Virus record (IMG/VR): IMGVR_UViG_3300027739_000018
Coordinates: 1 to 42,933 of that record
Reading direction: 5' to 3' (one strand)
Source of the DNA: a virus
DNA length: 42,933 nucleotides
Shown: one piece after another, positions 1-42,933 of the stretch
Numbering within the stretch: position 1 is the stretch's first letter
Layout: every line of letters begins with the position of its first letter
The notes under the pieces: model-generated
Database searches by the model: none
Told to the model about the DNA's origin: nothing
Seen by the model: only the letters and a program-made list of their open reading frames with translations
Translations under genes and position numbers: made by a program

Positions 1-127
1 CTCATACTCCCCCTCCCCGAACATGGAAAACGGTCTCACCACCAGCGTGTTCTTAAAACACCCCGTTAAAAGAGACGCACATGCTTTGGTAGTGGCATAC
101 CCTCCGACAGGGTTTAGTGCATCACTC
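1..127. repeat. Left copy of 127-bp terminal overlap (circle junction)
   Basis: These 127 bases are identical to the last 127 bases of the window. A gene on the minus strand reads in frame through the junction, so the molecule is circular or circularly permuted and one copy is redundant. The length equals a common assembler k-mer size, so this is probably an assembly overlap and not a packaged terminal repeat. Confidence 0.95.
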
Positions 128-465
128 TCTTTCATGGCGTTCTCTTTCAGACCGTACTCGCTTGAGGTTCCGCAATACACGAATTTCTTTAAGGGAAGTT
201 GTGCTGATAACTTGAGGAGGATGTAAGTGTTAAAAATGTTCGTGGCCACCATCTGATCCATATCCTTATGCTGGAAGTGGTGTCCGTATGCGCCTAAATG
301 AAATATATAGTCAGGTCGCGCCTCAATAAGATAATGAGTGAGAGCATCAGCGTCGGTAAATAAATCCCTAGGTATACCCGCAACCTTATACCCTTTACGA
401 AGAAGTGTGTCTGAGAGATGCCGACCCAGGAAACCGCCTAATCCTGAAACTAAGCAAGTAGACAT
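1..465 (-). CDS. SDR-type NAD(P)-dependent epimerase/reductase, N-terminal part (continues at 42806)
   Basis: This is the N-terminal 155 codons of a 274-aa protein that crosses the circle junction; the rest is at 42447-42806. It is an extended short-chain dehydrogenase of the nucleotide-sugar epimerase/dehydratase family. Visible marks are the Rossmann motif GLGGFLG (residues 8-14), the serine stretch CGTSSEYG near residue 100 and the catalytic Tyr123-xxx-Lys127 pair. At 274 aa it is close in length to CDP-paratose and CDP-abequose synthases, which reduce C4 of a CDP-3,6-dideoxy-4-keto sugar. Its neighbour is an RfbH-type dehydrase, so a C4 reductase/epimerase role is the best inference; the exact substrate cannot be read. 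The start is the ATG at 465. No convincing -10 box lies between it and the regulator gene upstream, so it is probably co-transcribed with that gene. Confidence 0.85.
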   Translation of the reverse strand, partial: MSTCLVSGLGGFLGRHLSDTLLRKGYKVAGIPRDLFTDADALTHYLIEARPDYIFHLGAYGHHFQHKDMDQMVATNIFNTYILLKLSAQLPLKKFVYCGTSSEYGLKENAMKESDALNPVGGYATTKACASLLTGCFKNTLVVRPFSMFGEGEYE

Positions 466-508
466 ATATTAAAAGGTACCACAATTGTCAACAGATTACA
501 AGACCTAT

Positions 509-922
509 TTATTCCAGCCTGCCCCCATGCTCTTTAATGGTTGAATATTCCTTCTGTACACAATCTTTACACAACTTTTTAGTCCACACAATCCTGTCAT
601 ACCCATCCCTCCTTATGACCTTATACACATTCTGTTTTACCTGCGGCTTACACCATAAATCACAATACCCATTCACTATTCTCTCTTTCTTAACCGGCAG
701 ATAATCACTATCCTCCCATAACTCATCAAATATCGGCTCAGTACTCTTCACCGCCTTAGTAGTTCCCAAGCCGATTATTTCCGGAGGATCGTCTATCTCT
801 TCAATCGGGAGGTCCTTTACGATATAGAAGAGAGTTTCTCCCTTAGCGGTTACCTCAACAGGTAACTCCTTAGTGGCTGCATATACGTTCTTCCTTAGTT
901 CTAGTATTGATATTTGTTTCAT
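509..922 (-). CDS. Phd/YefM-like regulator with C-terminal zinc ribbon
   Basis: 137 aa. Residues 1-38 look like the Phd/YefM antitoxin fold: an ISILELRKN start, then a helix and a V-T-x-K-G-E-T-L-F-Y-I-V strand pair. Family members bind short palindromes and repress their own promoters. The C-terminal part has two cysteine pairs (C87/C91 and C118/C121), suggesting a zinc ribbon not usual in Phd. The ATG at 922 is chosen because the two in-frame ATGs upstream (934, 937) lie inside a strong -10 box. That leaves a leader of only about four bases. Three palindromic sites overlap its promoter. No toxin gene adjoins it, so it is more likely the phage's transcription regulator than half of a toxin-antitoxin pair. 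It is the first gene of the late-strand block. Confidence 0.7.
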   Translation of the reverse strand: MKQISILELRKNVYAATKELPVEVTAKGETLFYIVKDLPIEEIDDPPEIIGLGTTKAVKSTEPIFDELWEDSDYLPVKKERIVNGYCDLWCKPQVKQNVYKVIRRDGYDRIVWTKKLCKDCVQKEYSTIKEHGGRLE

Positions 923-978
923 GTGTCTACACATCATAGCATGAAGTGTCTACACTTGTCAATAGGAAGTGTCTACAC
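923..978. promoter_or_regulatory. Three tandem operators GTGTCTACAC, 23-bp period
   Basis: Identical 10-mers with GTGT/ACAC arms occur at 923-932, 946-955 and 969-978, starting exactly 23 bp apart. They cover the transcription start, the -35/-10 spacer and the region just upstream of -35 of the promoter for the Phd-like gene. This arrangement indicates autorepression. A 9/10 copy lies farther out at 1150-1159. Confidence 0.8.
933..962 (-). promoter_or_regulatory. Promoter of the Phd-like regulator / late-strand block
   Basis: On the minus strand TTGACA (962-957), an 18-bp spacer and TATGAT (938-933) form a near-consensus sigma70 promoter. The ATG at 922 follows the -10 box by 10 bases, so the transcript would have a leader of about 4 nt or none. 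Confidence 0.8.
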
Positions 979-1321
979 ATGGTTTCATATTAGCTTCAAT
1001 AGTTGGGATAGGTACAGTAAAATAACCCCCTACCCCTCTGGATACGTATGGGGGGTCTTCTCTCCATGGTTTAGAGTGTTACAGTAATATAAACATATAT
1101 TATTATGTTATATATATGAGTATGCTATACACAACACACATACACACATGTGTCTACATATGTATATACCTTATAGGTATACACTATACTCATAGCGCAT
1201 AGTAACAATACAATTGTGGTATATCTTTTAGATATATGAGATAGTGAGATATGCAACACAAGCACAAGTAATTAGTATAAGTTATTAGTATAGCTTCATT
1301 AGAATATACAATCCCTGTAAG

Positions 1322-1528
1322 ATGAATACATTATACCTTGTGGTTTTTACTACTTATGTACTGCTTTGGTATACCTCTATGACTTATTCAATACTAGTTT
1401 TATTATATTTTGTGCGGATATTTACAATTGCTTTTGTCCGGTCTTATTTTATGCGCGGATCATTTTCATTACTTATCCTATTATCTCCGGAGAGATTTTA
1501 TATAGCTTGTAATCAATTGACGGGCTAA
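1322..1528 (+). CDS. Doubtful small hydrophobic ORF
   Basis: A 68-aa reading frame rich in Leu, Tyr, Phe and Val that could form two membrane helices. It lies in an AT-rich control region where such frames arise by chance, has no ribosome binding site, and shows no recognisable family. It is listed only because nothing else explains the stretch. Confidence 0.2.
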   Translation: MNTLYLVVFTTYVLLWYTSMTYSILVLLYFVRIFTIAFVRSYFMRGSFSLLILLSPERFYIACNQLTG

Positions 1529-1714
1529 TCTCTATAAACTCTGTAATCTATTTTATGCGGTTTTTCATAGCCTATGATTTAGCCGTCTTTTCTTTTGCCT
1601 AGCCTCATTGGGCGAATTATAAGCATATTTGGCCTAAATTAATGGCCTTTAATTTGACATTCTAGGCCTGTGTAATTTTATCAACGTACCTTCTATCCTT
1701 TAATCTATTGACAA

Positions 1715-1742
1715 TTGACACTATATTACAGGCTACTATTGT
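1715..1742 (+). promoter_or_regulatory. Candidate early promoter P1
   Basis: TTGACA (1715-1720), a 16-bp spacer and TATTGT (1737-1742). Another TTGACA (1708-1713) overlaps just upstream. It lies upstream of the stronger P2 and faces the early genes. Confidence 0.4.
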
Positions 1743-1785
1743 ACAACTTTATTTTTGAATATGATCCTATACCCTCATATACCTA

Positions 1786-1814
1786 TTGACAACTGTCTAT
1801 ACTTATGATATTCT
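1786..1814 (+). promoter_or_regulatory. Early promoter P2
   Basis: TTGACA (1786-1791), a 17-bp spacer and TATTCT (1809-1814). The 10-mer CTATTGACAA here is shared with P1 (1706-1715) and with the regulator promoter on the other strand. Inside the spacer, CTGTCTATAC (1793-1802) matches the GTGTCTACAC operator at 8 of 10 bases. Confidence 0.65.
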
Positions 1815-1873
1815 TATTGTAGGTAGCTAGAGCTGGTAACAACGACACCACGCCGGACACCCGTTCAAGCTCT

Positions 1874-2281
1874 TTGACAATTAGTGATGATAGCTACAAG
1901 CTAACAACCGGAACTATTATAATTTACGGTTTTAGTCTTGATTATATGTTTACTCGTAATGATTATATGAGTAATAAGTGTACTTTTGAGCAGTATTACG
2001 GGCAATTTGTCAATGAGGCTACAAAAAAAATTGTAGTCTCAACTTTTACGCTTAAAAAATTGAAAGAAGCGTACAAAAAAGACAAACACCTCAATACTAT
2101 TCCGCTTTTTAAGTGGGACGCTTTGGGAGGTTTTGCTTTTAGAGGTAGTGAAATGATAGCAAGACCCACCACAATAGAGCCTATTGATTATAAGCTCTTA
2201 AAAGAAGCGGGAGAGGGCGTAAGCTCTGCAACTCTTGTATGCATATACAAAGAGTCAGCAAGACAAGTAATCAGAAAATAA
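1874..2281 (+). CDS. Unknown protein, first early gene
   Basis: About 135 aa with no recognised family. The only in-frame start near the 5' end is a TTG at 1874, because an in-frame TAG closes the frame upstream; the next internal ATG would remove about 22 residues. There is no clear ribosome binding site. The middle is basic (a KKLKEAYKKDK stretch) and the protein is otherwise mixed alpha/beta in composition. It is the first gene after P2 (start predicted near 1821) and is followed by a strong hairpin, so it may form a short transcription unit. Confidence 0.6.
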   Translation: MTISDDSYKLTTGTIIIYGFSLDYMFTRNDYMSNKCTFEQYYGQFVNEATKKIVVSTFTLKKLKEAYKKDKHLNTIPLFKWDALGGFAFRGSEMIARPTTIEPIDYKLLKEAGEGVSSATLVCIYKESARQVIRK

Positions 2282-2287
2282 TCATAT

Positions 2288-2321
2288 CAAGCTACTCTAA
2301 TACCTGCTATTAGATAGCTTG
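2288..2321 (+). terminator. Strong hairpin after the first early gene
   Basis: A 14-bp stem (CAAGCTA and TCTAATA pairing with TATTAGA and TAGCTTG) with one bulged C and a five-base loop, beginning seven bases after the stop codon. The following bases are only moderately T-rich, so it could be a weak terminator, an attenuator or an RNA-protecting structure. Confidence 0.45.
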
Positions 2322-2344
2322 TAGTTATCATTTCAATTTCAATT

Positions 2345-2512
2345 ATGATTAAATCTAGGCGGTTTTATGGAAAGGTTTTGCACTCGGTGGATTGTCTGCC
2401 GGTTGAATTAACTGATGAGGATCGGCACGCTTTAGAAGTCTTGCAAGAGGCAGAAAAAGAAGATAGGGCGCTGCGGGCGGTAGATCATTACAAGTTTAAT
2501 ATCAAGTTATGA
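2345..2512 (+). CDS. Small unknown protein
   Basis: 55 aa. The middle is acidic and probably helical, with a run like LQEAEKEDRALRAV. No family is recognised. No SD is visible; the upstream bases are A/T rich. Its stop overlaps the next start (ATGA at 2509), which supports it as a real gene in the early chain. Confidence 0.45.
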   Translation: MIKSRRFYGKVLHSVDCLPVELTDEDRHALEVLQEAEKEDRALRAVDHYKFNIKL

Positions 2513-2622
2513 GGTGGTTTTGGTTACTATTAACAATGGTTAGCCCAAAAGAAAATGATAAGCTGACCACAATGGGAGAGGGTGAGTACTTGGCGAGTAA
2601 AGGGATAGGGAATTATTTATAA
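2509..2622 (+). CDS. Small unknown peptide
   Basis: 37 aa beginning with a short hydrophobic stretch (MRWFWLLLTMV) and continuing with a polar tail. Its ATG overlaps the stop of the previous small gene, which implies translational coupling. Function unknown; the N-terminus could insert in a membrane. Confidence 0.35.
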   Translation: MRWFWLLLTMVSPKENDKLTTMGEGEYLASKGIGNYL

Positions 2623-2636
2623 ATTAGTTTTTTATT

Positions 2637-2816
2637 ATGAAATACATAACAAAAGAAGTGCTTAACTCATGGTTCGGACTATTAAAACAATTAAAATATG
2701 GTTATCACATGGAGCCAAGCGATAAGAAAGAGTTAATACGACTTAATCACTTAATAATGGAACAAGCGAACAAGATACATAATGACAATATGTTAAACAT
2801 TATCAATTCAAAATAA
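2637..2816 (+). CDS. Small unknown protein
   Basis: 59 aa, largely helical and basic, with a pattern such as EPSDKKELIRLNHLIMEQANK. No family recognised. It fits exactly between the preceding frame and the next gene at 2821. The upstream region is T/A rich without an SD. Confidence 0.45.
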   Translation: MKYITKEVLNSWFGLLKQLKYGYHMEPSDKKELIRLNHLIMEQANKIHNDNMLNIINSK

Positions 2817-2820
2817 AGGT

Positions 2821-3069
2821 ATGAGAAAAAATAAACTAGAGAGGATAAAAAACCTGCTCAATGACTCAATCATTGATGTAAGAAAAGAGTTAAAAAGCGA
2901 GTATATGATTGAATGGAATAGCGGATTTTTAAGAGGACTTGAACACGCATTTTTTATTATCAATCTCGTTGAGAATAAGAAAAAACCAAAAATGATTGAT
3001 ACTGGAACACAGTACGGTTATATAAACATTGAGAAAAACGGAAAGAAAGGGGTGATTGAGATATTATGA
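2821..3069 (+). CDS. Small unknown protein
   Basis: 82 aa. The N-terminal half is predicted helical (RIKNLLNDSIIDVRKELKSEY); the C-terminal half ends with short strands (YGYINIEKNGKKG). No family recognised. It begins four bases after the previous stop, and its own stop overlaps the next ATG. Confidence 0.55.
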   Translation: MRKNKLERIKNLLNDSIIDVRKELKSEYMIEWNSGFLRGLEHAFFIINLVENKKKPKMIDTGTQYGYINIEKNGKKGVIEIL

Positions 3070-3350
3070 TGTGCGATCATAAAGTCTATACGAAAGGCTG
3101 TGGCACTTGCGAGGATATTTACGAACAATGTAGCTACAATGCGCACGAAGGGCGGTTTGATATGGACAAGGAGGATTTGACAGATAAGGTGGGTTGGGCG
3201 CGTTGCCGGTCGTTCTACAAAAGTATACCAGATGACTACAACCACGAACCAGATGAGGACGGTTGGGAAGATGAAGCAAGCGCAAAAGATGAGGCGGACA
3301 GGGGAAAGGCTGACGGCGAGGTTTACAAGTATACCGATAATGAACTATGA
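3066..3350 (+). CDS. Small Cys-containing acidic protein
   Basis: 94 aa. The N-terminus has Cys and His residues spaced as a possible metal site (CDHKVYTKGCGTC, then C at about residue 22). The C-terminal half is strongly acidic (EPDEDGWEDEASAKDEAD). It starts at ATGATG overlapping the upstream stop and ends in an ATGA overlap with the next peptide. Function unknown. Confidence 0.5.
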   Translation: MMCDHKVYTKGCGTCEDIYEQCSYNAHEGRFDMDKEDLTDKVGWARCRSFYKSIPDDYNHEPDEDGWEDEASAKDEADRGKADGEVYKYTDNEL

Positions 3351-3391
3351 TTATCCTTTTAATAGTTATAATTTTACTTTTAGACGTATGA
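3347..3391 (+). CDS. 14-residue hydrophobic micropeptide (candidate)
   Basis: The frame encodes MIILLIVIILLLDV. Its ATG overlaps the stop of the preceding gene and its TGA overlaps the ATG of the following one, so it links two genes that would otherwise be 37 bases apart. The peptide is almost purely Ile/Leu/Val. It may be a coupling leader or a membrane micropeptide; size makes it uncertain. Confidence 0.3.
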   Translation: MIILLIVIILLLDV

Positions 3392-3534
3392 AAAAAATAT
3401 GTATAAAGTGTGGGCGTACATATAATACCTTAAAAATAAAACAACGGTATTGTAGTCGTATATGTTGCGGGAAAGCACAAAGAACTAGGGCAAGATGGTT
3501 TGATAAGGGAATTAAAAGTTTAATAAAATTATGA
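3388..3534 (+). CDS. Small zinc-finger protein
   Basis: 48 aa. Cys pairs CIKC near the start and CSRICC about 15 residues later make a compact treble-clef or zinc-ribbon-like site, followed by a basic helix (KAQRTRARW). Such small phage proteins often bind DNA or RNA. The frame continues open upstream, but the ATG at 3388 fits the overlapping chain of genes. Stop and next start overlap (ATGA at 3531). Confidence 0.5.
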   Translation: MKKICIKCGRTYNTLKIKQRYCSRICCGKAQRTRARWFDKGIKSLIKL

Positions 3535-4106
3535 AAAAAATGAAACACGTTTGGGGGTTTTTGGCCTTTATGGTCCGAGAGATTATAAAGATAGTGAGAA
3601 GCAAGCGGTTGTGGTTTGCGGTGTCGCTTATGGTCTGGACTTATCTGGTGGCGTGGGTGTTCAATCACTATTACTTTCAATCCCCGGTTAAAGAATGGAG
3701 ATGTTTTATGTGTGAAAGAACAACGGACAAAGACATCAAAAGCGCAACCGTATCGGCTAGTATGAGGGCGGTTCCGACGGTTATGGTGTTAGAGCCTGAA
3801 AAGACCGAGAAAGATATCATAATGAGTATGCCTCACGGAGAACAGTTATGGAAAATCTATTTTCTGGAAAGCACTCACGGATCAAAGGACGGTTGCCGTA
3901 TCAATAATGAGGGTTGGGGTGGTTTTGGGGTCAAAGACGGCAATGAAGTCGTATGCTATGAGAGCTTTCAGAAAGCGGTTGAAAGGGCTGAGTATTGGTG
4001 GGCTCGGCTTAATCCTGATGAGGATTTAGAGGGCGCGCTGTGTCAATGGAACACCGGCAAGCGTCAACCTCAATGTGTTTATTCAATGACCTATATGGCG
4101 TTATAA
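3531..4106 (+). CDS. Membrane-anchored lytic-transglycosylase-like protein
   Basis: 191 aa. A basic N-terminus and one membrane helix (about residues 26-46) would put the rest outside the cytoplasmic membrane. The C-terminal part looks like an SLT/lysozyme-type fold: LESTHG with Glu113 as the likely catalytic acid, then NNEGWGGFG, a Tyr/Trp-rich helix (AEYWWARL) and a CQWNTGKR motif. Four to six Cys could form disulfides outside the cell. It is in the early strand, far from the endolysin and holins, so a role in DNA entry, wall remodelling or superinfection exclusion is possible. The assignment rests on motif resemblance. Confidence 0.5.
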   Translation: MKKMKHVWGFLAFMVREIIKIVRSKRLWFAVSLMVWTYLVAWVFNHYYFQSPVKEWRCFMCERTTDKDIKSATVSASMRAVPTVMVLEPEKTEKDIIMSMPHGEQLWKIYFLESTHGSKDGCRINNEGWGGFGVKDGNEVVCYESFQKAVERAEYWWARLNPDEDLEGALCQWNTGKRQPQCVYSMTYMAL

Positions 4107-4137
4107 ATGGTATAATGTTGACAGTTACAAGTTTCCT

Positions 4138-4323
4138 ATGGTAAGTATGCAAAATAAAATATCGGTTGAGGAGAAAAACATGGTAATAGAGATGAAAAAG
4201 CAAGGAGTCTCTAACAATCAGATAGTAGCAAAGTTGGGGAATAAAATAAGTCCTCAACGGGTGTCGGCTATCTTTCAGCAGTACGAGTTATCAGTTTACA
4301 AGAAAAACAATGGAAAAACCTAA
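4138..4323 (+). CDS. Small helix-turn-helix protein
   Basis: 61 aa. The central part (EEKNMVIEMKKQGVSNNQIVAKLG, then ISPQRVSAIFQQY) reads as a classical HTH: helix, turn with Gly, recognition helix. It is probably a DNA-binding regulator. An alternative ATG lies at 4147. A TATAAT box (4111-4116) lies just upstream but its -35 is poor. Confidence 0.6.
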   Translation: MVSMQNKISVEEKNMVIEMKKQGVSNNQIVAKLGNKISPQRVSAIFQQYELSVYKKNNGKT

Positions 4324-4684
4324 TGAACTGGATTGTTTACTGGTTGAGGGGAGAGATAAGAACGGTTACCTATTAAAATTCACGCTGAGAGGGGCTGATC
4401 CTGAGGTTTTATTCAAAAAGTGGATAGATACACAGGTACTGTGGAAAAATGATATGGAAAGCGGTATAAAACCCATGCCGAAAATGGACACTAATGAGGA
4501 AAAGATCGCAAACTTCACAAAAGAGTATGAGGCAGATACCCAAAAGTGTCCCAAGTGCGGAAACCCTCTCAAAGAGTCGTGGTCAAAAGATAAGACCAAG
4601 CACTTTATGAAATGCTCAACTGCGGGTTGGGATAGAGCAAACATGAGGGCGACCGGCTGTGATTATATTGAGTGGTTGAAATAA
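4310..4684 (+). CDS. Zinc-ribbon protein
   Basis: 124 aa. The C-terminal region has CPKCGNPL, then MKCS and GCDY, the pattern of a topoisomerase-type zinc ribbon. The N-terminal 80 residues are mixed alpha/beta and not recognised. It overlaps the HTH gene by 14 bases. A role in DNA binding, possibly single-stranded DNA, is plausible but not proven. Confidence 0.6.
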   Translation: MEKPNELDCLLVEGRDKNGYLLKFTLRGADPEVLFKKWIDTQVLWKNDMESGIKPMPKMDTNEEKIANFTKEYEADTQKCPKCGNPLKESWSKDKTKHFMKCSTAGWDRANMRATGCDYIEWLK

Positions 4685-4685
4685 T

Positions 4686-4916
4686 ATGAGAATAAATGAC
4701 CATTGTATAACCGTAAGCGCGGGTCATATCTCTATAAATGACCCGCTTGTTATGGGCGATACCGTAACCGTAGTGATTGAGGGCGATATTGTCCAAGTAA
4801 AGCAGAACGACAACCAAGACGGAACGTATGACCTCATTTATAAGGTAAAGGGCGCAATCGCTGAGGTCAAGAAGCATGACAAAATTATAAGTTCTGAGGA
4901 AAATACCGAGCTATGA
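4686..4916 (+). CDS. Small beta-rich unknown protein
   Basis: 76 aa, dominated by alternating hydrophobic strands (ITVSAGHISI, TVTVVIEGDIVQV), with an acidic C-terminus. It starts one base after the zinc-ribbon gene and overlaps the next gene by four bases. No family is recognised. Confidence 0.5.
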   Translation: MRINDHCITVSAGHISINDPLVMGDTVTVVIEGDIVQVKQNDNQDGTYDLIYKVKGAIAEVKKHDKIISSEENTEL

Positions 4917-5227
4917 TCTACCATGCACGGACGCTTTTCCCCGGTACCGCGATAGAAAAAGACCCTGAGCTTCACTTAGTAGGTGTACCGGATAATAAAT
5001 CCTATTCAAAGGTATCGTTTGGCGGATTTACCATGACGCTGAAAGACAAAAAGTGTCTCGGTGTACGAACCTTTGAGGACAAATTCGGGAGAGATAAGCA
5101 GTACCGGCTTTTCTACTATGAGTGGAGACCTGACCCGATTGAGCCTGAAACTGACTATACAGATGAGGGATTGGCGAAATTACATAGCGCAATGAGCAAG
5201 TTCTTTAAGAAAAAATATGACCGCTAA
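4913..5227 (+). CDS. Unknown early protein
   Basis: 104 aa with strand-rich sequence and several Tyr/Phe (YRLFYYEWRPDP), ending in a basic helix (KFFKKKYDR). ATGA overlap with the preceding gene and an overlap with the next small membrane peptide. No family recognised. Confidence 0.5.
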   Translation: MIYHARTLFPGTAIEKDPELHLVGVPDNKSYSKVSFGGFTMTLKDKKCLGVRTFEDKFGRDKQYRLFYYEWRPDPIEPETDYTDEGLAKLHSAMSKFFKKKYDR

Positions 5228-5318
5228 AGAGGCTTTAATACTTAACCTGATATGTATGGCAGTTGCGATCTATTTAGTAATAGACTTCGCAAAAAAGCTC
5301 GCAGAGATGATATACTAG
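5217..5318 (+). CDS. Small single-span membrane peptide
   Basis: 33 aa with one clear membrane helix (ALILNLICMAVAIYLVIDF) and a short basic tail. It begins inside the end of the preceding gene and ends six bases before a transcription terminator, so it is the last gene of this early unit. Confidence 0.45.
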   Translation: MTAKEALILNLICMAVAIYLVIDFAKKLAEMIY

Positions 5319-5323
5319 AGTAC

Positions 5324-5355
5324 AAAAGGGGAGGTCTGTAAAGGCTTCCCCTTTT
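5324..5355 (+). terminator. Intrinsic terminator
   Basis: An 11-bp stem, AAAAGGGGAGG pairing with GCTTCCCCTTTT (one G-T wobble), and a ten-base loop, ending in TTTT. The left arm starts with AAAA, so it could also act on the other strand. It closes the first early unit just before a new promoter. Confidence 0.8.
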
Positions 5356-5360
5356 CTCAC

Positions 5361-5389
5361 TTGACAACAATTTTCGGATTTGGTAATGT
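5361..5389 (+). promoter_or_regulatory. Promoter of the replication-gene unit
   Basis: TTGACA (5361-5366), a 17-bp spacer and TAATGT (5384-5389). It begins five bases after the terminator and gives a leader of about 40 bases before the gene at 5437. Confidence 0.65.
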
Positions 5390-5417
5390 TAGTAAATAAG
5401 GGGGCGGCGAGTAATTA

Positions 5418-5436
5418 TAAATTAAATTAAATTAAG
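5418..5436 (+). repeat. AAATT-repeat leader, first copy (second at 5709-5737)
   Basis: The bases just before the ATG at 5437 are tandem AAATT units; a longer version (5709-5737) lies just before the ATG at 5738. Neither gene has an SD, so the unstructured A/T leader may be the ribosome-binding signal. Confidence 0.5.
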
Positions 5437-5703
5437 ATGACAAATCTTCAGTATCAAAAAGATACTTTCAAAAAACTCACTTCAGATATAGAAAAATATA
5501 AATATCTTGAGAAGCTACGCAATGTGCTTCGTGATGTTCAAAAATTATCCTGGCGCATAACCCAGTTTGATAAAAAGTTTTCTCTTGAAGACATAGATGA
5601 ATATAACTACGAAAAATTATTGAACGCTTATTTAGAATTTGGAGAAGAAATAGACAGCCTCGCTATGTGGGTAAGAGAAGATGAGGAAAGAAACAAACTA
5701 TGA
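5437..5703 (+). CDS. Unknown helical protein
   Basis: 88 aa, highly charged and predicted helical or coiled coil (KLTSDIEKYKYLEKLRNVLRD). First gene of the second early unit, directly upstream of the replication initiator. No family recognised; an accessory replication role is a guess from position. Confidence 0.55.
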   Translation: MTNLQYQKDTFKKLTSDIEKYKYLEKLRNVLRDVQKLSWRITQFDKKFSLEDIDEYNYEKLLNAYLEFGEEIDSLAMWVREDEERNKL

Positions 5704-5737
5704 TATTGTAAATTAAATTAGAAATTAAATTAAATTT

Positions 5738-6232
5738 ATGAAAAGCCGAATAGTAAAAGTTAGTTTGTGGTACGATGATGACTTTACCGCTTCATCTAAA
5801 AATACTAAATTTCTCTTTCTATACTTACTTACTTGTCCGTTTATAGAGATGACTGGAATATTCAAATTTCCTCGTCATCATATCCTTCTTGAGACAGGAC
5901 TTACAGAAGATGAGCTAAACAAGTCAATTATAGAGCTAGAAGCCATCAAGAAGGCGTTTCTATACAAGAACTGGATATATGTACCAAATACCGAGAAACA
6001 TAATAAGTACAGCCTCGGTTCTAAGACTGGTAAGGGATTTCAAATAGAGATGAAGAATATACCTAAAGATATATTTACTTACTTCAATAAACGATACCCC
6101 TATCATACCCCTATGATAGACTCAGAAGACAGAAGACAGAAAACAGAAGACAGAATTTATAAGACAGAAATCAGAAATCAGAGTGATAGGATCTTTGATG
6201 CTTTATCAGAGAAAGGAGATAACAATGACTAA
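5738..6232 (+). CDS. Phage replication-initiator-like winged-helix protein
   Basis: 164 aa. Residues 1-115 resemble the N-terminal winged-helix domain of DnaD-like and lambda O-like phage replication proteins: an opening like VKVSLWYDDDF, a NTKFLFLYLLTCP helix, FPRHHILLETGLTEDEL as helix-turn-helix, NWIYVPNTEKHN as wing, and MKNIPKDIFTYF. The C-terminal domain normally present in such proteins is missing; a charged Arg/Glu/Lys-rich tail replaces it. The DNA coding this tail is a tandem 7-bp repeat array, recalling the lambda origin inside gene O. It probably binds the origin and recruits host replication proteins, since the phage carries no helicase, primase or polymerase of its own. Confidence 0.65.
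   Translation: MKSRIVKVSLWYDDDFTASSKNTKFLFLYLLTCPFIEMTGIFKFPRHHILLETGLTEDELNKSIIELEAIKKAFLYKNWIYVPNTEKHNKYSLGSKTGKGFQIEMKNIPKDIFTYFNKRYPYHTPMIDSEDRRQKTEDRIYKTEIRNQSDRIFDALSEKGDNND
6124..6186 (+). repeat. Tandem 7-bp repeats inside the replication gene (candidate origin iterons)
   Basis: Eight or nine consecutive heptamers of the type AGAAGAC: AGAAGAC, AGAAGAC, AGAAAAC, AGAAGAC, AGAATTT, ATAAGAC, AGAAATC, AGAAATC, AGAGTGA. A period of 7 rotates through the three reading phases, so the pattern is held at DNA level and not by the protein. Confidence 0.65.
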
Positions 6233-6395
6233 ACAGGAAAACCAAGAGCTACTTGGATACTTAGAGGAGTTTCTACATATAGCAACAAATAAGATATATG
6301 GATATGAGTGGTTTATGTCTTATCCTTACTTGAAGTTATGTAACGATACGTTTTCAGAGTTGTTGTTAATAGATTTAACCGCCGATGGCCTATAG
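6225..6395 (+). CDS. Small unknown protein
   Basis: 56 aa, helical with aromatic residues (YLEEFLHIATNKIYGYEWF). The ATG at 6225 is preceded by AAAGGAG at good spacing, one of the few strong SDs on this strand, and lies inside the end of the replication gene. Function unknown. Confidence 0.55.
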   Translation: MTKQENQELLGYLEEFLHIATNKIYGYEWFMSYPYLKLCNDTFSELLLIDLTADGL

Positions 6396-6439
6396 AATAA
6401 TACTCAACACATTATATAAAATTATGTTATATTGAATGT

Positions 6440-6583
6440 ATGCGTAAACTTAAAAACTCTACTCTCTTCTCCTTTAAGATGTTGAATAAGCATAACCGGT
6501 TATTGTCAGATCACGCGAAAAGGCTTAAGCTCAAGAAGTCGGCACTGTTGCGTTCTATTATCAATTCTTATTTCAACCCATGA
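6440..6583 (+). CDS. Small ribbon-helix-helix-like protein
   Basis: 47 aa. A short strand (TLFSFKML) is followed by two helices (NRLLSDHAKRLKLKK, SALLRSIINSYF) in the layout of CopG/Arc-type ribbon-helix-helix repressors. A TATATT box (6428-6433) lies six bases before the ATG, suggesting a nearly leaderless transcript. It is probably a small transcription regulator. Its stop overlaps the next ATG. Confidence 0.5.
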   Translation: MRKLKNSTLFSFKMLNKHNRLLSDHAKRLKLKKSALLRSIINSYFNP

Positions 6584-6753
6584 CAGCTATTGAAAGGATT
6601 GTGTATGCTTCCGGCTTAATCGTTTTTGTCCTTTTTATCATTATCCTCTTTACCCAGAAGGCTCCCCCTATATCAAGTAGGTTGCCTGACCGAGTGTTGC
6701 AGGGCGCGCAGATAAACCCAGTACCAGTTCCCACACCATTTCAAATTAAATAA
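6580..6753 (+). CDS. Small single-span membrane protein
   Basis: 57 aa with one membrane helix (VYASGLIVFVLFIIILF) and a Pro-rich tail (PVPVPTPF) that would lie on one side of the membrane. ATGA overlap with the preceding gene. No family recognised. Confidence 0.5.
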   Translation: MTAIERIVYASGLIVFVLFIIILFTQKAPPISSRLPDRVLQGAQINPVPVPTPFQIK

Positions 6754-6754
6754 T

Positions 6755-7390
6755 ATGACTGATTTACACGACAAGGGGAAGGGAAAGAAGATACTCATAG
6801 CTTGTGAAGAAAGCCAAGCGGTATGCAAAGCATTTAGGGATAGGGGATTTGAGGCATATTCCTGTGATTTGCTCCCTTGTAGCGGTGGTCATCCTGAATG
6901 GCATTTACAACAGGATGTTTTACCTTTGCTTGACCAGGATTGGGATTTGATTATCGCTTTTCCTCCCTGTACTGATTTGGCGGTAAGTGGAGCTGCTTGG
7001 TTTGAAAGGAAGCGGAAAGATGGAAGCCAACAGAAAAGCATTGAGTTTTTTATGAAGTTCGCAAACGCAAAGTGCAATAAGGTCGTGATTGAAAATCCGG
7101 TTGGGATAATGTCCTCACTTTGGAGGAAGCCCGACCAAATCATTCAGCCTTATATGTTTGGTGAACCATTCAGTAAAAAAACTTGCCTTTGGATTAAGGG
7201 ATTGCCTTTATTGAAACCCACAAAGTTAGTTGAGCAAGGAGAACGGGTAACATTCAAAAGCGGAAGGTCAATGCCAAAATGGTATTCGGATGCTTTCAGA
7301 TTGCCACCGGAAGAACGTTCAATAGTCAGAAGTAGGACATTTCAAGGAATAGCAGATGCTATGGCTGACCAATGGAGTAAATACCTATGA
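6755..7390 (+). CDS. Putative DNA (cytosine) methyltransferase-like protein
   Basis: 211 aa. It starts with a Rossmann-like KILIACEESQAV, where C5-cytosine methylases have the SAM-binding motif. It has FPPCTDLAVSG (Pro70-Pro71-Cys72, resembling the PC catalytic motif) and IENPVGIMSS (resembling the ENV motif). It is much shorter than full C5 methylases and lacks an obvious target-recognition domain. Related short phage proteins are usually annotated as methyltransferase-like with unclear activity. It lies two genes upstream of a beta-class DNA methylase, so the phage may modify its DNA against host restriction. Confidence 0.6.
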   Translation: MTDLHDKGKGKKILIACEESQAVCKAFRDRGFEAYSCDLLPCSGGHPEWHLQQDVLPLLDQDWDLIIAFPPCTDLAVSGAAWFERKRKDGSQQKSIEFFMKFANAKCNKVVIENPVGIMSSLWRKPDQIIQPYMFGEPFSKKTCLWIKGLPLLKPTKLVEQGERVTFKSGRSMPKWYSDAFRLPPEERSIVRSRTFQGIADAMADQWSKYL

Positions 7391-7488
7391 AACCAACACA
7401 GGAGGGGAAGAAAAAACATACCAACTCAAGAGATAGTATACATTCAGGAAAAGATGCCAACTGTATTACCAATTCAAAGGAGAAATGA
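7387..7488 (+). CDS. Small polar peptide (candidate)
   Basis: 33 aa, basic and polar. It fills the gap between the two methyltransferase genes with an ATGA overlap on both sides and contains the AAGGAG of the next gene. It may exist to couple translation. Confidence 0.3.
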   Translation: MKPTQEGKKKHTNSRDSIHSGKDANCITNSKEK

Positions 7489-8579
7489 ATATAGATTTAA
7501 GATTAGGCGATTGTTTGATTAAGTTAAAAGAACTTGAGGATAATTCAGTAGATGCAATAGTTACTGACCCTCCGTATGAATTAGGCTTTATGGGTAAGAG
7601 TTGGGATGCTAGCGGAATTGCTTTTAATCAAGCGGTGTGGGCGTTATGCAGACGTGTTCTCAAGCCCGGTGGATACTTACTCTCTTTTGGTGGAACAAGA
7701 ACCTATCACCGTATGACAGTAGCTATAGAGGATGCAGGATTTGAGATAAGAGACATGGTTGAGTGGGTGTATGGTTCAGGATTTCCTAAATCTTTGAATA
7801 TCGGTAAGGCGGTGGATAAGTTGCTAGGGAATGAGAGGGAGATAACTGGAAAAGATAGAAGTGGAGATAAAGAAACACACAAAACTTACAATATGGCTAA
7901 ATTAGGTGGTAGTGCTATGGGTGGAGAATATAATATAACCAAAGGCACTTCTGAATGGGAAGGCTGGGGAACTGCCCTTAAACCTGCTCACGAACCCATC
8001 TGTATGGCTCGTAAACCTTTATCAGAGAAAACAGTAGCCGAAAATGTATTAAAGTATGGAACGGGTGGGATAAATATAGATGGGTGTAGAGTGGAGGGAT
8101 TATCAGAAAAAGAACTTAATTGGACACCACAAAGACAACACGCAGAACAAAAAACATATCATAAAGGAGTTGGGGGTGCTGGTGTTGGCAATGAAATGGA
8201 AATGTTTAATAAGTTGGGTCGCTTCCCTGCCAACCTAATCCACGACAACAGTGAAGAAGTAAGAGAGTGTTTTCCTAATGAAAGTGAAAGGTTCTTTAAA
8301 TCAATAATCTACCAAGCAAAGGCAAGTAAGAGTGGTCGTGGCGAGGGGAATAATCATCCTACAGTTAAACCTATCGCCCTTATGGAATACCTAATCAAAA
8401 TGGTAAGTAAAGAGGGTGCGGTTATTCTTGACCCTTTTATGGGAAGTGGTAGCACAGGTATAGCCTGTAAGAACCTCAATAGAAACTTTATCGGAATAGA
8501 GCTTGAACCTGATTACATTAAAATAGCGCAGGCAAGAATAAACGGTACATTAAACAGTTATCAGTTATTTAATATATGA
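7485..8579 (+). CDS. DNA N6-adenine / N4-cytosine methyltransferase, beta class
   Basis: 364 aa. Catalytic motif DPPY (residues 28-31) comes near the N-terminus and the SAM motif DPFMGSGSTG (316-325) near the C-terminus, with TVKPIALMEYLI between them; this order defines beta-class amino-methyltransferases. The long middle holds the target-recognition region, so the specificity cannot be read. A strong SD (AAGGAG, two bases from ATG) precedes it. No restriction endonuclease is nearby, so it is an orphan methylase, likely for anti-restriction or regulation. Confidence 0.9.
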   Translation: MNIDLRLGDCLIKLKELEDNSVDAIVTDPPYELGFMGKSWDASGIAFNQAVWALCRRVLKPGGYLLSFGGTRTYHRMTVAIEDAGFEIRDMVEWVYGSGFPKSLNIGKAVDKLLGNEREITGKDRSGDKETHKTYNMAKLGGSAMGGEYNITKGTSEWEGWGTALKPAHEPICMARKPLSEKTVAENVLKYGTGGINIDGCRVEGLSEKELNWTPQRQHAEQKTYHKGVGGAGVGNEMEMFNKLGRFPANLIHDNSEEVRECFPNESERFFKSIIYQAKASKSGRGEGNNHPTVKPIALMEYLIKMVSKEGAVILDPFMGSGSTGIACKNLNRNFIGIELEPDYIKIAQARINGTLNSYQLFNI

Positions 8580-8752
8580 ACCCCACTAACTACACCCCTA
8601 TAGTTACCAGAGAACAGCATGAGATGGAGATGGTGGATTTATTTATCGGGTTATTATTTTTATTTTTTATCTATGAGAACAGAGGATATCTTTACGAGGG
8701 CGTTTATCAATTCATCCTTCCGACCTTACAAGTTTTATCTGGTTGTCTATGA
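8576..8752 (+). CDS. Small membrane protein
   Basis: 58 aa with one clear membrane helix (DLFIGLLFLFFIY) and a second weaker hydrophobic stretch near the end. ATGA overlap with both neighbours. Function unknown. Confidence 0.45.
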   Translation: MNPTNYTPIVTREQHEMEMVDLFIGLLFLFFIYENRGYLYEGVYQFILPTLQVLSGCL

Positions 8753-9282
8753 CCGGCATGGGGTTCAAGCGGAACAACATGGAAATGTTGGAGAAAGCCC
8801 ACAAAAGACGGGCAAACGCAATAAAAAGGTACTACGAGTCGTTAAAAGACAAAAGACGCAAGGACAAGCCATTACAGAGGCAAAAAAAGGCATTAAAACC
8901 AAAGCGGGTAAAGCTCGTACCGGTAAGAAAGTTAATAAAGAAGTTAGACGCAGTATTCGCCAAGTACATCCGAGCAAGAGACGGAAACAAGTGCGTACTA
9001 TGCGGATCAATAAAAAACCCCCAGTGCGGACATCTCGTAAAGCGGGGAAAGCACAGCACAAGGTACGATGAGAGCAACTGTAACTGTATCTGCTCAAGCT
9101 GCAATTACAAGGATAACTTTGAACACGACCACTATGTTATATGGTGGGTTAAGAATTACGGTCTTATCCCATATCAGGATTTAATTGAGAGAAGTAAAGG
9201 TCTGAAACAATGGAAACGCTACGAGTTAGAGGAGTTAATAACCAAGTATGAAGAAAAGTGTACTCAACTCAAAACCCCTTAA
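8749..9282 (+). CDS. ninG: NinG-like recombination nuclease
   Basis: 177 aa. The N-terminal 60 residues are strongly basic. The C-terminal half matches the NinG/Rap pattern: LDAVFAKYIRARDGNKCVLC, then QCGHLVKRGKHSTRYDESN, CICSSCN, and a YVIWWVKNYG helix. Zinc ligands are probably C82, C85, C115 and C118 with His95 in an HNH-like site. In lambda, NinG (Rap) targets recombination intermediates. The ATG at 8749 overlaps the previous stop and is preferred to a TTG two codons earlier. Confidence 0.75.
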   Translation: MTGMGFKRNNMEMLEKAHKRRANAIKRYYESLKDKRRKDKPLQRQKKALKPKRVKLVPVRKLIKKLDAVFAKYIRARDGNKCVLCGSIKNPQCGHLVKRGKHSTRYDESNCNCICSSCNYKDNFEHDHYVIWWVKNYGLIPYQDLIERSKGLKQWKRYELEELITKYEEKCTQLKTP

Positions 9283-9406
9283 GGAACTGCGGTACTCTCT
9301 CCACAGTAAGATGTGGTGTATCGCCTGTAAAGAGAGGTTGAGAAACGGAATGAGTTATTACTGCATTGAGTGTCAGGATGACCTTGAAAAAAGGCGTAAA
9401 AAATAA
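9248..9406 (+). CDS. Small zinc-ribbon protein, last early gene
   Basis: 52 aa with two CxxC pairs (CIAC and CIEC, about 15 residues apart) and a basic tail. It starts inside the end of the NinG-like gene. It converges with the first minus-strand gene with only four bases between stops and no hairpin between them. Confidence 0.5.
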   Translation: MKKSVLNSKPLKELRYSLHSKMWCIACKERLRNGMSYYCIECQDDLEKRRKK

Positions 9407-9410
9407 CTGC

Positions 9411-9671
9411 TTACCAGTTTGTCCTTACCAACCCACGGCTCTCATTCACTCCGTCTTTATCAAGGGAGTTATAAACGTGCATATAGCGGTCTATCACCCT
9501 TAAAAACGCCAGTAAGCCTACCGCCAGTACCACATGCCACTTAATGGAGATGTTACCGGTATCAGAGTTAATCCCTCCCATTAAAATAGGGAGTATTGAC
9601 AGGATAACATCACGAAACGCCTCCCTCAACGCCTCATCCAACGCCTTGAGAAACTTCTGCTTATTGGTCAT
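9411..9671 (-). CDS. Holin-like membrane protein
   Basis: 86 aa. A charged N-terminus is followed by two hydrophobic helices (VILSILPILMGGI and VVLAVGLLAFLRVI) and a charged tail, a common small-holin layout. It is the last late gene, close to the amidase endolysin, which supports a lysis role. Family placement is by topology and context only. Confidence 0.55.
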   Translation of the reverse strand: MTNKQKFLKALDEALREAFRDVILSILPILMGGINSDTGNISIKWHVVLAVGLLAFLRVIDRYMHVYNSLDKDGVNESRGLVRTNW

Positions 9672-9674
9672 AAA

Positions 9675-9851
9675 TTATCTCGGCAACGTATAAAGATGGA
9701 AAAAGTCCAATAACCAAAACAAAACCACTAACCCTAAAATGATGTACGCTATCTGCTTAACCGCAGGAGGAAGCGCAATCATCCCTAAAATAAGGTTAAC
9801 CACATAGATAACAACCGCAACCAACAGTAATGTAACAATAAGGGAAATCAT
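9675..9851 (-). CDS. Second small holin-like protein
   Basis: 58 aa with two membrane helices separated by LPPAVKQIA, a layout common in phage holins. The ATG at 9851 is preferred over a GTG three codons earlier because GAAGGTG lies six bases upstream. With its neighbour it may form a holin/antiholin pair. Confidence 0.55.
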   Translation of the reverse strand: MISLIVTLLLVAVVIYVVNLILGMIALPPAVKQIAYIILGLVVLFWLLDFFHLYTLPR

Positions 9852-9883
9852 ATGTATCACCTTCTTACGAATGTAATTTATAA

Positions 9884-10258
9884 CTATAAACCTGCTCTGG
9901 CAAGCCTTTCAAATATGTTAGCGAAGTTAATATCACGTTGACGGGCAACCTCTTTCATGTCTTTTCTTGCTTGTTCAGATGCTTGAAGATGGTTCTCTAG
10001 TCCGTTTTTAATGTAGGCTACGTTTTGTTTTATCTCACGAATATCAGTTGCCATTGTAAAATTATTGTAGAGGTAGAATGAGGTTATAGAGACTATCAAA
10101 ATCATCAATCCCCAGAAACTTCTTACAGACAGTTTAATAGTCGTCATCTCATTGATGACTGTTTGATCCTCGTTAATAATACTCTGAGAATCATTAATAT
10201 TTGTCTGACGTTTGTTGACAGACGATTGTCTGGTATTTATAAGGCGTTGACTAGTCAT
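9884..10258 (-). CDS. Membrane-anchored coiled-coil protein (lysis cassette)
   Basis: 124 aa. A polar N-terminal region with repeating Asn/Gln/Ser (residues 6-36) is followed by one membrane helix (about 49-68) and a helical C-terminus likely to form a coiled coil. Start supported by AGGAG seven bases upstream. Position between endolysin and holins suggests a spanin-like or holin-accessory role, but no lipobox is seen. Confidence 0.5.
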   Translation of the reverse strand: MTSQRLINTRQSSVNKRQTNINDSQSIINEDQTVINEMTTIKLSVRSFWGLMILIVSITSFYLYNNFTMATDIREIKQNVAYIKNGLENHLQASEQARKDMKEVARQRDINFANIFERLARAGL

Positions 10259-11115
10259 ACTTGTACTCCTAACTTCTCACATATAGCAATCATAGCGGCC
10301 TGCAGGAACTTTAACCCGGGCTTTTTAAGATTGTTATATTTGGTAGTCCAGTAGGATACCTGACGCGTTAGGTCGCTTATCTGTTCAGCCTGTGCTTTCT
10401 TTGAGGCTTCTAAATGCGCCACTTGTTCTTTTAATGAGGGGAGAGCGTCATATGCCTCTTTATAAATTGAGGTTTGCTTCTGGCACTCTTGTTCTTTGAG
10501 TGCTAACGTGTTATATTGGCTCTGTAGCAACGTGGTGTCTGAAGCCATTTTAGAAATCTGCTGGTCTTTGCTCGCAATTACTCCATTTAATCTGTCTCTT
10601 TCTGCGGTGATTTGTGCAAGCTTAGCAGGACAGTCATCAACAGGAGCTGAAGCCCCATTGGCTTCTCTTATAATCTTATCTACATCTATTTCATTCGGAC
10701 AACCTGTAGCCACCACTTCTTTATGGGGAATTACGGTTACTCGGTTAATAGGAAGCTGATAAAACGCGCATATATCCTTTACCAGTGCCCCAGCCGTCTT
10801 ATAGAGTTCCTCTGTGGGAGGCGCACCCTGATACCAAACGTGTTCAATGCCTATGCTTCGTTTATTCATAACGTAATTTCCTGAGTGGTAGGCAGTGTAG
10901 TACTCCTCTAAGCCCTGATAGAGCTTACCGTCTCTGTCTACAATATAGTGTGCGGATACTTGTGATCCAACCTGACCGAATCTCGCTATTGCAGATTGTA
11001 GGGTTCCGACAGTTGAGTGGATAACCACCCTGTCAATAGGGGCTCTGGCTGTTTCATAGTTTCCGGTCGCCGTAGTAAACTCGGTATTAGGGAGACTTGT
11101 TTCCTCTCTGGTCAT
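10255..11115 (-). CDS. N-acetylmuramoyl-L-alanine amidase endolysin
   Basis: 286 aa. Residues 25-145 form an Amidase_2/PGRP-type domain: VVIHST with zinc ligand His33, SAHYIVDRDGKLYQ, a YHSGN loop, IPHKEV with His131 and TGCPN with Cys139 as the other zinc ligands. It cleaves the lactyl-amide bond of peptidoglycan at lysis. Residues 155-265 are a long heptad-patterned coiled coil in place of a standard wall-binding module, and the C-terminus is a short basic helix. Its stop overlaps the next gene by four bases (ATGA). No signal peptide is seen, so it should need the adjacent holins. Confidence 0.85.
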   Translation of the reverse strand: MTREETSLPNTEFTTATGNYETARAPIDRVVIHSTVGTLQSAIARFGQVGSQVSAHYIVDRDGKLYQGLEEYYTAYHSGNYVMNKRSIGIEHVWYQGAPPTEELYKTAGALVKDICAFYQLPINRVTVIPHKEVVATGCPNEIDVDKIIREANGASAPVDDCPAKLAQITAERDRLNGVIASKDQQISKMASDTTLLQSQYNTLALKEQECQKQTSIYKEAYDALPSLKEQVAHLEASKKAQAEQISDLTRQVSYWTTKYNNLKKPGLKFLQAAMIAICEKLGVQV

Positions 11116-11120
11116 ATTTA

Positions 11121-13133
11121 TTATTGTTGTCCTAGAACTTGATTAAGCATTTCAATGGCGTCGCTATTTGCATCGGTACTGGTAAGATTGCCTATATATT
11201 CTGATATTTCACCTTTTATTCTATTCATCTTAAACTTAACTTCCTCAGCGGTGTCTCCCGGGGCCGGAAGTAAGAACATATAGTCTTCTCTCTGTGCTGG
11301 AGTGTAGGCTGCGCCTGTTCTGTTGGTACCTATGGCATCAACAATTCCTCCCCATAAAGCCCTGTATTTACGGGCTCCAAATGCACCAGGGAGAGCTGAT
11401 GCTATCACCTGTCCTGAACCGTCTTTCTTAAACAGTATCTTTTCCATAGAAACAATATCCTTTAAAGCAGTTTTGTTACGGGAGAGGTCTTTTGCGACTG
11501 CACCTGACAGCTTCTTTTCTTCCTTTTCTTCAGGAGCCATTATGTCCATAAGAGTTTTAATCTGTGAGGTGTTTTTACCACCAGTTTGAGCCATATCTGC
11601 CATAATCATAGCCGCAAACATATCCTTTTTATTTGGTTGTTTTGTTGTATCTGTTGTGTCTTTAGCTTCTGCCTGACTTCCCAGAAGCTCTTGTATCATC
11701 TGCTCTCCGTCGCTTGTTGGCATAGGCTGTTCTTCCTCGCCACCCGCCCCACCCATCATATTACGACCAAGTGAGGTAGCCATTGAGGTCTTATTGGGAG
11801 TGCCTAATATTTTTGATATAGTATTTGCTCCGGTATTTACTAAAGGATTCTCTCCTGCCTTTATGAGTCCGCGACCTAAAGCATCCTCAGCCTGTCTTAT
11901 TGGACCTGAGGGAATAAGGTTAGGAATTGTGGTTGCAGCCCCTCCTGCCATAAGTCTTCCACCCATTCCGCCCTTACCAACCTGACTTAGTAAATCATCA
12001 GCATAAGAGGATAGTTTATATTGATAGGCATTTATTGGCCTGACCCTACTGTCAAGCGAATCTATGACATCTTTTAGCCCATCATACATTGCTTTCTTAA
12101 CCATGACTTTTTCAGCAGTTACACCTGATCCAAATGCCTTTGCCTTACGAAGCTGATTGCCCAGCTGTGTTTTATAATCATATATGGCTTGTGCTGATGG
12201 TGTTTTTTCAATAAGACTCTTTACCACTTGTTTCTCCGCGGTAATAGCCTTTCTCACAATGGGATTATCTAAATCAAGCGCATAATCCGTAAGCTGTTTA
12301 TTAAGACTCCCTATTATATTAGTATATCTCGGCTTTGCCTTTACTGTCGGCAGAAGCTTCTCTATCTGTTTATTTGCGGCCTCGGCAATAATACCGACCT
12401 GTGATAGTTGTTTCTCTGGTGCCCCGGCAAGCCCTGTTACTCTTTGAAAGTCTGCAAAGTCCTGTGCATCCTTAAACCATCGGGTTCCAGATGACCCGCT
12501 AAATCCTGCCACACCACGTCTGAGCCCCTCACCTGATTGAGTTAATGCTTCTCCAAAGTTCTTAGCCTTGGTTGCTGCTCTTGCGCCTGTGGTAACATCT
12601 TGAAGTTCATCTGGAAGCTTTGCAAATAGCTCACCTGTTTTACCATATTTAGCCATTCTCCCCACATCAGTTGCCGTGTCTGCAGCCTTACCCGCAACAC
12701 CTAACTTAGTTAGGAGACTCTTTGCAGGACCTAAAAACGGCAGAACATTAAGAAGCGTGGTTACTGGTTTGTTATATCCGGTCTCAAGAGGATTGGTTAT
12801 GAGGTCTTTATACTCTCCAACTACTCCCTTAGCTACGTTTCCTGCTGTTTCTCCCAGATCGGTTTGACCTTGTAGGATACTCAGAAGAAGTCCGGGAAGC
12901 TGGGTAAGCCCCTGTACGTTTTGTCCGACATCAGTTCCTACATTACTTAGAAAGCCTCCTAGACTTTTAGATTGCGGTTGAGCTGTCTGTTGAGTTTGAC
13001 CGCCCATATCAATTCCAAAGTCTTCCCTAAGTCCTGCAGATATGTCTTCATCAGATGCTCCTAGCTTCTTAGCCTGATTAACATACTGTGTAATATCGTC
13101 TTCATTAAATTGGCCTGTTTTAAATCGTGCCAT
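11121..13133 (-). CDS. Large internal virion / ejection-type protein
   Basis: 670 aa, mostly helical with Gly/Ala/Leu-rich hydrophobic stretches (around residues 75-150 and 385-410) and a charged, Gln-rich C-terminal third. The N-terminus has a short helical motif (DDITQYVNQAKKLGASDEDI). No enzymatic motif is visible. Between the nozzle genes and the lysis cassette, podoviruses usually keep the internal core proteins that are ejected with DNA; this is the best guess. A weak SD (AAAGGA) lies upstream. Confidence 0.55.
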   Translation of the reverse strand: MARFKTGQFNEDDITQYVNQAKKLGASDEDISAGLREDFGIDMGGQTQQTAQPQSKSLGGFLSNVGTDVGQNVQGLTQLPGLLLSILQGQTDLGETAGNVAKGVVGEYKDLITNPLETGYNKPVTTLLNVLPFLGPAKSLLTKLGVAGKAADTATDVGRMAKYGKTGELFAKLPDELQDVTTGARAATKAKNFGEALTQSGEGLRRGVAGFSGSSGTRWFKDAQDFADFQRVTGLAGAPEKQLSQVGIIAEAANKQIEKLLPTVKAKPRYTNIIGSLNKQLTDYALDLDNPIVRKAITAEKQVVKSLIEKTPSAQAIYDYKTQLGNQLRKAKAFGSGVTAEKVMVKKAMYDGLKDVIDSLDSRVRPINAYQYKLSSYADDLLSQVGKGGMGGRLMAGGAATTIPNLIPSGPIRQAEDALGRGLIKAGENPLVNTGANTISKILGTPNKTSMATSLGRNMMGGAGGEEEQPMPTSDGEQMIQELLGSQAEAKDTTDTTKQPNKKDMFAAMIMADMAQTGGKNTSQIKTLMDIMAPEEKEEKKLSGAVAKDLSRNKTALKDIVSMEKILFKKDGSGQVIASALPGAFGARKYRALWGGIVDAIGTNRTGAAYTPAQREDYMFLLPAPGDTAEEVKFKMNRIKGEISEYIGNLTSTDANSDAIEMLNQVLGQQ

Positions 13134-13135
13134 AG

Positions 13136-14095
13136 TTAATATCCTTTTGAAACTGGATAACCATTCTTGTCTCTTATGGAACCGTCAGAGTATTTATATA
13201 CGCCGTTGGAGATAGACTGAATAGGATATGCGCTTTTTCCTATGCTGGAAAATCTGTCATTTGCCGCATCCACTCCAACTCCAGATGAACCGCCACCTGT
13301 TCCTTTATCAGATGATGTCCCACCTTGAGATTTAGTCCATTTGTCAATAAATCCCTGAACATCAAATTTAGAATTTTCTGCTGTTTGTCTTGCTTTTTCA
13401 GCGGCATCAAGGTTAGATTGCGTACTCCATATACTTTTTCCTGTATCTATTCCGCTGGTTGCCGCGCCTGATTGAAGATTGGCTATAGCATCATAGACGC
13501 TTCTTACATCTTTACTCTCTGCCCCTGTCAGCTGAGTAATAAGCCCTGCCAGGTCAAGCAATCCTGACTCTCTGTCGCCTACTGCCGATTGTTCCTGATA
13601 CATTCCTGTTTCACGAAGCGGGGCAGTTGCATTTTGAATCTCCTGTTGCGCGAGAGTAGATGAGGGGAGAAGTCCTCGTTTTCCTAATTCCTGTGCGGTA
13701 ACCTTTGTTTGACCTGTTACATTTTTCTCAGTGGTTGAACGTATCTGGCCAATTAAATTATCATATCTCTGTTTCAGGTTTTCTTCTTTAGCCGTAAGAT
13801 TGGCTTTCTGCGCCCCGTAGTTGGCCTGTATCTCAGGAATGGCGGCTCTTTGTGAAGCTATGGCTGGCTGTATGGCATCAGAGTATAGCTGTTGTGAACG
13901 CTTTATGACATCCTCCCAATTTGAACCACCACCTGATGACCCGCTAAAGGATGATCCTCCAGAAAACTGACTTTGAGTCGTAGCTCTGTTATTTAAATAA
14001 TCATCCCACCCCGTATAGCCTGCTCTTATGGCAGCGTTATTTCTATCGGCCGGATTCATGTTTGAGATATTCGGGTCTACCTGAGAATATGCCAT
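13136..14095 (-). CDS. Internal virion-type structural protein
   Basis: 319 aa. A Ser/Gly-rich linker (about residues 42-58) separates a short N-terminal segment from a long helical region (60-235); a second Gly/Ser linker (about 255-275) precedes a small C-terminal segment with YKYSDGSIRDKNGYPV. Helical and low in Cys, as in internal core proteins. It has its own conserved late promoter with a leader of about three bases and no SD. Confidence 0.5.
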   Translation of the reverse strand: MAYSQVDPNISNMNPADRNNAAIRAGYTGWDDYLNNRATTQSQFSGGSSFSGSSGGGSNWEDVIKRSQQLYSDAIQPAIASQRAAIPEIQANYGAQKANLTAKEENLKQRYDNLIGQIRSTTEKNVTGQTKVTAQELGKRGLLPSSTLAQQEIQNATAPLRETGMYQEQSAVGDRESGLLDLAGLITQLTGAESKDVRSVYDAIANLQSGAATSGIDTGKSIWSTQSNLDAAEKARQTAENSKFDVQGFIDKWTKSQGGTSSDKGTGGGSSGVGVDAANDRFSSIGKSAYPIQSISNGVYKYSDGSIRDKNGYPVSKGY

Positions 14096-14104
14096 ATATA
14101 TAAA

Positions 14105-14138
14105 ATGTTAAATGATAAAATATGTTCGGTCAAGTTTT
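14105..14138 (-). promoter_or_regulatory. Conserved late promoter L1
   Basis: On the minus strand AAAACTTGACC (14138-14128), 17-bp spacer, -10 TAACAT (14110-14105), then nine bases to the ATG at 14095. The TAA stop of the upstream gene overlaps the element. Confidence 0.7.
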
Positions 14139-14754
14139 AACTACCTAAGACCAGATAGTTAAGTTCAGAATCTATTATCTCCGTTGTTCCATCTATAGAT
14201 ACAGCTGTTGTTTCTAGCTTCCAATAATTATATGATCCATCTGTAGTAACATTAAGAACATCTGTATCTTCTACTTGAGGAAATCCGTATGAAACATTCC
14301 AATTATAAAATTTTGAATATTCTCCTGATGCGTCAGCGTATGTTGTTCCATCTGTACTTTTTCTTAATTTTGATTCAAGCTCAATTCCTGTTGATGTTCC
14401 AGAAAAGTTAGCACATTTAACTTTTGTAAATACTAGCATTTTGTAGTCTTTTTTTGTAGTAAAGCTCAGCGACATACCTGGAATAGTTATTTTTGCGCTC
14501 CCCACCGTTGTGCCAGTTGAGTCTGCTGTTCCTGCTGAATAGAAGTTTGCGGCCGTAAGTCCTATTGCGTTTAAGATAACACTTCCTGCAGTGTTTTTAA
14601 TTGAGCTGAGAAATGATGTGGTAATTGCCCCTCTATCGTTCATAGAGTCAAATAAGAAACTAGATATTGTACCAGCTTGGTCTGCTCCGTTTCTTGCGGC
14701 GGGAGATAGTTCTGGTCGTAGCTGGTCATTAAGCCCTAATACTGTGTAGTCCAT
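14137..14754 (-). CDS. Beta-rich virion protein
   Basis: 205 aa, strand-rich (Thr, Ser, Gly, Val) with no enzymatic motif. The composition and position just after the nozzle gene indicate a tail or decoration protein. The gene starts one base after the nozzle gene stop. Confidence 0.5.
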   Translation of the reverse strand: MDYTVLGLNDQLRPELSPAARNGADQAGTISSFLFDSMNDRGAITTSFLSSIKNTAGSVILNAIGLTAANFYSAGTADSTGTTVGSAKITIPGMSLSFTTKKDYKMLVFTKVKCANFSGTSTGIELESKLRKSTDGTTYADASGEYSKFYNWNVSYGFPQVEDTDVLNVTTDGSYNYWKLETTAVSIDGTTEIIDSELNYLVLGS

Positions 14755-14755
14755 A

Positions 14756-16168
14756 TTATAAAGGTATTACGTCAGCATCATAACTTAGCCCGTAAAATGC
14801 AAATGGTGATGTTTTTGATGATTCGTGTATCCTGATGAATAGTATCTTTGAGCGTGAGCCTGAGGGAAACTTATATCTTACGATCCCCTCGCTTACGTCT
14901 CCTATGTCTATATACCTAATCTCTTTAGGCGAAAATGAGTCCGTACAAGCAACTTGAACAGTTGCCTGACACCCAGGGTTAAAAAACAGCCACAGCCAGT
15001 TCCATCTCTTATCAAGCTCTAAAGTTCCCGCATCAACCGAGAACATCATCTGCGCCTGAATTGCTACCCCATTATCTGTATAAGAAGTTTCATCAATCTT
15101 GTAGCACTGTCCGTTTGTACCTGCAAATATGAGCTGTTGGTTGCCGTTTGCGTCTTTATAGGAGTGCATAGCCGTAGGATTATCTCCTAAGCTCCAGTTA
15201 AGAAACTCGTTTTTATTAAAATCGTACTTTACTACGGCGTTGGTAATGGTCTCTCTGGTATAGTCGTCAGTTATCGTTCCTACTCCGAGCAGATAATCAT
15301 ATCGGTGAACTGATGCGGGGGCGGTTGAGAATACTCCACCTGCAATTGCCGAGCCTGAGCTGTTATAAATCTGTCTCTGAATAGGATTAGAGATAAGCTC
15401 CGGTCTTGCACCGCCATATCCGAATATCCCTAAGCGATTAAGCCAGAAGTAGTATCCCTCAACCTGAGAGAGAGACTTATGAGAGCTAGGGCCTAAATCT
15501 GTTGCCATATCAAGAAGTGAGTATCCATCCCACCGATACATCTCTCCACCCATCTTGGTAGCAACTAATCTGTCGTTATTTTTAAATATAGAGAGTATCT
15601 TTCCTGCTCCTGGAATCTTGAAAGATGAGGAGTCTGAGGTTCCTGAAGTATTCCAGTTGGTAGCGTCTCCTGTGGTTGAGTAGAATAGGTCAGAGGCCGT
15701 TCCTGCGGCATAGATTCTGTTTTGATACTGTTCAAATTGATTTGAGGGAGGAGCAAGCGTACCATCGCTAAATGAAGTGCCTGTTGTTGTCCAACGGGTT
15801 GAACCTACCGCATCTCCGACAATCATGGTGTTATCAAGTACTGCGGCCCCAACCGTTGCCCCTGGGCTTATCGTACCATTGCCTGTAACAGTCCATGCTC
15901 CCGTTCCCTGTGCTGATGAGTATATAATTGAGCCTGAGGCCCTATATAGCCAAAACTGAGTCCCATCATTCTTATAAAAGCTCCACAGAGAATTAACAAC
16001 AGAACCGTCAGCAGTACCCAGAAAAGTAGTATATCCAGGTCGTTTTTTCTTTGATCCATAAAAGTCGGATGTAATATTAACAGCCTTTACCATCTCACCT
16101 CCATTACGGTTAATCGGATTGATGTAGAGGTTGAGTCCTGAAATCTGGCTAAGACGCTGTGTTGCCAT
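14756..16168 (-). CDS. Tail nozzle-like beta-propeller protein
   Basis: 470 aa. Opens with LSQISGLNLYINPINRNGGEMVKAVNI, the style of T7 gp12-type tail tube B / nozzle proteins, followed by repeated strand blades (for example DGSVVNSLWSFYKNDG, NRLGIFGYGG) and a C-terminal Trp-rich region (KRWNWLWLFF). In podoviruses this protein closes the portal channel and contacts fibres. It overlaps the adaptor gene by one base, the expected neighbour. Confidence 0.65.
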   Translation of the reverse strand: MATQRLSQISGLNLYINPINRNGGEMVKAVNITSDFYGSKKKRPGYTTFLGTADGSVVNSLWSFYKNDGTQFWLYRASGSIIYSSAQGTGAWTVTGNGTISPGATVGAAVLDNTMIVGDAVGSTRWTTTGTSFSDGTLAPPSNQFEQYQNRIYAAGTASDLFYSTTGDATNWNTSGTSDSSSFKIPGAGKILSIFKNNDRLVATKMGGEMYRWDGYSLLDMATDLGPSSHKSLSQVEGYYFWLNRLGIFGYGGARPELISNPIQRQIYNSSGSAIAGGVFSTAPASVHRYDYLLGVGTITDDYTRETITNAVVKYDFNKNEFLNWSLGDNPTAMHSYKDANGNQQLIFAGTNGQCYKIDETSYTDNGVAIQAQMMFSVDAGTLELDKRWNWLWLFFNPGCQATVQVACTDSFSPKEIRYIDIGDVSEGIVRYKFPSGSRSKILFIRIHESSKTSPFAFYGLSYDADVIPL

Positions 16169-17310
16169 TATATTAATTGGAAGTCATCTTCAGAGCTAAG
16201 GGGAGAAACGACACTAACATATTGTATCCCTGACTTCCAACGGGGAGCAATTTCAGTTTTAAACTGTGCTAACTCCGCATTAGCCATATTTATAAAAGAG
16301 TAGCCTTTTTCATCTTTTTGGTCAAGGAAACAAGCCTGAGCATACGCATAGTCTATAAATGACTTGGTGTAGTTCTGCATGGAGACCGGTATCTCATCCG
16401 TATCATCAACGAGGGCTGGTGAGGTCTTGTAGTAGTCAACAACTATGGTTGCCGCATTATCTACGGGCTTTCTCCCGAATACCGTATCACCTTTCCAGTA
16501 ATATTGAGGGAGAGCTTCGGTAAAGACTTGGTCTGCCCTGAAGTCAGTGATGTTTAGTCTGGCGGCTGTTTGTGTTCCTGAGGCAGTTACTACCTGCATT
16601 TTCCGTATTTCTTTAAAATCAGTACTAGTGATAGTTCCCAACTCCTGACCCGAGGTCATAGAGATTGATTCACTTCCCAGTAAATAGTCTCGGTTAACGT
16701 CAATTGCGGCATTGGTCATTTTCTCCAGCCATTCATTAAGCCAGTCATCAATTACCTCATCTGTCTGAATGTAGTTTGAACTGGTGAGCTTTCGTTTAAC
16801 TCTATCTCTCATCTTAGCAAGTGAGTAGCGTGTTTGACCGGATGACATAATCCAGTCAGAATCCGCAGTTTCCTCGGTAGTTACTGAGTTGTAGTATGAG
16901 GCTTTGTAAGCATAAGTAGAGACTCCTGTTGAGTCATAAACTTGGGTATAGTCTGAGTCAGGAGTAATAGTTACGGTAGAGGCTGTCCATGCAGTAGCCG
17001 TACCCGCAGTACCAGTAGTTGAACGCTTGAATATAATCTGGTCAAATCTCACCGCGTATACGGGAGTATCTGTGGGGTGGTCAAATCTGGTTGAACCTGA
17101 AAGAACCAGTGAAGTTCCCGACACCGCAGCCGTACCCGTAAGGACAATCTCTGCTAGTTCTTCTTTGGTTTTGCCTATCTGTAAAGCCTGATTTGCCTCA
17201 AAAGCATTAATATTCTTTACTCTTATTGTCCCTGCTCCTGATACCTCTCCGTTGGAGAGATAACTATACTCTGCGCTTTGGTCAAGTAGGTTCTTTACTT
17301 TAATTATCAT
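16168..17310 (-). CDS. Head-to-tail adaptor-like protein
   Basis: 380 aa. An N-terminal beta region (residues 1-150) precedes a helical segment (LAKMRDRVKRKL, DDWLNEWLEKMTNAAIDVNRDY) and a C-terminal helix (FIDYAYAQACFLDQKDEKGY), the pattern of gp6/gp4/gp11-type connector proteins below the portal. Placed directly upstream of the nozzle gene. It has its own late promoter L2 with the ATG six bases from the -10 box, so the message is probably leaderless. Confidence 0.6.
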   Translation of the reverse strand: MIIKVKNLLDQSAEYSYLSNGEVSGAGTIRVKNINAFEANQALQIGKTKEELAEIVLTGTAAVSGTSLVLSGSTRFDHPTDTPVYAVRFDQIIFKRSTTGTAGTATAWTASTVTITPDSDYTQVYDSTGVSTYAYKASYYNSVTTEETADSDWIMSSGQTRYSLAKMRDRVKRKLTSSNYIQTDEVIDDWLNEWLEKMTNAAIDVNRDYLLGSESISMTSGQELGTITSTDFKEIRKMQVVTASGTQTAARLNITDFRADQVFTEALPQYYWKGDTVFGRKPVDNAATIVVDYYKTSPALVDDTDEIPVSMQNYTKSFIDYAYAQACFLDQKDEKGYSFINMANAELAQFKTEIAPRWKSGIQYVSVVSPLSSEDDFQLI

Positions 17311-17316
17311 ATTCTA

Positions 17317-17350
17317 AGGATAAACTTAAAATTAATACTGGTCAAGTTTT
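17317..17350 (-). promoter_or_regulatory. Conserved late promoter L2
   Basis: AAAACTTGACC (17350-17340), 17-bp spacer, -10 TATCCT (17322-17317), then six bases to the ATG at 17310. The TAA of the upstream gene is part of the element. Confidence 0.75.
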
Positions 17351-17759
17351 ATCTAAAACAAAGGAATGTCATTCTTAATGTTCCTGTTGGACTTGCACTC
17401 TTTGTCCAAGTTAATGTAAAACCATCATCGTCATAGGATTTAACTATTGCTGTCTGATAATTTGCTCCACTTGGTAATGCTGCTATGAAACGATCATTAT
17501 TTATATAATAAGTTGTTCCTGCGTCATAATCTACGTTTTGTACTGTTTTGGAACTATCAGCAACTCCAATTGAAAGAACTGTCCCTGAGCCATCTATCGC
17601 AGCCAAACAAATAATTGCAGTTGGTTTAAATCCAACGCCTGTATAGGCTACATCGGTTGGTGCTCCTGCTGCCGTTAAATCTCTCGTTGCTGTTATTATT
17701 TTAGAGGCAAGACGAGCTGTTGCTCCCATTGCCTGATTCTGTAAAAGTGTTTGTGCCAT
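17349..17759 (-). CDS. Small tail / receptor-binding-type protein
   Basis: 136 aa with a strand-rich sequence including VGFKPTAIICLA and a DGFTLTWTKSASPTGTLRMTF end, a motif seen in C-terminal domains of phage fibre proteins. It may be a free-standing fibre tip or lectin-like domain. Follows the fibre gene by six bases. Confidence 0.5.
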   Translation of the reverse strand: MAQTLLQNQAMGATARLASKIITATRDLTAAGAPTDVAYTGVGFKPTAIICLAAIDGSGTVLSIGVADSSKTVQNVDYDAGTTYYINNDRFIAALPSGANYQTAIVKSYDDDGFTLTWTKSASPTGTLRMTFLCFR

Positions 17760-17765
17760 AGTATT

Positions 17766-19352
17766 TTATAATTCTGCATTAAATCCTAAATAAGCTGTTG
17801 TATTATTATTAGCAATTCCAAGCATTCCACGACCAGCAGTTCCTCCTGATGCTATAGTCATATCTATTGTACATGAATCGTTTGTTGGAGTATTTGCGTT
17901 AAGAGCAGGATTAGCACTACAGGCTATCGCTCCTGCTCCTTGATCTATTGCATAATTCGCCGCCGTTCCTGATTGTTCTAGTGCTGCTGGTTTTAATCTC
18001 ATTGTTACAGGAAATTTAACTTGAAAAGTTCCCCCACCTGCTCCTGTAACATTTCCAACTCCAAAAATACTATATGCTGTCTGTGATGTGATGCGATAAT
18101 AATATCTATAGCAATCTAATAATTCTTGATTATAACTTTTAGGCATAAAGGGTAATGCTACATCTCCTGCACAGAGTTGGACTTGGGCGATGTCAATAGT
18201 TCCTGAACCACCAAAATTCTCCGCTGATCCAGCCCCAAATCTTGATTGAAATGTAGAACCCCACGCATACCAAAACTCAAGAATAAGACTATCATCATTA
18301 GCCGTTCCAAAGGTTTTTCCTGCTAGGGTATTAGTAGTAAAAGTATATGTATATTTAGCCCATGATGAGGTTAAAGTAAAGTTAGTTCCATTTATAACTT
18401 CTGTCGCCGTAGGAGAACCACCGCTTCCATATGATTGTTCTAGCATTACACCAAGTTTTTTACCTGCAACAGAAGCCCTTGCCCAAAATGATACCGTTAC
18501 CTTCTTACCGTTTCCACATAAATTTCTTGTACCATATTCTATTTTATTATATGTTTCACCAATAGTCGCATTACCAAGTGAGCTTCCAGCCCCATCTGGA
18601 GCTATTCTAAAATGATAGAAGGAATTAAGTAAATCTCCTGCTGTTAGAGTTTGTCTTGATTGAGTAATTGTTGGAAGCGTGCCACCATCAGCAGTTGCAT
18701 ACATCTGCCACCTATCAGCAGTAGTAACACCACCTCCTACACCAGTTCCACTCGTTCCTCTCTGCCATACATCAAAGTTACCGTTGATAATGGCTTGTCT
18801 ACCCATACCATACCCTATCATAGCCATAGCACTATCTAACACAGGAATATATCCTACTGTGGGTGTGGTTGAGGCATGAAAATTGTCAACGGTATCAGCG
18901 TTGCCTGATGATGCTCCTGCCAGTTGATAGGTTGCCTTTATTACTGAGCTTCCTGCTGGAGCTGCTACGAAGTTTATTGTTCCGTTAGCCATTGAGTAAT
19001 CAGCAGTTCCACCAGTCATTAACTGTCCATCTCTGAATATCTGCTCGGTATTGGTTACGGGAGTATTGGCAAGAACAAATGCGGTGAGTGTTCCATTTGG
19101 TGTTCCTGATGGGCTTTCGTTAACGACAAATGAGTTTGTGCCTGCAGCTGCACCCCACGCAAGACCGGTCGCAGTTGAGCTGTCTACTTTGAGAACGTGT
19201 CCATCAGCTGTGCCAACGGCTAATCTTTCATCTGCCGCGGCATAAGTATATAAATCACCCTTTGTAGTAAGAGGAGAAGTTCCTGGAACAGATGACCCAG
19301 CCGCACCAGCAACGTCTAAATTTCCTGTAAACGGATTAAACTTAAAACCCAT
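17766..19352 (-). CDS. Tail fibre with carbohydrate-binding-type domain
   Basis: 528 aa. The N-terminus MGFKFNPFTGNLDV and TKGDLYTY repeats are typical of virion-attachment segments of tail fibres. From about residue 189 (INGNFDVWQRG) a jelly-roll carbohydrate-binding domain follows: ADRWQM, a VSFWARAS strand and DIAQVQL, a layout common in phage fibres and appendage proteins. The C-terminal 120 residues are a further beta domain. It probably recognises host surface glycans. Confidence 0.7.
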   Translation of the reverse strand: MGFKFNPFTGNLDVAGAAGSSVPGTSPLTTKGDLYTYAAADERLAVGTADGHVLKVDSSTATGLAWGAAAGTNSFVVNESPSGTPNGTLTAFVLANTPVTNTEQIFRDGQLMTGGTADYSMANGTINFVAAPAGSSVIKATYQLAGASSGNADTVDNFHASTTPTVGYIPVLDSAMAMIGYGMGRQAIINGNFDVWQRGTSGTGVGGGVTTADRWQMYATADGGTLPTITQSRQTLTAGDLLNSFYHFRIAPDGAGSSLGNATIGETYNKIEYGTRNLCGNGKKVTVSFWARASVAGKKLGVMLEQSYGSGGSPTATEVINGTNFTLTSSWAKYTYTFTTNTLAGKTFGTANDDSLILEFWYAWGSTFQSRFGAGSAENFGGSGTIDIAQVQLCAGDVALPFMPKSYNQELLDCYRYYYRITSQTAYSIFGVGNVTGAGGGTFQVKFPVTMRLKPAALEQSGTAANYAIDQGAGAIACSANPALNANTPTNDSCTIDMTIASGGTAGRGMLGIANNNTTAYLGFNAEL

Positions 19353-19354
19353 AA

Positions 19355-20743
19355 TTAAGCTTTAGTAACTGTTGATAAAGAACCTTTTGCCGCATCTAAA
19401 TAGACCAAGGTTATTGTTCCAACGGCGGTTGTTCCTGTTTTAAATATATATGCCTCTGTTGTTCCGTCAGCATAATCCACTTCTATATTGTCATAAGCTA
19501 ACGGAGTAAGAGGATCGCTTATCTTTACTGTGCCTGCGGTGATTACAATTGAACCTGAATTTACATTACCCACCACCCCAACCCCTGTCGTAGTACCTGA
19601 GTTAGCAATAGTACCTGTGGTTATTGCGCCTATTACCCCTACTCCAGCTACCGTACCTACGCCTGTGGTTGTTCCAGAGTTTACAATTGTGCCAGTAGTT
19701 ATGGTTCCTGCGGTTACTACAATAGAGCCTGTGTTTACATTACCCACAATTCCTACCCCCGGGACAGTACCGACTCTGCTGACCGTTCCATCAGTAAGAA
19801 TTGACAGTGTACCCATTCTAGTTACTGTACCCATTCCTGTAACCGTACCCACTACACCCACGCCAGGAATAGTACCGACTGAGGCTACCGTACCATTAGT
19901 AACTACGATACTTCCTGTATTGAGATTTCCTACTATCCCTACACCAGGAATGGTTCCAACAGAAGCCACAGTACCATTGGTAACTACTATTGATCCATTT
20001 GTGAGAATTGAGACTGTTCCAAGCCTTGTTACTGTTCCCATGCCAGTTACCGTACCAACAACTCCTACGCCTGTTGTGGTTCCAACAACACCAACACCAG
20101 TAACCGTACCGACCACTCCTGCGCCAGCCAGAGTTCCCATTCCTCCAACTGTACCTGCACCAGTAAGAGTACCTAATACTCCCATTCCTGCAACTGTGCC
20201 TACGCCAGTTGTTGTACCGCTGTTTACGATAGTTCCTGTGGTTATAGTAGAGGCCGTTACCACCACGCTTCCTCCGTTTATGTTTCCGACTACCCCAACT
20301 CCTGTTATAGTGCCACTACTTGCTATGGTTCCGTTTGTTACTACGATACTGCCACCATTGACGTTTCCCACTATTCCTACACCTGGTACCGTTCCGACTG
20401 ATGCTATGGTTCCTGCTTTAACAGCAACCGTTCCATCAGCAACTACGCCAACTCCAGGCACCGTACCAACAGATGCGATTGTGCCGTTAGTAACCACTAT
20501 TGAACCGCCATTTACGTTTCCTATGACACCAACACCAGGGATAGTGCCTACTGATGCTATTGTGCCCGCTGTAACTGCAACAGAGCCACCTGCAAGATTT
20601 GTAACCGCCGAAATAGTTCCGGTAAACGGGCTTGTTGTACCAGCTACCCCCATATCCAGTTTAATAATCTGGTATTTGGAGCTTCCAACTTCATCTGTTG
20701 CGACAATTGTTTGTGTTCCCTCGTTAATTTTTAGATCGGCCAT
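19355..20743 (-). CDS. Gly/Val/Thr repeat structural protein (fibre-like)
   Basis: 462 aa. Most of it is repeats of a unit like GTIASVGTVPGVGVVGNVNGGSIVVT, about 26 residues, plus shorter GVGVVGTVTG units, framed by an N-terminal 45-residue segment and a C-terminal domain (residues 405-462, YDNIEVDYADGTTEAYIF). Such regular small-residue repeats suggest a beta-helix or fibrous stalk. The repeats differ at many synonymous positions, even switching Ser codons between TCN and AGY, so protein sequence is being conserved. It is flanked by other tail proteins. No relative is recognised with certainty. Confidence 0.6.
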   Translation of the reverse strand: MADLKINEGTQTIVATDEVGSSKYQIIKLDMGVAGTTSPFTGTISAVTNLAGGSVAVTAGTIASVGTIPGVGVIGNVNGGSIVVTNGTIASVGTVPGVGVVADGTVAVKAGTIASVGTVPGVGIVGNVNGGSIVVTNGTIASSGTITGVGVVGNINGGSVVVTASTITTGTIVNSGTTTGVGTVAGMGVLGTLTGAGTVGGMGTLAGAGVVGTVTGVGVVGTTTGVGVVGTVTGMGTVTRLGTVSILTNGSIVVTNGTVASVGTIPGVGIVGNLNTGSIVVTNGTVASVGTIPGVGVVGTVTGMGTVTRMGTLSILTDGTVSRVGTVPGVGIVGNVNTGSIVVTAGTITTGTIVNSGTTTGVGTVAGVGVIGAITTGTIANSGTTTGVGVVGNVNSGSIVITAGTVKISDPLTPLAYDNIEVDYADGTTEAYIFKTGTTAVGTITLVYLDAAKGSLSTVTKA

Positions 20744-20746
20744 AGG

Positions 20747-22099
20747 TTATGTGTTATAAGTTGTTGTGGTCGGATATGTTAATGCTAATAGTAATCCCAT
20801 CGGCATACCCCCGTATAGAGTATGAGTTGTTGCTGGGATTGTTGACTCGTACATAACCCGGTACATCTTGGGGTTAGGTGCGAAAATGTAAAGTGCTTGA
20901 GGCCTCGCTTCTAAGGCTATTTTGAACTTAGACTTGCTATCCTCTATACTACCCATTTTAGGTCTTATCTGTTTTATTGTAAAGTTTTTAGGAGCGTCTG
21001 GTGAGGTGGTAGGAACGTATAAAAATGTCCAGTTAAGATTACCCCTAAGGTCTCTTCCGTTGATGCCGTCTATCCATGAAACCTCATTTCCGACCGTGGT
21101 ATATCCGATACAGTCTTTTATGTTCAGATAGTCCACATTTACCGTACCAGTTCCTGGCGAGTAGGTGAAAGTATAGGCAGAACCGTCTGTTTGTGATCTG
21201 ATGACGTTATTCGCCCCATATACCCCGTCTATATCAAGCGTAGTAAGAGTGTAGTTCTCTCCTCCCTTAAAGTAGAAAGTCTGTCCTGAGGTTCCTGAGA
21301 GCTTTCCAAACGTACACCCTGCGTTAAAGTAGGCTAAACTCCCGCCAAATGAAGCAGTACCAAAATTAGTTGACATGCTTACTCTGATACTTCCTGCGGT
21401 TGATTCAAAAGTATCTACTCCCGATGCGGTAAGAGTTCCGCTTCCTGTCATCTTAACAGATGAAAGAGCTGCGCTTCCAATGACGTTTCCTGATGAAACA
21501 ATTGCTATGTCTGAGCTTGTTCCTGCGTACTTTGAACAGTTAATGGTTCCTACCCCTCCATTAAACCCTGCTCCCATTTGAACCTCGCCACAGTTGAGAG
21601 TATAGGGATTTGAGAAAGTTATTGTTCCTCCGCCTATTCCAGTCGTTATATTTCCACTGGTTGTTCCATTGCTCTGAAGATAAAGACCGCCAGTTACGTT
21701 TATGTCGTATTCTCTTGGGTAGGTTTCGTGATTAAGTCCTGTGGCATCTAAAAAACAAGCTCCTCCGTTAAACTGTAAATCACCAGTCCAAAACTCTATG
21801 TTTCCTATATTCCCTCCACCACTGGTAAGAAAGGCCAAAGAACCTGAAACCACTATATTTCCCGACCCGTTAATTATGGTTTCTCCCGGAGGACTTACAA
21901 TAAGATTTGTTACATCCGCATTAGTATCAAGCGATAGGGCAAAGCTTGGACTGACGGTTGAGGAGTTTATGTCTATATACGCAGTATCGGCGGTTCCAGG
22001 AGCATTTGCCGTATCTGGAGTACCGCCTGATGTAGTTGACCAGTGATTTGTATAATCACTCCAAGAGCCATCAGCTGCTACCCAATAAAAATCGGCCAT
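20747..22099 (-). CDS. Beta-helix-like tail/adhesin protein
   Basis: 450 aa. Starts with FYWVAADGSWSDYTNHWSTTSGG, a motif of secreted or phage beta-rich adhesins, then a long run of short strands with Gly/Asn turns resembling a parallel beta-helix, and a C-terminal segment with YVPTTSPDAPKNFTI. A spike or fibre role is likely. It follows the small protein at 22103 by three bases. Confidence 0.5.
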   Translation of the reverse strand: MADFYWVAADGSWSDYTNHWSTTSGGTPDTANAPGTADTAYIDINSSTVSPSFALSLDTNADVTNLIVSPPGETIINGSGNIVVSGSLAFLTSGGGNIGNIEFWTGDLQFNGGACFLDATGLNHETYPREYDINVTGGLYLQSNGTTSGNITTGIGGGTITFSNPYTLNCGEVQMGAGFNGGVGTINCSKYAGTSSDIAIVSSGNVIGSAALSSVKMTGSGTLTASGVDTFESTAGSIRVSMSTNFGTASFGGSLAYFNAGCTFGKLSGTSGQTFYFKGGENYTLTTLDIDGVYGANNVIRSQTDGSAYTFTYSPGTGTVNVDYLNIKDCIGYTTVGNEVSWIDGINGRDLRGNLNWTFLYVPTTSPDAPKNFTIKQIRPKMGSIEDSKSKFKIALEARPQALYIFAPNPKMYRVMYESTIPATTHTLYGGMPMGLLLALTYPTTTTYNT

Positions 22100-22102
22100 A
22101 GA

Positions 22103-22438
22103 TTATAGCTTGTAATGCACTCTAAAGTATAGAGCCTGTGCGCCTTCTTGAGTTCCAGCGGTTGATACCTGCCAATTCATTTTGGTAGTAACCGGAACAA
22201 TCGTTCCGAAAGATGAGGTTCCTGACTCAGCCTGAGTTCCGATAGCAATACTTCCACCCAAACTGTCAACAAGACCCAAATAAGCAGTACCATCTCCTGT
22301 CATGGTGCCTAAACCCATAGAAATCCTATGAATTTCACCGTTTATGGTACAAGCCTGAATTGTGGTTCCTGCGGGGTCTCCAGTTCCCAATGCTATTGAA
22401 CCTGAATAAGTAGCCCACTGACCAACATTATCTGCCAT
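22103..22438 (-). CDS. Small beta-rich virion protein
   Basis: 111 aa, strand-rich with an acyl-free N-terminus (MADNVGQWATYSGSIALG). Likely a minor structural or fibre-associated protein. Has its own conserved late promoter L3 with a leader of about 25 bases. Confidence 0.45.
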   Translation of the reverse strand: MADNVGQWATYSGSIALGTGDPAGTTIQACTINGEIHRISMGLGTMTGDGTAYLGLVDSLGGSIAIGTQAESGTSSFGTIVPVTTKMNWQVSTAGTQEGAQALYFRVHYKL

Positions 22439-22469
22439 AATAATAAATTAAAATAATAACCTTTACTTT

Positions 22470-22503
22470 ATGATAGTAGAATAGAGAAGTCAGGTCAAGT
22501 TTT
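22470..22503 (-). promoter_or_regulatory. Conserved late promoter L3
   Basis: AAAACTTGACC (22503-22493), 17-bp spacer, -10 TATCAT (22475-22470). The stop codon of the glycosyltransferase upstream lies inside the element. It restarts transcription for the tail genes after the glycosylation cassette. Confidence 0.75.
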
Positions 22504-23671
22504 ACGGATATATTTCCTGTTCAAGTAGTTTGAGGAACGGAGACCAGTTCTTCTTATAGACGGTTTCGGTGTCATATTCCTCAATCATTTTCTTTCTTCC
22601 AGCCTCACCCATCTTCTTGCGATCTGCCTTAAATACCAACTCCATCTTCTCATAGATACTCATCATATCAGGAACTCCCACATAGGAAAGAAGCGGGGTA
22701 AATGACTTGTAGGCCACCTTAGTCTTGTATCCTGTTACTCCATCAATAACTAAGTCTCTCATTGCGGTAAAATCATTCGCAATTACGGGTATTCCGCAGG
22801 ACTGTGCTTCAATAATCGGTACTCCCATTCCCTCGTTGCGGGAGGGAGATAGATAGCAGTCAAATGAATTATATGCCCGAGCTAAGTCAGGGCGTTTGAT
22901 ATTAAACAGCATAGCGTATCCCGGTGGATGATAAACAAATTCATTGATACCTAGGAACTTAGCATACTCTCTTATGGGGAATCCTCCCTGTTGGTCAATA
23001 AGCGTATGGAAGTAGATAGAGGATTTGGGGTGTTTCTCATGGAATAGCTTAAAGGCATCTAGTACCTCCTGAAACGACTTACGAGGAGGGTTGTCCTTAT
23101 TGGCCGCAACCATACCAAATACAAAATGGTCGGTAGGAAGTCCTATCTCTTTTCTTATCTTCTCCTTCTCATCAATCGGTTTAAAGGTCTTTGTGTCAAC
23201 TGTCCATGGAATATAGGTAGATTGAATCCCTACCCTCAACAGCTCTCTATGGGCAAATGGTGAGGGGGCAATTACTCTATAGCATAAACGTAGTCTTTCA
23301 AGAATAGCTGGAGGAATAGGCTCATGGTCAACCGGAACATAGCAAATAAGCCTCTTGGCAGCCCTCATATGCTCAGGATTAAGTACCCATATATCCTGTA
23401 AAGTAATAGTTACATCAGACTTAAAATCAGCCCCATGTGCGATAATAGCATCTCCTCCCCACATATCCGCAATCTTAGGATAATGCCACACGCCATCTAT
23501 AAAGAGCTTGCCTCCGTCTAATCCGTAGAAATCTGTACAAGCCAACGGATAGCCCTCTTTTTGAATATTAGGAAGTATCTCTGCCATCTGTGTACCATAT
23601 CCAGATGTTGACCAAGGAGCATTTGAATTCCACATGACGCGGAGCTTCTTCTTATTTTCTTGACTTGACAT
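22502..23671 (-). CDS. Glycosyltransferase, GT4 family (GT-B fold)
   Basis: 389 aa. The C-terminal half carries SRNEGMGVPIIEAQSCGIPVI with the EX7E pair (Glu280/Glu288) that binds the nucleotide-sugar in GT4 enzymes, and the N-terminus carries WSTSGYGTQ, the usual acceptor-side Gly motif. It transfers a sugar from an NDP-sugar, substrate unknown. It overlaps the preceding glycosyltransferase by 20 bases, so the two are translated together. Lying among capsid and tail genes, it could glycosylate virion proteins or cell-surface glycans. Confidence 0.85.
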   Translation of the reverse strand: MSSQENKKKLRVMWNSNAPWSTSGYGTQMAEILPNIQKEGYPLACTDFYGLDGGKLFIDGVWHYPKIADMWGGDAIIAHGADFKSDVTITLQDIWVLNPEHMRAAKRLICYVPVDHEPIPPAILERLRLCYRVIAPSPFAHRELLRVGIQSTYIPWTVDTKTFKPIDEKEKIRKEIGLPTDHFVFGMVAANKDNPPRKSFQEVLDAFKLFHEKHPKSSIYFHTLIDQQGGFPIREYAKFLGINEFVYHPPGYAMLFNIKRPDLARAYNSFDCYLSPSRNEGMGVPIIEAQSCGIPVIANDFTAMRDLVIDGVTGYKTKVAYKSFTPLLSYVGVPDMMSIYEKMELVFKADRKKMGEAGRKKMIEEYDTETVYKKNWSPFLKLLEQEIYP

Positions 23672-24455
23672 ATTCCTTGTAGGTAAGTTTGGTATCTGAG
23701 GTTAACCAGTCCAAATAGGTAATACACTCTTGATTAAAGTAAGTACGGTAATTTAGTTTTATTCCGTTGTTTCCTCCTGCCCAATGAAGCACTTTTAAGA
23801 TTTTATCTCTTTCAGGATATCCGTCAATGCTTCTTGGAAGTATCAGCTTATCATCTCTCATTATGCACTTGTGCCACTCCCCCTTAGACCTCAATCCGTG
23901 CCAAGCACTATATTTCTCTTTCGGGTCGTATTCATCAAAGCACTTAACTTTATAGTCTCCGTAATAAGCAAGTATGTTCATCAAGTCCTGTTCTCGGTAC
24001 TGGTAGTTATGGAAGTGATAAGAGTTTACCAGTCTGTGCCAGTGTTCAATCAGACGCTTGCTGTGTACCGCAATAAAGCCTAAGTTATAGTAGTAGTGGT
24101 TGGGAATATCCAAACAAGAGATGGTACCATAGCTTGCGGTATCTACTCTGTTGTAGTTATAGACTACCCCCATGTCATAGTCTCCTTTAAGGACATAATC
24201 TAGGTTGCCCGTTATAATCTGATCGGCGTTAGTTTGAATTATAAGGTCGTAGTCGTTTCTCAGCTCATACATGATATTGGGAGTTGCGCGGTAGAGCCAG
24301 TGAGGGTCATCATATTTAGCGACTTTCTTAGCATCCCACAGGAGTAGTTCAATATCAGGATGAAACTTATTCCATGAGTTTTTCATCAGTTGGTAATACT
24401 CAGTGTTCTTAGGGTCGGTAGCAATAGAGAAAGCGATTGTGCGTAATTTGCTCAT
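23652..24455 (-). CDS. Glycosyltransferase, GT-A type (DUF5672-like)
   Basis: 267 aa. The pattern NDYDLIIQTNADQIITGNLD replaces the classical DxD region with a related Asn-Ala-Asp, and the end has KVLHWAGGNNG, as in GT8/DUF5672-like transferases. The middle has YYYNLGFIAVHS and REQDLMNIL helices typical of these enzymes. Overlaps both neighbours (ATGA with FkbM upstream). Donor and acceptor cannot be told from sequence. Confidence 0.7.
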   Translation of the reverse strand: MSKLRTIAFSIATDPKNTEYYQLMKNSWNKFHPDIELLLWDAKKVAKYDDPHWLYRATPNIMYELRNDYDLIIQTNADQIITGNLDYVLKGDYDMGVVYNYNRVDTASYGTISCLDIPNHYYYNLGFIAVHSKRLIEHWHRLVNSYHFHNYQYREQDLMNILAYYGDYKVKCFDEYDPKEKYSAWHGLRSKGEWHKCIMRDDKLILPRSIDGYPERDKILKVLHWAGGNNGIKLNYRTYFNQECITYLDWLTSDTKLTYKEYVKSRK

Positions 24456-25120
24456 GGTAGTAATATGTCAACCTTTTTAACTTTACGGATAGCAGTAAAC
24501 ATCCCTCTCGGATGGAAAGTATACTCATATCCGTGATATTCAAGTACTTCCCTCAGGTTAGGACACTGGAGGTGGTACTCTCCCACGATACAGAGTATGC
24601 GCTTTGCTACATCTCCAAAGTCATCTGCGGAGAACACTTCCTGCTCTAAGCCCTCAATATCCATCTTTAAGATGTGAACCAGCTCAATTTTCTCATCTTT
24701 CATAAACTGTGCGAGTGTTTTGGTCTTAACCGTCTCAAGTACCTTACCTACCGTAAGAAGTGATGAACCGCTTGGGTCGTTGGGATTAAATGATGAATAG
24801 ATATAACGGTCTCCCTCTGTTCCGGCAAGTGCAAGCTTATACGGCTTAATATTGGTTCTCTTGTTCTCAAGGATATTGGTTGCCAGATAATCATAGTTTC
24901 TGGTAAGCGGTTCAATGGAGTAGATTTGTTTCGCAAACTCTGACATATAAAGAGAGTAGACGCCAATACACGCTCCTGCATCAATTACTGTGCCGACTTC
25001 AGGCATGGGAGTTTCGTACCATTTCTTTCTTACGATTTCACTTATTTGTGCTTGGATAGGGAAGTCTGGACTGTGGTGTATGGAGTATTCTGTATCGTTA
25101 ACCCGTAAAGGTGTAACCAT
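24452..25120 (-). CDS. FkbM-family SAM-dependent methyltransferase
   Basis: 222 aa. SAM-binding motif VIDAGACIGVY (residues 45-55), acidic ribose-binding SIEP (about 68-71) and LKMDIEGLE (151-159) are FkbM hallmarks. FkbM enzymes mostly O-methylate sugars or secondary metabolites, so it probably methylates the glycan built by the two downstream transferases. It starts a three-gene cassette after a strong terminator. A weak promoter (TTGCAA, 17 bp, TAGATT, six bases to ATG) may serve it. Confidence 0.8.
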   Translation of the reverse strand: MVTPLRVNDTEYSIHHSPDFPIQAQISEIVRKKWYETPMPEVGTVIDAGACIGVYSLYMSEFAKQIYSIEPLTRNYDYLATNILENKRTNIKPYKLALAGTEGDRYIYSSFNPNDPSGSSLLTVGKVLETVKTKTLAQFMKDEKIELVHILKMDIEGLEQEVFSADDFGDVAKRILCIVGEYHLQCPNLREVLEYHGYEYTFHPRGMFTAIRKVKKVDILLP

Positions 25121-25156
25121 TATATAAATCTAGCAGATTGATTGACTATTTGCAAC

Positions 25157-25187
25157 AACAAAAAGAGCCAAGGCGTCCCCTGGCTCT
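25157..25187 (-). terminator. Intrinsic terminator after the capsid unit
   Basis: On the minus strand AGAGCCA (25187-25181) pairs with TGGCTCT (25170-25164) around a 10-base loop, followed by TTTTTG. It closes the capsid unit and separates it from the glycosylation cassette. Confidence 0.85.
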
Positions 25188-25202
25188 AATTGAAAACAAT
25201 AC

Positions 25203-25889
25203 TTACGCAAGTACTGGTTTATTCTCGCTGTTATAGGACGAGATAACTCTTACATGATAAAAGTCTGCCGTTCCCATAACTGCCGTTCCAGTAAATGAAT
25301 GGTTCACGGTGTCAATTAAGGCACTTGGTGTTCCTGCATTGAGAGGTTTAGCTACGAAGTTATTAGCCCATGACAGACCAACGACATCTGCCGCTGCTCC
25401 GATTCTCACCGGTAATCCTAGCCAAAACACATTAGAACCTGACTCAGTTCCTCCTGCAACTCCTAAGAATGCAGTTCCGTTCTGGACCTGACCTGTTCCC
25501 CATGTGATGGTGGCTGCCGTTACCTTAGAGAAAATCTTGGTTCCTGCTTTTCCCTGAGTTGCTGTTCCGAGTGCATAACCGATATTCTCAGTTATTGCTT
25601 CTCCAAATTGATTCTGACCAGTAACCGCAACAGTTCCCGCATTAAGAGAACCTGCTGTGTTTACGATGGTAAGTTTCAAATTTCTCGGATAGTCTAACTG
25701 TTGATTAGTTATGACGAAAGCTCCTGCAGCATCTCCAGATTTACCTGCGGCGACCGTACCTACGAATGCCGATCCTGCTGTTTCTGCGTATGGACAAGCG
25801 ATTGTATAGGTTTCTACTCTGTTGATTTCATCCGGGTCTATTTTCTCCCCGTTAAACCGTACTTCTGGTTGAAATTTCTTGAATGACAT
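25203..25889 (-). CDS. Capsid decoration / structural protein
   Basis: 228 aa, beta-rich and high in Gly/Ala/Thr, with no enzymatic motif. The SD (AAGGAGGTG, seven bases before ATG) is the strongest in the window, fitting an abundant virion protein. Located two genes after the major capsid gene and just before a terminator, so a head decoration protein is likely. Confidence 0.6.
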   Translation of the reverse strand: MSFKKFQPEVRFNGEKIDPDEINRVETYTIACPYAETAGSAFVGTVAAGKSGDAAGAFVITNQQLDYPRNLKLTIVNTAGSLNAGTVAVTGQNQFGEAITENIGYALGTATQGKAGTKIFSKVTAATITWGTGQVQNGTAFLGVAGGTESGSNVFWLGLPVRIGAAADVVGLSWANNFVAKPLNAGTPSALIDTVNHSFTGTAVMGTADFYHVRVISSYNSENKPVLA

Positions 25890-25963
25890 TTTTACGCACC
25901 TCCTTCCTGTTGTCTTAATTGATAATGCCGTTTTTTAGACGAACTACACTCTGGCTTTTGGCC

Positions 25964-26296
25964 CTATTCTAATGATTTAAGTATTCTTGACCTTCCCTGT
26001 AACTCTTGAACAATCTTCTCGCCTCTTAGTCTTGCTAACTCTTTCCTGCCGAAATATGCTTCTACGCCCTTCTCCATGCCCATTGCTACCCTTTTAAGGT
26101 ATGATGCAACGGCGTCTGCTCTTTCTTTTATTTGCTCAACATAATCATTATTACGTCTTGCCCTTAAAAGCTCCGCCTTTGCAATACTCTTTCTTATTAC
26201 TTCTTTGTTACGCTCTGGGGAGAACCCTGCTTCAGGCTCCTCCATATAGAACTTCTTGTAATCAAGCTTCTGATTAAGCGTAAATTCGTTGCTCAT
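25964..26296 (-). CDS. Small helical protein of the capsid unit
   Basis: 110 aa, basic and helical (RKSIAKAELLRARRNN, VASYLKRVAMGMEKG). It lies between capsid and decoration genes and has its own promoter upstream. A hairpin (around 26306-26322) lies just before the start. Role unknown; head-completion or a DNA-binding internal protein are options. Confidence 0.5.
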   Translation of the reverse strand: MSNEFTLNQKLDYKKFYMEEPEAGFSPERNKEVIRKSIAKAELLRARRNNDYVEQIKERADAVASYLKRVAMGMEKGVEAYFGRKELARLRGEKIVQELQGRSRILKSLE

Positions 26297-26422
26297 GCGG
26301 GCGGTAGGAGAGTCGGACTCCTAAACTGGACTGAGGTGAGATTTTTATATTAAGTTAAATATTACTTTTTATTAGTCGCCTCAATCGGTCAAACACATCC
26401 GCCCAATTGGCAGTCAGGTGTT

Positions 26423-26459
26423 TGTAATCATTATTGATTTTGATTACATTTCCTGTCAA
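26423..26459 (-). promoter_or_regulatory. Promoter with internal dyad after the capsid gene
   Basis: On the minus strand TTGACA (26459-26454), an 18-bp spacer and AATAAT (26435-26430). A perfect 8-bp dyad, TGTAATCA (26448-26441) and TGATTACA (26430-26423), fills the spacer and -10, as an operator would. It drives the two genes after the capsid gene. Confidence 0.6.
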
Positions 26460-26480
26460 GATGCTGCCAAAACCATCTAA

Positions 26481-27728
26481 TTAGCTAGTCTTCTGAGTTA
26501 ATCTACCGTTTGCCGCTGGGGCTAAACAGATAAGATTAGTGAACCATGCCATCGTTGCCTGATATGTGATTTTGTCAGGGCGTCTATAGAGTGAACCATT
26601 GACGTCTTCCAACCATCCCATTTCAGATACCTGTGCGATTGTCCATGAGTCTAGATTTATGATTAAAACCTCTCCGTCTGGAGTGTTATAATCCAAGAAG
26701 ACACCGACTTTACCAGCACCGGCCGCGAACTCAAGTCCGGTCCATCCACCTAAGAGATCGGAAGTATTAACAGAACGTCTCATTGCAGTCAATATGTCTC
26801 CATATTTCTTGTAAAGAGTTGTGTTCATGAAAATTGCATACCTATCCCCTACTTGTGCGTACTTCTTAGCAGCTAAATACTGTTGCTCCATTGCGGAGAG
26901 AGTAAGAGCTTCAGAGGTCGTACCCACCTGTGGAGTCCATCCATGAGTAGATCGTGCAACATTAGCATAAGTTGACGTACCAGTTGACGTGGAAAGAGCT
27001 GCTCGGACACCTTCTACTTCGGCTGTACCGCATCCTTCTCCCGATCCATCAGCATAGTAAACTGGAGCATTAGCTGAACCACCAGCAGGGTTGGTTGCGG
27101 TGAGAGTTACTGTAGTGCCATTATTAATAGCAGAAATAGTAGCCACACTTGCACCAGCCGTACCTAGGCCCAGAATCTGTCCAGCATAAAGGTATTCAGT
27201 AGGTGATATATCTCCGTTAACCGTACCATACCAATCTGTTGATCTACCATCACCCAAACTTGCGTTCGGTTGCATAAGGTAAATCGTTGCAGCGGTTGAT
27301 CCAGCCACCTGAGAAACCACGCCGATACCGTCGTTCATATACTGTCTGTTCACGTTCTTAGCAAAATCAGAAGCAAGTGTTGAAGCTTGGAAGGTCAGTT
27401 GGTTTTCCACTGCACCTTTAGCGGTTTTGGTCGCATCCATGGTCAGCTTTGAAATATCAAATGCACCCGTAAGGATTTTGACACCAACATACGCTTGTCC
27501 GATAGAAGCACCTCCAGACGACAAAGAGTTACCGTCGTTCGCTAGATTGACGATTCCTGAGTGTCTTGAAGTACGAATAGGAGCATAGAAGTAGTTATTC
27601 ATATAGGTTACTCCTTTGTTCCTTTTTACCTGGTCAAGCAGTATTGTTTGCTTATTGAAATTGTCTTGAATAAAAGGCATTATTACCTTTTGTAGAGCGT
27701 TACTTACTGAACTTAATGTTATTGCCAT
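26481..27728 (-). CDS. Major capsid protein
   Basis: 415 aa, HK97-type candidate. It has an N-terminal arm (SNALQKVIMPFIQDNFNKQ), a FDISKLTMDATKTAKGAVENQL helix (spine-like), a Thr/Gly-rich insertion around residues 195-225 (TISAINNGTTVTLTATNP, Ig-like), a central helix (SAMEQQYLAAKKYAQVGDRYAIFMN) and a C-terminal strand set. It directly follows the scaffold gene and has an extended SD (AAAGGTGGTGA), as expected for the most abundant virion protein. Confidence 0.8.
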   Translation of the reverse strand: MAITLSSVSNALQKVIMPFIQDNFNKQTILLDQVKRNKGVTYMNNYFYAPIRTSRHSGIVNLANDGNSLSSGGASIGQAYVGVKILTGAFDISKLTMDATKTAKGAVENQLTFQASTLASDFAKNVNRQYMNDGIGVVSQVAGSTAATIYLMQPNASLGDGRSTDWYGTVNGDISPTEYLYAGQILGLGTAGASVATISAINNGTTVTLTATNPAGGSANAPVYYADGSGEGCGTAEVEGVRAALSTSTGTSTYANVARSTHGWTPQVGTTSEALTLSAMEQQYLAAKKYAQVGDRYAIFMNTTLYKKYGDILTAMRRSVNTSDLLGGWTGLEFAAGAGKVGVFLDYNTPDGEVLIINLDSWTIAQVSEMGWLEDVNGSLYRRPDKITYQATMAWFTNLICLAPAANGRLTQKTS

Positions 27729-27779
27729 TTTTTGTTATCACCACCTTTCGTATAAATGTTAATTTTTAATAGCGAATCA

Positions 27780-28481
27780 CTAATCACCTTGTCCTAAAGC
27801 CTCTTTCATTAACTGTTCAATGTTGTCTCTTGTTACGGGAACTTTGCTTGGCTCTTTGCCTCCTGCATCTGTTCCTGTCTCGGTAACAAGTCCCGGTCTC
27901 TTAGCTTTTCCCAGTTCTCTTGATTTGAACTCGTCAATTTCCTTTTCATACATCATCTTGTAGGCTTGTTTAGGACTCTTAGCTCCGTTATCAGCCATCC
28001 ATTGTAAGACTTCTTCAGTCTTAAACTTTGGTTGACCGTTTGAGCCATCCATCTGTTTCTCAAGGTCTTTACATTCATCCAAGAGTCGCTCAGCCTGTCT
28101 TTCCTGTTGATAGAACGGTCTAAAGTTGTCTCGCATAAATGTTGCGAAATCATCCTTAGTTACTATCCCTATTTTACGGGCTGCTTCTCTTGCTTGCTTT
28201 ACTTGATCCTCGTCAAAGTTCTGGGGTCGGTTTCTGGCCTCCTCCATTTCTGTGATGCGTTTTTCAAGTGCTGCTTTCTCTTGAGAAGTTTTGGTGAAAG
28301 CCGGATATACCTTATCAATCTTGGTGTTGAGCTTAGTCTCAATCTCTCTTGTCTGCTCACCCAAGCCCACTAAACTTTGCAGTTCATCCTGGGTATATTC
28401 TTTATCACCTAACTTTATTTTTTCAAGTTGCTCTGCGACCTGTTTCTGTTCTTCCTCCTCTTTAAAGAAATCATCTGCCAT
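27780..28481 (-). CDS. Capsid scaffold protein
   Basis: 233 aa, highly charged and coiled-coil rich (DFFKEEEEQKQVAEQLEKIK, EKAALEKRITEMEEARNR), directly upstream of the major capsid gene. Internal scaffolds have this composition and place. The ATG at 28481 is chosen because AGGGGGTG lies six bases upstream; a GTG three codons earlier sits inside that SD. Driven by late promoter L4. Confidence 0.75.
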   Translation of the reverse strand: MADDFFKEEEEQKQVAEQLEKIKLGDKEYTQDELQSLVGLGEQTREIETKLNTKIDKVYPAFTKTSQEKAALEKRITEMEEARNRPQNFDEDQVKQAREAARKIGIVTKDDFATFMRDNFRPFYQQERQAERLLDECKDLEKQMDGSNGQPKFKTEEVLQWMADNGAKSPKQAYKMMYEKEIDEFKSRELGKAKRPGLVTETGTDAGGKEPSKVPVTRDNIEQLMKEALGQGD

Positions 28482-28547
28482 ATTTTTCACCCCCTCTCTC
28501 TACCGCTTCCTAATTAGTAACGGAACGGTTAGCTTTATCTATCTATA

Positions 28548-28581
28548 AGAATAATGGGAAAATATTGTGTGGTCAAGTTTT
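28548..28581 (-). promoter_or_regulatory. Conserved late promoter L4
   Basis: AAAACTTGACC (28581-28571), 17-bp spacer, -10 TATTCT (28553-28548), followed by a leader of about 60 bases to the scaffold gene. It would supply scaffold and capsid mRNA. Confidence 0.75.
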
Positions 28582-28584
28582 TTC

Positions 28585-29079
28585 TCACTCAAGCCATCCT
28601 TTAATTTGTTCTTTTGTATTGTGAACTTTTCCATATTTGCTATGAAAATGCAAATGACACTTTTTACATAGTGTAATACCATAAGCTATGTTTGCTCTAT
28701 AATCTGGATTATCATTAAAATTTAATATATGATGTGCATGTAATTCAGTTCCTCGTATGTTGCATTTCTGACAAGTAAAATTATCTCTTAAAAATACTGA
28801 CGTTCTCCATAACATTCCTTCAGATGAATATTTGAATCTATCTCTTTCTATTTTCCATTGTCCTCTTGGCTTTGGATTACTACCATTCTTTTTAATAACT
28901 GTTTTACTTATTTTATTTTTCCTCTCTTCTGATAGTTTTTGTCCCATTAGCGTTTTACTTATTTTTTTCTTTGTTTCCTCAGAACAAGGACCTTTTTTTA
29001 TACCTTTAAGAGCAATAGAATTAGCTAATCCTATTTTTCTTTTATGTTCTTCTGATAATCTTTTTTTAAAAGAAGCCAT
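28585..29079 (-). CDS. HNH homing endonuclease with NUMOD3-type repeats
   Basis: 164 aa. The N-terminus has repeated NUMOD3-type DNA-binding units (SEEHKRKIGLANS, SEETKKKISKTLMG, SEERKNKISKTV). The C-terminal HNH site has zinc pairs FTCQKC (C103, C106) and TLCKKC (C138, C141) around LHAHHILNF with the catalytic His, and LHFHSKYG. Such free-standing enzymes spread by cutting alleles lacking them. The ATG at 29079 is preferred; an earlier TTG lies in the preceding gene. It sits between two structural genes, flanked by an 11-bp direct repeat. Confidence 0.85.
   Translation of the reverse strand: MASFKKRLSEEHKRKIGLANSIALKGIKKGPCSEETKKKISKTLMGQKLSEERKNKISKTVIKKNGSNPKPRGQWKIERDRFKYSSEGMLWRTSVFLRDNFTCQKCNIRGTELHAHHILNFNDNPDYRANIAYGITLCKKCHLHFHSKYGKVHNTKEQIKGWLE
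28589..28599. repeat. Direct repeat TCAAGCCATCC at the end of the HNH gene (partner at 29094-29104)
   Basis: This 11-mer recurs at 29094-29104 in the end of the upstream structural gene. In both genes it is read in the same frame as Gly-Trp-Leu-Glu close to the stop. The repeats flank the endonuclease gene and mark its probable insertion points. Confidence 0.7.
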
Positions 29080-29083
29080 ATAT

Positions 29084-29929
29084 TTATGAGTTTTCAAGCC
29101 ATCCCCTTAATGCACAAGAACAATATGATCCTGCACCATTACTTGTTGCGCTTACTTTAAGGTCAGCTGTTGCTGGTATTTTAATAGGTATTTCAAATTC
29201 TCTATGAAATGAGGCGTCTTGTGTAACAATCTCAAAGAAGGGTTGAAAGAAGTCTATCTTAACTGTTGGAGCTGTGTCATCTACCTGCGCTCTCGCTATC
29301 CATCTTACAACTTTCCCCGCAGTAGTATAACCTGATGAAACAGCAATTGATGTTAAGTATAGGGTTTTCCCAAGTGGCACAGTATAAGTTAATCCTCTGC
29401 CTCTGGTAAACCCAGTAGTAATCTGTCTGTATACTGTAGCTCCTCCAACTAATTTAACCGTTATATCTCCTGCGGCAACGGCGTCTGAACCTACCTGAGT
29501 AGCACGAATAGAATTAACTCTGAGTATAGTAGTATCGGTAAGTGCCACTGGTGCAGTACCGTCTAAACTTATAGTTTCAGTTTGTTGTGAATAATCTGTA
29601 TCAAGATAGGTTATTTTAACTTTCTGTACTCCGGGGCCAGTAAGGGTATCAGCTGTTCCGCTTGATACTACCTCTAACGCTGTACCTGCGGCAATCCAAG
29701 GATATACCCCCCCTTGAGTGATAATATCCTCCTCAGTTGCTCCTACATCTCCGTTATATCCCAGCTTAGCATAAGCAGTATGGTCTGTTACATTACCCTC
29801 TGCTATGTCGTAAAGATAGGGCATTGAGGATGTTCTTATCTTATTATTGATGTGTTTTACTCCATAAGCAGTACCGTTCTCATCTGCCATTGATTGTGTA
29901 TATGGATAAGGCTGTTTTCCTAACTGCAT
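29084..29929 (-). CDS. Beta-rich virion structural protein
   Basis: 281 aa, strand-rich with Thr, Val and Gly, containing QPYPYTQSMADENGT at the start and GRGLTYTVPLGKTLYLTSIAVSSGYTT in the middle. No enzymatic motif. It ends RGWLENS, and removal of the adjacent endonuclease segment would make it end RGWLE, suggesting its 3' end was altered by insertion. Probably a head or tail decoration protein. Confidence 0.55.
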   Translation of the reverse strand: MQLGKQPYPYTQSMADENGTAYGVKHINNKIRTSSMPYLYDIAEGNVTDHTAYAKLGYNGDVGATEEDIITQGGVYPWIAAGTALEVVSSGTADTLTGPGVQKVKITYLDTDYSQQTETISLDGTAPVALTDTTILRVNSIRATQVGSDAVAAGDITVKLVGGATVYRQITTGFTRGRGLTYTVPLGKTLYLTSIAVSSGYTTAGKVVRWIARAQVDDTAPTVKIDFFQPFFEIVTQDASFHREFEIPIKIPATADLKVSATSNGAGSYCSCALRGWLENS

Positions 29930-29930
29930 A

Positions 29931-31385
29931 TTAGAACATCATAATCCTTCGTAATACGGTCAGAGTATGTGCCAGATAATAAATCCACTTGATTGTGCCT
30001 GTACTTGATAGAGCCCGAATCCACATCTTGTTCCCCTGATTGACTGCTCCACCTAAATACCAGTCTGTCGCAAATGGTTTTACCGAGTTTTTCACTACTG
30101 AATAGCGATAAAACCTTACTGGAACTGATGCTGATGGTGCGGTGTGGAAGTAAATATACTCTCCAGTCCAGTCAGATGATGAACCTGTTGCAAGAACAAC
30201 TACTGATGGCTGATAGGTAACAACCTCCCAAGTTGGTGCGCCTGATGTTCCACCATTAATATTAAGTCTATCAAGAACTGCAGTTGTACCACGGAACGAA
30301 TAAATGTATCTTCCGTCTCTAATATTGGTTATATCAGCCCATTTAGCATCTCCTGTTACTCCTACAAAGTCTCCGCTCATTCCAGCGACAGCGTTACCTG
30401 CTCTAGCGGTAGTGGGTGAAAGATTAGCCCATGAGTTTCCAGAGATTGAATATTTGACTGTTGTAGCTACATTGTTTCCCATTAGGTAGATAGCGTTCTC
30501 ATCTCCCTCAATAACGTAGGTTGAAGTATCGTCTAGGTCTGCGCCTGATGCAAAGGTTAGGGTATCAGCATCACTATCGGTTATCACTCTAATTTGCCCA
30601 ATTCCTGTACCACCAGTAATCCGTACCTGATAACCTATCCATTGGTCGGTAGCCCATCCTTTTCCATCATCCTCAAGCGTTGTAGTTCCGCTATCAGCGT
30701 CAGCCGTTCCAGAATCATAACTCACCCCATACATTCCAGGAGTTACCATTCTTCCATCTGTTCCCCATGTTCCAGCTAGATTAGTTATTGAAAGAGTTGA
30801 ACCCCATGACATCGTGGCGATATCAAACCTCTTAAATGAGGTAGCAAGAACTCCTGATGTAAAGACAAAAAACGATCCAGAGTTAATTCTAAATGTATCA
30901 TTATTAGCAACTGTTCCTGCCGCCGCTGCAATCGTCAAAGTAATCGTTGAACCTGCTACTCCCGTGGTTGAGATGGCGGTTATTTCTCGTCTTAATCCTA
31001 TGTTAGCGGCTGTACCTGATAGAAACTCCACATACTTCCCCACTACGAATCCTGTGATATTGTGTGTGTTAAGGGCTACGGTTATGGTGGTTGTTGAGCC
31101 ACCGTTTGCGGTAAATGTGGGAGACCAGTCTGAATAACAACCACATGCTCCTGCGGTTAAGGCCGGAGAGAACGCACCAGAGGCAATCTGTATCCAGTCA
31201 TCGTTATTATGGTCGTAGAGATAGTGAACGGTAGCTGATGTCATGTAAAGAGTAAATCTCTCTACATTAGCATTATCGTTCACGGTAAACATATTTCCTG
31301 CGGTTGCAGTTAAGGCAGGCATCATGGTCTGCCATTCCTTACGGTGAAGAAGTGCTATGTTGTTCTGGGTTTCTGTATAGGCCAT
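29931..31385 (-). CDS. Large beta-propeller-like virion protein
   Basis: 484 aa, made of repeating strand blocks with Trp and Gly (DDWIQIASGAFSPAL, GKGWATDQWIGYQVRITGGTGIGQ, NIRDGRYIYSFRGTT), suggesting a propeller. It lies with structural genes between portal and capsid. Exact role unknown. Confidence 0.5.
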   Translation of the reverse strand: MAYTETQNNIALLHRKEWQTMMPALTATAGNMFTVNDNANVERFTLYMTSATVHYLYDHNNDDWIQIASGAFSPALTAGACGCYSDWSPTFTANGGSTTTITVALNTHNITGFVVGKYVEFLSGTAANIGLRREITAISTTGVAGSTITLTIAAAAGTVANNDTFRINSGSFFVFTSGVLATSFKRFDIATMSWGSTLSITNLAGTWGTDGRMVTPGMYGVSYDSGTADADSGTTTLEDDGKGWATDQWIGYQVRITGGTGIGQIRVITDSDADTLTFASGADLDDTSTYVIEGDENAIYLMGNNVATTVKYSISGNSWANLSPTTARAGNAVAGMSGDFVGVTGDAKWADITNIRDGRYIYSFRGTTAVLDRLNINGGTSGAPTWEVVTYQPSVVVLATGSSSDWTGEYIYFHTAPSASVPVRFYRYSVVKNSVKPFATDWYLGGAVNQGNKMWIRALSSTGTIKWIYYLAHTLTVLRRIMMF

Positions 31386-31386
31386 A

Positions 31387-31773
31387 TTAGACGGTTATAA
31401 CCACATTGTTAATATTTGAATTGATAGCTGCTAAATTTTCCATGGCTGTCCTACTTGTATAATTTACGCCTGCTATAGCATAAGTCGCAACAAACTGTGC
31501 ATTGGTTATTGGACCTGTTACGGCTGTTGATGGAGCAGTTAATACCGTAACACGCAGGGAACGGCCTCCTACTTCGGTCATGGCACTTGCCAGAGCCTGA
31601 AGCACTCTTATTGCCTCTCCCATCTCATAGGTATACATTGCGCCTGTTGACGGCTCAACTCCTATGGGAAGTGTCGGGGCTGTTCCTTTGGTATCGGCAG
31701 CTCCTAAATGACCCTGTACGCCTAAAATAGAGAAGTTCTGCTGTTCATCCTGATGGGCGGAGACTTGACTCAT
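31387..31773 (-). CDS. Small structural protein
   Basis: 128 aa with a helical core (EAIRVLQALASAMTEV) and strands. Located among the head genes with a one-base gap to its neighbour. No family recognised. Confidence 0.45.
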   Translation of the reverse strand: MSQVSAHQDEQQNFSILGVQGHLGAADTKGTAPTLPIGVEPSTGAMYTYEMGEAIRVLQALASAMTEVGGRSLRVTVLTAPSTAVTGPITNAQFVATYAIAGVNYTSRTAMENLAAINSNINNVVITV

Positions 31774-31775
31774 GG

Positions 31776-32030
31776 TTATTTCTTAAATCTTTCTAAATAA
31801 TCGGTAACTCTTTTAGTTTTTAAAACAGGTTGGGGGGTTGCAGGCATCGGTTTCTTTTCAATCATAAGTACCCGTCTACCCGCACTACCCTCAATGGCTT
31901 TAACTATCTGTACGGTCATTCCCTTTTCTTCAAAGAACTTAATAAGCTCTCCCTCAAACTGATAGAGGTTAGTCCAAGTCTCGCTTGGGTCCATCATAAA
32001 CAGGTATTCTAGGATTGCGATATTTTTCAT
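31776..32030 (-). CDS. Small unknown protein
   Basis: 84 aa, mixed alpha/beta (ILEYLFMMDPSETWTNLYQFE, VLMIEKKPMPATPQPVLK) with a basic C-terminus. ATGA overlap with the preceding gene. Unknown head-region protein. Confidence 0.45.
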   Translation of the reverse strand: MKNIAILEYLFMMDPSETWTNLYQFEGELIKFFEEKGMTVQIVKAIEGSAGRRVLMIEKKPMPATPQPVLKTKRVTDYLERFKK

Positions 32031-32233
32031 TCTTCTTCCTCCTTATAATATTCAGGGTTTGATTTGAGGTGGTCTTTTACAATAACTTTTACCACGTCTT
32101 CTCCGAGGGTGGGGTGTTCTTTACCCTCAACTGCAAGACCGCGTTTCATACACTCTTTTTTCTTGTTTTTCTTACCCTCAAGAGCTTCAGCTAGTTCTTC
32201 CTCATCTATTTCCACTCTGATTCCCTTTTTCAT
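32027..32233 (-). CDS. Small charged protein
   Basis: 68 aa, rich in Lys and Glu (EIDEEELAEALEGKKNKKKE). Its start lies inside the end of the portal gene. It could be a small head accessory protein; no family recognised. Confidence 0.45.
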   Translation of the reverse strand: MKKGIRVEIDEEELAEALEGKKNKKKECMKRGLAVEGKEHPTLGEDVVKVIVKDHLKSNPEYYKEEEE

Positions 32234-34361
32234 TTTGTTTTTTAGAATTGCTAATATTAAATTCGGTTTGTTTTCGTTTAAGCTCCATATCCTGTGAGGC
32301 CTTTAATATGTTAATCTTCTGCTTCTGCTGTTTGCCCTGCAGGTCTACCTGATGCGTTTCCTCAGATAGCCTCATCTCAAGCTGTGCTTTTGCCTCTTCA
32401 ATGGGGTCTACTTGCGGTTCTTTCTCAATAAGGCCTGCGTCTTTGATAGCTTCCATTGCGCCTATTTTAGCCTTGAGTATGTCTTCCTCATCGCCTTTCT
32501 TATCATCCTGCCCGACTACTCCTGCGTCTTTCATTGCCTCAACTACCGCAATCTTCATCTGGGTTATCTGATCTTCATTAAGAGGAGATGATTGGGTTCC
32601 TGTCTCCATTGCATCCATAAACTCACCAGTTGATCCGAATTGGAATATCTCTAAGAACTTAGTGATGACCTGATTAACCGCGGGTTGTGTAAGATAGCCC
32701 TGTGTTGCAAGCTGTACCATAAATTGTGCAATCTGTTGCATGGTTTCTTTCTTCCCCTCAGCGGTAAATCCAAGCCCTGATTCAACCTGTATGTCAACTT
32801 GGGTATCTGCGCTTATGGGAACGACTCCCTGTGGAACGTCAATCTGTGCTTTACGTCTTGCTTCAACTCCTGCCTCTCCGATTATGTCAAAATACTCCGG
32901 TTCACCTTTTTTAAGGTTATAAACGGTCTGGGGAGTGATGTAATATTTTGAGGCTATTTTTATCATCTTTTGAGCAATCCGTCTTACGGTTGATTTCATC
33001 TGGTCAGATGCAATCTTTAAATTGGCGTATTCGGTTGCTTTGATTGACTCAATGGCCACTCCTGAGCGTACACCGCTGGGAAGCTGACCTAAGGCTGAGG
33101 TTGCCGCGCCCTGCTCCTCAATTATGTTGTTAAGAAGACCTATAAATTCAAATAAGAACGGAGGAATGTTGGCAATCTGACCCTGTGTGGGAGGAGTGGC
33201 GGTATATTCAAGAATCTGTCCTCCAGGGATATTGGCAATCGTAACATCCTCACCTCTGCGCTTCAGCCACGTTCCTGTAACCATGGTATTTGCGTATCTC
33301 TCAACTCTGCTCATCACGGTATCAAGACTCTTGTTGGCAGGAATAAACCTCTCAATAAGGGGAACCTGATAGATGGGTCCCGGTTCATATCTGAAGTCAA
33401 CAAACGGGTATTCGTCAATGGCCACATATTCGTCTCTCAGCCAAATACCCGCACAGGAGAAAACGTGGCGCATAATGACATCTCCCTTTGACTTACCCTC
33501 CATTGCGCCTGTGTTTTTAGACTTAGCAACAGCTGATGCCCAATTCTTATCTGAGAGATATTCTTTAATGAATGATTCTTTTAAAATAATGGTTGCGGCT
33601 TTATCCGTTGAGATTCCTGTTGAGTAGCGTGAAATCATATAGGCTTGCTTAATCTCGGATGAAGCATATCTGTTATCAGGATTAAGCTTGTCCAGTTGTT
33701 CTTTGTCAAATTTACTGTTTGATTTAATCTTCTCAATCGGTTGGGGGATTGCTTTAATGATAAACGGACAATCCTCAATAAAGTTCAGATTGCCCATAAG
33801 GTAGATGTCAAAGGCATCAAATACCTTCATGTTAATCTTTTCATCAAATTCATCAGGCCATATCTGCATATAAGAGATGGCGTTCTTGGCTGACAACATG
33901 GCCATAAAGGTAAGAAGCTCTTTGAGACCTTTTTGCTTCCAGTCGTTCTCAATCCATGAGCCTATCTTGCTTGCGATCTGTTTTGAGTATTGGTAGGCCT
34001 TTTGGTAGTCTTCGGGATTGGGGAAGTTAGTCCGAGTGATTTTGTAAGGATAGATGACCGGTTGATATTCCGGTCCCATGAGAAGATTGGCGATACCTCT
34101 TATCTGACGAGAAGCTTTCGGGATTGCCCGTTGAGGGAGATTCATGTTTGAGCGTTCTGCGAGGTCTATAATCTTGCCTGTTTCTCTTGAGACATATCTG
34201 AAGTGGAAACCATCATCAAAGAAGTTGTTGTCGTACCAGCGTCTCTCAATCTGACGTCTCTGGAAGACAGACGATTGCATCATAGATTCTATCTGCTGAG
34301 CAATAGATTTTGTATCGGTTTCAGAAGTATCAAACTTCTGGTAATTCATTCTGTCTGCCAT
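32202..34361 (-). CDS. Portal protein
   Basis: 719 aa, close to the 725 aa of the P22 portal. Typical features are the N-terminal FHFRYVSRETGKII and PQRAIPKASRQIRGIANLLMGPEYQPVI segment, a middle with AISYMQIWPDEFDEK, and a region around residue 400 (GAATSALGQLPSGVRSGVAI) that reads like a portal crown. The long charged, Gln-rich coiled coil at the C-terminus resembles the P22 barrel. It forms the twelve-fold DNA entry ring. It overlaps the gene before it and the small gene after it by about 32 bases each. Alternative ATG at 34349. Confidence 0.8.
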   Translation of the reverse strand: MADRMNYQKFDTSETDTKSIAQQIESMMQSSVFQRRQIERRWYDNNFFDDGFHFRYVSRETGKIIDLAERSNMNLPQRAIPKASRQIRGIANLLMGPEYQPVIYPYKITRTNFPNPEDYQKAYQYSKQIASKIGSWIENDWKQKGLKELLTFMAMLSAKNAISYMQIWPDEFDEKINMKVFDAFDIYLMGNLNFIEDCPFIIKAIPQPIEKIKSNSKFDKEQLDKLNPDNRYASSEIKQAYMISRYSTGISTDKAATIILKESFIKEYLSDKNWASAVAKSKNTGAMEGKSKGDVIMRHVFSCAGIWLRDEYVAIDEYPFVDFRYEPGPIYQVPLIERFIPANKSLDTVMSRVERYANTMVTGTWLKRRGEDVTIANIPGGQILEYTATPPTQGQIANIPPFLFEFIGLLNNIIEEQGAATSALGQLPSGVRSGVAIESIKATEYANLKIASDQMKSTVRRIAQKMIKIASKYYITPQTVYNLKKGEPEYFDIIGEAGVEARRKAQIDVPQGVVPISADTQVDIQVESGLGFTAEGKKETMQQIAQFMVQLATQGYLTQPAVNQVITKFLEIFQFGSTGEFMDAMETGTQSSPLNEDQITQMKIAVVEAMKDAGVVGQDDKKGDEEDILKAKIGAMEAIKDAGLIEKEPQVDPIEEAKAQLEMRLSEETHQVDLQGKQQKQKINILKASQDMELKRKQTEFNISNSKKQNEKGNQSGNR

Positions 34362-34605
34362 TTAGTGCTTGTTTTAAAAACTTATTAAAAACGGATTCGT
34401 CAGCTTCCTCAACAGGAACAAATTGCTCCTTTGGTTTTACGTCTAGGTCTACTTTCTCCATTATGGCACTCTGTGAGAAGTCTTGCAAGTTTTTTGCCAT
34501 AAACGCCTTCATGTATTTCTCGTTCATGTCAAAGTATCTCCCTAATGTATATATATTAGCAACGACCAAACCGATGATTACTGCGCCTAAAATAAGTTCA
34601 CTCAT
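34330..34605 (-). CDS. Small membrane-anchored protein
   Basis: 91 aa with one N-terminal membrane helix (ILGAVIIGLVVANIYTLG) and a charged helical tail. Lies between the ParB-like gene and the portal gene, overlapping the portal start. Role unknown; an inner-membrane or virion-internal protein is possible. Confidence 0.45.
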   Translation of the reverse strand: MSELILGAVIIGLVVANIYTLGRYFDMNEKYMKAFMAKNLQDFSQSAIMEKVDLDVKPKEQFVPVEEADESVFNKFLKQALNGRQNELPEV

Positions 34606-34606
34606 A

Positions 34607-35035
34607 TTATTTTATGGGTTTTTTTGTCCAATGTCTTATAATCTCAACTGGAATATCTTTTATTCCCAACATCTTCATGGCTTCAAACCTATGTTTTCCG
34701 TCTTCTATTCCATGCTTTCCCCCACCCTCAATAATAACCTTTAAAGGGTCTATAGATTTTATTCCTTTTGTTTTAATTTGTGTTATATACTCCACAATCC
34801 TATCTATATCTGGTGCAGCCTCGTGGGTTATTAGAGAACTTGCGGGTAATGTTGCAAATCTTGATTGTGGTGCGGCAGTTGCCCCAACAACCATGTCCAT
34901 TGCGTGTTTTATTAACTTTTGTCTTGATTCTGGAGTTTGACCAAGAGGCTCTTTTTTCATTTGTAAAAGTTCGTTATCTATTCCAGTCTTAGCCTTCCCA
35001 ACAACGGACATAGCAAGTTTTAGAAGATTATCCAT
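34607..35035 (-). CDS. ParB-like nuclease-fold protein
   Basis: 142 aa. The C-terminal half has the ParB N-terminal-domain pattern: IDRIVEYITQIKTKGIKSIDPLKVII, then GGKHGIEDGKHRFEAMKMLGIKDIPVEII. The DGKHRFEA element is the usual nucleotide-binding motif. Phage copies often sit near head genes. Driven by L5 with the ATG five bases from the -10, so the message is likely leaderless and no SD is present. Confidence 0.65.
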   Translation of the reverse strand: MDNLLKLAMSVVGKAKTGIDNELLQMKKEPLGQTPESRQKLIKHAMDMVVGATAAPQSRFATLPASSLITHEAAPDIDRIVEYITQIKTKGIKSIDPLKVIIEGGGKHGIEDGKHRFEAMKMLGIKDIPVEIIRHWTKKPIK

Positions 35036-35040
35036 ACTTA

Positions 35041-35074
35041 ATTATCACACCGCTTTTTATGTTGGTCAAGTTTT
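35041..35074 (-). promoter_or_regulatory. Conserved late promoter L5
   Basis: AAAACTTGACC (35074-35064), 17-bp spacer, -10 GATAAT (35046-35041), only five bases before the ATG at 35035. Drives the ParB-like gene and portal. Confidence 0.75.
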
Positions 35075-35078
35075 GCGT

Positions 35079-36488
35079 TTATAATTGCTTGAGTGCCTTA
35101 TCCAGTGCCCGTATCGCATCATTCACCCCCTCAAGACCGGCTGAATAACGGATTAGATTATCTGCTACTCCTGCCTCTTCTCTTTCTTTACTGGACATTT
35201 GACTGTGCGTTGTTGTGGCGTTATGAACCCACACCGTATAGTTTCCTCCCAGATGGGTTACTTGCACTCCAAAATCAAATATCTCAGCAAACCTTTTTGC
35301 TTTACTCAAACCACCCCTTACATAGAATGACAGTAAGAATCCGTAAGCGTTTGTTCCGTCTGGCAGTTTCATCATCTTCTTTGCTATCTCATGTTGCGGA
35401 TGGGATTTTAGTCCGGGATAGTTCACCTTTTCAATCTTCGGGTGCTTTTCCAAGTACAGCGCAATTTTCATGGCGTTTTCAGACATTTGTTTTGCTCTTA
35501 GTCTGAGAGTTGCAAGTTCATCCCAGATTATCTGGGCGTTAAATGGTGATAGGCACGGACCCATATTGCGGAAGTGCCCGCCCTTAACCTTATTTGCGAA
35601 ATTCTCTCTCAGCTCAGGAATATTGGTAACTATTTTATCAAGAGCAATGATCGCCCCACCGATTGCACGGCTACTTCCGTTTGAAATCTTTGATGTTGAG
35701 TGAATAACAATGTCCGCTCCCCATTCAAATGGTCTGGTTATGGCGGGAGAGGCCATAGTAGAGTCAATAATGAGGGGAATTCCATGTGAATGGGCTAGTT
35801 TTGCCAATTCTGGAATATCAGGAACGAAAAGCATTGGATTACTGGGAAACTCTATATAGAGGAACTTGGTCTTTTTATCAATTTTCTTTTTCCACTCAGC
35901 TATATTCCACGGTTTTGTTACCCATTTTACTTTCCAGCCTGATTTTGGATAAGTAACTCCGAATAATTGCTGTGTTCCTCCGTAGACACGGTTTGATGAG
36001 ACAAAATTATCCCCTGAATTGAGAAATGCCATCGTTGACATCATTATTGCCGCCATTCCGGAGGAAGTACAGAGTCCTTGGGTAAGTCTTTTTATCCCCA
36101 GACCCTCCAGAGCCGCTATTTTTAACGCAAGATGGTCGGTGTTGGTATTGTCAATTCTGGTATAGATTTTATTCGGATCGTTTATCGTTTTATATGACAA
36201 AAGAAGGCTTCCATCAACTAAACTGTCATATGGCCCTCCTGTTGTACTGAGGAAAAGGGGGAGGGTCATGCTTTTAAGTCTCCGCATCTCTTCAATGTCA
36301 TAAAGCCCCCATAACGCTACGGTATCAAATGCCTGATTTTTGCTGTCTCTTAACTGTTGCTCTCTTCTTTTAACCGTCTCAACACTCTGTTTGAGAAAAT
36401 AGTCTTTCTCGTTTTTTGAATTGTTTATAAGTGAGAGTTCTCCCTTCAGAGATTGTTCTTTTGTTTCCAGAAAGATTGATTTTTTCAT
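35079..36488 (-). CDS. Cys/Met-metabolism PLP enzyme (cystathionine gamma-synthase/lyase family)
   Basis: 469 aa. The fold matches the trans-sulfuration PLP family: IYTRIDNTNTDHLALKIAALEG, SGMAAIMMSTMAFL, YIEFPSNPML, IIDSTMASPAI with Asp242, and HSTSK with the PLP lysine Lys267. It is about 70 residues longer at the N-terminus than usual members, and its active-site segment STSKISNGSSRA differs from the common Ser-x-Thr-Lys-Tyr form. Reactions of the family are gamma-replacement or gamma/beta-elimination on sulfur amino acids; the substrate is unknown. It overlaps the gene before it by four bases within the terminase chain, an unusual place for a metabolic gene. Confidence 0.8.
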   Translation of the reverse strand: MKKSIFLETKEQSLKGELSLINNSKNEKDYFLKQSVETVKRREQQLRDSKNQAFDTVALWGLYDIEEMRRLKSMTLPLFLSTTGGPYDSLVDGSLLLSYKTINDPNKIYTRIDNTNTDHLALKIAALEGLGIKRLTQGLCTSSGMAAIMMSTMAFLNSGDNFVSSNRVYGGTQQLFGVTYPKSGWKVKWVTKPWNIAEWKKKIDKKTKFLYIEFPSNPMLFVPDIPELAKLAHSHGIPLIIDSTMASPAITRPFEWGADIVIHSTSKISNGSSRAIGGAIIALDKIVTNIPELRENFANKVKGGHFRNMGPCLSPFNAQIIWDELATLRLRAKQMSENAMKIALYLEKHPKIEKVNYPGLKSHPQHEIAKKMMKLPDGTNAYGFLLSFYVRGGLSKAKRFAEIFDFGVQVTHLGGNYTVWVHNATTTHSQMSSKEREEAGVADNLIRYSAGLEGVNDAIRALDKALKQL

Positions 36489-36928
36489 TTGATTAAAAAT
36501 CGTGATTTCCAGTAACTTTTAAATGGGTTGGGGACATGAAAGTTGCATATACCGTAGAACACAGGATTGGGGTTTTTAAAGAACTTCCATTTTTTGTGGA
36601 CAATCCACAAGATTACAGGCACACCCCCATGCTCAAAGGATATGGAGTTCTGGTCAATGTAGACCGAGGGAAGGACTATCTTTAACATGGCTATCCCCGA
36701 CTCCTTTACATACCTCTCCTGTATACCTGCGTCTATCTGGATAAGGGAAAGATAGGGTAGGTTGTCATAGACTTGTTTGGCAACACCCTCCAATAAAAAA
36801 AACGGCAGTTTTGCCCTGTCCATGACGTCTTCTAAATAATAAAGCGCGGTGATTAGTTGTTCATGGGTAAATGGTACTTTTTCATTCAGAGTTCCATTCA
36901 GCCCACGAAGTTTCTTCTGCTTGCTCAT
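36485..36928 (-). CDS. Unknown protein, nucleotidyltransferase/LicD-like resemblance
   Basis: 147 aa. The pattern FTHEQLITALYYLEDVMDRAKLPFFLLEGVAKQVYDNL resembles N-terminal regions of phage nucleotidyltransferase-fold or LicD-like proteins, but no catalytic pair of acids is clear. C-terminus is aromatic and basic. It overlaps the terminase large subunit by 47 bases and the PLP enzyme by four. Confidence 0.4.
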   Translation of the reverse strand: MSKQKKLRGLNGTLNEKVPFTHEQLITALYYLEDVMDRAKLPFFLLEGVAKQVYDNLPYLSLIQIDAGIQERYVKESGIAMLKIVLPSVYIDQNSISFEHGGVPVILWIVHKKWKFFKNPNPVFYGICNFHVPNPFKSYWKSRFLIK

Positions 36929-38228
36929 AGGATTTTATTTGGTCTAGGAAGTAACGCTTTATCGGCGTCATTTCCTCATTTATAATAGGCCGGTAAACGG
37001 CGTTTAATTTATACACAGCTAAAGCATTTGCTATCACGATGTCATCATGTAACTCTCCCATTGCTCCATATCTTATTCTTCCTGTCGGACCCATTTGGTA
37101 GGAGAAGTTATCAAACTCAAAAGCTGTTTGCTCTAGGTTAATTAACCGTATCTTTTTTTGTTCAATCCAGATGGACAATTTTTCAACCATCTCTTTTTTC
37201 AAAGGTTCGGTTATTTTAATAGGATCAACGATAACTCCAGCCCTAAGTAAATCATCAGTTATCGGGTCTCCAAGCCCTGTTGCGTCAATCTGCACAAGCG
37301 CATTATTGTAGTGCTTTGCGGTTTGGATTATCTTCTTCTTCTGAAACGGATATTCAAGTTTATTAAACCTGTCCTGATAGACCTGATTATTCGTTCCAGT
37401 ATCAAAGACTGTTATGACAGTATAATCCCTCACTTTTGCGAGGTCTACCCCCATTATGTAGTTGTGTCCTGTTTTGGGGCTCTCTGGTATTGCGTTCATT
37501 ATCTGCCTGACCCCTCTGAATACTGACCCCTCACCCTCCAACCATTCACATAAAAGCTCCTGGTTAAATAATGACTCAGGCATTGATAACTGTGCAGCCT
37601 CAAGCTGGTCAGGGGCAATAACACCACTCTTGTCTGCTCTAAGGTAGTAAGTTGCCCATTCTATAGGATTAGCTTTTGCCTTCTGGTATAGCTCCCAAAA
37701 ATGGTTCTTTCCTTTAGGGGTGGATACAAACCAACACCATCCTCCGTTACCGCGCAAGATAGGTTGTACTACTCTATCCCATGTCTCACGCTTCATCATG
37801 GCGTACTCATCAAGTACAACTCCCACCGGTCCTGCTCCAAGCAGTCTCTCAGGCGCATCAGCTCCTTTTAATTGGAGATAGCTTCCGTTTTTGAAATATA
37901 CGATTAATTCAGCCTCGTTTTTACGCTCTATCAGGTCTTTGGGGATTATGTTGAACAACATGGCAGGATCACGCCAAACCGCATCTTTAGCCTCTGCATA
38001 GGTAGGAAAGACATGCCAGTAAGCTCCTATCCTCATTTGAGCTTGTTTGGTCTCCTCAATTATTGCTGTTGTTGTTTTTCGGGCTCGTCTGTGCCAGCAT
38101 ATCACCTTGAACCTCTGCGGGTCCTCCAGTAGTACCTGCCGTTGGTGTGGCATTAGTCGGCTCGGATCGGGGAACTGCTGGGATGAAGCCATGCCCTGCG
38201 AGTATATTGAATCGTATAGGTTCACCAT
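36882..38228 (-). CDS. terL: Terminase large subunit
   Basis: Up to 448 aa. ATPase part: CWHRRARKTTTA near residue 50 (a Walker A loop with Lys51-Thr52 but an unusual lead lacking the common Gly) and VVLDE (136-140, Walker B with catalytic Glu). Nuclease part: GVDLAKVRDYT, QIDATGLGDP and HDDIVIA supply the acidic triad. It packages DNA into the prohead. The start is uncertain: ATG 38228 has a weak AGGA upstream and overlaps terS by 173 bases; ATGs at 38192 and 38153 lack an SD. Confidence 0.9.
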   Translation of the reverse strand: MVNLYDSIYSQGMASSQQFPDPSRLMPHQRQVLLEDPQRFKVICWHRRARKTTTAIIEETKQAQMRIGAYWHVFPTYAEAKDAVWRDPAMLFNIIPKDLIERKNEAELIVYFKNGSYLQLKGADAPERLLGAGPVGVVLDEYAMMKRETWDRVVQPILRGNGGWCWFVSTPKGKNHFWELYQKAKANPIEWATYYLRADKSGVIAPDQLEAAQLSMPESLFNQELLCEWLEGEGSVFRGVRQIMNAIPESPKTGHNYIMGVDLAKVRDYTVITVFDTGTNNQVYQDRFNKLEYPFQKKKIIQTAKHYNNALVQIDATGLGDPITDDLLRAGVIVDPIKITEPLKKEMVEKLSIWIEQKKIRLINLEQTAFEFDNFSYQMGPTGRIRYGAMGELHDDIVIANALAVYKLNAVYRPIINEEMTPIKRYFLDQIKSYEQAEETSWAEWNSE

Positions 38229-38634
38229 TTTGTCCTGTAACTTCTAACTTCTGCTTAATCTTCTTTTTTGCCTCAAGTGCCGTTACAAGATATTTATGGC
38301 GCAGTTCAAGGTCGGGTATCTTTTCTCCCCGTTTATTCACCTTAGTCGCATTTAGCCCATCTGTCATCTTAATGGCGAGTTCGCTGTCTGATACTCCCGC
38401 AATCTCCAGAATAAGCGTGAAGTCAAGAGTCTTCATAAGCGCATCTGCCATATTGGCCGCATTTGAACGGTTGCGGACTCCATACGACCTCATGACCGAC
38501 TCAACCGCATTTCCGGTCTCAAGATAGTTTTTTATGAACCGTCTTTGTTTAAGGGTAAGTTTACGTTTACGCTTCTCCTCAATTTTAGAGTAGTCTTCAG
38601 CGTAGAGAGCTTTAGCCTCTTTTGTGTATGCCAC
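38056..38634 (-). CDS. terS: Terminase small subunit
   Basis: 192 aa. LTLKQRRFIKNYLETGNAVESVMRSYG followed by SNAANMADALMKT is the HTH region of phage small terminases; a coiled-coil-like oligomerisation segment follows (KYLVTALEAKKKIKQKLEV) and a low-complexity tail. It recognises the packaging site. It starts with GTG at 38634, which overlaps by one base the TAG of the TPP enzyme before it, so the sugar genes and terminase are coupled. Confidence 0.8.
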   Translation of the reverse strand: MAYTKEAKALYAEDYSKIEEKRKRKLTLKQRRFIKNYLETGNAVESVMRSYGVRNRSNAANMADALMKTLDFTLILEIAGVSDSELAIKMTDGLNATKVNKRGEKIPDLELRHKYLVTALEAKKKIKQKLEVTGQNGEPIRFNILAGHGFIPAVPRSEPTNATPTAGTTGGPAEVQGDMLAQTSPKNNNSNN

Positions 38635-39698
38635 TATTTAATAGGGGGAAACATCTCACTATTGGGTTTCCCAAACATAACTGTTAAATGAGGTTGCCAC
38701 TTGGGAGTAAAGATTTCACAGATAACCGTATCATCATATTTCATAGCGACTTTGATAGAGTTAGTATAATGTATATTATATGCTTTGGCTATTTTTTTAG
38801 TGTTTGGGAAAGAAATCCCTGAGTCTTTACTCTCTCCGATAAAGTTACCAAAGTTATTCTTTTGTGTTGTTCGGATTGCCAGATAGCCCTCATTATTAAT
38901 CACGAATATTTTGGCAGGTATTTTGTGATGAACTATGGTCTGCAACTCTTGAATGTTAAGCTGTAAAGAACCGTCTCCGATTATGGCAATAGTCTGCGCT
39001 TTAGGATTTGCCGCCCATACTCCGATTGCCGCACAGAGTCCGTATCCCATGGTAAGAGTTCCTGGGATTATGGAACGCTGGTTTTTTTTAATGCGGATGG
39101 TTTGTGCAACGGCAAATGCTGTTACTCCGCTTCCTGTGGTATAGACGTCTCCCGGTTTACTCAGTTCAGTAATCTTGGTTACCGCTCTATACATGGGGGT
39201 TTCATTAAAGTTGAAATACTTGCTCTTTAAGATAATGCACCGTCTTTGCCAGTTATAGTCTACTTGCGGATATTTGAGCTTTCTCAGTTTATTGATAAAC
39301 TCTTTCGCATCTGTCTTTAAAAATAAATCAATCTTGATGGTTTTTTTAGAATGTTCATTCCTGTCTACATCAACCACAATCTTTTTAGCTTGAGGGGCAA
39401 ACTGTCTCGGATCGTGCCCGACAAATGAGATGCACAAACGGCTTCCTATGGAGATAATCAAATCTGCCTCCTGAACCACCATATTAGCACTCCGTTGTCC
39501 TTTAGTACCTGCATGACCCATATATGAAAAATCTTTAGCTTCAAGAAGGTCAATACCCATAAGAGTTGAAACTACGGGAATCTCTTTTTCAGCAATGAGG
39601 TCTCTGAAGTCTTCAACCGCATCTGCCAATCGTATACCGCCTCCTGCAACAATAACCGGCCTCTTTGAGTTTTTTAACAGGCTTAATAAACTGTGCAT
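38634..39698 (-). CDS. TPP-dependent acetolactate-synthase-like enzyme, central and C-terminal domains
   Basis: 354 aa. It has the central domain (SKRPVIVAGGGIRLADAV, LIISIGSRL) and the PP domain with GDGS (241-244), QLNIQELQTIV and Asn268-Asn269, the thiamine-diphosphate/metal motif. The Pyr domain is the preceding ORF. Together they give about 527 aa, the length of one whole enzyme. The overlap is 16 bases and the frames differ by -1 near an A-rich run (TCAAAATGC). Related enzymes sit beside RfbH in polysaccharide clusters; YerE makes the yersiniose two-carbon branch from pyruvate. Function here is inferred. The stop overlaps the terminase small subunit start. Confidence 0.75.
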   Translation of the reverse strand: MHSLLSLLKNSKRPVIVAGGGIRLADAVEDFRDLIAEKEIPVVSTLMGIDLLEAKDFSYMGHAGTKGQRSANMVVQEADLIISIGSRLCISFVGHDPRQFAPQAKKIVVDVDRNEHSKKTIKIDLFLKTDAKEFINKLRKLKYPQVDYNWQRRCIILKSKYFNFNETPMYRAVTKITELSKPGDVYTTGSGVTAFAVAQTIRIKKNQRSIIPGTLTMGYGLCAAIGVWAANPKAQTIAIIGDGSLQLNIQELQTIVHHKIPAKIFVINNEGYLAIRTTQKNNFGNFIGESKDSGISFPNTKKIAKAYNIHYTNSIKVAMKYDDTVICEIFTPKWQPHLTVMFGKPNSEMFPPIK

Positions 39699-40204
39699 TT
39701 TGAGTTTGCAATATCCATGGGGATGTCAAGCCATATTGGTCCCGGTCTGCTACCGAGCATTTCCTTATATGCTTTATCCATGTAATTTTTAACGTCAAGG
39801 GAATCTTTTAAAACCGCCGCAAATTTAGTGATGGATGACACAATCGGGATTATTGATGCCTCCTGTACGCCAAACGACCTGGTTACTCCCATATATTTTC
39901 TTGGAGCTTGGGAAGAAATAAAAACAACGGGGGTTGAGTTCTGCCATGCCTCAAGAACTCCTGTTACTGCGTTTGATGAACCTGGTCCTGAGGTTAACAT
40001 AGCGCATCCTGGCACTCCTTTATACATGGCGTATGCCCCTGCCGCATAGGCGCAAGCTTCCTCATGATGGTTACAGATATACTTCATCTTTTTGTGAATT
40101 GCCACCGCGTCATTCAGATACATTGCCCCTCCTCCTGCGATAGTAAAGACGGTGTCTGTTCCATGACTATATATATACTCTATTATAAAATCAGCTATTC
40201 TCAT
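39683..40204 (-). CDS. TPP-dependent acetolactate-synthase-like enzyme, Pyr domain
   Basis: 173 aa. Pyr domain: VFTIAGGGAMYLNDA, CNHHEEACAYAAGAYA with Glu48 as the activating glutamate, LTSGPGSSNAVTGV and GPIWLDIPMDIAN at the end. It stops just where the central domain of an intact enzyme would begin, so it is one half of a split or frameshifted enzyme whose second half is at 38634-39698. ATGA overlap with the aminotransferase before it. Confidence 0.8.
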   Translation of the reverse strand: MRIADFIIEYIYSHGTDTVFTIAGGGAMYLNDAVAIHKKMKYICNHHEEACAYAAGAYAMYKGVPGCAMLTSGPGSSNAVTGVLEAWQNSTPVVFISSQAPRKYMGVTRSFGVQEASIIPIVSSITKFAAVLKDSLDVKNYMDKAYKEMLGSRPGPIWLDIPMDIANSKCTVY

Positions 40205-41274
40205 AGGATACTTAGTGCAACTTTTATCCGCCGTAAACCCTCCATGATATTCTCCATGCTTGTAGCGTAAGATATTCTTATATACCCCTCGCCTTTGTCT
40301 CCAAATGCGGTTCCAGGAAGTACCGCTACTCCCTCATCAAGTAAGTGCTTTGCTATCTCATCACTTGTTTTCTTGAAAAATGAGATGTTGGGAAAAGCGT
40401 AGAACGCCCCTTCAGGCTTTTTACAAGTAACCCCAGGGATACTGTTCAGGAACTCAACAATATAGTCTCTCCGCTTCTCAAATTCAAACTTCATTTTCTT
40501 AACGGAGTTTTGATCGCCTCTTAATGCTTCAAGTGCCGCATACTGGGTAAATGTTGCGGTACAGCCTACGGTGTGGGTAAGGAAACAGTCAATCTTTTCA
40601 GTCATCTCTTTGGGGAAAACCATATACCCTATCCTCCACCCTGTCATGGCGTAGGTCTTTGAAAATCCGTTTACTAATATGGTCTTATCTTTATTTGAGA
40701 GGCCGTAGTAGCTCTCGTAATCGCCGTAAGAAAGTTCAGAGTACATCTCATCCGTTATGACATAGGTGTCGTGCTTTTTTATTGCTATCATCTCGTTATG
40801 ACCTAGCACCTCACCAGTCGGATTGCTAGGTGAGTTAAGGATGATGAGTTTGGTCAGGTTGGTTATCTTATCCTGTGGTACACAATCAAAATAATCAATA
40901 AGAGCCCGATAGGTAGGAAATCCCGGGTTGGGGTAGTGCACATGGTCTCCCTTATTAAGAAGTGCCGCCATAGCAACAAATATCGCGGTCTTACCTGACG
41001 GGGTGATTGCTACCTGTTCAACCGATACCTTATGCTTTTTGGCTATCTCGTTTCTCAACTCAAATATCCCCAAAGGAGAAGTATATCTTGTTTTTCCTGA
41101 GATGATTGCGTCTATCCCCGCATCAACAATATTCTTTGGAGTCGGGAAGTCAGGTTGCCCTATCTCAAAGTGGATAATGCTTTTTCCCATTGCCTCCAGT
41201 TGATTTGCCTTATTCAACACAACATAGGCACCTTCGGGGGTGAGCTTGTTGAGACAATCACTTACTTTTGACAT
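40201..41274 (-). CDS. Class I/II PLP aminotransferase (aspartate/alanine type, subgroup Ib)
   Basis: 357 aa. Motifs in order: IGQPDFPTP, SGKTAIFVAM, NSPSNPTG, ITDEMY with Asp175, NGFSKTYAMTGWRIGY with the PLP lysine Lys206, and a RISYATS end with the carboxylate-binding Arg. It exchanges amino groups between amino and keto acids. In this cluster it could supply pyruvate or another keto acid to the TPP enzyme, or act on a sugar-derived keto group; neither is shown by sequence. Overlaps the dehydrase before it by 17 bases and the next gene by four. Confidence 0.85.
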   Translation of the reverse strand: MSKVSDCLNKLTPEGAYVVLNKANQLEAMGKSIIHFEIGQPDFPTPKNIVDAGIDAIISGKTRYTSPLGIFELRNEIAKKHKVSVEQVAITPSGKTAIFVAMAALLNKGDHVHYPNPGFPTYRALIDYFDCVPQDKITNLTKLIILNSPSNPTGEVLGHNEMIAIKKHDTYVITDEMYSELSYGDYESYYGLSNKDKTILVNGFSKTYAMTGWRIGYMVFPKEMTEKIDCFLTHTVGCTATFTQYAALEALRGDQNSVKKMKFEFEKRRDYIVEFLNSIPGVTCKKPEGAFYAFPNISFFKKTSDEIAKHLLDEGVAVLPGTAFGDKGEGYIRISYATSMENIMEGLRRIKVALSIL

Positions 41275-42460
41275 ACTCTATTATTTTGTCCGACATATAA
41301 TCTATGTCATCAATTGATAACCCGGGGTACACTCCTACCATGAAGGAGTTGAACATGACCTTATCTGCGTTGTTCAAATCCCATACTATTCTTTTTTTAA
41401 TATTTCGGTAGGCGGGTTGGCGGGTTATGTTTCCTGCGAAGATAAGTCTGGTCTGAACGCCGTTTTCCTCTAAGAACTTCGTTATCTCCCTGCGGGTGAA
41501 CTTCTTGGTCTTAATGGTCATCGGAAATGAGAACCAGCTGGGGTCGCTTCCTGACAGAACATGGGGAAATTCAAATATGTCCTGAAGTCCCTCTAGGTTT
41601 TTAAGGAGTCTTTTATAATTGCGTTTGCGGATGGTTACGAATTGGTCTAGTTTTTTCAACTGTTCAACGCCGATTGCCGCCTCTATCTCCGTTGGCTTTA
41701 AGTTATACCCTATTTTACTGGTTATGTATTTGTGATCGTATTCATGGCCGTCAACCCTGAAGCTGAAACGTGCCTGACACGCCCCCATGTGCCTTTTCTC
41801 ATCCCCCCTACAGTAACAATCCCTCCCCCAATCTCTGTACTGTCTAATTATTTTCTCCTGAAGTTTGTTCTGGTAACAGATAGCCCCTCCCTCCCCCATG
41901 GTTATATGATGGGCGGGGTAGAAAGAATAGGTGGACAGGTCTCCGAAACTACCCAACTTCTGTCCGTTATATGTACTCCCCAGAGCATCACAGCAATCCT
42001 CTATTAAAAGTAAATTATGTCTCTTACAGAAGTCGGCAATGTACTCAATATCCGCAGGGTTACCTAGGGTATGGGCGAACATTACGGCCTTAGTCTTGGG
42101 AGACAGGGCGTGTCCTAACTGGGAGTAGTCAATGTTGAGGGTACTGTCGCAATCTAAAAATACGGGAACTAAATTATTCTGGATAATGGGGTTAACGGTG
42201 GTGGGAAAAGCAAGGCCACAGGTTATAACCTCGCTTCCCGCAGGCAGCTCAAGAACTGTCAGGGCTAATAAGTTGGCAGAAGAACCTGAATTGGTAAGAA
42301 CCGACCCGTTCATTCCGATATAGTTGGCAAGTGTTGTTTCAAATTCCTCCCCCTTATCCCCCAACCCGAACCACCCCTTATCTATCACCGCCTTAGCGGC
42401 GTTTCGTTCTTTCTCATCCATTACTCCACCTGCGTACTGGAGACGCTTAGTAGTAGTCAT
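41258..42460 (-). CDS. rfbH: RfbH-type CDP-4-keto-6-deoxyglucose-3-dehydrase (DegT/DnrJ fold)
   Basis: 400 aa. The active-site segment SFYPAHHITMGEGG has His185 where DegT/DnrJ aminotransferases have the PLP lysine, the hallmark of 3-dehydrase E1. Cys157, Cys215, Cys217 and Cys228 give C-X57-C-X1-C-X10-C; the known E1 motif for the [2Fe-2S] cluster is C-X57-C-X1-C-X7-C, so only the last gap differs. RDWGRDCYC, GHEYDHKYITSKIGYNLKPTEIEAAIG and FAGNITRQPA also match RfbH. With an E3 reductase (not in the window) it makes CDP-3,6-dideoxy-4-keto-glucose. It overlaps the epimerase by 14 bases and the aminotransferase by 17. Confidence 0.9.
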   Translation of the reverse strand: MTTTKRLQYAGGVMDEKERNAAKAVIDKGWFGLGDKGEEFETTLANYIGMNGSVLTNSGSSANLLALTVLELPAGSEVITCGLAFPTTVNPIIQNNLVPVFLDCDSTLNIDYSQLGHALSPKTKAVMFAHTLGNPADIEYIADFCKRHNLLLIEDCCDALGSTYNGQKLGSFGDLSTYSFYPAHHITMGEGGAICYQNKLQEKIIRQYRDWGRDCYCRGDEKRHMGACQARFSFRVDGHEYDHKYITSKIGYNLKPTEIEAAIGVEQLKKLDQFVTIRKRNYKRLLKNLEGLQDIFEFPHVLSGSDPSWFSFPMTIKTKKFTRREITKFLEENGVQTRLIFAGNITRQPAYRNIKKRIVWDLNNADKVMFNSFMVGVYPGLSIDDIDYMSDKIIEYVKSK

Positions 42461-42933
42461 AGTTACGTTTCAAACCACATCTCACCCCGTAGATAGGGGT
42501 AAAACCGATACTTTTAAGACGGGTAGTGTTTGCCACCCAGTGGTTTGTGTCGTAAGTACGGAGACCGGAGACTTCTTTGTAGTTTAGTTTTTTTCCCGCA
42601 ATTTGTTCGTAAAGCTTAACAATCTCTAAATTGGAATATTGCTTACCCATTCCGATGTTAAGCGCCCCTGTTAAATCACTCTCTGCTGCCCTTACCATGG
42701 CCTCTGCCGCATCAACCACATATATCCAGTCATGTTTGACCTCCGGCACTAAGTTCATCACTTCCCCTGACTTGAGAGACTTGATAAGGGTGGGCATAAA
42801 CCTCCACTCATACTCCCCCTCCCCGAACATGGAAAACGGTCTCACCACCAGCGTGTTCTTAAAACACCCCGTTAAAAGAGACGCACATGCTTTGGTAGTG
42901 GCATACCCTCCGACAGGGTTTAGTGCATCACTC
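42447..42933 (-). CDS. SDR-type NAD(P)-dependent epimerase/reductase, C-terminal part (joins 1-465)
   Basis: C-terminal 119 residues of the 274-aa protein that starts at 465; the part from 42807 on is also present at 1-127. It shows HDWIYVVDAAEAM and GALNIGMGKQYSN, the usual substrate-domain motifs of nucleotide-sugar epimerases. Read on the circle it is intact, so it is not truncated. It overlaps the RfbH-type gene by 14 bases. Confidence 0.85.
   Translation of the reverse strand, partial: SDALNPVGGYATTKACASLLTGCFKNTLVVRPFSMFGEGEYEWRFMPTLIKSLKSGEVMNLVPEVKHDWIYVVDAAEAMVRAAESDLTGALNIGMGKQYSNLEIVKLYEQIAGKKLNYKEVSGLRTYDTNHWVANTTRLKSIGFTPIYGVRCGLKRNYDYY
42807..42933. repeat. Right copy of 127-bp terminal overlap
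   Basis: Identical to 1-127. See the left copy. The unique genome is positions 1-42806. Confidence 0.95.

Follow-up and report, generated by a model that had tools for sequence, protein, structure and literature searches.

A putative branched-sugar pathway in the late operon of a phage genome, probably for virion glycosylation

Known branched-sugar pathways and glycosylated virions

Bacteria bear rare branched sugars on their surface. Bacterial LPS is a known site of those formed by YerE-like enzymes; formation by a transketolase has been suggested, though not proven, on the basis of natural-product gene clusters (PMC12247030). No earlier report of a phage-borne branched-sugar pathway was found in the open-access literature. 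The locus described here is in IMG/VR virus record IMGVR_UViG_3300027739_000018 (positions 1 to 42,933), and the whole of this 42,933-nt stretch is called the window. The yersiniose A pathway of Yersinia pseudotuberculosis (RfbH/E1, YerE, YerF) likewise has an RfbH-type 3-dehydrase, a YerE-like carboligase and an SDR in one operon. However, the window locus is phage-borne, has a compact ThDP enzyme in two polypeptides and an added aminotransferase, lacks RfbF, RfbG and E3, and contains an SDR of a phage-lineage family. The erwiniose/caryophyllose-type clusters (ErwE, MMAR_2332) resemble a related phage, G016, in their 4-hydroxy-2-oxovalerate aldolase and acetaldehyde dehydrogenase pair, which adjoins a YerE-like enzyme and rfbH in the bacterial clusters L136 and L140; the window differs in having a class I aminotransferase instead of this pair. 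The closest solved structure to the ThDP enzymes of the window and of a second relative, G004, is JanthE (8rph, 8rpi, 8rpj), a YerE-like enzyme (PMC12188165). JanthE consists of one 619-residue chain and has a CDG motif, whereas the phage enzymes have GDG and that of the window is split.

Two viral systems are comparable on the side of sugar transfer. As summarised in a passage of PMC11256854 that cites Freeman et al. 2023, the mycobacteriophages Che8 and Rita are reported to carry glycans on their major capsid protein. The likeness is in the phage-encoded glycosyltransferases; that passage describes glycosyltransferases only, whereas here a predicted sugar-nucleotide pathway stands alongside them. 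A GT8-fold protein of the window matches the structure of a chlorovirus PBCV-1 capsid glycosyltransferase (2p73, 2p72), but PBCV-1 is a eukaryotic virus with another genome context and the identity is 12%.

The putative sugar operon and its enzymes

The direct terminal repeat at 1..127 is identical to positions 42807..42933, as in a circular or terminally redundant genome; therefore, the record is read as a 42,806-bp circular phage genome. The five consecutive frames that the sequence-only reading described as running into the terminase genes are all present on the minus strand. The order is SDR, RfbH, class I aminotransferase, ThDP N-terminal half, ThDP central and C-terminal half, terminase small subunit (terS, 38056..38634, minus strand; PF03592 8e-6, phrog_51) and terminase large subunit (terL, 36882..38228, minus strand), a lineage marker recognized by Pfam, phrog and TerL profile searches. 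The overlaps from the SDR to terS are 14, 17, 4, 16 and 1 nt. The domain assignments of the cassette are far beyond chance (PF01370 5e-32, PF01041 5e-92, PF00155 8e-54, PF02776 6e-32, PF00205 9e-33 and PF02775 5e-26). A chimeric cassette is ruled out because relatives have, in this position upstream of terS, a homologous SDR and a ThDP enzyme. A scan for promoters found no more sites in the SDR region than in shuffled sequence. Beyond terL lies a gene for a Cys/Met-metabolism PLP lyase/sulfhydrylase-like enzyme (35079..36488, minus strand; PF01053 4e-96), which is speculatively a possible source of 2-oxobutanoate; in relatives none was seen between terL and portal.

The RfbH-type CDP-4-keto-6-deoxyglucose 3-dehydrase (41258..42460, minus strand, 400 aa) scores 502.4 bits against the NCBIfam equivalog cut-off of 423 and matches 3bcx (E1) at 3e-114, which bears out its first assignment. 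In the alignment to 3bcx a His replaces the PLP-binding Lys (SFYPAHH) and the Cys residues CC...CYC...C, which are presumably the [2Fe-2S] cluster ligands, are kept; the G016 homologue retains the His and does not have the Cys motif. RfbF, RfbG and an E3 reductase were not found among the larger ORFs and proteins of the window that were scanned, as had been predicted for the early steps and E3, so the E3 partner of RfbH would have to come from the host. The pathway would begin with host CDP-4-keto-6-deoxyglucose, from which RfbH and a host electron donor would remove the 3-OH. Among the related phages RfbH occurs in the window and G016 only; therefore, the exact sugar differs between phages. 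An RfbH-based scan of viral contigs recovered one relative and a scan based on the ThDP C half recovered none, since patterns from a single protein detect close kin only. The relatives were instead recovered by TerL profile and record-level searches. The RfbH scan of genome contigs matched mostly other sugar aminotransferases.

The SDR crosses the junction of the circle. Its 5' part (1..465, minus strand) has the Rossmann GxxGxxG and Y123xxxK127, and its 3' part (42447..42933, minus strand) carries the PF01370 match and has homologues in the same slot of the relatives. Truncation at the window edge is rejected since the gene is intact over the 127-bp repeat, reading from 465 to 1 and then from 42806 to 42447 (825 bp, 274 aa). 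The enzyme had been proposed to be a reductase of this pathway. The extended SDR type (NAD-dependent epimerase/reductase) with YxxxK stands, but the protein is not placed in YerF, RfbJ or RfbS, its matches to equivalog models are weak, and epimerases and 4,6-dehydratases, rather than side-chain reductases, are its nearest homologues of solved structure. It is a member of a family from these related phages that mostly accompanies a transketolase. In the proposed pathway it would reduce the new side-chain ketone.

The class I aminotransferase (40201..41274, minus strand, 357 aa) is aspartate-aminotransferase-like, carries the PF00155 match and matches 2z61 at 5e-70. Supply of the donor 2-oxo acid (pyruvate) to the ThDP enzyme is a guess at its role.

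Identity and integrity of the split ThDP enzyme

The ThDP enzyme is encoded by an N-terminal (PYR) half (39683..40204, minus strand, 173 aa; PF02776) and a central plus PP half (38634..39698, minus strand, 354 aa; PF00205, PF02775). These are 56% (N part) and 51% identical, respectively, to the intact G004 enzyme. The best PDB match of the window enzyme is 8rph with 253 bits vs 200 for AHAS, and the G004 enzyme gives 333 vs 228 bits. In a small tree (15 rows, with YerE itself left out and one Miltoncostaea row omitted as a wrong-frame ORF) the window enzyme groups with rfbH-linked bacterial enzymes, apart from seven acetolactate synthases (100/100). This position argues for the YerE-like assignment made in the sequence-only reading; the grouping with true acetolactate synthases that would have spoken against it did not occur. 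The enzyme matches at E<=1e-70 in 5 of 398 Pseudomonadota genomes; three of these five best matches are in rfbH clusters, and two of the three are accompanied by 4-hydroxy-2-oxovalerate aldolase and acetaldehyde dehydrogenase. In the window, rfbH is two genes from the YerE-like gene.

Generic acetolactate-synthase models in Pfam and NCBIfam label both halves, and in searches of isolated phages and plasmids every match to the ThDP protein was below 60% identity and the annotated ones are acetolactate synthases. The cassette could then be an ordinary acetolactate synthase with amino-acid metabolism genes, serving auxiliary metabolism. The best equivalog models of that type score 123.9 and 185 bits for the two halves against cut-offs of 538 and 738, every NCBIfam score is far under its cut-off, an ilvN- or ilvC-like gene is absent alongside, and the tree separates the two groups. 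A plain acetolactate synthase is therefore rejected, its probability being close to negligible. A YerE/ErwE-like branching carboligase, and with it this class of pathway, is well supported by sequence comparison. The predicted chemistry, in which the enzyme would decarboxylate a 2-oxo acid that the aminotransferase perhaps makes and attach the resulting acyl unit at C4 of the 4-keto sugar to give a branched sugar, is quite likely.

The split bears on whether the enzyme works. There is a frame change between the halves, the C half begins at an internal ATG, and about 28 linker residues and the C-terminal segment of the intact homologue are missing. As a result, the window enzyme could be decaying. 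The cassette may then be decayed or a passenger, with a recently broken ThDP gene and an operon without product. This is rather improbable, since neither half is interrupted and the catalytic Glu and the GDG...NN motifs are present, the transketolases of the lineage are likewise split, and in G016 the YerE-like enzyme is divided at that domain boundary too, its halves lying about 1.5 kb apart. The distance in G016 also weakens a pure assembly or frameshift artefact as the origin of the split. A single chain with the full linker and C-terminal segment is a usual feature of YerE-like enzymes and not a catalytic one.

The shared slot, the glycosyltransferases and their probable target

A split mini-transketolase (TK) occupies the same slot in 24 of 34 IMG/VR records of related, uncultured phages, mostly with the same SDR. 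The YerE-like enzyme occurs in three records (window, G004 and G016), none of which has a transketolase; among the records of at least 30 kb including the window (n=19), 14 have TK, three have the YerE-like enzyme and none has both. G016 supplies the same type of gene set that was to be looked for in another phage, with an RfbH homologue, an SDR, a split YerE-like enzyme and the donor-making aldolase pair also seen in the bacterial clusters. In G004 an intact 583-aa YerE-like enzyme lies within the head operon, between virion genes and scaffold/capsid genes. The relatives' mini-transketolase would carry out the equivalent C-C branching, with the SDR and glycosyltransferases kept.

Several relatives also have SIS, GHMP-kinase and NTP-transferase genes adjoining TK, the SIS proteins being GmhA-like and the GHMP proteins HddA-like. 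Making sedoheptulose 7-phosphate for the heptose genes of some relatives may be all that the transketolase does. The ThDP enzyme of the lineage would then be a pentose-phosphate transketolase feeding a heptose pathway (GmhA-, HddA- and HddC-like), and the window would have acquired an unrelated dideoxysugar cassette. This is unlikely, since L047, L059 and L060 have TK and no heptose genes in 8-10 kb of upstream sequence, G016 combines heptose genes with the YerE-like enzyme and no TK, and the two enzymes are mutually exclusive across the relatives. It is fairly probable that this block encodes the sugar-making half of a lineage-wide phage glycosylation system. A more tentative proposal, somewhat short of an even chance, is that the whole lineage makes C-branched sugar nucleotides in its late operon by two interchangeable, unrelated types of ThDP ligase and glycosylates its virions with them. 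If true, this would allow non-orthologous replacement across two ThDP superfamilies to be tested, and rare-sugar enzymes would have a new source in a phage lineage that retains branching chemistry next to its terminase and capsid genes.

The candidate transfer enzymes are near the major capsid gene (26481..27728, minus strand; phrog_14242 3e-19), whose product is 56-70% identical in relatives. Downstream of this gene most relatives have two glycosyltransferases and many have an FkbM methyltransferase; in the window all three follow it on the same strand as the sugar operon. The FkbM-family protein (24452..25120, minus strand; PF05050 2e-16) has homologues in many relatives and is a candidate for glycan O-methylation. 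The second product (23652..24455, minus strand, 267 aa) has no Pfam match, but in Foldseek its AlphaFold model (pLDDT 93.5) matches the capsid glycosyltransferase of PBCV-1 as well as GT8 enzymes, and the Asp-rich, NxG, EQ and HxxGG motifs are conserved; the gene is found at 29 loci. The third is a group 1 GT-B glycosyltransferase (22502..23671, minus strand; PF00534 4e-16), a lineage core gene present in 14 of 18 related records. In the last step the glycosyltransferases would transfer the sugar and FkbM would methylate it, most likely on the virion. The sequence-only reading contained neither the lineage-wide slot nor this module.

The slot and the post-capsid glycosyltransferase/FkbM module are the main support for virion decoration, and the pathway, which appears to be late-expressed, probably serves virion glycosylation; taken separately, the virion as target has about an even chance. 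Sugars on virions would tie glycosylation of the phage particle to dedicated sugar synthesis, and the pathway would account for the substrate of the conserved glycosyltransferases. The same chemistry could instead serve the surface of the host cell (LPS, capsule or S-layer), causing a superinfection block or a receptor change. Known YerE-like enzymes work in LPS synthesis (PMC12247030) and the nearest bacterial relatives are in clusters of surface-polysaccharide type. However, the genes are within a late virion/terminase operon, the glycosyltransferases come directly after the capsid gene, and the scanned window proteins have no match to a membrane glycosyltransferase, flippase or acetyltransferase family, which leaves the host surface the less likely target, at perhaps one chance in four.

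DNA glycosylation is known in phages and the window has DNA methyltransferase genes, so the sugar could also be destined for modification of phage DNA. This is very improbable, since the window proteins covered by the Pfam scans have no match to a base-hydroxymethylating enzyme, the glycosyltransferases are in the capsid region, and one of them has a GT8 fold near protein-glycosylating enzymes.

Cassette layout and the RfbH dehydrase

The first and last 127 bases of the 42,933-bp IMG/VR phage record are identical, so the window closes to a 42,806-bp circle. The minus strand has a chain of genes with head-to-tail overlaps that encodes an SDR, RfbH, a class I aminotransferase, the N half of a ThDP enzyme and its M+C half, and continues into terS and terL. 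The five overlapping frames leading into the terminase genes, as described in the sequence-only reading, are borne out by this layout, and the Pfam assignments are strong for all five. The SDR is a single intact gene (274 aa) that spans the circle junction; its truncation at the window edge is only apparent, and the best matches to its profile are epimerases and dehydratases. The GC content of the cassette (42-44%) is near that of the other late genes. A promoter-like sequence at 962-933 on the minus strand (TTGACA-18-TATGAT, an 11/12 match with an extended TG) sits just upstream of a 142-aa ORF that precedes the SDR and is a possible start of the leftward operon. In the promoter scan, such sites were no more numerous in the SDR region as a whole than in shuffles.

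The window RfbH scores 502 bits, passing the NCBIfam RfbH equivalog cut-off of 423. Its best solved relative is the E1 dehydrase of Yersinia pseudotuberculosis (3bcx, E 3e-114); the alignment shows conservation of both the cysteine-rich motif and the histidine found in place of the PLP lysine. Among the related phage records, RfbH is confined to the window and G016.

A YerE-like ThDP enzyme in two chains

The concatenated ThDP halves match 8rph best (253 bits, vs 200 for plant acetolactate synthases). This structure is JanthE, a YerE-like enzyme that couples acyl units derived from 2-oxo acids to ketones (PMC12188165). According to a review (PMC12247030), the activated acetaldehyde that YerE transfers to CDP-3,6-dideoxy-4-keto-glucose comes from pyruvate, and ErwE prefers longer, hydroxylated 2-oxo acids. 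Matches at E<=1e-70 occur at only five places in 398 Pseudomonadota genomes, three of them in clusters containing rfbH. The most complete bacterial cluster (L136) encodes a ferredoxin-type reductase, a nucleotidyltransferase in the rfbF position, CDP-glucose 4,6-dehydratase, RfbH, the ThDP enzyme, acetaldehyde dehydrogenase and 4-hydroxy-2-oxovalerate aldolase. The closest bacterial ThDP protein (L140, 46%) lies with rfbH, the same type of aldolase and a dehydrogenase-like gene. A placement among true acetolactate synthases, which the sequence-only reading had said would speak against its sugar pathway, was not found, since the maximum-likelihood tree sets the phage and rfbH-linked bacterial enzymes apart from seven acetolactate-synthase-like sequences with support of 100/100.

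The two window halves lie in different reading frames that share 16 nt, and both a linker of ~28 residues and a C-terminal segment are missing. The related phage G004 has an intact 583-aa homologue (~52% identical), flanked by virion genes on one side and by the scaffold and capsid genes on the other. In G016 (contigs L070 and L150) the enzyme is split at the same domain boundary as in the window, with ~1.5 kb separating the halves, so the two-chain form recurs; the window copy is a predicted enzyme. In the stretch parting the G016 halves, the intergenic DNA contains long degenerate repeats rich in G (ggtgaggtgcggt...; L070, 920-1050 and 1520-1740). ORFs in L150 (1-800) are rich in degenerate short peptide repeats (QAWVKAHQAW...) and are open in more than one frame.

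Distribution among relatives and proposed donor supply

Scanning with a TerL profile brought up nearly forty related loci whose TerL is no less than 50% identical. Where enough sequence is available, the region upstream of terS usually encodes a homologue of the window SDR and a split mini-transketolase, and some relatives add GmhA-like, HddA-like and NTP-transferase genes. The transketolase is present in 24 of 34 records and the YerE-like enzyme, besides the window, only in G004 and G016; the two did not co-occur in the records examined. Among the 19 records of at least 30 kb, window included, 14 have the transketolase, three the YerE-like enzyme and none both; if placement were random, such a lack of overlap would have a probability of ~0.01 by a hand calculation uncorrected for relatedness and incomplete contigs. 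The other two have neither ThDP type, one being the more distant G018 (TerL 43%).

The most telling relative is G016, with the order acetaldehyde dehydrogenase, 4-hydroxy-2-oxovalerate aldolase, ThDP N half, ThDP C half, SIS, GHMP kinase, NTP transferase, RfbH homologue and SDR. Its dehydrogenase and aldolase pass NCBIfam subfamily cut-offs (the aldolase also the equivalog cut-off) and are the donor-supply pair of the rfbH-linked bacterial clusters. By inference, the window aminotransferase would take the role of this pair. In the interval from the terL block to the portal, the window also encodes a ParB/SerK-like protein (34607-35035) and a Cys/Met-metabolism PLP enzyme resembling methionine gamma-lyase or O-acetylhomoserine sulfhydrylase (35079-36488); no such PLP enzyme was seen at this position in the relatives. 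As a guess, it might be a source of 2-oxobutanoate for the ThDP enzyme.

Glycosyltransferases and proposed sugar attachment

Downstream of its capsid gene, the window encodes a methyltransferase of the FkbM family, a protein of 267 aa and a glycosyltransferase of the GT-B type. Many relatives have an FkbM homologue; the GT-B gene is present in 14 of 18 (it was not found in G018) and the 267-aa protein in 29 viral loci. The last has a GT8 fold predicted with high confidence (pLDDT 93.5), and Foldseek matches of the model include the PBCV-1 capsid glycosyltransferase. Capsid glycosylation is reported for mycobacteriophages Che8 and Rita, as cited in PMC11256854. Together with the genes following the capsid gene, this leads to the proposal that the sugar would go onto the virion, an attachment read solely from gene position and conservation.

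A 147-aa protein directly after terL (36485-36928), kept in most relatives, has a predicted LicD/FKRP-like nucleotidyltransferase fold (pLDDT 90). The alignment shows no conservation of the acidic residues expected in its active site, so it may be non-catalytic. A phage-looking contig binned with 'bacterium ADurb.Bin212' (L020; tail-type proteins by eye) encodes an RfbH homologue, an RmlD-like SDR and a glycosyltransferase-like protein, and a comparable IMG/VR contig is L003.
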